Positions 1 through 36,532 of a DNA stretch of 36,532 bases are shown piece after piece (the first letter of the stretch is position 1; the number at the start of each line of letters is the position of its first letter). The position numbers were made by a program, and so were the translations under genes. The notes under the pieces are model-generated. The model ran no database searches. It had not been told where the DNA came from and saw only the letters and a list, made by a program, of their open reading frames with translations. This DNA comes from Candidatus Methylomirabilota bacterium (lineage in GTDB: Bacteria > Methylomirabilota > Methylomirabilia > Methylomirabilales > 2-02-FULL-66-22): positions 1,747 through 38,278 of the forward strand of contig JAPLLC010000017.1 of NCBI GenBank assembly GCA_026387775.1. The letters run 5' to 3'.

Positions 1-478
1 CGAGAATCTCGTGCGCGTTCTTGCAGCCCTCCGTGCTCTCGATCATCACGATGGTCAGCAGTTCCAGATGGGCCTGGGCGAAATAGTCAGCCCCGCCATA
101 GAGCATGCCGCGCAGCGGGCCCCAGCTCCGGACACCGGTGGGCGCATAGCGCACCGACTGCACGACGGCTTCCGCCTCCGCCCGGGTGTTCACGGTGGGC
201 ACCACCACCCCGGCGGCCCCCAGGTCCAGCGCGCGCTGGATGTCCACGGGCGTATTGGCCGGGACGCGGACCAGCGGAGTCGCGGGGGTGGCGCTCAGCG
301 CCTGCAGCATGCCCTGGAGTCGATCCGGCGTGCACTCCCCGTGCTGGAGGTCGACCATGACGAAATCGAAGCCCGCGTGGCCCAGCATCTCCGCGATGAG
401 CGGGCTGGCCCCAAGACAGAAGGTCCCGATGGCCGGTTGGCCCTGCATGAGCAGCAGCTTCGTGTGGTTGGAACGCAT
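1..478 (-). CDS. HpcH/HpaI-family aldolase, 3' end outside window
   Basis: The frame is open from an ATG at 478 to the left edge of the window, giving the first 159 residues of a protein that normally has about 250. Family members catalyse reversible class II (divalent metal) aldol cleavage of 2-keto-3-deoxy or related hydroxy-keto acids to pyruvate or an aldehyde. Visible family marks are the N-terminal strand with AGFDFVMVDLQHGE (candidate catalytic His), the AAGVVVPTVNTRAEAE stretch, the SWGPLRG loop and the metal-ligand Glu in VMIESTEG. A good ribosome binding site (AAAGGAGA) lies 9 bases before the ATG. The GntR regulator on the same strand ends 24 bp upstream, so the two probably form a regulator-enzyme operon. 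The exact substrate cannot be read from this fragment. The family call is strong. Confidence 0.9.
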   Translation of the reverse strand, partial: MRSNHTKLLLMQGQPAIGTFCLGASPLIAEMLGHAGFDFVMVDLQHGECTPDRLQGMLQALSATPATPLVRVPANTPVDIQRALDLGAAGVVVPTVNTRAEAEAVVQSVRYAPTGVRSWGPLRGMLYGGADYFAQAHLELLTIVMIESTEGCKNAHEIL

Positions 479-502
479 GGGAAGGGTTCTCCTTTCATAC
501 GG

Positions 503-1237
503 TCAGCGAGTGATCGTCTTTCGCCTCTCCTTGGCCATCGGCACGGCTTCGGGCGTCTCGCGTGCGGCCCCCCGCCGCGAAATCACCCGCCCCTGAACTG
601 GAAACCGTTTCGCGGTGAAGACCCGCTGGTAATCGCCCTTCCCGCGCGCCAAGTGCTTTTCGGTCACCCTCACGTATCTTGCCAGGTCTTTTTGCGCCGC
701 GGCGGACAGGATCTCGCAATGCTCTCGAATGGACTGCTGGCCGCTCTGCTTGTCCGCCCAGGCGAGGTATCGCGCCTGATGGGTGTGCAGGAACGCCGTG
801 TTCAGCAGTTGGCACAGGAAACGATTGTCAGAGAGCTGCGCAAGCTGCCCGTGGAACGCACGGTTTGCAAGGACCATCGCAGGCATGTCGGCCCGGCCGA
901 CTGCCGCCTCGAATGCCCGATTGAGCTGTCGCAGCGTCCGGAGATCGTCCCTGGTCAGCTTCTGGATGATAAGGGGAGCCGCCATCTTCTCCAGGACCAA
1001 CCGGACAGAGTAGACATCCTCGATTTCATCCGGTGTGAAGTCCCGCACCGCGACGCCGCGATTGGGGTGAAACTTGACCAGGCCACCCCCCTCCAGACGG
1101 CGGAACACTTCGCGCAGGAGCGTCCGGCTAATCCCCAGGTGTTTGCAGAGCTCCAGTTCCAGCAGCCGCTCCCGGGGCTTCAGGGCGCCCACGATGATCT
1201 CCTGCTCCAGCCAGCCATAGACCTCGTCGGCAGTCAT
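503..1237 (-). CDS. GntR-family transcriptional regulator, FCD type
   Basis: This 244-residue protein has an N-terminal winged helix (residues 1-65, with LELELCKHLGISRTLLREVF as the recognition region and RLEGGGLVKFHPNRGVAV as the wing). An all-helical FCD ligand-binding domain follows (DEIEDVYSVRLVLEKMAA, then the His-containing NRAFHGQLAQLSDN). FCD regulators usually repress nearby catabolic genes and are released by an organic acid, often through a bound metal. The start at 1237 is chosen because a G-rich stretch (CGGGGGG) precedes it at ribosome-binding distance. An in-frame ATG at 1261 is possible, and the longer upstream extension would cross the promoter and operator. The gene is followed after 24 bp by the HpcH/HpaI aldolase, its likely target. 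The C-terminus is basic and poorly conserved. Confidence 0.9.
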   Translation of the reverse strand: MTADEVYGWLEQEIIVGALKPRERLLELELCKHLGISRTLLREVFRRLEGGGLVKFHPNRGVAVRDFTPDEIEDVYSVRLVLEKMAAPLIIQKLTRDDLRTLRQLNRAFEAAVGRADMPAMVLANRAFHGQLAQLSDNRFLCQLLNTAFLHTHQARYLAWADKQSGQQSIREHCEILSAAAQKDLARYVRVTEKHLARGKGDYQRVFTAKRFPVQGRVISRRGAARETPEAVPMAKERRKTITR

Positions 1238-1282
1238 GCGCCCCCCGTGCCGGTGTCTCATGGGAGTTATCGTGTATATGAA

Positions 1283-1324
1283 ATTGTCTACAATCTTATA
1301 TAACGTTCGACGTTGGCATGTCAA
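1283..1324 (-). promoter_or_regulatory. Promoter and GntR-type operator for the regulator-aldolase operon
   Basis: On the minus strand TTGACA (1319-1324) and TATATA (1297-1302) are separated by 16 bp, a near-consensus sigma-70 promoter. The palindrome ATTGTCTACAAT (1283-1294) sits at the expected transcription start. Its TTGTNNACAA core matches the kind of operator bound by FCD-type GntR proteins, so autorepression is likely. Binding is inferred. Confidence 0.7.
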
Positions 1325-1662
1325 GGGCACTATCTGAAGTCGCTGAAATGATACGAAGGAAAGAAGGACAGCCGGGAGGTTTTGAGTTCGATCGGTCCTT
1401 CGAGCCAAAAATCAAGGTAGCGGAAACCTTTTGGACGCCAACCGCTTGAATCACCGACCGGCCGATTTCACTTCTGGACCGACGGAGCGCAACGTGGGGT
1501 TGCCGTGAAGTCGTATCCTCTCGTGACGGACGATGCTCGCGATCCCCGCTGGGGCACCCAGTGGGCTGTGGGGACGGCAGCCTTCGTCGCCCGATACACC
1601 CCACGGCGCGCCCGTCGAAGAATCGTTTCCGTGCCTGAGCAAATTCAGGCAGTTGGAGAGTA

Positions 1663-1681
1663 AAAGGTGTCCGGTACCTTT
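1663..1681. repeat. GGTGTCCGGTACC dispersed repeat, copy 1
   Basis: The sequence AAAGGTGTCCGGTACCTTT is an imperfect palindrome. Closely related copies occur at 1786-1804 and 12963-12981. All three are outside genes. Confidence 0.7.
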
Positions 1682-1785
1682 CTTCAGGCGCGCCACCACG
1701 GTAAAGCGCAACCGCTTGATGTTCCGCACCTTGGTGGCCGAAGATCCGAATCCGGGATCGTGGAATTTCGAGAGGTTGCGTGCGG

Positions 1786-1804
1786 AAAGGTATCCGGTAC
1801 TTTT
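1786..1804. repeat. GGTGTCCGGTACC dispersed repeat, copy 2
   Basis: AAAGGTATCCGGTACTTTT differs from copy 1 at three positions (G to A, C to T, and a C to T near the end). It lies about 105 bp downstream of copy 1 in the same direction. Confidence 0.65.
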
Positions 1805-1989
1805 CCCGTTGATACCTTCTTGGGGTTCATCTGCCGGGTTTCCGCTTGACAGCCGCCGCTTCGCCGGGGGATTCTGCTTCTCGCTCGAATACATGCATCC
1901 CACCGTCGGGGTCCCTGCGATGCGGCAGTCTACTCGGGGAGCAGATCGGGTTCGCTGGGGGATTCACACGATCCAGAGGAGGGGAGATC

Positions 1990-3636
1990 ATGGCAGCGCG
2001 CGTTGAGACCGAATGGAGGCTACGGGACCTGGCGGAGCGTTTTCGATCGGCCCAGTTGAGCCGCCGCGAGCTGATCCAGCGCGCCGGGCTGCTGGTCGGG
2101 GGCTCCGCACTGGCGTCATTCCTGGCGACCTGCGCGCCGGCGTCGGCCGCCACGCCCAGCAAGGCCCCGGCAGGCCAGCCGGCGGCATCCGAGGCGCAGC
2201 CCAAGAAGGGCGGCTCTCTGAAGGTCGCCATCTTCGGGGAAGCCCCGTCGCTGGACCCCATGTTCACCACCGCCACCATCACCAAGAACCTCGCCAGCCA
2301 GATGTTCGAGGGACTCCTCAGCTCCGACATGCGGCTCCGGCCGCAGCCGGACCTGGCCGAGACCTACGAGATGAGTCGGGACGGGAAGACGGCCACCTTC
2401 AAGCTCCGCAAGGGCGTCACCTTCCACAACGGCAAGGAGATGACCTCCGCCGACATCGTCGCCTCGCTGCGGCGCTTCACCACCCTTGCCAACCGGGGCA
2501 AGGCCATCGCCGCGCGCCTGGACGACATCAAGGCCCGGGACAAGTCCACGGTGGTGATGACCTTCAAAGAGCCCACCGGCCGCTTGCCGCTCTTCCTGGC
2601 CTCCGGCGAGGGGATCATGATGCCGGAGGAGATCGCCACCAAGTACATGAAGGAGCAGCTCAAAGAGTTCGTCGGCACCGGCCCCTTCAAGTTCGTGGAG
2701 CGGCAGCCGGACCGCTTCACCCGCCTCACGCGCTTCGACAACTACGCCGTGCAGCCCGGCGAGCCCAGCGGCTGGGTGGGCCGGAAGACGGCCTATCTGG
2801 ACGAGATCTTGGTCATACCCGTGCCCGAGGACTCCGTCCGCGCCGATGGCGTGATCACCGGGGAGTACCACTTCGGCGAGCTGCTCAACCCGGACTCGTA
2901 CGACAGCCTGAAGTCCAACTCCAACGTCAACGCCCACATCGTCAAGCCGTATTTCTGGTCCGCCATTCACTTCAACAAGAAGCAGGGGATGTTTACCGAC
3001 CTCAAGATGCGCAAGGCGTTCAAGCTGGCCATCGACCTGGAGCCGGGCTGGCGCGCCGCCTGGGGCAGGCCGGAGTTCTTGCGGATGCAGCCGGCCATGG
3101 GCAGCCCCGAGACCCCCTGGTACACCGAAGCCACCAAGGGGGAATACAACAAGAAGGACCCCGACCAGGCCAAGGCGCTGCTCCGGGAGGCCGGCTACAA
3201 GGGCGAGCCGGTGCGCTGGCTGACGACCAAGGAGTATTCCTACAACTACAATTTTGCCCTGGCCACCAAGTCCCAGCTGGAGGCCGCCGGCTTCAAGGTG
3301 GACTTGCAGTTGGTGGACTGGGCCACGCTGATCCAGCGCCGCGCCAAGCCGGAGCTGTTCGACGTCTTTGTCACCGGCCATGACACCCCGAACCACCCGG
3401 TGCTGATGCCCTTCATGAACCCCGCCTGGCCCGGCTGGTGGGACACGCCCGAGAAGAACAAGCTGTACAACGACCTCTTCGCCGAGGTGGACGACAAGAA
3501 GGCCAATGCCCTGGTCGAAGACATGGAGCGGCTGGTCATGAAGGAAGTCCCCTACGTGAAGATCGGAGAGTACTTCGGGCTGCGCGGGGCCCGGAAGGAG
3601 CTGACTGGAACTGTTGGCTCGCCTGACGGCGAATGA
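1990..3636 (+). CDS. ABC transporter substrate-binding protein, family 5 (peptide type)
   Basis: This 548-residue SBP_bac_5 protein captures peptides or other small solutes outside the membrane and delivers them to the two permeases downstream. The N-terminus has a Tat-like signal, SRRELIQRAGLLVGG, followed by a hydrophobic stretch and ATCAPASAA, which could also act as a lipobox. Family marks are LDPMFTT, the ESW-type block LAETYEMSRDGKTATFKLRKGVTFHNG, GTGPFKFVE and LLREAGY. The ATG at 1990 follows AGGAGG by 6 bases. The protein ends in ELTGTVGSPDGE with its TGA inside the AATGACC repeat, and it lacks the aromatic tail (typically ...FWN.W) usual in the family. The C-terminus was therefore probably replaced when the repeat arrived. 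It heads an operon with two permeases; no ATPase gene follows. Confidence 0.93.
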   Translation: MAARVETEWRLRDLAERFRSAQLSRRELIQRAGLLVGGSALASFLATCAPASAATPSKAPAGQPAASEAQPKKGGSLKVAIFGEAPSLDPMFTTATITKNLASQMFEGLLSSDMRLRPQPDLAETYEMSRDGKTATFKLRKGVTFHNGKEMTSADIVASLRRFTTLANRGKAIAARLDDIKARDKSTVVMTFKEPTGRLPLFLASGEGIMMPEEIATKYMKEQLKEFVGTGPFKFVERQPDRFTRLTRFDNYAVQPGEPSGWVGRKTAYLDEILVIPVPEDSVRADGVITGEYHFGELLNPDSYDSLKSNSNVNAHIVKPYFWSAIHFNKKQGMFTDLKMRKAFKLAIDLEPGWRAAWGRPEFLRMQPAMGSPETPWYTEATKGEYNKKDPDQAKALLREAGYKGEPVRWLTTKEYSYNYNFALATKSQLEAAGFKVDLQLVDWATLIQRRAKPELFDVFVTGHDTPNHPVLMPFMNPAWPGWWDTPEKNKLYNDLFAEVDDKKANALVEDMERLVMKEVPYVKIGEYFGLRGARKELTGTVGSPDGE

Positions 3637-3697
3637 CCAATGACCAATGACCGACGGCGGTTCTCGATTGGTCATTGGGATTTGGTCATTGGTCATT
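3632..3697. repeat. AATGACC/GGTCATT palindromic repeat element
   Basis: Three direct AATGACC units (3632-3652) are answered by three GGTCATT units (3670-3676, 3684-3697). Together they can fold into a long hairpin with AATGACCAATGACC pairing GGTCATTGGTCATT. The first unit supplies the TGA stop of the binding-protein gene. It lies between that gene and the first permease and could act as an mRNA-stabilising or attenuating structure. Confidence 0.8.
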
Positions 3698-3717
3698 TCC
3701 TTGCGTAGGGATTGCCG

Positions 3718-4662
3718 ATGCTGGCCTACCTCATCCGGCGCGTTCTGCTGGCGATTCCGGTCATGCTCGTGGTGGCCGCGGGAGTGTTCCTGCTGCTCTA
3801 CCTGACCCCCGGCGACCCGGTGTCGGTCATCCTGGGTCCCGACGCGTCTCCACAGCGCGTCGACGAATTGCGTCAGCAGCTCGGGCTGGACCAGCCCGTG
3901 GCAGTCCAGGTGACCCGCTGGTTCGGCCGGCTCCTCCACGGAGACCTGGGACAGTCCATCTATCTCAACCGGCCGGTGGTCCAGACGATCCTGGAGCGAA
4001 CCGAGCCGACCCTGATGCTGACCCTGCTCGCCACCCTCTTTGCCATCCTGGTGGGTCTCCCCATCGGGATCGTCTCGGCGACGCGGGCCGGGAGCTGGGC
4101 CGACCTCGGCGCCATGCTGGTGGCCTTGGGGGGCATCTCCATGCCCTCCTTCTGGGTGGGGCTGAACCTGATCTTCGTCTTTGCCGTGATGCTGGGCGCG
4201 CTGCCGGTGGCCGGCTACCAGCCCCTCAGTGCGGGCCTCTGGGGAAATCTCCGCTACCTGATGCTGCCGGCCGTGACCCTGGGATTCGCCCAGGCGGCCC
4301 TCCTGGCCCGCATGTCCCGCTCGCTGATGCTGGAGGTGCTGCGGGAAGACTATGTGAGAACGGCCAGATCGAAAGGTGTGGCGGAGCGGAAGGTGGTGCT
4401 GTACCACGCCCTGCGCAATGTCATGGTGCCGCTGGTCACGGTCATGGGTTTGACGTTCGCCATCCTGATGGGCGGGGCGGTCATCACCGAACAGGTCTTC
4501 AACATCCCCGGGATCGGGCGGCTCCTGGTGCAGTCGGTGCTGCGCCGGGACTATCCGGTGGTGCAGGGGATCGTGCTGGTCATCGCCTTCAACTATGTCG
4601 TCATCAACCTGGCGGTGGATATCCTGTATGGCCTTTTCGACCCGCGGGTGCGCCACTCGTGA
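3718..4662 (+). CDS. ABC transporter permease, DppB/OppB type
   Basis: This 314-residue inner-membrane permease carries solute released by the upstream binding protein. It has six predicted membrane segments, starting with LAYLIRRVLLAIPVMLVVAAGVFLLLYL. The family N-terminal block TPGDPV...LRQQLGLDQPV and the EAA loop (DYVRTARSKGVAERKVVLYHALRN) that contacts the ATPase are present. The ATG at 3718 is chosen over an in-frame TTG two codons earlier. The gene is separated from the binding-protein gene by the AATGACC repeat and from the next permease by 10 bp. Confidence 0.94.
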   Translation: MLAYLIRRVLLAIPVMLVVAAGVFLLLYLTPGDPVSVILGPDASPQRVDELRQQLGLDQPVAVQVTRWFGRLLHGDLGQSIYLNRPVVQTILERTEPTLMLTLLATLFAILVGLPIGIVSATRAGSWADLGAMLVALGGISMPSFWVGLNLIFVFAVMLGALPVAGYQPLSAGLWGNLRYLMLPAVTLGFAQAALLARMSRSLMLEVLREDYVRTARSKGVAERKVVLYHALRNVMVPLVTVMGLTFAILMGGAVITEQVFNIPGIGRLLVQSVLRRDYPVVQGIVLVIAFNYVVINLAVDILYGLFDPRVRHS

Positions 4663-4672
4663 AGCGAGTCAC

Positions 4673-5557
4673 ATGACCGAGAACAGTATCTCGACGGGGG
4701 ACGGGAAGGACCGAGCGCGCCGGGAGCGGCCCTGGTACGTGATGGCGCTCCGCAACCGGCGGCTGGTCATCGGGAGCCTGCTGCTGCTGGGCTTGCTGCT
4801 CGTGGCGGTCCTGGCGCAACTCCTGGCCACCCATAGCCCGCTGCTCGTGCGTCCGGAGATCCGCCTCTCTCCTCCCAGCGCGGAGCACCGCTTCGGCACC
4901 GATAACTTCGGCCGCGACCTGTACAGCCGGACCGTCTACGGCGCCCGGATCTCCCTCTTGGTCGGCGGGACGGTCGCCCTGCTGGCGGCTCTGGCGGGCA
5001 CGAGCTTCGGGCTCCTGGGGGGCTACTACCCGCGGGTGGACCTCGTCCTGATGCGCATCATGGACGGCATGATGGCCTTCCCCGGCATCGTCCTGGCGGT
5101 GGGCATCATGGCGGCCATGGGTCCCCACGTCGCCAACGTCATCGTGGCGCTCGCCATCGTGCAGGCCCCGAGGGTGGTGCGGGTGGTGCGCAGCGTCGTG
5201 ATCAGCCTTCGCCAGATGCAGTACGTGGAGGCGGCCCGGTGCATGGGGGTGTCCGACTGGCGGATGCTCCTGCGCCATATCCTGCCGAACTGCATCTCGC
5301 CGCTGGTGGTGCAGTGCACCTTCATTTTCGGTGAGGCCGTCTTGGGGGAGGCGTCCCTCTCCTTCCTGGGGGTGGGGGCGCCGCCCGAGATCCCCAGTTG
5401 GGGCGTGATCCTGGGGGAGGCGCGGCTGTATATCCGGACCGCCCCCTGGATGATGTTCTTGCCCGGAACCGCGCTCACCCTGACCGTCCTGGCTTTGAAT
5501 CTGATGGGTGACGGGATCCGCGATTGGCTGGACCCGCGGCTGCGGAAGACGATGTGA
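4673..5557 (+). CDS. ABC transporter permease, DppC/OppC type
   Basis: This is the 294-residue partner permease of the preceding gene. It has a first membrane segment after a charged N-terminus (VIGSLLLLGLLLVAVLAQLLA), the periplasmic signature HRFGTDNFGRDLYSRTVYGARISLLVG and the EAA loop (QYVEAARCMGVSDWRMLLRHILPN). SFLGVGAPPEIPSWG and GDGIRDWLDPRLRK close the protein as in OppC/DppC. The ATG at 4673 lies 10 bp after the DppB-type stop, so the two are co-translated. The usual two ATPase genes (DppD/DppF) do not follow, so an ATPase encoded elsewhere must power the complex. Confidence 0.94.
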   Translation: MTENSISTGDGKDRARRERPWYVMALRNRRLVIGSLLLLGLLLVAVLAQLLATHSPLLVRPEIRLSPPSAEHRFGTDNFGRDLYSRTVYGARISLLVGGTVALLAALAGTSFGLLGGYYPRVDLVLMRIMDGMMAFPGIVLAVGIMAAMGPHVANVIVALAIVQAPRVVRVVRSVVISLRQMQYVEAARCMGVSDWRMLLRHILPNCISPLVVQCTFIFGEAVLGEASLSFLGVGAPPEIPSWGVILGEARLYIRTAPWMMFLPGTALTLTVLALNLMGDGIRDWLDPRLRKTM

Positions 5558-5568
5558 GGGCTGCGAAC

Positions 5569-5841
5569 GTGGGTAAGCTGTCAGAGAAGGAATTGACGAT
5601 CTGGGAGAAGACGCGAGACCTGAATGCAGAGCTGATGCGGGGTCTGCGCGAGATGAAGCGCGGTGGATGGGCGCGGGCGGCGACGGGCCTGTCGCAGACG
5701 GCATTTGCCGGCCTCCTGGGTGTCTCGGTCCGCACGCTGCAGGAATGGGAACGGGGGCGAAAGATCCCCTCAGGGGCCGCTGCCACGTTGGTGAAGGTGG
5801 CAGCCAAGCATCCCAACGTCTTGAAGGAGCTGGCGGCGTAA
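5569..5841 (+). CDS. HTH protein resembling HigA/NadS-type antitoxins, without a toxin partner
   Basis: The frame from a GTG at 5569 gives 90 residues. A short helical N-terminus (LNAELMRGLREMKRG) is followed by a clear XRE helix-turn-helix: ATGLSQTAFAGLLGVSVRTLQEWERGRKIPSGAA. This layout is that of NadS/HigA-like antitoxins, which bind their promoter and neutralise a RelE/HigB nuclease encoded just upstream. Here the upstream neighbour is the DppC-type permease, ending 11 bp before the GTG, and no toxin is seen. The gene may be a toxin-less remnant or may have been reused as a local regulator of the transporter-amidohydrolase cluster. The start is uncertain (GTG, no strong ribosome binding site). 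The domain call is firm; the role is inferred. Confidence 0.75.
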   Translation: MGKLSEKELTIWEKTRDLNAELMRGLREMKRGGWARAATGLSQTAFAGLLGVSVRTLQEWERGRKIPSGAAATLVKVAAKHPNVLKELAA

Positions 5842-5906
5842 CATTCCGAATTGCGTGGCCGACGACTACTATCCGTTGTCGTGGTCGTCTCTCATGGGAG
5901 TCCGTC

Positions 5907-7484
5907 ATGCTTGATTGGTTTGTGCGCAATGCCCGGATCGTGGACGGCTCGGGGAATCCCTGGTTCCGCGGCGGCGTGGGAATCCGGGATGGGCGTATCG
6001 TCGCCGTCGGCGACTTGAAGGGAGCCCGGGCGACGCGCGAGTTGGATGCCGGCGACCGGTGCCTGGCGCCGGGCTTCATCGACGCCCACACGCATTCCGA
6101 CTTCTCGCTCCCCACCTTCCCGCGCGGCGAGAGCCGGATCTCCCAGGGGGTCACGACGGAGGTGGGCGGGAACTGCGGCTTTGCCCCGTTCCCTGTGGAT
6201 CCGGATCGGCTCGACCTGCTGCGCGACTCCAGCTCTTTCATCGCCTCGAGCCTCTCGTGGGAATGGCGGTCCGCCGCGGACTTCCTTCGGCACCTGGAAA
6301 GCAAGCCGCTGAGCCTGAACTTCATTCCCCTGGTGGCGCACGGGGCGGTGCGGGTGGCGGTGATGGGCTTCGACCGCCGCCCGCCCAGTGCGGCCGAGAT
6401 GGAGCGCATGCAGGCGCTGGTTGCCGAGGCCATGGAGGCGGGAGCCGCGGGGATCTCTTCGGGTCTCGCCTATGCCCCCGGTATCTTTGCCGCCACGGAG
6501 GAGATGGTGGAGTTGTGCCGGGTGGTCGCCCGGTACGGCGGCATCTACGCCACGCACATGCGGGACCAGGAGGCGGGGCTCCTGGACTCGGTGGAGGAGT
6601 CCCTCCGGGTGGGGCGGGAGGCCGGTGTCCCGGTGCAGATCTCCCACCACAAGGCCATGGGCGAGGCCCACTGGGGGCGGGTGAAGGACAGTCTGGCCCG
6701 GGTGGACGAGGCCAGGGCGGGCGGCCAGGATGTGACCCTCGACGTGTATCCCTACACGGCCGTCAGCACCACCGTGACCCGGTTCCTGCCCGCGTGGACC
6801 CTGGAGGGGGGCGTCGGGGCCCTGCTGGACCGGCTGCGCACGCCGGGCCTGCGGGCGCAGATCCTCCAGGAGGCGAGTGCGGACCGCTCGGTCAAATGGG
6901 GAAACGTCCTGGTGGCCGCCGTGCGAAAGCGGGAGCATGCAGCCTGCGAGGGCATGACTCTCGAGGCCCTGGGGAGGGCGCACGACAAGCCGCCGCTGGA
7001 GGCGGCGGTGGATCTGATCGTGGCCGACGGGGCGCCGTTTCCCATCATCCGCTTCATCATGGCCGAGGAGGACGTCCAGCACGTACTGCGCCACCCCGCC
7101 GTCATGATCGGGAGCGACGGATACGCCATGTCGCCCGCGCTGGGCTCGAAGCCGCACCCCCGGAGCTACGGGACCTTCACCCGGGTCCTGGGAGAGTACG
7201 TCCGCGAGAGACGGGTGCTGTCGCTGGAGGAGGCCGTGCGCAAGATGACCGCTTTCCCGGCCGCGCGCTTCGGCCTCTGGGACCGGGGCCTCATCCGGCC
7301 CGGCCAGGTGGCGGACCTCGTCCTCTTCGATGCCGAGACCATCCGGGACATTGCCACGTTCACCGATCCCCACCAGTATTCCGCGGGCATCGAGTGGGTG
7401 ATGGTGGGCGGGCAGATGGTGTGGCGCGAGGGGAAGGATACCGGGGCGTTGACCGGGCAGGTGCTCCGGGCAAGGACGCGCTAG
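5907..7484 (+). CDS. N-acyl-D-amino-acid amidohydrolase (D-aminoacylase family)
   Basis: This 525-residue amidohydrolase-superfamily enzyme hydrolyses N-acyl-D-amino acids or related N-substituted amides to the free D-amino acid and a carboxylate. The metal-site marks of the D-aminoacylase group are visible: H61 and H63 in GFIDAHTHSD, C90 in EVGGNCGF, a His in IYATHMRDQ, a His in QISHHKAMG and the catalytic Asp near residue 404 in MIGSDGYAM. The C-terminal beta-sandwich closes with ADLVLFDAETIRD and PHQYSAGIEWVMVGG. GGGAG precedes the ATG. The position behind a peptide-type ABC transporter fits uptake followed by deacylation of D-amino-acid conjugates. A decayed fragment of a second copy lies about 430 bp downstream. 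Confidence 0.92.
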   Translation: MLDWFVRNARIVDGSGNPWFRGGVGIRDGRIVAVGDLKGARATRELDAGDRCLAPGFIDAHTHSDFSLPTFPRGESRISQGVTTEVGGNCGFAPFPVDPDRLDLLRDSSSFIASSLSWEWRSAADFLRHLESKPLSLNFIPLVAHGAVRVAVMGFDRRPPSAAEMERMQALVAEAMEAGAAGISSGLAYAPGIFAATEEMVELCRVVARYGGIYATHMRDQEAGLLDSVEESLRVGREAGVPVQISHHKAMGEAHWGRVKDSLARVDEARAGGQDVTLDVYPYTAVSTTVTRFLPAWTLEGGVGALLDRLRTPGLRAQILQEASADRSVKWGNVLVAAVRKREHAACEGMTLEALGRAHDKPPLEAAVDLIVADGAPFPIIRFIMAEEDVQHVLRHPAVMIGSDGYAMSPALGSKPHPRSYGTFTRVLGEYVRERRVLSLEEAVRKMTAFPAARFGLWDRGLIRPGQVADLVLFDAETIRDIATFTDPHQYSAGIEWVMVGGQMVWREGKDTGALTGQVLRARTR

Positions 7485-7543
7485 CCCGGAGAATCGGCGA
7501 AAGGTGATGCATTTGGGGGCGCAACACGCAAGGGAGGAAGCCC

Positions 7544-7885
7544 ATGTCTGAACTGGCGGAGAAGCGACACGCCTTCCGGAGCGAGATCAGGCTCCCTGTT
7601 CTCTACAGGCGGAAGGCTCCGCCACCCATCAAGGCGGGCGTCGGCTGGACGCACAACCTGAGCGATGAGGGCGCCTGTCTGGAGCTGAGCGACCGCCTCG
7701 AGGAGTCGTCGGCCATCCGGCTCCTGTTCCAGACGGATCACGGAAGCCTCGCCGTCGGCGCTGTGGTGATCTGGGCCGCCTCCCTCAGACAGAAGGGGGA
7801 GGGTATTCTCCACGGGGTCAATTTCCCCGACGTCACACCCGACCAGCGGCAGGCGCTCCACGAACTACTGCGCTCCATTACATAG
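7544..7885 (+). CDS. PilZ-domain protein
   Basis: This 113-residue single-domain protein has both c-di-GMP-binding marks of PilZ. An RxxxR motif sits near the N-terminus (KRHAFR, residues 7-12), and a [D/N]xSxxG motif appears as NLSDEG. The pattern of beta-strands ending in GVNFPDVTPDQRQAL is typical. Such proteins change partner binding when c-di-GMP is bound and often affect motility, exopolysaccharide or gene expression. The ribosome binding site GGGAGGAAG lies just before the ATG. It follows the amidohydrolase by 59 bp on the same strand; a functional link to it is not evident. Confidence 0.85.
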   Translation: MSELAEKRHAFRSEIRLPVLYRRKAPPPIKAGVGWTHNLSDEGACLELSDRLEESSAIRLLFQTDHGSLAVGAVVIWAASLRQKGEGILHGVNFPDVTPDQRQALHELLRSIT

Positions 7886-7911
7886 GGAGGCAGGTCGAGA
7901 CCTAGGCCCGC

Positions 7912-8031
7912 TTCTCCCTCGACGCCGGGCGCGTCCGGGACACGGCTACCGTCGCCGAGCCTCACCGGTACTCCGCGGGCATCGAGTAGGTGATAGTCCG
8001 CGCATCTTTCCGCCGGAGATCAACGGGAATC
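7912..8031 (+). pseudogene. Decayed C-terminal fragment of a second D-aminoacylase-family gene
   Basis: Reading from 7912, VRDTATVAEPHRYSAGIE is followed by TAG at 7987. The intact neighbour has IRDIATFTDPHQYSAGIE at the matching place, where Trp stands at the position of the TAG. After the stop the frame continues VIV and later STGIAG, echoing the DTGALTG near the end of the intact protein. Only the last 40 or so codons are recognisable, with no start. The fragment is either the remains of a tandem paralogue or the end of a displaced gene. The similarity is seen in the sequence; the history is inferred. Confidence 0.75.
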
Positions 8032-8109
8032 GCCGGGACCCACACACCGCAATGCCGCTGTCATTGCAGCACGACGTGTTGTCGCATGGCGGATTGGTTC
8101 GGGTCCCGT

Positions 8110-9042
8110 TTACGCCTTCATTCGTGGGTCCAAGGCATCGCGCAGGCCGTCGCCGAGCAGGTTGAAGGCAAGTACCGTGATCAGGATGGCCAGACCGGGA
8201 GTGGTGGCCACGTGGGGGGCGATGCTCAGGTAGGCGCGGCCGTCACTGAGCATGGCGCCCCACTCGGGGATGGGCGGCTGTGCTCCTAGCCCCAGGAAGC
8301 TGAGGCTGGCCGCGGTGAGGATGGCCGTGGCGATGCGCAGGGTGCAGAGGACCAGGATGGGGGCCACGGCATTGGGCAACAGGTGCGTCAGCATGATGCG
8401 GCCGTCCTGGGCGCCCATCATCCGGGCTGCCAGGATGAATTCCTGCTCCTTCAGGGTGAGCACCTGCCCGCGCGTCACCCGGGCGAACAGGGGCACCGAG
8501 AAGATGCCCACGGCGAGGATGACGTTCTCCAGCCCGGGCCCGATGATGGCGATGATGCAAATGGCCACGAGCAGTCCAGGGAAGGCCAGCTGGACATCCA
8601 AGAGGCGCATGATGACGGTATCCAGCCAGCCGCCGTAGAAGCCGGACACAAGCCCCAGGACCACGCCGACCACGCACCCCAGCAGCATCCCCAGAAAACC
8701 GATCCGCAGGGAAATCCGCGTCCCGTGAATGATACGGCTGAAGATGTCTCGCCCATGGACGTCGGTTCCGGCCAGGTGCGTCAGCGAGGGTCCGGCCATC
8801 GAATTAGCCAGATCCTGGTCCATGGGATCGTAGGGGGCAATCTGGGGGGCCGCAATCGCCACGACGATGAGCAGGATCACGACGGCGCCGCCGGCCAGGG
8901 CCACCGGGTTGCGCAGGAGGCGCGAGCGGGCATCGCTCCACAGGCTGCGCGACTCGCGGGCGAGACCGGGCGCACCCCGCAGGATCTCTGCGGTCGTCTG
9001 GTTTCCTCGTGCCGGATTGCCCGATTCTTGGTCTCTAGTCAT
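8110..9042 (-). CDS. ABC transporter permease, DppC/GsiD type
   Basis: This 310-residue inner-membrane permease has a long charged N-terminus before the first membrane segment (GGAVVILLIVVAIAAPQIAPYDP). It carries the signature HLAGTDVHGRDIFSRIIHGTRISLRIG, the EAA loop (EFILAARMMGAQDGRIMLTHLLPN) and the closing GDGLRDALDPRMKA. Its ATG at 9042 overlaps the end of the DppB-type gene by 8 bases (ATGACTAG), so the two are translationally coupled. It is the last gene of the second transporter operon, whose binding protein resembles GsiB, so glutathione or a glutathione-like peptide is a possible substrate. No ATPase gene is found downstream. Confidence 0.94.
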   Translation of the reverse strand: MTRDQESGNPARGNQTTAEILRGAPGLARESRSLWSDARSRLLRNPVALAGGAVVILLIVVAIAAPQIAPYDPMDQDLANSMAGPSLTHLAGTDVHGRDIFSRIIHGTRISLRIGFLGMLLGCVVGVVLGLVSGFYGGWLDTVIMRLLDVQLAFPGLLVAICIIAIIGPGLENVILAVGIFSVPLFARVTRGQVLTLKEQEFILAARMMGAQDGRIMLTHLLPNAVAPILVLCTLRIATAILTAASLSFLGLGAQPPIPEWGAMLSDGRAYLSIAPHVATTPGLAILITVLAFNLLGDGLRDALDPRMKA

Positions 9043-9955
9043 ACGAGATGCGGGGGTCAAAGAACGCGTAGAGCACGTCCACGACCAGATTCACCAGGGC
9101 GAACTGCAAGGCCAGCAAGAGCAGCGCGCCCTGGATGACCGGATAATCGCGAAAGTCGATCGCCTCGACCAGGAGCCGCCCCACTCCGGGATAAGCAAAG
9201 ACGGTCTCGGTGACCACCGCCCCGGCCAGCAGGTAGCCGAACTCGAGGCCGATGACGGTGATCACCGGGATCAAAGCATTCTTCACCGCATGGCGGAGCA
9301 CCACCGCCCCGGTGGAGAGGCCTTTCGCGTGCGCCGTGCGGATGTAGTCCATGCCGAGCACTTCCAGCATGGAGGAGCGGGTCACCCGCGCGATGATCGC
9401 CGCCGCGCCGGCGCCGAGGGTCACGGCGGGCAGCACCAGATTCTCCAAGCCGCCGCGCCCGGTGGTGGGGAGCAGGTCGAGTTTCACGGCGAAGAGGAGC
9501 ATGAGCATGAGGCCCAGCCAGAAAGACGGCGTACAGACTCCCAGCAGGGCTACGATCATACTGGTGTAATCGAACGCGGAGTTTCGCCGCACCGCCGCGA
9601 TCGTGCCCGCCCCCACACCGAGGAGGACGGCGATGACAGTCGCGCTCAGGGTCAGCTCGATGGTTGCGGGAATGGTGAGCCGGAGTTCTTGCGTCACGGG
9701 CCGGTGCGTCCTCGTCGAACGCCCCAGATCGCCGCGGAACACGTTGCCCAGCCAGGAGACGTACTGCACCGGCAGCGGTCGGTCCAGACCCAGACTGGAG
9801 CGGATGATCTCGACGTCCTCTTTCGTGGCGTCGACTCCGGCGACCAGCCGCGCCGGCCCCCCGGGGACCAGATGGAGAAGGAGGAAGATCACGAGGGAGA
9901 CCCCGAAGAGGATCGGGGTCATGTACAGCAGGCGACGCAGAATGTAACCAAACAT
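9035..9955 (-). CDS. ABC transporter permease, DppB/GsiC type
   Basis: This 306-residue permease starts MFGYILRRLLYMTPILFGVSLVIFLLLHLVPGG, the standard beginning of the DppB group. Six membrane segments are predicted. The EAA loop is DYIRTAHAKGLSTGAVVLRHAVKNALIPV, and the protein ends DVLYAFFDPRISYD. It lies between the binding-protein gene (166 bp upstream, with two hairpins in the gap) and the overlapping GsiD-type gene. The hairpins could lower permease expression relative to the binding protein, as in many ABC operons. Confidence 0.94.
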   Translation of the reverse strand: MFGYILRRLLYMTPILFGVSLVIFLLLHLVPGGPARLVAGVDATKEDVEIIRSSLGLDRPLPVQYVSWLGNVFRGDLGRSTRTHRPVTQELRLTIPATIELTLSATVIAVLLGVGAGTIAAVRRNSAFDYTSMIVALLGVCTPSFWLGLMLMLLFAVKLDLLPTTGRGGLENLVLPAVTLGAGAAAIIARVTRSSMLEVLGMDYIRTAHAKGLSTGAVVLRHAVKNALIPVITVIGLEFGYLLAGAVVTETVFAYPGVGRLLVEAIDFRDYPVIQGALLLLALQFALVNLVVDVLYAFFDPRISYD

Positions 9956-10021
9956 CGCAAGTACCTGGCTTTTGCGCTGGGCGCGTAAGAGCCAAAATCA
10001 GGCGGCAAACAGGCAAGCAGG

Positions 10022-10057
10022 AAGCACGCAAGGAGCCCTTGGGAGCCTTGCGTGCTT
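10022..10057 (-). terminator. Strong hairpin between binding-protein and permease genes
   Basis: AAGCACGCAAGG (10022-10033) pairs perfectly with CCTTGCGTGCTT (10046-10057) across a 12-base centre that can itself pair CCC with GGG. It lies in the 166-bp gap between the GsiB-like and GsiC-like genes. No long T-run follows on the minus strand, so it is better read as an attenuator or mRNA 3'-end stabiliser than a full terminator. Confidence 0.55.
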
Positions 10058-10089
10058 GCCTACCTACAGTCCCCTCAAGTGAACGAGTT

Positions 10090-10119
10090 TGGTTTTTTGC
10101 GCGCTCGGCGCAAAAACCA
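10090..10119 (-). terminator. Second inverted repeat just after the GsiB-like stop
   Basis: TGGTTTTTTGCGC and GCGCAAAAACCA flank a short centre 3 bases downstream of the binding-protein stop codon, with a single extra T in one arm. The mixed A/T and G/C stem could stop or protect the binding-protein transcript. Function is inferred. Confidence 0.5.
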
Positions 10120-10121
10120 GG

Positions 10122-11669
10122 TTACTTGTAGTACACCGACCTGTAGAACCCGATCCCGTCCGGCTGGATTGAGATCCCACCCACGTTGGCGCGGCTGCCG
10201 CCCAGGAGGTAGTTCACCCAGAGGAAGACCCAGGGGCAGTCGTCCACGATAACGCGCTGCGCCTCGGCGTAGGCAGCCTTGCGCTTGGCAGGGTCAGAGG
10301 TCTGGAGGGCGGCTTTCACCTGCTCCTCCACCTTGGGGTTGGTATAGAAGCCAATGGTGAAGTTGCTGGGTGGCCAGTTGTCCTTGGTCAGCAAGGGGCG
10401 GATGCCCCAGTCGGCATCGCCGGTGGACGGGGACCATCCGGCATAATCCATCTCCCCTCTGTTCTCCTCCAGGGGCTTGAATCGATCCGCCGAGAGGGCG
10501 GCCGCGGGCAGCGAGAGGACCTCGACGTCTACGCCCACCTGCTTGAGCTGGCCCTGGATGGCCACCATGACTTCCTTGGGATCGGTTTGCGCGACGCCGC
10601 GCAAGAGCACCTTGAAGCCGTTGGGATAGCCCGCCTCGGTCAGAAGCGCCTTGGCCTTGGCCGGATCGTAGGGGTAGCTCTTCACCGGGGCATACCCCCA
10701 GACCTGAGGTGCCAGGGGAGAATCGGCCGGCTTGCCGTGGCCTCGCAGCACCGCCTTGATGATGGCCTCTTTGTTGATGGCGTAGTTCATGGCCTGGCGA
10801 ACCCGGACGTCGCTGAAGGGCTTCTTCTGGACGTTCATGGCCACCCAGAAGGTGTAGACGGACTCGGACTCCGCCAGGCTGAGATTCTTGTCGTTCTTGA
10901 CCAACTCGGCCATGGAATACGGCACGGGGTTGATGAACTGGGCATCGCCCTTCTGGAGCATGGCGATGCGCGTCCCGTCCTCGGGCACTGGCTTGACGAT
11001 GATCTTGTCCACCTTGGCCGCGTTGTTCTTGTCCCAGTAGTCCGTGTTTCGGACCAGGGTGATGTGGTCGTTGGGCACCCACTCCTGGAACTTGTACGGG
11101 CCCGTGCCCACGGGATTCTTGCCGTAGTCCTTGTCGTACTTCTGCACGGCGGTGGGGCTGTTGATGCCGCCGGCCGGGTGGGCGAAGGTGGCGACCATGG
11201 CCCCGAACGGCTCGGAGAGGGTGAAGCGGACGGTGGAATCGTCGATCACGTCGATCTGACTGATGATCTTGTAGAGGGTGTACCGCCGCAGCTTGTTGTC
11301 GGGGTTCCGGACCCGGTCGAAATTCGCCTTGACCGCCGCGGCATTGAAGGGGGTGCCGTCGTGGAACTTGACGCCCTTCCGCAGGTGGAAGGTGTACACC
11401 CTGGCGTCGGAGGAGGCATCCCACCGTTCGGCGAGTTGAGGGATCTGCTGCATCTTATCGTTGAAACCGATGAGACCCTCGATGACGGGTTTTTCGATAC
11501 TGTACGAGGCGTTGTCGTTGGTGTCTTGCGGATCCAGGCTCACCGCATCGGCGTACTGGGCGACGGTGATGACCCGCTCTGCCTGGCCAGCGAGGCCTGG
11601 GGAGGCAAGGCCTGCCGTCACGAGCAACCCTCCCAGGAGTAAGAGACCCACACACTTGAGCGGCTTCAT
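10122..11669 (-). CDS. GsiB-like ABC transporter substrate-binding protein
   Basis: This 515-residue SBP_bac_5 protein has a Sec signal peptide (MKPLKCVGLLLLGGLLVTAGLASPGLAGQA). It follows Escherichia coli GsiB, the glutathione-binding protein, unusually closely in recalled motifs: DPQDTNDNASYSIEKPVIEGL, FHDGTPFNAAAVKANFDR, HPAGGINSPTAVQKY, GTGPYKFQEW and the late GWSPSTGDADWGIRPLLT...NWPPSNF block. Glutathione or a gamma-glutamyl peptide is therefore a reasonable guess, not a demonstration. AAGGAGG lies 6 bases before the ATG at 11669. A longer in-frame extension upstream has no ribosome binding site and is rejected. It is the first gene of the operon with the two permeases downstream. Confidence 0.9.
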   Translation of the reverse strand: MKPLKCVGLLLLGGLLVTAGLASPGLAGQAERVITVAQYADAVSLDPQDTNDNASYSIEKPVIEGLIGFNDKMQQIPQLAERWDASSDARVYTFHLRKGVKFHDGTPFNAAAVKANFDRVRNPDNKLRRYTLYKIISQIDVIDDSTVRFTLSEPFGAMVATFAHPAGGINSPTAVQKYDKDYGKNPVGTGPYKFQEWVPNDHITLVRNTDYWDKNNAAKVDKIIVKPVPEDGTRIAMLQKGDAQFINPVPYSMAELVKNDKNLSLAESESVYTFWVAMNVQKKPFSDVRVRQAMNYAINKEAIIKAVLRGHGKPADSPLAPQVWGYAPVKSYPYDPAKAKALLTEAGYPNGFKVLLRGVAQTDPKEVMVAIQGQLKQVGVDVEVLSLPAAALSADRFKPLEENRGEMDYAGWSPSTGDADWGIRPLLTKDNWPPSNFTIGFYTNPKVEEQVKAALQTSDPAKRKAAYAEAQRVIVDDCPWVFLWVNYLLGGSRANVGGISIQPDGIGFYRSVYYK

Positions 11670-12105
11670 GCTTTCCTCCTTGTTCGAGGCAGTGTCAACG
11701 AGGTGATCGATCTCGCTCTTCGCGGCTGGCACGGCGATGGCACCTAGGGCTGTCCTGCGAGCGCCTTGACTCCGGCCCCACCGACCCACGCGCGCCAGCA
11801 TGTCCCGCCACGGCAGAGTATCCAGCGTATCGGATAGCGGTGTCAAGGGGGGAAAGATGGGAGGGGGAAAGAAAAGGCTGCCGAGGAAGGCCGTCGTGTG
11901 AGTGGCCGTGTCTTCCCCGCCCAAAGCTCCTTACGGCCGCCAGCCTGTCCTTCCTCGCACATCGGCTCCTCCATGTCCCCTTTCCCCTCTTTCCGACTCT
12001 CCAGCTCACACTCGTGTGGGGCCTCAACCATGCCGGATTTGCCCTTGACAGCGCCTCCGCGCTCGCGGCATGCTCGACGGCGCTGGCGGGCGGGACGAGA
12101 CGAAC
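11670..12105. other. Divergent intergenic region with purine/pyrimidine tracts
   Basis: These 436 bp separate the minus-strand GsiB-like gene from the plus-strand HAD gene and must hold both promoters. A TTGACA at 12045-12050 could be a -35 box for the HAD gene, but the -10 region (about 12069) is poor. A purine-rich tract near 11848-11880 (GGAGGGGGAAAGAAAAGG) is answered by a pyrimidine-rich tract near 11973-12003, so the two could partly pair. No gene is supported. Confidence 0.4.
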
Positions 12106-12954
12106 ATGAAGGACAAGGCTATCGCGTTCGACTTCGACGGCACCCTGGTCCACAGCGGCTACGACAAGGGAGTGCACATCATGTACTCCGTCTATGTTGC
12201 CTGCGCGGCCACCGGCTTTCGCTGTTTCCTCCACCCCGGCGATCCCGGCCTGGATGTGGAGCGCCTTCTGCGCGGCCTGCTGCAATACCCCGGCGCCCCG
12301 CGATTCCAGCAGCTCGCGGCACTCCTGAACTCCGTGATTCACGACCGGGCGGTAGCGGTCGAGGTGCCGGCGGGGCTGGGCGTCGAGCCGGAGATCGCAG
12401 CCGAGTATGAGGGCGTGCGCCGCGCCTACGATACGGCCTATACCGAGCTCAACGACGCGGCGGCCACCAAGTACTGGAAGGCATACCCCACGGCCCTGGA
12501 GACCATCCCTCGGCTTGCCACCGACTTCGACCTCTACATCGCCTCGGGTGTGCCGCAGGATCTCCTCGAGGCCGATCTCGTGCGGCACGGCTACGACCGC
12601 CGCCATTTTCGGGACATCTGGGGTGCGAACCGGCAGGGCGGCGCCGACAAGGCCGAGCTCCTGCGGCGGATCAAGGCTCGCGGCTACCGGGACGTGCTCT
12701 TTGTCGGCGACGCGAACCGGGACCTTGAGTACGCGCAGATAGCCGGGGTGAAGTTCTTCCGGTATGAAATTCCCGAGGACTTCCCGCGCTTGGCGGCGCT
12801 GCTCCGCACGGGCTTCCCGGACCGGGCCGAACCGTGGACCTGGACCGAGGCCGATACGGATTTCTTCCGCTCCAAGACCCGCCGCCTCGTAGACGCGCTC
12901 CTCACCGGTCACCCGCTCTCCCCGGGCGAGGCCACCGACGCGATCCACGCGTGA
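12106..12954 (+). CDS. HAD-superfamily hydrolase
   Basis: This 282-residue protein has the HAD phosphotransfer marks. Motif I is DFDGTL near the start (nucleophile D9, acid D11), motif II is the Ser in IASGVPQ, a candidate Lys lies in GGADKAELLRRI, and motif III is FVGDANRDLEYAQIAG with the Mg-binding acids. An all-helical cap lies between motifs I and II (roughly residues 20-110), giving a C1-cap layout as in beta-phosphoglucomutase/phosphoglycolate phosphatase relatives. It probably hydrolyses a small phosphorylated metabolite in the cytoplasm; the substrate is unknown. It stands alone, divergent from the GsiB-like operon, and the GGTGTCCGGTACC repeat begins 9 bp after its stop. Confidence 0.88.
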   Translation: MKDKAIAFDFDGTLVHSGYDKGVHIMYSVYVACAATGFRCFLHPGDPGLDVERLLRGLLQYPGAPRFQQLAALLNSVIHDRAVAVEVPAGLGVEPEIAAEYEGVRRAYDTAYTELNDAAATKYWKAYPTALETIPRLATDFDLYIASGVPQDLLEADLVRHGYDRRHFRDIWGANRQGGADKAELLRRIKARGYRDVLFVGDANRDLEYAQIAGVKFFRYEIPEDFPRLAALLRTGFPDRAEPWTWTEADTDFFRSKTRRLVDALLTGHPLSPGEATDAIHA

Positions 12955-12962
12955 TCATAAAT

Positions 12963-12981
12963 GGTGTCCGGTACCTTTTTT
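12963..12981. repeat. GGTGTCCGGTACC dispersed repeat, copy 3
   Basis: GGTGTCCGGTACCTTTTTT begins 9 bp after the HAD stop codon and is identical to copy 1 (1663-1681) over GGTGTCCGGTACCTTT. The trailing T-run could also serve as a terminator tail. Confidence 0.65.
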
Positions 12982-13074
12982 CGCCCTGCCGAGATTGCCG
13001 CTTGACAGACGGCCGAGCCCTGCATCAACATCAGGAGATGGGCCGGGTCGAGCAACCGGAAGCATTTGGCCAAG

Positions 13075-14027
13075 ATGAGAACAGGAACGAATAGACTGAG
13101 AGTGCTGCTGATCATGCTGCTGCTGCTGTGGATCGCCGGCAGCGGCTGCTCGCTGGTGCGCCGCGCCGCCCTCGATCAGGTCGCCGATGCGGTCGCCGGC
13201 CACGGCACGACCTTCGCCAGCGATGACGATCCGGATCTGGTCAAGGCGGCGGTCCCCTTCAGCCTGAAGCTCCTGGAGAGTCTGCTGGCGGAGAGCCCAG
13301 ATAACCAAGGCCTGTTGGTTGCCGCGGCGAGCGGGTTTACCCAGTACGCCTTTGCCTTTGTGCAACAGGATGCCGATGAGCTGGAGGCACGCGACCTGGC
13401 CGCCGCCGAGGCGCTGCGGACGCGCGCCAGACGCCTCTACCTGCGCGCACAACGGTACGGCCTGCGCGGTCTGGAGGTGAGCCACGCCGGCTTTTCCGGC
13501 GCCTTGCCGGCCAATCCCAGGGCGGCGGTCCGCGTCGCCACCAAAGCCGACGTGCCGCTGCTGTACTGGACCGCGGCCGCGTGGGGAGGGGCCATCTCGC
13601 TTTCGAAAGACAACCCCGAGCTCGTCGCGCAGATTCCGGCCATGGAAGCACTGATAGACCGGGCGCTGGAACTGGACGACAGCTACGGTCGCGGGGCGAT
13701 TCACGGCTTTCTGATCACCTACGAAATGAGCCGCCAGGGCGCCCCCGGCGATCCCGCCGTGCGTGCCCGCGCACATTTCGACCGGGCGATGGCGCTTTCG
13801 GAAGGGAGAGACGCCTCGCCGCTGATGGCTCTGGCCGAGGCGGTGGCGGTACAGCAACAGGACGCGAAGGGATTCGAGTCGCTGCTGAACCGGGCGCTGG
13901 CCATCGGGCGCTGGCCATTCATCCTGATGCCGACCCCGACACGCGGCTCCAGAACATGGTCATGCAGCGCCGAGCGCGCTGGCTCCTGTCGCGGAAGGCG
14001 GAACTGTTCCTGCTTGAAAACGAGTGA
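13075..14027 (+). pseudogene. TRAP transporter TatT-component lipoprotein, frameshifted
   Basis: The protein begins with a lipoprotein signal (LLIMLLLLWIAGSGC) and continues as an all-helical TPR-like TatT (T-component), which partners the periplasmic TRAP binding protein in some TRAP systems. Up to residue 275 or so the frame is good (…GFESLLNRALAI). A perfect 14-bp tandem duplication of CGGGCGCTGGCCAT at 13891-13904 and 13905-13918 then shifts the frame. The correct tail (HPDADPDTRLQNMVMQRRAR…LFLLENE, stop at 14025-14027) continues in another frame, while the shifted frame runs on into the DctP gene. Removing one copy restores a normal TatT. It is a recent mutation, a slippage-type phase switch or an assembly error. 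It lies directly upstream of dctP and dctQM. Confidence 0.85.
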
Positions 14028-14038
14028 GGTGTGCCAGA

Positions 14039-15088
14039 ATGAACAGACTTACGCGAAGGCATTTTCTCTCCACCGCGCTGGCCTTGGGAGTGGGCGGCGT
14101 ATTGGCCTCACACGACCACGCCTCTGGCGCCGACAGTGCGGTGAGGGTGCGGCTGGGCACGCTCGCGCCGAAAGGCTCCTCGTACACCAAGCACCTTCAG
14201 GTCATGGGTGAAAAATGGCGGCAGGCACCGGGCGGGGGCGCGCTGCTGACCATTTATCCCGACGGCACGATGGGCAGCGAGGCCGACATGGTCCGCCGCA
14301 TGCGATTGGGCCAGTTGCAGGCCGGGATGCTGACCGCGGTGGGCCTGGGGGAGATCGAGCCGGCCGTCACCGGCCTCCAGTATATGCCGATGATGTTCCG
14401 CTCGCTGGAGGAAGTGGATTACGTCGGCGAGAAACTGCGGCCGATGCTGGAAAAGCGGTTGGAGGAAAAGGGGTTCGTGGTGCTGTTCTGGGGGGATAGC
14501 GGATGGGTGCGGTTCTTTTCCAAGCAGCCCATGATCCGGCCCGACGATCTGCGGAAGGCGAAGTTGTTCGTCTGGACCCACAGCGCGGCCGACCTGGACA
14601 TCTACCGCTCGGTCGGCTGCAATCCTGTCCCGCTGGAGACGGTGGACATCCTGCCCAGCCTGCAGAGCGGCCTGGTCAACGCGGTCCCGTTGCTGCCGAC
14701 CATTGCTTTGGCCGGGCAGGTGGACCGTCAGGCCCCCCACATGCTCGATCTGGCCTATGCGCCGCTGGTCGGCGCGGCGGTCATCACGAAGAAGACCTGG
14801 GACGCCATACCCTCCGAGGGGCGGGGCACCCTGCGCATTGCGGCCGCGGAGGCCGGCAAGCTGATCAAGGCCGACGGTCGCCGCGAGAGTGTGGAATCGG
14901 TCGAGGCCATGCGCAAACGCGGCCTGCAGGTCCACGCGGTCACTCCGGAGCTCGAGGTCGAGTGGCGGAAAGCGATGGAAGCGGCGTATCCCAAAGTCCG
15001 CGGGGGGACTGTCCCGGCGGAGATGTTCGACGAGGTGGTCAAGCAACTGCAAGCCTACCGTGCCGCGCGCGGAGGGGACGGGAAGTGA
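14039..15088 (+). CDS. TRAP transporter solute-binding protein (DctP family)
   Basis: This 349-residue protein has a Tat signal at its start (TRRHFLSTALALGVGG). The DctP fold follows: VRVRLGTLAPKGSSY, the SEADMVRRMRLGQLQAG ligand loop, and the VPLETVDILPSLQSGLVNAV segment. The conserved Arg that binds the substrate carboxylate cannot be placed with certainty. The protein captures a carboxylate or similar solute in the periplasm and hands it to the fused membrane subunit encoded next. The ATG at 14039 is 11 bp after the intended TatT stop. The gene's stop overlaps the start of the dctQM gene (GTGA). Confidence 0.9.
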   Translation: MNRLTRRHFLSTALALGVGGVLASHDHASGADSAVRVRLGTLAPKGSSYTKHLQVMGEKWRQAPGGGALLTIYPDGTMGSEADMVRRMRLGQLQAGMLTAVGLGEIEPAVTGLQYMPMMFRSLEEVDYVGEKLRPMLEKRLEEKGFVVLFWGDSGWVRFFSKQPMIRPDDLRKAKLFVWTHSAADLDIYRSVGCNPVPLETVDILPSLQSGLVNAVPLLPTIALAGQVDRQAPHMLDLAYAPLVGAAVITKKTWDAIPSEGRGTLRIAAAEAGKLIKADGRRESVESVEAMRKRGLQVHAVTPELEVEWRKAMEAAYPKVRGGTVPAEMFDEVVKQLQAYRAARGGDGK

Positions 15089-16968
15089 GCGGCGCTCATC
15101 ACAGCGACGCATCCGGTCCGGCCCAGCCCGGCCCGACAGACGAGGGCTGGCGCTTCTGGCTGCGGGAGGTCGAGAATCTCCTGGTCTCGCTCGCGCTGGC
15201 CGCCTTGGTCCTCCTGCCGCTGGGAGAAATCGTCCTGCGCAAGTTATTCCAAACCGGCATCGGCGGCGCGACCGCCTTCCAGCAACACCTGACGCTGTTC
15301 ATCGGGCTGCTGGGCGGGGCGCTGGCGGCGCGCGAACGCCGCCTGCTCACGCTCTCGACCGTGGTGGATCTCCTCAAGGGGCAGTGGCAGGCGTTCGCGC
15401 GCGTCTTCAGCAGCGCCTTTGCGGCGGGCATCAGCGTGTTTCTCTGTGTGGCAGCGGTGCAACTGGTGCAGATGGAGAAGGAAGCCGGCAAGCTCCTGGC
15501 GCACGGCATTCCGCTGTGGATCCTCCAGCTGGTCATGCCCTTGAGTTTCGGCGCGATTGCGCTCCGCTTGCTCTGGCATGCGGCGGAAAGCTGGCGCGGA
15601 CGGCTGGTCGCACTGCTGCTGGCCGGAGGGGTGGTGTGGGCAGGACTCCAGCCGCCGATCGCACCCGACGCGCTGGTCCTGCCCGCCCTGCTGGCGCTGC
15701 TGCTGGCTGTCGTCCTCGGCGCGCCGATCTTTGTGCTGCTGGGCGGCGCGGCGCTGATCCTGTTCTGGGGGCAAGACCTCCCCATCGCGTCCATTTCGCT
15801 CACGCATTACTCGATGGTGACCAATCCCACGCTGCCGACGGTCCCGCTTTTCACCCTGGCCGGGTACTTCCTGGCAGAGGGCGGCGCGTCGAAACGGTTG
15901 ATCCGGGTCTTCCAGGCCCTCTTCGGACAATTGCGCGGCGGGCCGGCGATCGTCACGGTTCTGGCGTGCACGTTTTTCACATCATTCACCGGCGCGTCGG
16001 GCGTGACGATTCTGGCGCTGGGCGGGCTGCTGATGCCGGTGCTGATGGGCGCGGGGTACGCAGAGCGTTCCACGTTGGGATTGCTCACCGGCTCCGGCGG
16101 TCTCGGGCTGCTGTTTCCGCCTTCGCTCCCGCTGATTCTCTACGCCATTGTGGCCGGTGCCAACGCCAAGGGTGGTGGAGTGACCATCGAGAACATGTTC
16201 CTCGGCGGCCTGGGCCCGGGGCTCCTGCTGGTCGCCATGGCCGCCTGGCTGGGCGTTTACCTGGGGCCGAAAGACAAGGCCGACCGGCCCGCGTTTGACC
16301 GCGTGGAAGCGGGCCGCGCGATTGGGGCGGCCAAATGGGAATTGCTGCTGCCCATCGTGGCGCTGGCCGCGCTGTTTGGCGGCTTCGCCACGCCGGTCGA
16401 AGCGGCAGCGGTCACGGCGCTCTATGCGTTTGTGGTGGAAGCCTGCATCTATCGGGACTTCAAGCGAGCCCGAGAGATTCCGCGCGTCATGGCGGAATGC
16501 GGTCTCCTGGTGGGCGGCGTGCTGCTCATTCTCGGTGTGGCGCTGGGGCTCACCAACTACCTGATTGACGCGCAGATTCCCACCCTCGCAGTCGAATGGG
16601 TCACCGGCGCGGTGACGTCGAAGTATGCCTTCCTGTTCGCGCTCAACATCTGTCTGCTGGTGGTGGGCTGCGTGATGGACATGTATTCCGCCATCGTGGT
16701 CGTGGTGCCGCTGATCGTGCCGCTGGGGCTGGCCTATGGCATCGATCCCATCCACCTGGGCATCATTTTTCTGGCGAACATGGAGCTGGGACTGCTGACC
16801 CCGACGGTAGGCATCAACATCTTTCTGTCCTCGTATCGGTTCGACAAACCGGTGCTCCAGGTGTCCCGTGCTGTCGTCCCGATGCAATGCGTGCTGGCGA
16901 TCGGCGTGCTGCTGATCACGTATCTGCCGCCGCTGACAACCCTCCTGCCGCGCTGGTTCGGACGCTGA
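15085..16968 (+). CDS. TRAP transporter fused permease (DctQ-DctM)
   Basis: This 627-residue fusion of the small and large TRAP membrane subunits is an ion-driven importer in the inner membrane. Residues 1-170 are the four-helix DctQ part (NLLVSLALAALVLLPLGEIVLRK, QQHLTLFIGLLGGALAARERR). From about 190 the DctM part follows, with FTLAGYFLAEGG, CTFFTSFTGASGVTILALGGLLMP, SGGLGLLFPPSLPLILYAI, FATPVEAAAVTALYAF and LGLLTPTVGINIFL. The GTG start at 15085 overlaps the DctP stop (GTGA), with GGAGG 9 bases before. The open frame extends far upstream in the DctP region but that part is a shadow. With TatT and DctP it forms a complete TRAP operon. Confidence 0.93.
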   Translation: MSGAHHSDASGPAQPGPTDEGWRFWLREVENLLVSLALAALVLLPLGEIVLRKLFQTGIGGATAFQQHLTLFIGLLGGALAARERRLLTLSTVVDLLKGQWQAFARVFSSAFAAGISVFLCVAAVQLVQMEKEAGKLLAHGIPLWILQLVMPLSFGAIALRLLWHAAESWRGRLVALLLAGGVVWAGLQPPIAPDALVLPALLALLLAVVLGAPIFVLLGGAALILFWGQDLPIASISLTHYSMVTNPTLPTVPLFTLAGYFLAEGGASKRLIRVFQALFGQLRGGPAIVTVLACTFFTSFTGASGVTILALGGLLMPVLMGAGYAERSTLGLLTGSGGLGLLFPPSLPLILYAIVAGANAKGGGVTIENMFLGGLGPGLLLVAMAAWLGVYLGPKDKADRPAFDRVEAGRAIGAAKWELLLPIVALAALFGGFATPVEAAAVTALYAFVVEACIYRDFKRAREIPRVMAECGLLVGGVLLILGVALGLTNYLIDAQIPTLAVEWVTGAVTSKYAFLFALNICLLVVGCVMDMYSAIVVVVPLIVPLGLAYGIDPIHLGIIFLANMELGLLTPTVGINIFLSSYRFDKPVLQVSRAVVPMQCVLAIGVLLITYLPPLTTLLPRWFGR

Positions 16969-17059
16969 ATCATACTGGGGTCGTGCGCCTCAACGCCGGG
17001 TATGGCGGTCCGCAGAACCTTCCACGGGTTCGAATTGACATCTTCAGGAGGAGCCACCG

Positions 17060-18619
17060 ATGCCGCACCGAACCATCGAGGAGTTGATCGCGCAGCTGGA
17101 GGAGAAGCGCCGCGCCGTGCTGGCAGGCGGGGGCACGGAGCGCATCCGCAAGCAGCACGAGTCGGGGAAGCTCTCGGCCCGGGAGCGCCTGGAGCGGCTG
17201 TTCGATCCGGGCACGTTCGTCGAGCTGGACATGTTCGTCGAGCACCGCTGCACGAACTTCGAGATGGAGAAGACCGCGGCGCCCGGCGACGGCGTGATCA
17301 CCGGCTTCGGGCAGGTCAACGGCCGGCTCGCCTACGCCTTCGCCCAGGACTTCACCGTCGTCGGGGGCTCGCTGGGCGAGATGCACGCCCAGAAGATCGT
17401 GAAGCTCCAGGATCTGGCCATGAAGATGGGGGCGCCGATCGTCGGCATCAACGACTCGGGTGGCGCCCGGATCCAGGAGGGGGTGGACTCGCTCTACGGT
17501 TACGGCTCGATCTTCTACCGGAACACGCTGGCCTCGGGCGTCATCCCGCAGATCTCCGTGCTGGTGGGGCCGAGTGCGGGGGGGGCCGTGTACTCGCCGG
17601 CGCTGACCGACTTCGTGTTCATGGCCAAGGGCATCGCCAAGATGTTCATCACCGGGCCCGACGTCATCAAGGCGGCCATCGGGGAGGAGATCTCGGCCGA
17701 GGAGCTGGGGGGCGCCATGGCCCACAGCCAGCGCTCGGGCAACGCCCATTTCGCCTGCGACACCGAGGAGGAGCTGTTCGCCACGCTGCGCACCCTGCTC
17801 TCCTTTCTGCCCCAGAACAACCTGGAGGACCCGCCCCGGACCGAGGCCGGCGGCGACCCGCGGCGGACGGACGAGTTGCTGACTGGGCTGGTGCCGACGA
17901 TCCCCAGCAAGCCGTACGAGATGCGGGATCTCATCGTGCGGGTGGTGGACGGGGGGGATTTCCTGGAGGTGCATCGGCACTTCGCCCAGAACATCGTGGT
18001 CGGGTTCGCTCGGCTGAACGGCCAGTCCATCGGCATCGTGGCCAACCAGCCGCGGGTCATGGCCGGCTGCCTGGACATCAACGCCTCGGACAAGGCGGCC
18101 CGGTTCGTCCGCTTCTGCGACGCGTTCAACATCCCGCTCCTGACCCTGGTGGACGTGCCGGGCTACCTGCCCGGCTCGGACCAGGAGTTCGGGGGGATCA
18201 TTCGCCACGGGGCCAAGATGCTCTTCGCCTACTCCGAGGCGACCGTGCCCAAGGTGACGCTGATCGTGCGCAAGTCTTACGGCGGGGCCTACCTGGCCAT
18301 GTGCGCGCGGCACCTGGGGGCGGATGTGGTGATTGCCTGGCCCCAGGCGGAGATCGCCGTGATGGGTCCCGAGGGGGCGGCCAACATCATCTTCCGCAAG
18401 GAGATCAAGGAGGCCGAGGATCCGGAGGCCAAGCGGCGGGAGAAGATCGACGAGTACCGTCAGAACTTCTCCAACCCGTACCAGGCGGCGAAGCGGGGAT
18501 TCGTGGATCTGGTCATCCAGCCGAAGGATACGCGCCCCACGCTGATCACCGCCTTTGCGATGACGGCGACCAAGCGCGAGCAGCGCCCGCGCAAGAAGCA
18601 CGGGAACATCCCGCTCTGA
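17060..18619 (+). CDS. Acyl-CoA carboxyltransferase subunit (PccB/MmdA family)
   Basis: This 519-residue carboxyltransferase moves CO2 between biotin and an acyl-CoA. The two crotonase-like halves are intact. The N-half has GGSLGEMHAQKIVKL, NDSGGARIQEG and GPSAGGAVYSPALTDF. The C-half has DVPGYLPGSDQEFGGIIRHG, KVTLIVRKSYGGAYLAM and IAVMGPEGAANIIF. Length and order match propionyl-CoA carboxylase beta and methylmalonyl-CoA decarboxylase alpha subunits. AGGAGG lies 9 bases before the ATG. The next gene, 31 bp on, supplies an OadG-like segment and a biotin carrier, which favours the sodium-pump decarboxylase group. Neither a membrane beta subunit nor a biotin carboxylase is nearby, so direction and partners stay open. 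Confidence 0.92.
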   Translation: MPHRTIEELIAQLEEKRRAVLAGGGTERIRKQHESGKLSARERLERLFDPGTFVELDMFVEHRCTNFEMEKTAAPGDGVITGFGQVNGRLAYAFAQDFTVVGGSLGEMHAQKIVKLQDLAMKMGAPIVGINDSGGARIQEGVDSLYGYGSIFYRNTLASGVIPQISVLVGPSAGGAVYSPALTDFVFMAKGIAKMFITGPDVIKAAIGEEISAEELGGAMAHSQRSGNAHFACDTEEELFATLRTLLSFLPQNNLEDPPRTEAGGDPRRTDELLTGLVPTIPSKPYEMRDLIVRVVDGGDFLEVHRHFAQNIVVGFARLNGQSIGIVANQPRVMAGCLDINASDKAARFVRFCDAFNIPLLTLVDVPGYLPGSDQEFGGIIRHGAKMLFAYSEATVPKVTLIVRKSYGGAYLAMCARHLGADVVIAWPQAEIAVMGPEGAANIIFRKEIKEAEDPEAKRREKIDEYRQNFSNPYQAAKRGFVDLVIQPKDTRPTLITAFAMTATKREQRPRKKHGNIPL

Positions 18620-18650
18620 TCCGGACGGCAACCCCCGGGAGGTGACGGAG

Positions 18651-19343
18651 ATGCTGCAGGGATTCTGGGGCGGCGCCACCTTAAGCGCTGCGAACCAGGC
18701 GGTCGTTTTCCTGGCACTGGGGGGGCTGGCGGGGCCCATCCTGGTCGTCCGAAAGTCCGCCCTGCGGGGCAAGGTGCGCGAGGCCGCCGTGGCGGCCGCC
18801 GTCCACGCCGCCGCCGCGCCGGGGACGCTCAGGGTCGTGGGGATCACCCGCCTCGGCGTAGAGAGCGCCTGGCGAGCCGCGGGCCGGCTGGAAGCCCTGG
18901 GGATGGAATTCGAACACGGACAGCAATGGCGCACTGAGCCGGTCCGGGAGGCAGGCATGAAGAGTTATCGGGTCACGGTTGACGGGCAGGCATTCGAGGT
19001 GACGGTCGAGGAACTCAGGGGGCTGGAGGCGCCGCCGCAGCGAATCGCCCCACCGCCGGTCCCCGCGCCCCTTGCTCCCCCCTCGCCCCCCAGGTCCGCC
19101 GCCCAGGCGGGGAGGGCGCCGGCGATGGGAGAGCGCTCGATCCCGGCTCCGCTGCCCGGGAAGATCCTGGCCGTCAACGTGGTGCCGGGCGACACGGTGA
19201 CGGAGGGCGCGGTGCTCTTGATCCTGGAAGCCATGAAGATGGAGAACGACATCCTGGCGCCGACGGGAGGCACCGTCAAGGCCGTGAAGGTCCAGAACGG
19301 CGACACCGTGAAGACGGGCGATCTCCTGGTGGTTCTCGAATAG
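18651..19343 (+). CDS. OadG-like membrane segment fused to a biotin carboxyl carrier protein
   Basis: Of 230 residues, the first hundred look like an OadG/decarboxylase gamma subunit: one membrane helix (AVVFLALGGLAGPILVV), then VREAAVAAAVHAAAAPG and SAWRAAGR. From residue 103 (MKSYRVTVDGQAFEVTVEEL) a standard biotin carrier begins. It has a Pro/Ala-rich linker and a biotinyl domain with EAMKMEN, the biotin lysine being K196. The ATG at 18651 follows GGGAGGTGA. A second in-frame ATG at 18957, exactly where a stand-alone carrier would start, is preceded by GGGAGG, so a free 128-residue carrier may also be made. The gene works with the carboxyltransferase upstream; the fusion would hold the carrier at the membrane. 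Confidence 0.85.
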   Translation: MLQGFWGGATLSAANQAVVFLALGGLAGPILVVRKSALRGKVREAAVAAAVHAAAAPGTLRVVGITRLGVESAWRAAGRLEALGMEFEHGQQWRTEPVREAGMKSYRVTVDGQAFEVTVEELRGLEAPPQRIAPPPVPAPLAPPSPPRSAAQAGRAPAMGERSIPAPLPGKILAVNVVPGDTVTEGAVLLILEAMKMENDILAPTGGTVKAVKVQNGDTVKTGDLLVVLE

Positions 19344-19360
19344 ACCCAGCGGATTTCCGC

Positions 19361-19435
19361 AAGGAGGTTTCGCGGATGGGAATCTTCATCAATCGTGGAG
19401 TGCTTCCCGCTCGCTCCGCTCCCACTGCTGTCTGA
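19361..19435 (+). other. Aborted reading frame with a perfect ribosome binding site after the BCCP gene
   Basis: AAGGAGG (19361-19367) is followed 8 bases later by ATG (19376), but the frame stops after 19 codons (MGIFINRGVLP... to TGA at 19433-19435). It overlaps the convergent isomerase gene. In sodium-pump decarboxylase operons a membrane beta subunit gene could be expected here, so this may be the stump of a truncated third gene. That identity is inferred from position only. Confidence 0.35.
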
Positions 19436-20231
19436 CGAACCGCGCAGCCTTCTCGACCCCGTCACGCCCCTGGAATGACGCCTCCTCGATGCAGATCCAG
19501 TTGCTCCAGCCGGCCTGGACCAGCCGGCGGAAGATCGCCTCGAAGGGGGCCAGCCCCGTCCCGAGCAGCACCGGCTTCAATGCGCCGTGCTCGCTCGTGT
19601 CCGCCGCATGGATGCTGACCAGACGGTCGAGGCACTCTCCAAGGAGATCGACCGGGTTCCCGCTGAAGGCCGTGGCATTCGCCGTGTCGAAGTTGATCCC
19701 GAGACCGACCCCGGCCGTGGCCCTGGCGATGGCCAGGAAGATGTCCGGGGGCTGAGAGAAGTCGGTGTACCGCCACGCCCCGGGTTTCGCGTGGTTCTCG
19801 TACACCAGACGCACTTCCGATGCCCGCCGGCTGTCCGCCAGTCTCGTCAGACCCTCCGTCGCCCAGCGGATCCCGTCTTCCCGACTCGTCTCCGGATGCG
19901 CCTGTCCGGCTGTCACTCGCACCATCTCGGCCCCCATCCCGGCCGCGACATCCACCACCTCCTGCGCCAGCGCCAGCTCCCGGTCGCGTTGGGCCGCATC
20001 CGGATGGGTGAAATCCGGATAGCTGGTCAGCATGGCCACCCGCATTCCCGCCGCCTCGACCTGCTTCCGCAGCGCCAGCACCGCCGCGCGGGATCGGTCG
20101 GGCACGAACAGGATGCTGAGATCGATGGCGTCCAGTCCGAGATCTCTCCCCATCCGAGCCCACTCCGCGACGGTCATGGAGCCCCCGATGATATCCGTGA
20201 AGAAGGATACCGGGAGGCAACTGAGTTTCAC
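19389..20231 (-). CDS. Sugar phosphate isomerase/epimerase family TIM-barrel protein
   Basis: This 280-residue protein belongs to the AP-endonuclease-2-like xylose-isomerase-type TIM barrels. These act as isomerases, epimerases or dehydratases on sugars and keto-acids using a divalent metal. Candidate metal ligands fall in order: Glu and His in YENHAKPG, Asp in INFDTANATA, His in SIHAADTS and Glu in ICIEEASFQG. The GTG start at 20231 is chosen because GGAGGAGA lies 6 bases upstream; the longer frame has no such signal. It follows the aminotransferase on the same strand after 100 bp containing a strong hairpin. The substrate is unknown. Confidence 0.85.
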   Translation of the reverse strand: MKLSCLPVSFFTDIIGGSMTVAEWARMGRDLGLDAIDLSILFVPDRSRAAVLALRKQVEAAGMRVAMLTSYPDFTHPDAAQRDRELALAQEVVDVAAGMGAEMVRVTAGQAHPETSREDGIRWATEGLTRLADSRRASEVRLVYENHAKPGAWRYTDFSQPPDIFLAIARATAGVGLGINFDTANATAFSGNPVDLLGECLDRLVSIHAADTSEHGALKPVLLGTGLAPFEAIFRRLVQAGWSNWICIEEASFQGRDGVEKAARFVRQQWERSEREALHD

Positions 20232-20266
20232 GATGTCTCCTCCAGGGTCGGCCGGCGTTCGCTGCT

Positions 20267-20297
20267 CACGCGCCACGGCGAGAGGCCATGGCGCGTG
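20267..20297 (-). terminator. Hairpin between aminotransferase and isomerase genes
   Basis: CACGCGCCACGGC (20267-20279) pairs with GCCATGGCGCGTG (20285-20297) with one mismatch around a GAGAG loop. No T-run follows on either strand. It could attenuate transcription from the aminotransferase gene into the isomerase gene, or mark an mRNA processing point. Confidence 0.45.
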
Positions 20298-20331
20298 CCC
20301 CCATCTCTTCCTGTCCGTCCGTCGGAAGCCC

Positions 20332-21687
20332 TCACAGCGTCCGCAGCACCTCCCGGATGCTCTGTTCCAGGATGGCCATCATCTGGTCGATGTCGGCCTC
20401 GCTCACGATGAGCGGGGGGCCGAAGGCGATCCAGTGGGGGTCGTAGCGGATCAGCAGGCCGTTCGCGAGCGCCTGCTTGCCGATGCGGAGGCCGAGCTTC
20501 ACCTCGGGGGCGAAGGGCTTCTTGGTCGCCGGGTCCTCCACCAGCTCGACACCGATCATCAGCCCCTTGCCCCGGATGTCGCCGATGATCCCGAGGGGGC
20601 GGAGCGCCTCCAGCTTCTGGACGAGATACGCCCCCACGCGCCGCGCGTTCTCGGGGAGGCGGCGCTCCACGATCTCCCGGATGCTGGCGAGGCCGGCGGC
20701 GCAGGAGACGGGGTTCCCCGCAAAGGTGTGGCCGTGGGCGAACTCCGTCCCCGGCGGTCCCCAGAAGGCCTGCGCGATGGGCTCCCGCACCAGGGCCGCC
20801 GCCAGGGGGGCGTAGCCGCTGCTCATCCCCTTGCCGCAGCAGAGGATGTCGGGCACCACCTCGAAGGTGTTGGCCGCGAAGAGGCTGCCGGTCCGGCCGA
20901 AGCCCGTGATGACCTCGTCAAAGACGAGGAGGATGTTGTATTCGTCGCAGAGCTGTCGCAGGATCTTCAGATACTCCGGGGGCGGGGTGATGATCCCGCC
21001 CGTGTTGCTGATCGGCTCCACGATCAGGGCGGCGATGGACCGCGGGTCCTCCCACTCGATGGTGGTGCGGATCGTCCGCGCGCAGAAGACCTGACAGTCC
21101 GGGTAGGTCTTCTCATACGGGCACCGGTAGCAGTAGGGGGGATAGGTGTGGAAGAAGCCGACCGAGGTCGGCTCGTAGAGGGTCTTCCGGTAGCCCACCC
21201 CGCCGGCGCTCATGGCGTTGCCCGTGGCCCCGTGGTAGCTCAGGTAGCGGGAGAGGATCTTGTACTTGCCGGGGTTCCCCGTCTGGCGGTGGTACTGCCG
21301 GACCAGCTTGAAGGTGGCTTCGTTGGCCTCGGAGCCGCTGTCGACCAGCCGGGCGGTGGACAGGTCCCCGGGCGCGATCTCCGCCAGGAGGGTCGCCAGC
21401 TCCACCGCGCGGGGATTCGTGCCGTGCATGGGGGGATTGAAGGGGAGGGTCTCGAGCTGTTTCCGCACCGCCTCGAGGACCCGGGGGTTCCCGTAGCCGA
21501 CGTTGACCGCGAAGATCCCCGCCAGGCCGTCCAGGTACTCCTTGCCGTGGATATCCCAGAAGCGGATGCCATCGGCTCGCGCCACCAGGAACGGCTCCTT
21601 CACGAACTCCGCCATCTGGCGGAAGTCCAGCATGATGTGGCGGAGGTAGGGCTCGGTGGCATACTTCGCGTCTGTCTGGTCCGGCAT
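20332..21687 (-). CDS. Class III pyridoxal-phosphate aminotransferase
   Basis: This 451-residue fold-type I omega-aminotransferase transfers an amino group from an amine or omega-amino acid to a keto-acid. Marks are GSEANEATFKLVRQY (phosphate-cup region), SYHGATGNAMSAGG, the cofactor Asp in LLVFDEVITGFGRTG and the Schiff-base Lys in CCGKGMSSGYAPLAAAL. EFAHGHTFAGNPVSCAAGLA closes the active site. An unusual cysteine-rich insert (PPYCYRCPYEKTYPDCQVFC, four Cys) lies after the SYHGATG block and could bind a metal. AAAGGAGAAGAG precedes the ATG at 21687. The substrate cannot be fixed from sequence. It is in line with the isomerase gene downstream. Confidence 0.92.
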   Translation of the reverse strand: MPDQTDAKYATEPYLRHIMLDFRQMAEFVKEPFLVARADGIRFWDIHGKEYLDGLAGIFAVNVGYGNPRVLEAVRKQLETLPFNPPMHGTNPRAVELATLLAEIAPGDLSTARLVDSGSEANEATFKLVRQYHRQTGNPGKYKILSRYLSYHGATGNAMSAGGVGYRKTLYEPTSVGFFHTYPPYCYRCPYEKTYPDCQVFCARTIRTTIEWEDPRSIAALIVEPISNTGGIITPPPEYLKILRQLCDEYNILLVFDEVITGFGRTGSLFAANTFEVVPDILCCGKGMSSGYAPLAAALVREPIAQAFWGPPGTEFAHGHTFAGNPVSCAAGLASIREIVERRLPENARRVGAYLVQKLEALRPLGIIGDIRGKGLMIGVELVEDPATKKPFAPEVKLGLRIGKQALANGLLIRYDPHWIAFGPPLIVSEADIDQMMAILEQSIREVLRTL

Positions 21688-21793
21688 GATCTCTTCTCCT
21701 TTGTGGTTCCGTTCGGTGAGATGCCGTGTGTTCTTGATCCGCGTGATGCCGACAGGGCAGACCCCCCCGAGGGCGACTACTCGGGCGTGGCGC

Positions 21794-21810
21794 CCCGGCG
21801 GCGCGCCGGG
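21794..21810 (-). terminator. GC-rich hairpin after the mscL stop
   Basis: CCCGGCG and CGCCGGG flank a GCG loop, starting 14 bases downstream of the mscL stop codon on the minus strand. There is no T-tract, so it is a weak candidate terminator. Confidence 0.4.
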
Positions 21811-21824
21811 CAAGTCGGCACGAC

Positions 21825-22241
21825 TCAGCGCGATTTCAGGAGGTCGCGGATCTCGCCCAGCAGCTCCTGGTCCTTGGTGAGGGGCGGCGGGGGCGGGGGA
21901 GCGATCGCATCCTCCTCCTTCAGCTTCATGATCCAGCCGAGGAACTTCACGATGAAGAAGAAGACCGCCGCGGCGACGAGCAGGAAGTTAACGACCTCGC
22001 CGAGGAACAGACCGTAGGGGATCTCCTTGCCGGCGAGGATAAGCTTCCAGCCCAGGTAGCCCTGCTGGCCAGGCAGGATGACGGCGATCACCGGCATGAT
22101 GATGTGCTTGACCAGCGAGTCCACGATCTTGCCGAAGGCCCCGCCGATGATCACGCCCACGGCCAGCTCGACCACGTTCCCCTTGAACGCGAACGTCTTG
22201 AACTCCTCGAGCAGGGGCAGCGCCTTCTTGATCGGATCCAT
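21825..22241 (-). CDS. mscL: Large-conductance mechanosensitive channel MscL
   Basis: This 138-residue inner-membrane channel opens under membrane tension to release solutes during osmotic downshock. The conserved N-terminal helix and first membrane segment are clear (EEFKTFAFKGNVVELAVGVIIGGAFGKIVDSLVKHIIMPVI). The second segment is GEVVNFLLVAAAVFFFIVKFLGWIM, and a Pro-rich linker leads to the C-terminal helix (KDQELLGEIRDLLKSR). The ATG at 22241 follows GGAGGAGG. Length and motifs are normal. It is the last gene of the conventional chromosomal part before the cassette-like region. Confidence 0.97.
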   Translation of the reverse strand: MDPIKKALPLLEEFKTFAFKGNVVELAVGVIIGGAFGKIVDSLVKHIIMPVIAVILPGQQGYLGWKLILAGKEIPYGLFLGEVVNFLLVAAAVFFFIVKFLGWIMKLKEEDAIAPPPPPPLTKDQELLGEIRDLLKSR

Positions 22242-22481
22242 GGCTCCTCCTCCTCTTGGGTGGCGGTCGGCCCCGGTCCGGCCTGCGCCGCATCGGGCAG
22301 GATCCCGGTCTCGCAACCGGGATCGAAACGGTCTGGAGCAACCGGCAAACCATACCCCGAAGGGGCAATCCCGTCAACCCGCCTGCCGTGCGGCGGCCGA
22401 CCGCACTTGGCCCTGAACGGTTGTGTGCCGTCTCGACGAGAAAGTTGCCGAACTCCGTCGTCTCCGTTGAGTACCCGTTCT

Positions 22482-23114
22482 CTAAGCCCGACGGCAGACC
22501 TCCTGAAAGCTGCGCAGGTGGCTAAGGTAGCGGTCTATGTTCCCCGGGCTGAGATCGTCGGCGGAGATGCCTTTCATTGACGCCACGATCGCGCCATGGT
22601 CGCCTTTGAGCTGGATGAACCCCGCACCGAAGAGCGCAACGAGGGCGTGCTGCGTTTCCGGCGCCGAGAAGCAGGAGGCTGCCTCCGCAGGGCGATTGGT
22701 CCGCAGCCGCAGGCTCTGGTCTAACTGGGGGACGGTGAACTCGGCGTCTTTGAGACTGCCCAGGGATATGGTCCGCCAGAGCATGCCGGTCCTCGGCTCA
22801 ATATGGAAGCGGAAGCCGGGGTCCGCATCCCTCTGCAAGAACAGCAAACCCGCGGGAGGCCTCAAGGCCGAGAGAAGGCTGCCCCACGCCATCTTATCAT
22901 CCGGCACGATCCAGGCCCTCTCCTGCACTCCATCATGATCGCGCCTCATCTGTGACCTCCCTAGCCTGAACACCGCTCTCCCGCCCAGCCCCTCAGCCAG
23001 CATCTTGGCGGTCTTGTAGCGACTGTATTCAAATGCGAAATAGTAGGCAACAAAGAGCAACATGAAAGCGATGGGGAGGAGCAACATGATCGCGAAAGAA
23101 AGGTCGATGTGCAT
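22482..23114 (-). CDS. Uncharacterised single-pass membrane protein
   Basis: I do not recognise this 210-residue protein. It has one N-terminal hydrophobic helix (FAIMLLLPIAFMLLFVAYYFAFEY), then a soluble domain with alternating strands (GRAVFRLGRSQMRRD, FRFHIEPRTGMLWRTISLG). It would be anchored with most of its mass on one side of the membrane. The gene lies at the left margin of the small-gene array, on the same strand as the array, with intergenic gaps that hold no clear attC. It may be the oldest cassette or ordinary chromosomal sequence. Confidence 0.7.
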   Translation of the reverse strand: MHIDLSFAIMLLLPIAFMLLFVAYYFAFEYSRYKTAKMLAEGLGGRAVFRLGRSQMRRDHDGVQERAWIVPDDKMAWGSLLSALRPPAGLLFLQRDADPGFRFHIEPRTGMLWRTISLGSLKDAEFTVPQLDQSLRLRTNRPAEAASCFSAPETQHALVALFGAGFIQLKGDHGAIVASMKGISADDLSPGNIDRYLSHLRSFQEVCRRA

Positions 23115-23217
23115 GCGTCCATCCTATCCCCGGAATATTGACAAAGGTATATTCGGGCATTGGCGTTGCCCGATAGTGCCGATGCGGCTCAACGCTACCT
23201 GGGTGTGTTCTGTCCGT

Positions 23218-23421
23218 TCAACGCTTTTGCTCTTTGCTCTGCTTGACAAGCGATCCACCCCGGAACAGGCAGACCGCAAAGACGATCACGCCGACCACGA
23301 CACCGGGGAAGTAGAGTGCCGTGCCCTCCAAGATGAAGAACCCATGAAGGGAGCCTAGCAGGACAATGAGTCCTGCAAGCTGTAGCAACAACCCCTTGGT
23401 CTTCAGATTTGTGTCAGCCAT
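23218..23421 (-). CDS. Small two-helix membrane protein
   Basis: This 67-residue protein has two predicted membrane segments (LLLQLAGLIVLLGSLHGFF and YFPGVVVGVIVFAVCLF) and a basic C-terminus ending KQSKEQKR. AAGGAGGAATG lies directly before the ATG, which makes the short frame credible. The function is unknown. An attC-like site begins 22 bp upstream of its start, so it probably belongs to the cassette array. Confidence 0.65.
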   Translation of the reverse strand: MADTNLKTKGLLLQLAGLIVLLGSLHGFFILEGTALYFPGVVVGVIVFAVCLFRGGSLVKQSKEQKR

Positions 23422-23443
23422 CTTTCATTCCTCCTTCGTATGT

Positions 23444-23519
23444 ACCCAACGATCTGGCATCGGCCGTGTCGCCGCGCGGGTTGTGCGCGGCGGCGTCGGC
23501 TCCATGCCGCTGGTTGGCG
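23444..23519 (-). repeat. attC-like site after the DUF4156 gene
   Basis: On the plus strand the site runs from ACCCAAC (23444-23450) to GTTGGCG (23513-23519). Read on the minus strand its R' box is a canonical GTTGGGT. The inner stem CGCCGCGC (23470-23477) pairs with GCGCGGCG (23485-23492) around GGGTTGT, and outer arms GGCAT.../...ATGCC continue it. It starts 3 bp after the DUF4156 stop. Confidence 0.7.
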
Positions 23520-23522
23520 TCA

Positions 23523-23870
23523 CTATTCAGGGCAGTCATAGACGTTCCCAGCGATGGTGACGTTCGTTTGATGGTCGCTCTCCAGCGACCCAGTGTGACC
23601 CCCTCGACTGGTAAGATTCGTCACAAGATTGCCGCCCATAGCCGCCGCTTTGTTCTTGAGATCATTTCTCGTTCCCGTCTCGAGATCCGCGTCCGAGGTA
23701 TAGTGTCCGCCGAGAAAGTCGCCCTGAGTCACAGTAGCTTCCCCCAGGAACCTGCATGCTTTCCCTGGCTCCGAAGTCGAGAGTCTCACGCGCTCCGCCC
23801 CCGGTGTAACTTGGATGGCAACACATCCCGACAGCAATAGTGCACCGACCAACAAGCTGATAGCGTTCAT
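23523..23870 (-). CDS. DUF4156-type lipoprotein
   Basis: This 115-residue protein has a lipoprotein signal (MNAISLLVGALLLSGC, lipid-anchored Cys16). It continues with the DUF4156 pattern: GAERVRLS near the start, CRFLGEATVTQGDF in the middle, then LKNKAAAMGGNLVTNL and a final VYDC. Members are small envelope lipoproteins of unknown function, in which two cysteines (here CRF and YDC) are often conserved. GGGAG precedes the ATG at 23870. An attC-like site follows its stop by 3 bp, so the gene looks like an integron cassette. Confidence 0.85.
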   Translation of the reverse strand: MNAISLLVGALLLSGCVAIQVTPGAERVRLSTSEPGKACRFLGEATVTQGDFLGGHYTSDADLETGTRNDLKNKAAAMGGNLVTNLTSRGGHTGSLESDHQTNVTIAGNVYDCPE

Positions 23871-23954
23871 TGAATCTCCCGTACTGGGCACTTCGGGCGC
23901 GGCGAGCGCGGGCTGGCCGTAGTGCTTCTGCCCACAATTACGGTGACGTATCGC

Positions 23955-24151
23955 CGGTCCCCCGGACCGCCACACCCAACCCTTCGGTTGGGTACCCGAC
24001 GCCTATCGCCTGCACCCACCCTGCGGGCGGGTACCCGATGCCGGCTCGCCCTTACCCCGGGTCGGTCCGCTCAGAGAGCGGGCCTCCGTACCGGCGGGTA
24101 CCCAGCCAGCGGCTGGGTGCGGCTCGCCGGGTACCCATCCCCGGGATGGGT
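23955..24151. repeat. Cluster of ACCC...GGGT hairpins with co-varying stems
   Basis: Four palindromes share an ACCC...GGGT frame and an adjoining GGTACC. Their stems are ACCCAACC/GGTTGGGT (24-base-scale site at 23974-23993), ACCCACCC/GGGCGGGT (24014-24032), ACCCAGCC/GGCTGGGT (24100-24118) and ACCCATCCC/GGGATGGGT (24133-24151). Inner bases differ but remain paired (the second only by a wobble in minus-strand RNA). Extra hairpins lie at 23955-23969 (CGGTCC/GGACCG), 24054-24062 and 24064-24084. It is a REP-like or structured-RNA region between the DUF4156 and hydrolase genes. Confidence 0.75.
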
Positions 24152-24234
24152 GTGGCGCGGCGTCTCGGGTCGGCCCGGGGGACCTGAACCTATAAGGTCA
24201 ACGTATACGTCATCGAGTTTGTGTCCGCGTGTAC

Positions 24235-24340
24235 TTAGGAGCCGTTACGAAATAACTTGTCCATTCATTGGAATTTCGTTACGGCTCCTTATGCCGTTTC
24301 CGGAATTTCTCCGGTCAAGTTATTCTTTGACAACGGCTTA
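24235..24340. mobile_element. Short element with terminal inverted repeats (MITE-like)
   Basis: The left end, TTAGGAGCCGTTACGAA followed by ATAACTTGTCC (24235-24262), is matched in reverse by GGTCAAGTTATTC...ACGGCTTA (24313-24340) with a 3-base gap and a few changes. A further internal inverted copy, ATTTCGTTACGGCTCCT (24273-24289), pairs with the left end with one mismatch. No coding frame is present. Its right end supplies the TAA stop of the alpha/beta hydrolase gene. Confidence 0.6.
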
Positions 24341-25177
24341 GCGGGACCACCCGGCCCATCGCCCGCCTTCGACCGCGGCGAGGAACTCGGCGACGTGGAG
24401 GTTGAAGAGCCCCGGTTCTTCGAGATTCGGCGTGTGGCCGCAGGCCGGGAAGAGAACCAGCCCGGCGTGCGGCATCCAGCCGCGCATCACCAGCGAGGGC
24501 TCGACACACGGGGCGTCGCGGTCACCCGCCATGATCAGGGTCGGGACGCGCAGGGCCTTCAGCTCGGCCTCCAACTCGAAGATGGTCTTGCGTTTGGCCA
24601 TCACCTCGCGGGCCAGGTGGGCACACGCGAGGGCATCGTGCTCCCCAGCCTGGCGCAGGAACTCCGCGAAGCCCCGGGGGTCCTTTGCCTTGAAGGACGC
24701 CCGGGTGGGCTGGCGCTCGAAGGCGCGGACCCGGGCCGCGATGCCCTCTCGCTCGAGCCCGGCGGCGGTCGCCTCCTGCGCCTGCAGGAACTGCTCCCGG
24801 TTGACGGGGCCGGCGCCAGCGCCGACGAGGATCAGGCTCCGCGTCATCGCCTCGTGCGCGAGGGCGAAGTCCCGGGCGACGTTGGCCCCCATCGAGCACC
24901 CGCCGAGGTGCACCGGACCCAGCCCGAGGTGCGTCAGCAATTGATGGAGATCCTCGACCAGGAGGGCTTGGGAGTAGTCGCGGGCGGCTTGCGGGACCGT
25001 GGACGGGGAATACCCGCGCTGGTTGTACGTGACCACGCGATACCGCCGGGAGAAGTGCCGGACCTGCGGCTCCCAGGAGCGCAGATCACCGCCGTACTCG
25101 TGGACCCAGACCAATGGGGCGCCCTGGCCGGTCTCCTCCCAGTAAAGCTCCACCCCGTTCACGCTTGCCTTCGGCAT
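24338..25177 (-). CDS. Alpha/beta-fold hydrolase
   Basis: This 279-residue protein has the classic hydrolase order: oxyanion-loop region APLVWVHEYGGDLRSWEPQV, strand motif YRVVTYNQRGYSPS, nucleophile elbow GGCSMGAN (GxSxG Ser), acid Asp in IMAGDRDAPC and catalytic His in PACGHTPNLEEP. A helical cap (about residues 125-200) covers the active site. It cleaves an ester, epoxide, lactone or C-C bond; the substrate is unknown. AGGAGGAGACGCC precedes the ATG. Its stop TAA lies inside the right end of the inverted-repeat element, so the last residues may have been changed by that insertion. No attC is seen between this gene and the DUF6790 gene. Confidence 0.92.
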   Translation of the reverse strand: MPKASVNGVELYWEETGQGAPLVWVHEYGGDLRSWEPQVRHFSRRYRVVTYNQRGYSPSTVPQAARDYSQALLVEDLHQLLTHLGLGPVHLGGCSMGANVARDFALAHEAMTRSLILVGAGAGPVNREQFLQAQEATAAGLEREGIAARVRAFERQPTRASFKAKDPRGFAEFLRQAGEHDALACAHLAREVMAKRKTIFELEAELKALRVPTLIMAGDRDAPCVEPSLVMRGWMPHAGLVLFPACGHTPNLEEPGLFNLHVAEFLAAVEGGRWAGWSR

Positions 25178-25239
25178 GGCGTCTCCTCCTGCGACATGCT
25201 ATTCCGGCGCCCCGTTGCATCGGGCGCGCGGAGAGTGCA

Positions 25240-25716
25240 TTACTGGGTCAGCGCTTTGATCATGGAGGGCAACAGGAAGCCAATCAATAACAACGCCATG
25301 GCCGGGCGTAGCAGGTTCACAAGTTTCATGTTCCGTTCCATGATGGCTGTGGCGACATGATTTGCAGCCGACAAAGCAAAGAACATCAACATCACGGTCA
25401 CGATGGTGGCATCCGCATATCGCCCCCAATCCAGCACGCACACAAGCAAGGCCGTGATGGCTGTCGCCGCATTGGCCAGACCCGATTGAATCTGATAAGC
25501 ACGATGGGGCGCATACCCAATTTTCTCAGAAGCGGCATCGCCCAGTATCAGAGACTCAAAGGCCACTGTGCCGGACATGAGCATGACTACGAATGGCCCC
25601 ATAATGTGAAATCGTGATATTGCGTCCTTGCCCAAATAGTAGGCCAAGAAAATAGCAACTCCTATGCCGGCTGGCCGAAGCCACTCCATCATCATTGCCA
25701 GCTTCTTCTTCGCCAT
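25240..25716 (-). CDS. DUF6790-like multi-pass membrane protein
   Basis: This 158-residue integral membrane protein has four or five hydrophobic helices. The central block FESLILGDAASEKIGYAPHRAYQIQSGLAN and the later YADATIVTVMLMFFALSAANHVATAI match the pattern I associate with DUF6790; the family name is from memory. No enzymatic motif is seen. GAGGTACA lies before the ATG at 25716. An attC-like site (25747-25800) lies between its start and the DUF488 gene upstream. Function is unknown. Confidence 0.75.
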   Translation of the reverse strand: MAKKKLAMMMEWLRPAGIGVAIFLAYYLGKDAISRFHIMGPFVVMLMSGTVAFESLILGDAASEKIGYAPHRAYQIQSGLANAATAITALLVCVLDWGRYADATIVTVMLMFFALSAANHVATAIMERNMKLVNLLRPAMALLLIGFLLPSMIKALTQ

Positions 25717-25746
25717 TGTACCTCGCTTCCCCGAACGTGGTTGCCC

Positions 25747-25800
25747 GCCGAACGTTCGACGTGAGGCGGGGCTGACGGCAGCCGAAGGCGGCCGTTGGGC
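25747..25800 (-). repeat. attC-like site after the DUF488 gene
   Basis: The boxes are GCCGAAC (25747-25753) and GTTGGGC (25794-25800), 54 bp in all. On the minus strand the order is R'' GCCCAAC then R' GTTCGGC. The interior is GC-rich with internal hairpins (GGCTGACGGCAGCC). The arms are less regular than at the best sites. Confidence 0.6.
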
Positions 25801-25831
25801 CTCGCCACGACAGGGGGCTCAGGCGCCGTCT

Positions 25832-26233
25832 TCACCGCAGCCAGGGCTGCTCAACTCTGGCGCCCTTCTCAACGAGAAGCGCCCTCAGTATCGAGCGGTG
25901 GCAATGGCTTTCGTCCTCGCAGTAGCAGCCTACAGAGAAGTTGCTGCTGTGGGACAGTGCGGCGAGAAGCTCCAATGCGTGACTGGCCTCCGGAGACGAC
26001 ATCTCGGACTTGTACTTCTTGGCGAACTTCGCCCACGCTGCCGGCGTAGCCGCTTCCTGCCCAAGCTTCATTGTCTCGATGCTTGGAGCGAGGTTCGGAA
26101 ACCATACGTCGTACCAGTGTTGTGCTGCGAACTCGGTCCTTGGAACGCCGCGGGGCGGGCGACGGACAGTCCCGATGCGGGTTCCTTCGTCCTTGTGACG
26201 AGGGGTTCCGAGGCGAACAATGCGGACGCTCAT
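25832..26233 (-). CDS. DUF488 family protein
   Basis: This 133-residue protein begins with the strand VRIVRLGTPRHKDEGTRIGTVRRPPRGVP, continues with a helical WYDVWFPNLAPS segment and KKYKSEM, and ends in the Cys/His-rich GCYCEDESHCHRSILRALL, typical of DUF488 (YeaO-like). The conserved Cys and His residues suggest a catalytic or metal site, but no activity is established to my knowledge. The ATG at 26233 follows GAGGAAAG. A longer in-frame start lacks such a signal. It is a typical integron cassette-size gene with an attC-like site downstream. Confidence 0.85.
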   Translation of the reverse strand: MSVRIVRLGTPRHKDEGTRIGTVRRPPRGVPRTEFAAQHWYDVWFPNLAPSIETMKLGQEAATPAAWAKFAKKYKSEMSSPEASHALELLAALSHSSNFSVGCYCEDESHCHRSILRALLVEKGARVEQPWLR

Positions 26234-26382
26234 GGTTCTTTCCTCACGCGCTGCGAGGTGTTCAAGTGTGAGGAATGTGGAGCTGCCGAGTATCATGACG
26301 CCGACCGCTCCCGCTCAGCCCGGCGGGCACCTCTCCCTGCTGAGATCACTTCGCATCCGGCGCCCGTCGGCAGTTGGACGGG

Positions 26383-26775
26383 TCAGGTGCGCCGCCTCTT
26401 TGCCAGCGCATCGACGCTCAGGCGGCCCGACCCCCTGGAGGCGACATGCAGAAACACGAAACAGTACAGAACGGGGAGTTCGCCCTTGTTGAGGATCGGC
26501 CAGAATCCGCCCGGTGCGTGCGTCGTGAAGTAGGCCACCGCCATCTCGCCGCTTGCGATGAAGGCGGCATAGCCGGCCCAGAGGCCTAGAGCGATGAGGC
26601 CGCCTCCCACGAGCTCGATGATTCCAGCGGCGAACAGTTTAGGATCGGCGAGGCGGCTCTGGCCCCCTAACACACCGAACAGCTTCTGGGCCCCATGGCA
26701 TGCGAAGAGCAGCCCGACCACTACCCGCATGAGCGCGTAAAGCGGCTCTGCGTGCCGTTCCAGCCAGCGCTCCAT
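26383..26775 (-). CDS. DoxX family membrane protein
   Basis: This 130-residue protein has four predicted membrane helices: LYALMRVVVGLLFACHGAQKLFG, the FAAGIIELVGGGLIALGLWAGYAAFIASGEMAVAYF pair, and a last one around LPVLYCFVFLHVA. The helix-1 HGAQKLFG motif and the IIELVGG segment are standard for DoxX/YphA-type proteins. Relatives have been linked to redox or thiosulfate metabolism; many are of unknown role. GAAAGGAGG lies 6 bases before the ATG at 26775. A RYYYAAC-type box (GTCCAAC on the minus strand, 26373-26379) follows the stop by 3 bp, but its partner box could not be placed. Confidence 0.88.
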   Translation of the reverse strand: MERWLERHAEPLYALMRVVVGLLFACHGAQKLFGVLGGQSRLADPKLFAAGIIELVGGGLIALGLWAGYAAFIASGEMAVAYFTTHAPGGFWPILNKGELPVLYCFVFLHVASRGSGRLSVDALAKRRRT

Positions 26776-26794
26776 AGGGCCTCCTTTCGGTTTG

Positions 26795-26884
26795 GTGTTC
26801 CAGCGTATCCGCGAACCCTTAGCCCTTCCGCAGGCTGCTGATTGTCCGCCGCGTCGTGCGGCCGTCCGCTGGAGCGAGTAAGGC
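26795..26884 (-). repeat. Degenerate attC-like site after the SnoaL-like gene
   Basis: Minus-strand GCCTTAC (one change from GCCTAAC) begins 3 bp after the SnoaL-like stop and is followed by CTCGCTCCAGCGGAC. A matching arm, GGATACGCTGGAA, lies at the other end. No clean GTTRRRY box closes it, so the site may be decayed. Confidence 0.4.
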
Positions 26885-26886
26885 AT

Positions 26887-27240
26887 CTAGCTATAAGTCG
26901 CGAGGGCCTTGTAGACCAACCCCGCATCGTTGAAAAAGAAAGTCTCAATCGCCTTCTTCCCCATGATGGCGTTGTAGTAAATGCCGGCCGACCCGACCCC
27001 GCTTGTTACTTCTATTATCGAAAACTCCAGATCGGGCGCTTTCTTGAGGGCGGCTCGCCAGTAGTCACCGACCGCCGCCTTGCCCTTCAATGTTCCGGAT
27101 TCGATACCCAAGACACGTTGAATCATCGGAGTCGTCATTTCGAAGTCGTCAGCATAGTGCATCAACACAGCGTTGACATCATGGCTATTCCAAGCCGCAA
27201 CCCAATGCTCGGCGAACTGTTTGGCTTCTTCAAGCGTCAT
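26887..27240 (-). CDS. SnoaL/NTF2-like protein
   Basis: This 117-residue single-domain protein has the cone-shaped alpha+beta NTF2-like pattern. Helix AKQFAEHWVAAWNSHDVNAVLMHYADDFEM opens the fold, followed by LKGKAAVGDYWRAAL and three strands ending in KAIETFFFNDAGLVYKALATY. Such proteins bind or isomerise small hydrophobic compounds; no catalytic residue can be named here. GAGGAATAG precedes the ATG. A well-formed attC (27258-27325) lies 17 bp upstream, belonging to the preceding cassette. Confidence 0.88.
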   Translation of the reverse strand: MTLEEAKQFAEHWVAAWNSHDVNAVLMHYADDFEMTTPMIQRVLGIESGTLKGKAAVGDYWRAALKKAPDLEFSIIEVTSGVGSAGIYYNAIMGKKAIETFFFNDAGLVYKALATYS

Positions 27241-27257
27241 CTATTCCTCGCTCTCAT

Positions 27258-27325
27258 GCCCAACGGTCCTCGGCGTGACCTGCGCGGCCTGGTTTGCCGC
27301 GTCAGCGTTCACGCCGATGTTCGGC
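27258..27325 (-). repeat. Well-formed attC site after the ferredoxin-nitroreductase gene
   Basis: Boxes GCCCAAC (27258-27264) and GTTCGGC (27319-27325) enclose arms GGCGTGACCTGCGCGGC (27272-27288) and, reverse-complemented, GGCGTGAACGCTGACGCGGC (27296-27315). These pair completely apart from three extra bases in the right arm, the classic extrahelical bases of attC. This puts L'' on the right and makes the site read on the minus strand, with R' = GTTGGGC. Confidence 0.85.
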
Positions 27326-27436
27326 CTGCTTCATAAATACTGTCACCGTGTAGTTCTGGCACCCTCGGAGTCTTCAAATTCGGCGGACACTTTGCTCTTC
27401 TGCTGTTGACATCTTTGGTCTTTCGTCGGTCGAGCA

Positions 27437-28348
27437 TCAACCGAAGTTGCTGACGGAGGCAAAACGGCGTATCACGCCGCGCCGGAAATGGACAGCCGGG
27501 TAGCCGAGAATGAGCGCAATCGCAGGCTTGCTCCCATCGGGGATGCCAAGCCGCTGGCACAACTCGCGTTTGCGCATGATGATCGGGGCGGCGGCGCCAA
27601 TCATTGTGGTGCCAAGGCCGAGGGACTCGGCCGCCAGCATGGCGTACGTGCACGCGATCATCGCCTCGGCTGCGTCAACATAGGGGGAATGGTGGAACAG
27701 GAGAACCGCCGGTGCGTCGTAGAAGAGGAGGTCTTTGCCTTGGAGGCGCCCCTCCACGTATGCCTTGGCCAGCGGGACGATGAACCCGCTCATCTGGTCG
27801 TAAGTTGGCCGTTTCATGAAGGGGCGCATGAGGGCGAGAAGCCACGGTTGAAAAAGCTTGAGGAACCCCGTGTATCCGGTGACGATGTCACCGGCCAGTG
27901 TCTGCACCCGATCCCGCCCTCGGATCACCACGCACCCCACGTCCCAGGGGGGAATCCCCATCGGTCCGGATGCCGCCATGGCGACAATGCGCTCCAACAG
28001 TTCCGGGGCGGGTTCTTCCTCCGTAAAACGGCGCACGCTGCGGCGGGCCTGCATCAGACTGGCCAGGGCCTTCCGGTCCGCCCGTTCCTCCGGCGGCGCC
28101 AGCGGCACCAGATCGGCGGGGGAAATGCCGCGCCCGATCACGCGGACACTTTCGGTTGGGCAGACCATCATGCAGTGACCGCAGGCAATGCAGCCGAACA
28201 TACTCTCCGCGTGGACCTGCACGCGCCCATCCTCTAGACAGAGGACCTCGGTCGGGCAGATGCGCGCGCACTCGCCGCAGTGCGTACAGGTGGAGTGGTC
28301 GATCGTGACGGTCCCCGCCTCACGGTGAAGACTGTGTCTTACCGGCAT
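27437..28348 (-). CDS. Ferredoxin-nitroreductase fusion protein
   Basis: In this 303-residue protein, residues 1-75 hold a 2x[4Fe-4S] ferredoxin: CTHCGECARICPTEVLC gives the first cluster motif and GCIACGHCMMVCPTESV the second. From about residue 95 a flavin nitroreductase domain follows, with MQARRSVRRFTEEEP (FMN phosphate binding), ASGPMGIPPWDV, and AAEAMIACTYAMLAAESLGLGTTMIG. The enzyme probably transfers electrons from the clusters to FMN to reduce a nitro group or another small acceptor. A well-formed attC lies about 110 bp downstream of the stop. At 0.9 kb it is one of the larger cassettes. Confidence 0.92.
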   Translation of the reverse strand: MPVRHSLHREAGTVTIDHSTCTHCGECARICPTEVLCLEDGRVQVHAESMFGCIACGHCMMVCPTESVRVIGRGISPADLVPLAPPEERADRKALASLMQARRSVRRFTEEEPAPELLERIVAMAASGPMGIPPWDVGCVVIRGRDRVQTLAGDIVTGYTGFLKLFQPWLLALMRPFMKRPTYDQMSGFIVPLAKAYVEGRLQGKDLLFYDAPAVLLFHHSPYVDAAEAMIACTYAMLAAESLGLGTTMIGAAAPIIMRKRELCQRLGIPDGSKPAIALILGYPAVHFRRGVIRRFASVSNFG

Positions 28349-28423
28349 AGGGTCTTCCTCAGTTGATCTATGGTCTGCGCGCGCATGTCCGGTGGAAATC
28401 TCCGTTTGGATTTGCCATGATTA

Positions 28424-28480
28424 GCCGAATGGAGCGGCTGAGGCGCGCTATCAAGCGTCGCCTCAGCCATCTTGTTCGAC
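28424..28480 (-). repeat. attC-like site after the HigA-like gene
   Basis: GCCGAAT (28424-28430) and GTTCGAC (28474-28480) flank a strong stem. GGCTGAGGCG on the left pairs with CGTCGCCTCAGCC (28456-28468) on the right, with one extra base on the right arm. It lies 9 bp after the antitoxin stop. Confidence 0.65.
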
Positions 28481-28489
28481 GGGCCTCCG

Positions 28490-28792
28490 TCAGGCCACGG
28501 CACGCTTCGGCTCGACAGCTAGCTTGAGCCCCAATGCATCGAGCAGTGCCGCTAAGCTAGAAAGCTGCGGATTCCCCTTTTCCGAGAGGATACGGTACAT
28601 GTTCTCGCGGTTGAGGGACGTCTCGCGCGCGAGGTGCGTGAGTCCTCGTGCATTCGCAACATCCCTGAGAGCCAGAAGGAAGACATCCTGCGAGCCGTCT
28701 TCCAAGGCAGCATTGAGATATGCAGCCGCCTCCTCCGGATCGGCCAAGGCTTCCTTCAGGCCTTGCTCGTAGCCAACAGACGGCTTTGTCAT
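28490..28792 (-). CDS. HigA-like antitoxin (HTH)
   Basis: This 100-residue protein opens with an N-terminal segment (YEQGLKEALADPEEAAAYLNAAL) typical of antidotes paired with DUF891/HigB-type toxins. The helix-turn-helix is RGLTHLARETSLNRENMYRILSEKGNPQLSSLAALLDALGL. It would bind and silence the toxin and repress the shared promoter. Its ATG overlaps the toxin stop by 4 bases (ATGA), with CGGAGG 6 bases upstream inside the toxin gene. The toxin gene carries a nonsense mutation, so this antitoxin may now have no partner in cis. Confidence 0.88.
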   Translation of the reverse strand: MTKPSVGYEQGLKEALADPEEAAAYLNAALEDGSQDVFLLALRDVANARGLTHLARETSLNRENMYRILSEKGNPQLSSLAALLDALGLKLAVEPKRAVA

Positions 28793-29130
28793 GACGACCT
28801 CCGCTGAAAATCCAACCAATAACCTTTTGCGGTGTTCACGTCCCGCTTCTGTGCTGATTTGTCACCACCGCACAGTAGCAGGACGACAGTGCTTCCCGTT
28901 CGTGCGAAGTACACCCTGTAGCCAGGACCGTACGGAATCCGCAACTCGTACACGCCATTGCCGACGGATTTGGCGTCTCCGAAATTGCCAAGCCGAACAC
29001 GGTTCAACCGGACTCGAATCCTCGCACGTGCCCGGATATCGCGGAGCGCATGCAGTCACTCACGGAACGGGTTTTCCCCTTCTGCGGTTACGTACTCCTG
29101 AAGTGCCTGTGGCACGGGATCCATCGTCAT
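28789..29130 (-). pseudogene. HigB/DUF891-like toxin with an in-frame TGA
   Basis: Reading from ATG at 29130 gives MTMDPVPQALQEYVTAEGEN then PFRE, TGA (29056-29058), then LHALRDIRARARIRV and on to GPGYRVYFARTGSTVVLLLCGGDKSAQKRDV. Recalled relatives have FREWL at this place, so the TGA is a single-base change of the Trp codon TGG. Without the stop the protein would be 113 residues, normal for this RelE-like mRNA interferase group. A short ORF starting at TTG (29007) after the stop lacks the N-terminal helix. The module order, toxin then antitoxin with ATGA overlap, is standard. An in-frame ATG also exists at 29154. Confidence 0.85.
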
Positions 29131-29133
29131 GAC

Positions 29134-29146
29134 TGTAGCTTCTACA
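29134..29146 (-). promoter_or_regulatory. Palindromic operator candidate upstream of the toxin-antitoxin module
   Basis: TGTAG-CTT-CTACA is a perfect inverted repeat lying 4 bases before the toxin ATG at 29130. It is well placed for HigA-type autorepression. Binding is inferred. Confidence 0.5.
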
Positions 29147-29180
29147 CCACACATGCGCAAGGCCAATTCTCCTTGATTCC

Positions 29181-29279
29181 GTCGAACGTCCAGAGCTCAG
29201 CCACGCGGGACCAAATGGCGTGAACCGCGAAGCGGAACTGGAACGGCAATCCCGCGTTGGCTACAGCGATTTGTTACGC
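29181..29279 (-). repeat. attC-like site after the TPR gene
   Basis: GTCGAAC (29181-29187) and GTTACGC (29273-29279) bound a 99-bp site. GCCACGCGGGA (29200-29210) pairs with TCCCGCGTTGGC (29250-29261) with a single extra base in the right arm. The TAA stop of the TPR gene is inside the GTTACGC box (minus GCGTAAC). Confidence 0.7.
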
Positions 29280-29879
29280 GGTGGGGTTGTTACGCCAGTA
29301 ATCTTGCAATGCTTGTGTCGTCGTAGGTGGTATGTGTCCATTGGTTGCAAAATGCTGGATGATTGCTTTGATGGTCTTTGAAATCTTGTCGGTCTGGTCG
29401 GCAGCGATTGAACGCTCAATGCTCGCCTGCGCATCAGTGATACGCCCAGCAAGCAAATAGGCAAGTGCAAGATTGGCATGGAGTCCGGCGCTGGCAGGCT
29501 CAATCTGTGTAGCACGGTGAGCAAAGACAATAGCTGCGTCATGACGGCCAACGCCCATCGCACACATCGACGCCTCTCGCGCAATGTCCGGCTGCGATGG
29601 GTTCACCTGATAAGCGCGCTCAAACCACGAAAGAGCTGCGGTGTAGTCCCCAAAACGCTGGTGAACCTTCCCGACCAGCCACATGGCCGACCAATTCTCT
29701 GGATTAAGTTGGAGGACGCGCTCGAAGAGAAAAAGGGCACGCTTGAGCTTACGACGCAACAGCCAACCTGGCACTGGCATATTGGGACGCTCATGCAATG
29801 GGATCTCGTTCTTGATGAGGGCGGACGCCTCCTCAAAAGTCTGATTGTGTTCGAGTCGCTGTTGCTCAGTCATTTGCAT
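29274..29879 (-). CDS. TPR-repeat protein
   Basis: About 201 residues with at least three tetratricopeptide repeats: AMWLVGKVHQRFGDYTAALSWFERAYQVNPSQ, then IAREASMCAMGVGRHDAAIVFAHRATQIEPASAG and LHANLALAYLLAGRITDAQASIERSIAAD. TPR superhelices bind peptides or partner proteins. There is no signal peptide or catalytic domain. The start is uncertain because no ribosome binding site is clear; ATG 29879 or 29873 are both possible. Its stop is inside an attC box, which marks it as an integron cassette gene. Confidence 0.85.
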   Translation of the reverse strand: MQMTEQQRLEHNQTFEEASALIKNEIPLHERPNMPVPGWLLRRKLKRALFLFERVLQLNPENWSAMWLVGKVHQRFGDYTAALSWFERAYQVNPSQPDIAREASMCAMGVGRHDAAIVFAHRATQIEPASAGLHANLALAYLLAGRITDAQASIERSIAADQTDKISKTIKAIIQHFATNGHIPPTTTQALQDYWRNNPTA

Positions 29880-29892
29880 GAGGTGTAGCACA

Positions 29893-29983
29893 GCCTAACG
29901 ACAGCGATCACCGGGCGTGCGCCAATGACCTCGCCATTTGTTTCCACCCGGAACGCACGCTCCGGTGCATTGCCTTGTTCGGC
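29893..29983 (-). repeat. attC-like site after the DUF1810 gene
   Basis: GCCTAAC (29893-29899) and GTTCGGC (29977-29983) are 91 bp apart end to end. Arms CACCGGGCGTGCG (29909-29921) and CGCACGCTCCGGTG (29954-29967) pair with one extra base on the right side. On the minus strand R' is a canonical GTTAGGC. Confidence 0.8.
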
Positions 29984-30027
29984 GTGTCGGGCGTACGTCC
30001 ACGAATGGTGAACGTAGCTGTCGAGAC

Positions 30028-30495
30028 CTACTTGCCTTCGGGCGCGATCCCTACCAGGCGGAGCGTCTTGCCGTCCCGTTCCCCGTGAAAATACTTGCCG
30101 AGCAGCCGGTCGAACACCGACCCGACTGGTGAGACGCACGCGAAAAGGGTCGCACAGGACCTCAGCTTCACATCGTCGGGGGAACCGAACATCTCAAGCG
30201 CAGATCGCCCCTCGATGCGGACGACAGCCTCGGCGCATTCCAGCAGTCGCGGCCCGAGAACGGGGTGGCACAGATACGCCGTGGCCTCCGCGAGGCTCTT
30301 GATCGAGTACCGCTTGGATGTCGAACTGAACCCCAGCCCATCGAACTGCGGAAAGGTGTACCACATCCAATGCGACTGCTTCCGACCACGCCTGATCTCG
30401 GCGAGCGCCTGCTCGTAGTCTTCCGCTTGCGCCTCCACGAAGCGGCTCAGCGTGTGTGGGGCGCCCGCGCCACCGGGCTCGTTTGCGTCTGTCAT
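30028..30495 (-). CDS. DUF1810 family protein
   Basis: This 155-residue protein has the DUF1810 pattern throughout: LSRFVEAQAEDYEQALAEIRRGRKQSHWMWYTFPQ, then YSIKSLAEATAYLCHPVLGPRLLECAEAV, and a C-terminal DDVKLRSCATLFACV. GGAGGTGGGCGT lies before the ATG. The family has no firm function that I can name; it is common in cassettes and in metal- or stress-related contexts. An attC-like site follows 45 bp beyond the stop and another lies just upstream. Confidence 0.9.
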   Translation of the reverse strand: MTDANEPGGAGAPHTLSRFVEAQAEDYEQALAEIRRGRKQSHWMWYTFPQFDGLGFSSTSKRYSIKSLAEATAYLCHPVLGPRLLECAEAVVRIEGRSALEMFGSPDDVKLRSCATLFACVSPVGSVFDRLLGKYFHGERDGKTLRLVGIAPEGK

Positions 30496-30511
30496 ACGCC
30501 CACCTCCTGCC

Positions 30512-30571
30512 GCCGAACGGCCACGGCATCAGCGGCGCTGGGAGGCGCCGTCCGTCCGGATGCCGTTGTCA
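30512..30571 (-). repeat. attC-like site overlapping the end of the PH-like membrane gene
   Basis: GCCGAAC (30512-30518) and GTTGTCA (30565-30571) bound the site. CGGCATC pairs with GATGCCG, and inner GGCGC segments extend the stem with a few unpaired bases. The TGA stop of the gene upstream (30569-30571) lies within the right box. Confidence 0.6.
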
Positions 30572-31084
30572 GCCGTGCCGGCGTGCGGTATCAGCCGGTG
30601 CCGCCCCGCCGTGCGGCCCAAGATACTCCTCGAGCCGCCGCCGCCAACCTTCCACAATGGATCGGTCCGATCCGCCCTCGAAGAAGCGGCCCGGGGAGAA
30701 CAGAGGGTATTCCTCCCCACTGCTGAGTCTAAGCACGAGGTAGTACCACGTGACCAAGTTCGACTTCTTTCCGAGATAGCCGACGCTGACGCTGACCACG
30801 GCATCGAACGGAATCGACCGGCTCTTTGTGCCGAAGCGGTTCGAGTCCTCGATGGTGATACGGCGAGTCCCGGGGTCAACGACAACTGTCTGCTTGCCGC
30901 TCACCAGGAAACCCACAACTCCGATGAGCAGCAGGAGCACCCCCAACAAACACCCCGCCATGGCATTGGTGCCGGCGCCGCTGAAGTCGCGAAAAGCCGT
31001 CACCAGGCACAGGCCCAACACCGAACACACCACCGAGACCACGGTCTGCTTGCCGGCATTGCCATGAGAGATCCACAACTCCAT
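30569..31084 (-). CDS. Two-helix membrane protein with a PH-like soluble domain
   Basis: I do not recognise a named family for this 171-residue protein. Two hydrophobic helices (TVVSVVCSVLGLCLVTAF and AMAGCLLGVLLLLIGVVGFLVS) are followed by a strand-rich region (KQTVVVDPGTRRITIED, IPFDAVVSVSVGYLGKKSNLVTWYYLVLRLSSGEEYPLF). That region resembles the PH-like domains found in small bacterial membrane proteins. The C-terminus is a helix, WRRRLEEYLG, and a disordered tail. Start M at 31084 follows a G-rich stretch. Its stop is embedded in an attC-like box. Confidence 0.7.
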   Translation of the reverse strand: MELWISHGNAGKQTVVSVVCSVLGLCLVTAFRDFSGAGTNAMAGCLLGVLLLLIGVVGFLVSGKQTVVVDPGTRRITIEDSNRFGTKSRSIPFDAVVSVSVGYLGKKSNLVTWYYLVLRLSSGEEYPLFSPGRFFEGGSDRSIVEGWRRRLEEYLGPHGGAAPADTARRHG

Positions 31085-31117
31085 AACCGGCCCCCAGTGT
31101 TGTCGATGCCACCCGCT

Positions 31118-31174
31118 AACTAACGTGCGGATCACCGGCGGCTGAAAGCCGTCCAGTGGATTAGCGGGTTAGAC
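31118..31174 (-). repeat. attC-like site overlapping the cupin stop codon
   Basis: On the minus strand GTCTAAC (31174-31168) is a canonical RYYYAAC, and GTTAGTT (31124-31118) closes the site. Right arm AGCCGTCCAGTG (31147-31158) pairs with left arm CACCGGCGGCT (31133-31143) with one extra base, around a GAA loop. The cupin TAA lies inside GTCTAAC. Confidence 0.75.
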
Positions 31175-31483
31175 TCTTTCCACAAAGAAGATCAATACTT
31201 TTTCGGTAAGAGCTTTTCCTCGGTGTTTGTGATCAGGACCATCCGGAATGAAGATCCCATCGCCTGGGTTATAAATTATCTTTGCATTTTCATATTCAAT
31301 TTCCATTTGACCTTCAATCAGATAGCCATAATGTCCCTTTTCACACCAATGGAGTGGCATCTCTTTCGAGTATTCAACCAGACGAATACGTAAATCATTC
31401 TGGTCAATATACTTGTGCCTCACACCCTCAATAGGTGACTCCCATTCCATCTTATTAAACTCCGCTTTATTCTGAACTGTCAT
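31169..31483 (-). CDS. Small cupin-domain protein
   Basis: This 104-residue single-domain cupin has motif 1-like MPLHWCEKGHYGYLIEGQMEIEYEN, with metal-ligand candidates around HWCEKGH, and motif 2-like YNPGDGIFIPDGPDHKHRG. Such barrels bind metals, sugars or small ligands, and the substrate is not predictable. Codon use is clearly more AT-rich than in the left half of the window, with many AAA/AAT/ATT codons, which suggests an outside origin. The TAA is inside an attC box. The start has a weak GGAG. The ADP-ribosylglycohydrolase gene ends 29 bp upstream with no attC between, so the two may share one cassette. Confidence 0.85.
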   Translation of the reverse strand: MTVQNKAEFNKMEWESPIEGVRHKYIDQNDLRIRLVEYSKEMPLHWCEKGHYGYLIEGQMEIEYENAKIIYNPGDGIFIPDGPDHKHRGKALTEKVLIFFVERV

Positions 31484-31512
31484 ATGGACTCCATCTTATA
31501 TCTATCGGAGCG

Positions 31513-32352
31513 TCACGCTTCACCGGCGCGAGACCCGCCGCGGGTCTCGCGTACGAGTGAAAGCGATTGTTCGACCATCTGTTGTGTTCCGAATCTCTTG
31601 TAGAACTCCACAATCTTCAGCTTGAAACCGCCATTCAATCGTTTCGCGATTCCATTGAGAATCTCGATCGGAATGTCTCCGTAGAATGCTTCTGCAATGG
31701 CTCCCGCGATGGCTGCTTGCGTGTCCGCATCACCGCCAAGTGAAACCGCGTTTCGTATGGCATCTTCGAAGTTGTCGGAGTCCAGAAAGGCAATGATAGC
31801 TTCGGGAACTGACCCCGGACAAGTCAGGCTGATCCGGTAGCCTGGGCGAATGTCTTCCGTTCGTCTGGAGAGATCGTATCCATATCGCGTGGAAATCGCC
31901 TCACGAATATCCTGTTTGCTGGCCTTGTTTCGAGCCATGAAGATCGCCAGCGCTGTTGCCTGTGCGCCCTTGATTCCTTCGGGGTGGTTGTGGGTACATT
32001 CAGCACTTCGCTTGGCCTGCTCCAACATCTCGCGCTCGTTCCCGAAGGCGTGGGCAACAGGACTGACGCGCATGGCAGAGCCATTGCCAAGGCTGTTGTA
32101 CGGTCTCGTTGACGGGGAAAGCATCCACAGCATGAACTTCGGTCCGTAGCCTCTCAGCGGATGCCGTCTCGCATATGACTTGATTGTGCGTCCGTAGTCG
32201 TTATCGCTGAGGAGCGCATCGGCTATGGCGACGGTCAACACGGTATCGTCCGTGTAGATCGAAAGCGGCGTGAACAGCCGGAAATCTTTCTTCTTCGTCC
32301 GGAGATTCTCGTAGACCGATCCGACTATGTCACCTGCTATTGCCCCTAGCAT
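31513..32352 (-). CDS. ADP-ribosylglycohydrolase family protein
   Basis: This 279-residue all-helical protein belongs to the DraG/ARH group, which removes ADP-ribose from proteins or nucleic acids using two Mg ions. Metal motifs are visible: GAIAGDIVGSVYE at the start, YTDDT (residues 33-37) and LGGDADTQAAIAGAIAEAFYG near the C-terminus. NHPEGIKGAQATALAIF also fits the family. Length is normal. It could reverse ADP-ribosylation by an unknown transferase or toxin. The cupin gene follows on the same strand. Confidence 0.93.
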   Translation of the reverse strand: MLGAIAGDIVGSVYENLRTKKKDFRLFTPLSIYTDDTVLTVAIADALLSDNDYGRTIKSYARRHPLRGYGPKFMLWMLSPSTRPYNSLGNGSAMRVSPVAHAFGNEREMLEQAKRSAECTHNHPEGIKGAQATALAIFMARNKASKQDIREAISTRYGYDLSRRTEDIRPGYRISLTCPGSVPEAIIAFLDSDNFEDAIRNAVSLGGDADTQAAIAGAIAEAFYGDIPIEILNGIAKRLNGGFKLKIVEFYKRFGTQQMVEQSLSLVRETRGGSRAGEA

Positions 32353-32410
32353 CGTGTTCTCTCATCTTGGTCGAACATCTGCGCGCAGGTTCCTCGATGA
32401 ACCGCCGCGG

Positions 32411-32743
32411 TCATCGCGGGACATCCATGTCTTGGTTCGGCTTCCATTTGTATACCCGCAGTTGTCCGTCTTCCATCCAACTCGCTTCACGAGTTGCGTA
32501 ATGGTACAAAACTTCTCCGATGAGTCCCATGCCAACCGGGATTGCCATCAGCAGGAGTTGGAATGCATGGAAAGTGCCGACATGCCGTCGGTATCCAAGA
32601 TAGGCACATACGATGATGAGCAGGAAGAGTCCAATGAAACCCAGCAGCTCGGCGATGCCGTGAAGTCTGTACCCAAGCGGTGTGCACTTCTGCTTGCCGA
32701 TACGCTGGCTTTCGTGATCCCACATTGGATATATGAATAACAT
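32411..32743 (-). CDS. Small membrane protein of unknown function
   Basis: This 110-residue protein has two or three hydrophobic helices (IAELLGFIGLFLLIIVCAYLGY and FHAFQLLLMAIPVGMGLIGEVLYHY) and a hydrophilic C-terminus (WMEDGQLRVYKWKPNQD). I recognise no family. It is on the minus strand in the array, 58 bp upstream of the ADP-ribosylglycohydrolase start, with only a degenerate box (GTTCGAC on the minus strand) in the gap and a good attC 12 bp beyond its own start. Confidence 0.7.
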   Translation of the reverse strand: MLFIYPMWDHESQRIGKQKCTPLGYRLHGIAELLGFIGLFLLIIVCAYLGYRRHVGTFHAFQLLLMAIPVGMGLIGEVLYHYATREASWMEDGQLRVYKWKPNQDMDVPR

Positions 32744-32755
32744 CTATCTTCTCGA

Positions 32756-32845
32756 GCCGAACGCTTGAAATCACGCGGTTGCGGCCGGTGAAGTCACCAT
32801 CAGAAAACGCGCGGTCCGCAACTCGCGTGCATTTCATTGTTCGTC
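32756..32845 (-). repeat. Well-formed attC site with three extrahelical bases
   Basis: GCCGAAC (32756-32762) and GTTCGTC (32839-32845) enclose arms beginning TGAAATCACGCGGTTGCGG (from 32766) and, reverse-complemented, TGAAATGCACGCGAGTTGCG (ending at 32836). They pair fully except for extra G, A and A bases in the right arm. The pattern matches attC geometry and again marks a minus-strand reading. Confidence 0.85.
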
Positions 32846-32850
32846 GGCGG

Positions 32851-33327
32851 TCATTGATACGCATCCCGAAGACGTGTGAACGTCGCCAGTGCTTCGGGCA
32901 CATCCAAAATGAGCGGGTCTTTTCGTTCCCAGTTGATGCCAACGCTACTGCTTACAGTGACTTCGAGTTTGCCCTCGAACAAAGTCCGAGGCTGCATCAG
33001 CAATCGTGAGAATCGAGACGCAAACACCGTTTTGGTTTCGACATCAACAATCACCAAGCGTTGCCGCAGGAACACCCCGAAACGTCGAATCCATTGTGGT
33101 ACGACAAGGTAACGTGAGTCATCGGACCAGATGAATGCGGGGTTGCAGTCTGCCAGTTGAAGGCCGTCCGACGTGTGTAATGTGCCTACAGTCGGATTGC
33201 TCATCGAATGCTCTCTGGCGTCACGGATCTCGGCGGTCCGTGATCCATCGGGTGACGTGGCCGTGTGTGCTCTACGCCATGGGGGCGTGTCGTAGGGTGA
33301 CCGTCGAGTTTTCGATGACATGGTCAT
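32851..33327 (-). CDS. Uncharacterised cassette protein
   Basis: I do not recognise this 158-residue protein. It has a hydrophilic N-terminus with SPDGSRTAEIRD, then strand-rich stretches (GLQLADCNPAFIWSDDSRYLVVPQW, QRLVIVDVETKTVFAS, KLEVTVSSSVGINW). The SPDG and WSDDSRYL motifs recall WD40/TolB-type blade sequence, but there are too few repeats for a propeller. No signal or membrane helix is seen. It is followed by a well-formed attC 5 bp after its stop, so it is a clear cassette gene. The start at 33327 is uncertain; an ATG at 33321 also fits. Confidence 0.65.
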   Translation of the reverse strand: MTMSSKTRRSPYDTPPWRRAHTATSPDGSRTAEIRDAREHSMSNPTVGTLHTSDGLQLADCNPAFIWSDDSRYLVVPQWIRRFGVFLRQRLVIVDVETKTVFASRFSRLLMQPRTLFEGKLEVTVSSSVGINWERKDPLILDVPEALATFTRLRDAYQ

Positions 33328-33418
33328 TAGTCCGAGGAACGTCGTGGCGCTAAGCTGCGCTCACGAATGGTTGGAAATAGTACCATGCAACCAAGATCTC
33401 CGCAGGAAGGAGTACGGC

Positions 33419-33460
33419 ACCCAACCCCTTGCGTCAGCTTGAGCACTAGGTTCGTTGGCA
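33419..33460 (-). repeat. Short attC-like remnant upstream of the BrnTA module
   Basis: ACCCAAC (33419-33425) and GTTGGCA (33454-33460) enclose 28 bp that include GTGCTCAAGCTGACGC on the minus strand, an L-box-like stretch. Only 42 bp long and without a full partner arm, it may be a deletion derivative. Confidence 0.4.
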
Positions 33461-33470
33461 TGGCTCGATG

Positions 33471-33499
33471 TTGACATTGTATACCATATGTGATATCTT
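33471..33499 (+). promoter_or_regulatory. Promoter of the BrnTA-like module
   Basis: TTGACA (33471-33476), a 17-bp spacer and TATCTT (33494-33499) form a good sigma-70 promoter. The spacer contains near-palindromic ATACCATATG, possibly an operator. The BrnT ATG starts only 5 bases after the -10 box, so the mRNA is likely leaderless. Confidence 0.7.
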
Positions 33500-33504
33500 G
33501 AACC

Positions 33505-33783
33505 ATGGGTATCATCTGGGATCCCGACAAAGAACGCAAACTGCTCGCCGAACGGGACATCGACGTTTGGGAGGTCGCCGGCATGATCGTCTCCGGCGAC
33601 TACCTCGCGATCCTAGAGAATCCCAGCCGGCCATCACAACAATTGTTCGTCGTCCGGTACCATGAATACACACATGTCGTCCCGTTCGTGATCGACGAAG
33701 ATGAGAATATCATCCTGAAGACCGTATTCCCGAGCCGGAGATTCCACCAATTCTACGGAGAAAGCCATGAAAGCGAAACTTGA
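33505..33783 (+). CDS. BrnT-like toxin
   Basis: This 92-residue RelE-fold toxin candidate begins IIWDPDKERKLLAERDIDVWEVAGMIVSGDYLAI, the DxxK...N-terminal pattern of BrnT/DUF4258-type mRNA interferases. It continues with the strand QQLFVVRYHEYTHVVPFVIDEDENIILKTVFPSRRFHQFYG. Such toxins cut mRNA when free of the antitoxin. It overlaps the downstream antitoxin gene by 17 bases. It is on the plus strand, opposite to the array, behind its own promoter, as expected for a self-sufficient toxin-antitoxin cassette. No ribosome binding site precedes the ATG. I am sure of the module, less so of the exact family name. Confidence 0.82.
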   Translation: MGIIWDPDKERKLLAERDIDVWEVAGMIVSGDYLAILENPSRPSQQLFVVRYHEYTHVVPFVIDEDENIILKTVFPSRRFHQFYGESHESET

Positions 33784-34066
33784 CAGCGCGGAACGGTCGA
33801 TTGAGCGTTCAGCGGCGTCCTATCGGCCTGCCTCCGGCAAGACACGAAAGCGTGTTGAGGGCATCCTGGAACGCTCGAGAAAGAGCCGGAACATCAACAT
33901 TCGTATCTCGGAAGCGACTCTTGCCGAACTGAAGCGCCGCTCGGAGCAGGAGGGACTGCCGTACCAAACCCTGATCTCGAGCATCCTGCATAAGTACCTG
34001 ATGAATCGGCTCGTGGACCACGAGGCAATCTCGAAGTCCCTGCAAATGCTGCGATCCGCCCGCTAG
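33767..34066 (+). CDS. BrnA/CopG-like antitoxin
   Basis: This 99-residue protein has a basic N-terminal half (SAERSIERSAASYRPASGKTRKRVEGIL). A ribbon-helix-helix DNA-binding core follows: SRNINIRISEATLAELKRRSEQEGLPYQTLISSILHKYL. It should repress the module promoter and bind the toxin with its N-terminal part. It overlaps the toxin gene by 17 bases; GGAGAAAG precedes the ATG. An attC-like site starts 12 bp after its stop. Confidence 0.85.
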   Translation: MKAKLDSAERSIERSAASYRPASGKTRKRVEGILERSRKSRNINIRISEATLAELKRRSEQEGLPYQTLISSILHKYLMNRLVDHEAISKSLQMLRSAR

Positions 34067-34078
34067 TTCGTTCCTCTC

Positions 34079-34143
34079 GCCGAATCTGCTTCACCGACGT
34101 ACTCCGCCCTCACGGGCCAGTCGCTTGCACGCGCTTGTTAGGT
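34079..34143. repeat. attC-like site after the BrnTA-like module
   Basis: GCCGAAT (34079-34085) and a canonical GTTAGGT (34137-34143) bound 65 bp. Arms around TTCACCGACG and CAGTCGCTTGCACGC pair only in part. The orientation cannot be set with confidence. Confidence 0.5.
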
Positions 34144-34224
34144 GCGGGAAGGCGCCCCTACTCCGCACATCTTGACGGTTCCCACCACTGGTGTCCCTGT
34201 CTGACCCTCTCGGCTCCTCATGGA

Positions 34225-35370
34225 TTACCAAAGCTGCTGTGAGGCCAGTTGTGCCCCTTCCACCATCGCCCGTAGTTTGGCCCACACGATCTTGGTGTCC
34301 ACCTTGTTACGCCAGGCCGAAGTCCCAAACCCGCAATCGCTGCCGACGATCACGTTCTCCCGTCCCACCAGTTCGGCATAACGGATCGTCCGCTCAGCGA
34401 CCAGTTCTGGATGCTCAATGAAGTTAGTCGTGGTGTCTAGCACGCCGGGAATGATGACCTTGCCCTCTGGGAGCTGCACATCCCGCCAGATCTTCCACTC
34501 ATGGGCGTGTCGAGGGTTGGCGCCCTCGAAAGACAGGCCCGCGGGACGGGCTCTCAGCACCAGATGGATAATCTCCTTGAGCGGGACGTCGTGGGCGTGT
34601 GGGTTTTCCCTGTTCCCCCAACAGATGTGCATGCGCATCTGCTCTGGTGGGAGCCCTGCGAGCGCGTAGTTGATCACCTCTACCCGCAATTCTACTACCT
34701 TTTTGAACTCCTCGATGGTCAGGTGTGCGAATTGGTTGACGCGGGTAAATGCAAGGTCTGGGCAGTCTAATTGCAGCACCAGACCAGCCGCAACGATGGC
34801 TTGATACTCGTCTTTCATGACATCGGCCAGGGCATAGAGGTAGGCCTCTTCGCTGGGGTAGTACTCGTTGGGAAGGAAGAAGGCGATCACGCCAGGAGAG
34901 GCCGCCGTCATAAAGACCTCTGCTCCCTCGACTGCAGCAGCGGCTGTTTGCAGATTTTCGATATCCTTGTGGACGCCAAGCCCCTCTTTCCAGCCGATCG
35001 GACCGGTGCACGCCGGTTGCGGAGACGGCCGGCCATATTCCTCAGTTCCTCGGGCAAAAAACTCCGGGAAGTCGGCGCGGTCTAACGACGGCCACGACCT
35101 GATACGCCTTTCTCCCTCAAAGCCAGTGAGTCGATCTCTGACATAGAGGACATAGCTTTCTCTGCCCTGCTCTCCATCGTTGATAACGTCCAGGCCAAGG
35201 TTGACTTGTTGCGCGACGACCTCAGCTACTCGCTTGCGGACTGCGGCGTCAAACATAGCGTTGTCCACTGGACGCTGCTCCTGCTTGGCACGCAGCAATT
35301 CCTGGAGTTCGGGAGACCTTGGCAAGCTGCCTGTATGCGTGGTCAGGATTCTTGATGTACTCCGTTGCAT
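34225..35370 (-). CDS. MetE-core-like cobalamin-independent methyltransferase
   Basis: This 381-residue protein matches the C-terminal catalytic half of MetE (methionine synthase) and lacks the N-terminal duplicated barrel. The N-terminus ILTTHTGSLPRSPEL is typical. Candidate zinc ligands are in order: His and Cys in MRMHICWGN, Glu in GLSFEGANPRHAH and Cys in VIVGSDCGFGTS. NDGEQGRESYVLYVRDRLTGFEG and PGVLDTTTNFIEHPELVAERT also fit. It transfers a methyl group to a thiol such as homocysteine, but free-standing MetE-core proteins use varied methyl donors. GAGGAGG precedes the ATG. It is flanked by attC-like sites on both sides and would be a large cassette of about 1.4 kb. Confidence 0.9.
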   Translation of the reverse strand: MQRSTSRILTTHTGSLPRSPELQELLRAKQEQRPVDNAMFDAAVRKRVAEVVAQQVNLGLDVINDGEQGRESYVLYVRDRLTGFEGERRIRSWPSLDRADFPEFFARGTEEYGRPSPQPACTGPIGWKEGLGVHKDIENLQTAAAAVEGAEVFMTAASPGVIAFFLPNEYYPSEEAYLYALADVMKDEYQAIVAAGLVLQLDCPDLAFTRVNQFAHLTIEEFKKVVELRVEVINYALAGLPPEQMRMHICWGNRENPHAHDVPLKEIIHLVLRARPAGLSFEGANPRHAHEWKIWRDVQLPEGKVIIPGVLDTTTNFIEHPELVAERTIRYAELVGRENVIVGSDCGFGTSAWRNKVDTKIVWAKLRAMVEGAQLASQQLW

Positions 35371-35563
35371 CTTCGTCCTCCTCAACGTCATAGACGGCAA
35401 CCCATCGTGTGCCATCGGGGCGAATCTCTGAGAGTGAGTGTCAACATTAGGACCCCGGTCGTCATCCAACTCAGCCTTCCAATAGTGCTCAGAGAGCCAT
35501 ACAACATGTTCCCTTATCCAGTATGTGGCCCTGGTAAGCCGGATAAGACAGAGTACCTCTGGC
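35371..35563. other. Upstream region of the MetE-core gene
   Basis: These 193 bp lie between the MetE-core start and the next attC. No gene is supported. A promoter for the minus-strand gene would be expected here, but no clear -35/-10 pair stands out. Confidence 0.3.
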
Positions 35564-35659
35564 ACCTAACGCCGTGCGTAACCGGGCGCCAGCGCGCGCA
35601 ACGCGACGGGAACCAAACAGCGGTGCTGTTTGGCGCTCCGGTTGACGCAGATGTTAGGC
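35564..35659 (-). repeat. Canonical attC site overlapping the protease stop
   Basis: ACCTAAC (35564-35570) and GTTAGGC (35653-35659) are both perfect consensus boxes. Arms TGCGTAACCGGGCGCCA (35575-35591) and, reversed, TGCGTCAACCGGAGCGCCA (35631-35649) pair with two extra bases in the right arm. An inner hairpin CCAAACAGC/GCTGTTTGG (35613-35633) fills the loop. The stop TAA of the restored protease frame is inside GCCTAAC on the minus strand. Confidence 0.9.
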
Positions 35660-36487
35660 CGCGTGCCCGTGTTGCTTGCGCCAGAAATCCGCAATTGTCT
35701 CTCTGATCAGGCGGGCTTTGAAGACGACACCTAAGTCGATCATCTGATTCACGCTTGGAATAGGGACTACGTTGTCGGTGCCGGAACCCAATCGATCTGT
35801 CCATCCGTGCGCTGTGTGAAGACCGCAGAGACCAACCCGAGCAGCTTCGGAGATACAACGTGGCCGTCCCAGGAGTGCTCATAGGAGAAAACGGGGCTTC
35901 CGCTAGACCCGGGAAACACCGATGCATCGATCAGAAAGACCGGATCACCGTTGAAGTCGAGATCGGCAGGGGTCGCTATAAAGCCCTGACGGACTATCGG
36001 TGTGTAGTGCTTCTCATCGAACATCCCGTTGGGGTAGCCTATAAAGAGAACGGCCCGCCACGTCTAGGCTTGCCAAGTCCTCATCAGTCGCAAGAGTCTC
36101 TGGAGTCACCGGTCGGACGAACGCGCGAACATTGCTGCGCGCATTAAGGTCGAGCTGCCACGAAAGAGGCATTACTGTCACGTCCACGTCAGCGTCCGGG
36201 TGACCATGCCACTGCCCCTCGAACCCCTCCATGTTCACGATGAAGGGCTCGCCAAGGATCGGCGTACCGTCGTCGGCCTCCTTGGTGAAGAACACGTACG
36301 CATTCCATCCAGACTTCACCACGTGCTTGTTGGAGACCAGGAATAGCTCATGGCCAGGGTCCGAGTCCGGATCACGGAACATGAAACTTGTACCGGTACC
36401 CACCGGCGTCCCGTCTAGCATCGTTGTCTCGATGCGGACAGTGCTAAACAGCAGCTGGCGCCCTTGACTTCGAATATGCATGGACAT
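35654..36487 (-). pseudogene. Trypsin-like serine protease, broken by two frameshifts
   Basis: Three frame segments together make one protease of about 277 residues. The first (from ATG 36487) has GTGTSFMFRD, catalytic His in FLVSNKHVVKSG and Asp in HPDADVDVTVMPL, then runs to LDVAG near 36055. The second has VLFIGYPNGMFDEKHY and the catalytic Ser in FPGSSGSPVFSY, and runs to VPAP near 35775. The third has NVVPIPSVNQMIDLGVVFKARLIRETIADFW and stops at a TAA within the attC box. The first shift looks like one extra G in a GGG run. The whole triad is present, so the breaks may be recent or sequencing errors. It has no signal peptide. Confidence 0.8.
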
Positions 36488-36491
36488 TCGA

Positions 36492-36532
36492 GCCTAACGC
36501 CTTGGGTAAGCAGCGGGAATGAAGCGCCAGCG
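36492..36532 (-). repeat. Start of a further attC site at the window edge
   Basis: GCCTAAC (36492-36498) is followed by GCCTTGGGTAAGCAGCGGG and is cut by the window edge. It begins 4 bp upstream of the protease ATG. It shows that the array continues to the right. Confidence 0.6.

Follow-up and report, generated by a model that had tools for sequence, protein, structure and literature searches.

A tagless REP-like hairpin, probably mobile and nested in MITE-like elements of a Methylomirabilota bacterium

Two superfamilies of REP sequences are marked by the tags GTAG and CGTC (Di Nocera 2013, PMC3733652); CGTC REPs occur without a transposase, some REPs lie within longer palindromes, and RPE-4 and RPE-6 are themselves short CGTC REPs (PMC3733652), RPEs having a length of ~150 bp (PMC10969869). 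Intragenic REPs and RPEs are likewise already known (PMC3733652, PMC10969869), and how transposase-less REPs move has been stated as an open question (PMC3733652). Since all of these have been reported, the kind of element considered here is already known; the sequence family of our hairpin, its slot behaviour, the rule of a net gain of 21 bp and its spread among phyla were not found in the papers searched, which were largely open-access ones, and among the matches listed for the GGGTACCC motif there were only primers or unrelated sequences. A further point of reference is given by pneumococcal BOX and ERIC, bacterial MITEs with modular hairpins.

The window, by which we mean the whole stretch of DNA analysed (36.5 kb), belongs to a 4.46 Mb bin of 312 contigs from a groundwater bacterium of the Methylomirabilota/NC10. 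Four palindromes of 23-24 nt, two per strand (Table 1), share the form GGGTACCC-NNCC-loop-GGNN-GGGT, and the GGGTACCC octamer occurs four times in the whole window, each time within one of them. Their inner stems are AACC/GGTT, GCCC/GGGT (with one G.T wobble), AGCC/GGCT and ATCC/GGAT, so that the sequence-only reading, which had described four palindromes with differing but paired inner bases, was right on this point; as to the extent of the feature, the four hairpins stand, but they project as side arms from a single ~313 bp element, termed type A, which is intergenic and lies between a DUF4156 gene and an alpha/beta hydrolase gene. A scan with Rfam gave no match in the window, leaving the suggested multi-hairpin RNA without support from that collection, and a tRNA scan of the window found none; long open reading frames across the hairpins were not counted as genes in this GC-rich genome.

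Table 1. Positions of the type A element, its parts and the neighbouring genes within the window
Feature	Position	Strand	Basis or remark
DUF4156 protein gene	23526..23870	-	PF13698, E 6e-26; start codon ~50 bp from type A element
Type A element, MITE-like inverted repeat with four hairpins	23922..24234	+	shared ends in 23-copy alignment; fold
Left outer stem arm GGTCCCCCGGACCG	23956..23969		inverted repeat I8, fold
Slot 1, filled: 26 nt, ACCCAACCCTTCGGTTGGGT + ACCC (hairpin 23974-23997); empty form CCTCG	23972..23997	-	copy comparison
Slot 2, filled: 26 nt, ACCCACCCTGCGGGCGGGT + ACCC (hairpin 24014-24036); empty form TCGTC	24011..24036	-	copy comparison
Central hairpin GGTCGGTCCGCTCAGAGAGCGGGCC, common to types A and B	24060..24084		alignment of A and B copies
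Slot 3, filled: GGGTACCCAGCCAGCGGCTGGGT (hairpin 24096-24118); empty form GGGAC; net +21	24094..24120	+	copy comparison
Slot 4, filled: GGGTACCCATCCCCGGGATGGGT (hairpin 24129-24151); empty form CGCGG	24129..24154	+	copy comparison
Right outer stem arm CGGCCCGGGGGACC	24171..24184		inverted repeat I8, fold
Alpha/beta hydrolase gene	24341..25177	-	PF00561, E 2e-21; other side of type A element

Other repeats of the window deserve mention in their own right. A second palindrome, AGGAGCCGTTACGAAAT...ATTTCGTTACGGCTCCT (24237-24289, reaching to ~24343), lies directly against the type A element and against another type A copy (L287), and has about a dozen copies in the sister genome G006. Another palindrome-like repeat, AAAAGGTGTCCGGTACCTTT, is present in three window copies (1661-1685, 1784-1808 and 12958-12982), and a 98 bp stretch at the 3' end of an amidohydrolase-like gene (7313-7410) recurs 592 bp on, at 7905-8002, with 74% identity, the latter probably being a decayed duplicate.

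The hairpin is abundant well beyond this locus. With copies identified by motif pattern and pairing judged by pair count, GGGTACCCNNCC(n)GGNNGGGT returned 115 strict copies in the 4.46 Mb genome (60 forward, 55 reverse) and the reversed control pattern none, which excludes chance and bears out the expectation of further genomic copies. All six sister genomes searched carry it, with 3 to 21 copies each, whereas it is absent from most of the phylum's other genomes.

Among 61 distinct 23-mer hairpins, drawn from the source genome and from other genomes, standard pairs fill 98.2% of pair cells (mean of 500 shuffles, 91.8%) and both sides have changed in 30 pair cells (shuffle mean, 7.9), values that none of the 500 shuffles reached in either case; sliding the stem partners abolishes the signal. 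Covariation, on whose significance the earlier reading had staked itself, is thus present, though nearly all of it sits at one pair: columns 10-18 hold 28 of the 30 double changes (UA 27, GC 15, CG 11, AU 2), and in the source genome alone the same pair reads TA 52, GC 40, CG 10 and AT 4, with three exceptions in 109. The outer four pairs are invariant in the 61 hairpins, in part because the search pattern fixed them, and outside the covarying pair the stem sequence hardly changes, so that the idea that the fold rather than the sequence is read is supported at this single base pair. Moreover, the differences seen in the window are differences between slots with inherited types, and independent compensations are therefore fewer than the counts. 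Inner-pair wobbles on the GGGTACCC strand are G.T in 14 cases and A.C in 2, a strand preference that is only a hint, since most of the G.T come from one inherited slot-2 type.

The outer unit has the hallmarks of a MITE: its ends, GTGCTTCTGCCC...GCGTGTAC, are inverted, it is shorter than 500 bp, non-coding and multicopy (18 left-end matches in the genome), and by folding it forms one long imperfect stem. Its target is CTNAG-like, and 3-nt flank repeats match in some copies only, the window copy being mismatched (GTA left, TTA right). No orthologous empty site for this copy was found in the six sister genomes, nor did the source genome yield an autonomous element or transposase with type A ends, the 18 end matches being nearly all known type A copies; in sister genomes, matches to the ends alone lie next to other palindromes and not next to a transposase. 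From its paired ends and CTNAG-like target we infer that the unit is probably mobilised by a DDE transposase supplied elsewhere.

Type A copies range from those with no slot filled, through several combinations, to the window copy with all four, slots 1, 2 and 4 measuring 5 nt when empty and 26 nt when filled, and slot 3 likewise showing a net gain of 21 bp. At least three element families of the source genome, types A, B and C, hold hairpins in fixed slots. Type B shares a core with type A, has different ends and likewise carries its hairpins in slots; in type A, in type B and in two sister species (congeners) each slot keeps its own hairpin type, a regularity more in keeping with a few insertions, after which the outer elements were copied and recombined, than with hairpins inserted anew each time. 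Type C elements, CAGGCTGCTGAAAAA...GAGCAGCCT, of which the genome has at least 40 (271 candidates), have up to three hairpin slots and measure 123-124 bp when empty and approximately 142-145 bp with one hairpin, 159-164 bp with two and 176-182 bp with three; their slots add +18 to +21, not constantly 21, and their hairpins are paired ~75 bp apart in opposite orientation. A type C slot can also carry a different hairpin, TCCGCCTGAGGCGGA, in place of the GGGTACCC hairpin (e.g. L010, L162). Two hairpin pairs were considered as boundaries of a larger element: one (G113 C174) brackets ribosomal protein genes, the other (G098 C51) lies within cbiD, and no transposon is involved in either.

Comparable sites exist in other lineages. 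A scan of GTDB contigs with the exact pattern gave at least 73 stretches, a lower bound in which single hits per genome may be chance, from Deltaproteobacteria, Nitrospinota, Elusimicrobia, Planctomycetota, Omnitrophota, Syntrophorhabdus and others, the usual form in multi-copy genomes being CG-GGGTACCCATCC-GAA-GGATGGGT-CG; nearly all genomes compared are MAGs. The hairpin there occupies other palindromic repeats, for example AAAGGGGG[hairpin]GGGGATT, of which hairpin-free versions exist, and in a Syntrophorhabdales repeat the hairpin CTCCACG-[9]-CGTGGAG has a loop of 9 nt when empty and of 30 nt when filled, both forms occurring in the same locus. Of 85 cases in which the hairpin was removed from between its flanks, 22 fell within the top 5% of local folds, against 4.25 expected.

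In several other genomes the hairpin lies in frame within conserved genes, namely those for AspRS, GatB, TruA, chorismate synthase, RecG, GlnE, NAD synthetase, PrmC, CbiD (twice) and CobQ, and, by reading of translations, PcrA/UvrD and DapF; for AspRS, GatB and chorismate synthase, PDB homologues have a gap where the insert lies. For AspRS in Deltaproteobacteria and PcrA in Nitrospinota, in genomes other than the source genome, the insertion is absent from relatives: 27 readable relatives have a two-residue, GA-xx-GDL-like AspRS site and a single genome has GA-RGTHPKDGS-GDL, which makes 9 bp in relatives and 30 bp in the bearer (net +21), and in PcrA the distance between shared anchors is 9 bp in two relatives and 30 bp in the bearer. 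Because the relatives that supply these empty gene sites are 74-80% identical in protein sequence, lengths are comparable and exact bases are not. A third relative has a different palindrome, with 36 bp, at the same place in PcrA; in the PcrA/UvrD gene L407 of genome G106 the unrelated palindrome ATGTCATTCTGAGCGATAGCGAAGAATCT sits exactly where a relative carries the GGGTACCC hairpin, suggesting a landing site common to two unrelated palindromes. In one member of the Deltaproteobacteria (G095; L104, L111, L126, L160) the hairpin is accompanied by a co-inserted GGGTCAAGGG repeat, either inside genes such as gatB, aroC and prmC or where such genes begin. A literature search for other repeat-encoded peptides gave no match.

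By comparison of copies and relatives, the hairpins are derived insertions at several sites, and all evidence for their movement is comparative, mobility being the probable reading of the filled and empty sites. We consider it likely that the array is an untagged mobile hairpin, similar in kind to REPs and RPEs, nested in MITE-like elements, in which ~27 bp, i.e. the hairpin and two bases on each side, would replace ~6 bp, thereby giving a net gain of 21 bp without target duplication. This net gain is common to AspRS, PcrA, the Syntrophorhabdales loop and all four type A slots, and is read from filled and empty sites, from which the chemistry of the replacement is itself conjectured. The four hairpins of the window would then be insertions of such an element in fixed slots at the joints of the type A element, and spread within the genome would since have proceeded mainly as the outer elements were copied and recombined, because slot types stay constant across types A and B as well as sister species. 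The moving form might be the folded single strand, and paired changes in the stem may have been kept because that folded strand matters for movement or tolerance.

The constancy of +21 is hard to square with random template switching, and the loss of target is hard to square with ordinary transposases, which duplicate their target. Template switching at replication, or capture of a small hairpin at a stalled palindrome, with other copies as the source and no dedicated enzyme involved, would be a variant of the mobile-hairpin explanation that supplies its mechanism step, and the lost rather than duplicated target, the often palindromic or G-rich flanks and the unrelated palindrome in the same PcrA site of a sister genome are all what it would lead one to expect; we nevertheless judge it rather unlikely, given that an almost unvarying +21, seen in settings that are unrelated, points to a fixed geometry.

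The sequence-only reading had also proposed that the array may be a REP/BIME-type cluster or the target of a REP-type transposase. The first proposal survives in its structural part, as short palindromes, more than 100 copies, opposite-orientation pairs and a fold kept over sequence at one pair are all found, and falls short in the link to a RAYT. The search for a RAYT gene did turn up five Y1/RAYT transposase genes in the source genome, three of them (L001, L003, L004) long (~340-360 aa) and with flanks free of this hairpin, but the GGGTACCC sequence was absent from the flanks read at all of 55 Y1 loci (the five of the source genome plus 50 in other hairpin-bearing genomes; 24 genomes), so that the arrangement that defines a REPtron, a RAYT gene flanked by the repeat, was seen nowhere among them, the proposed target of a REP-type transposase is unsupported, and the mover is probably not a linked RAYT. 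A true REP/BIME cluster served in trans by a Y1 transposase from elsewhere in the genome seems improbable as well: Y1 genes occur in 23 of the 30 hairpin-bearing genomes, the hairpins are paired in opposite orientation, and the excess of G.T over A.C is as expected if one strand folds; yet seven of the 30 genomes show no Y1 gene, no Y1 locus has the hairpin in its flanks, the hairpin has neither GTAG nor CGTC as a tag, one inherited slot-2 type accounts for most of the G.T excess, and the loss of 6 bp is not a known outcome of REP or IS200 insertion.

That the hairpins have instead belonged to the MITE from the start and were retained as a terminator or structured RNA, the short slots being deletions, would agree with strong folds and with slot-specific types conserved across species. 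This we find very improbable, as the 5-6 nt of the empty slots are no remnants of hairpin ends, which makes deletion from a filled ancestor unlikely, the same hairpin recurs in unrelated elements, in other phyla and in genes whose relatives are without it, and Rfam does not recognise it. Misassembly of shared repeats or binning of contigs to wrong phyla is scarcely credible, for although the genomes are MAGs in which repeats are often at contig ends, and several hosts come from the same groundwater surveys, the hairpins lie within long contigs, in frame in conserved genes, and their flanks differ in each genome.

More tentatively, and with less confidence than we attach to the nested mobile hairpin, we raise the possibility of a cross-phylum element of ~27 bp with its own movement, which would turn a 6 bp target into a folded unit of 27 bp, always adding 21 bp (seven codons), by way of host repair or of an enzyme not yet described, with palindromes and gene interiors as landing sites. 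Since the movement of transposase-less REPs and of RPEs is an open question, it is of relevance that, for one and the same hairpin, filled sites can be matched with empty ones in non-coding elements, hairpin loops and essential genes, where the constant +21 bp offers a testable molecular signature, and that a palindrome present in several phyla adds seven in-frame codons to genes such as those for AspRS and PcrA.

Set beside the described systems, the hairpin shares with REP, BIME and REPIN sequences (PMC3733652, PMC3116915) a size within 20-40 bp (23-24 nt, imperfectly palindromic), a copy number above 100 (115 strict copies) and units in opposite orientation, slots 1-2 being on the minus and 3-4 on the plus strand and type C hairpins being opposed; some REPs, too, sit in longer palindromes, and CGTC REPs also lack a transposase. 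It differs from them by the absence of an unpaired GTAG or CGTC tag (GGGT, as fixed by the search pattern, precedes the stem in 61 of 61 distinct types, and the CGTC before slot 1 belongs to the outer element, because empty copies carry it too) and of a RAYT link, by the fixed net +21 replacement, by its slots inside MITEs and by one core in several phyla. With RPEs it shares palindromes in frame within conserved genes, absent from relatives, and the lack of a known dedicated transposase; judged by descriptions, it is set apart by its 27 bp against ~150 bp (PMC10969869), by another sequence and by phyla other than that of the Rickettsiales. The GC clusters of yeast mitochondria (GC42, PMC4478555) are likewise tiny mobile palindromes that merge and shuffle by an unknown mechanism, whereas GC42 has 42 nt, is organellar and shows a putative target duplication in place of the target loss seen here. 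The type A element as a whole, a non-coding inverted repeat whose set of internal hairpin modules varies, is in line with BOX and ERIC, except that its hairpin modules are also found on their own, in other elements, in genes and in other phyla.
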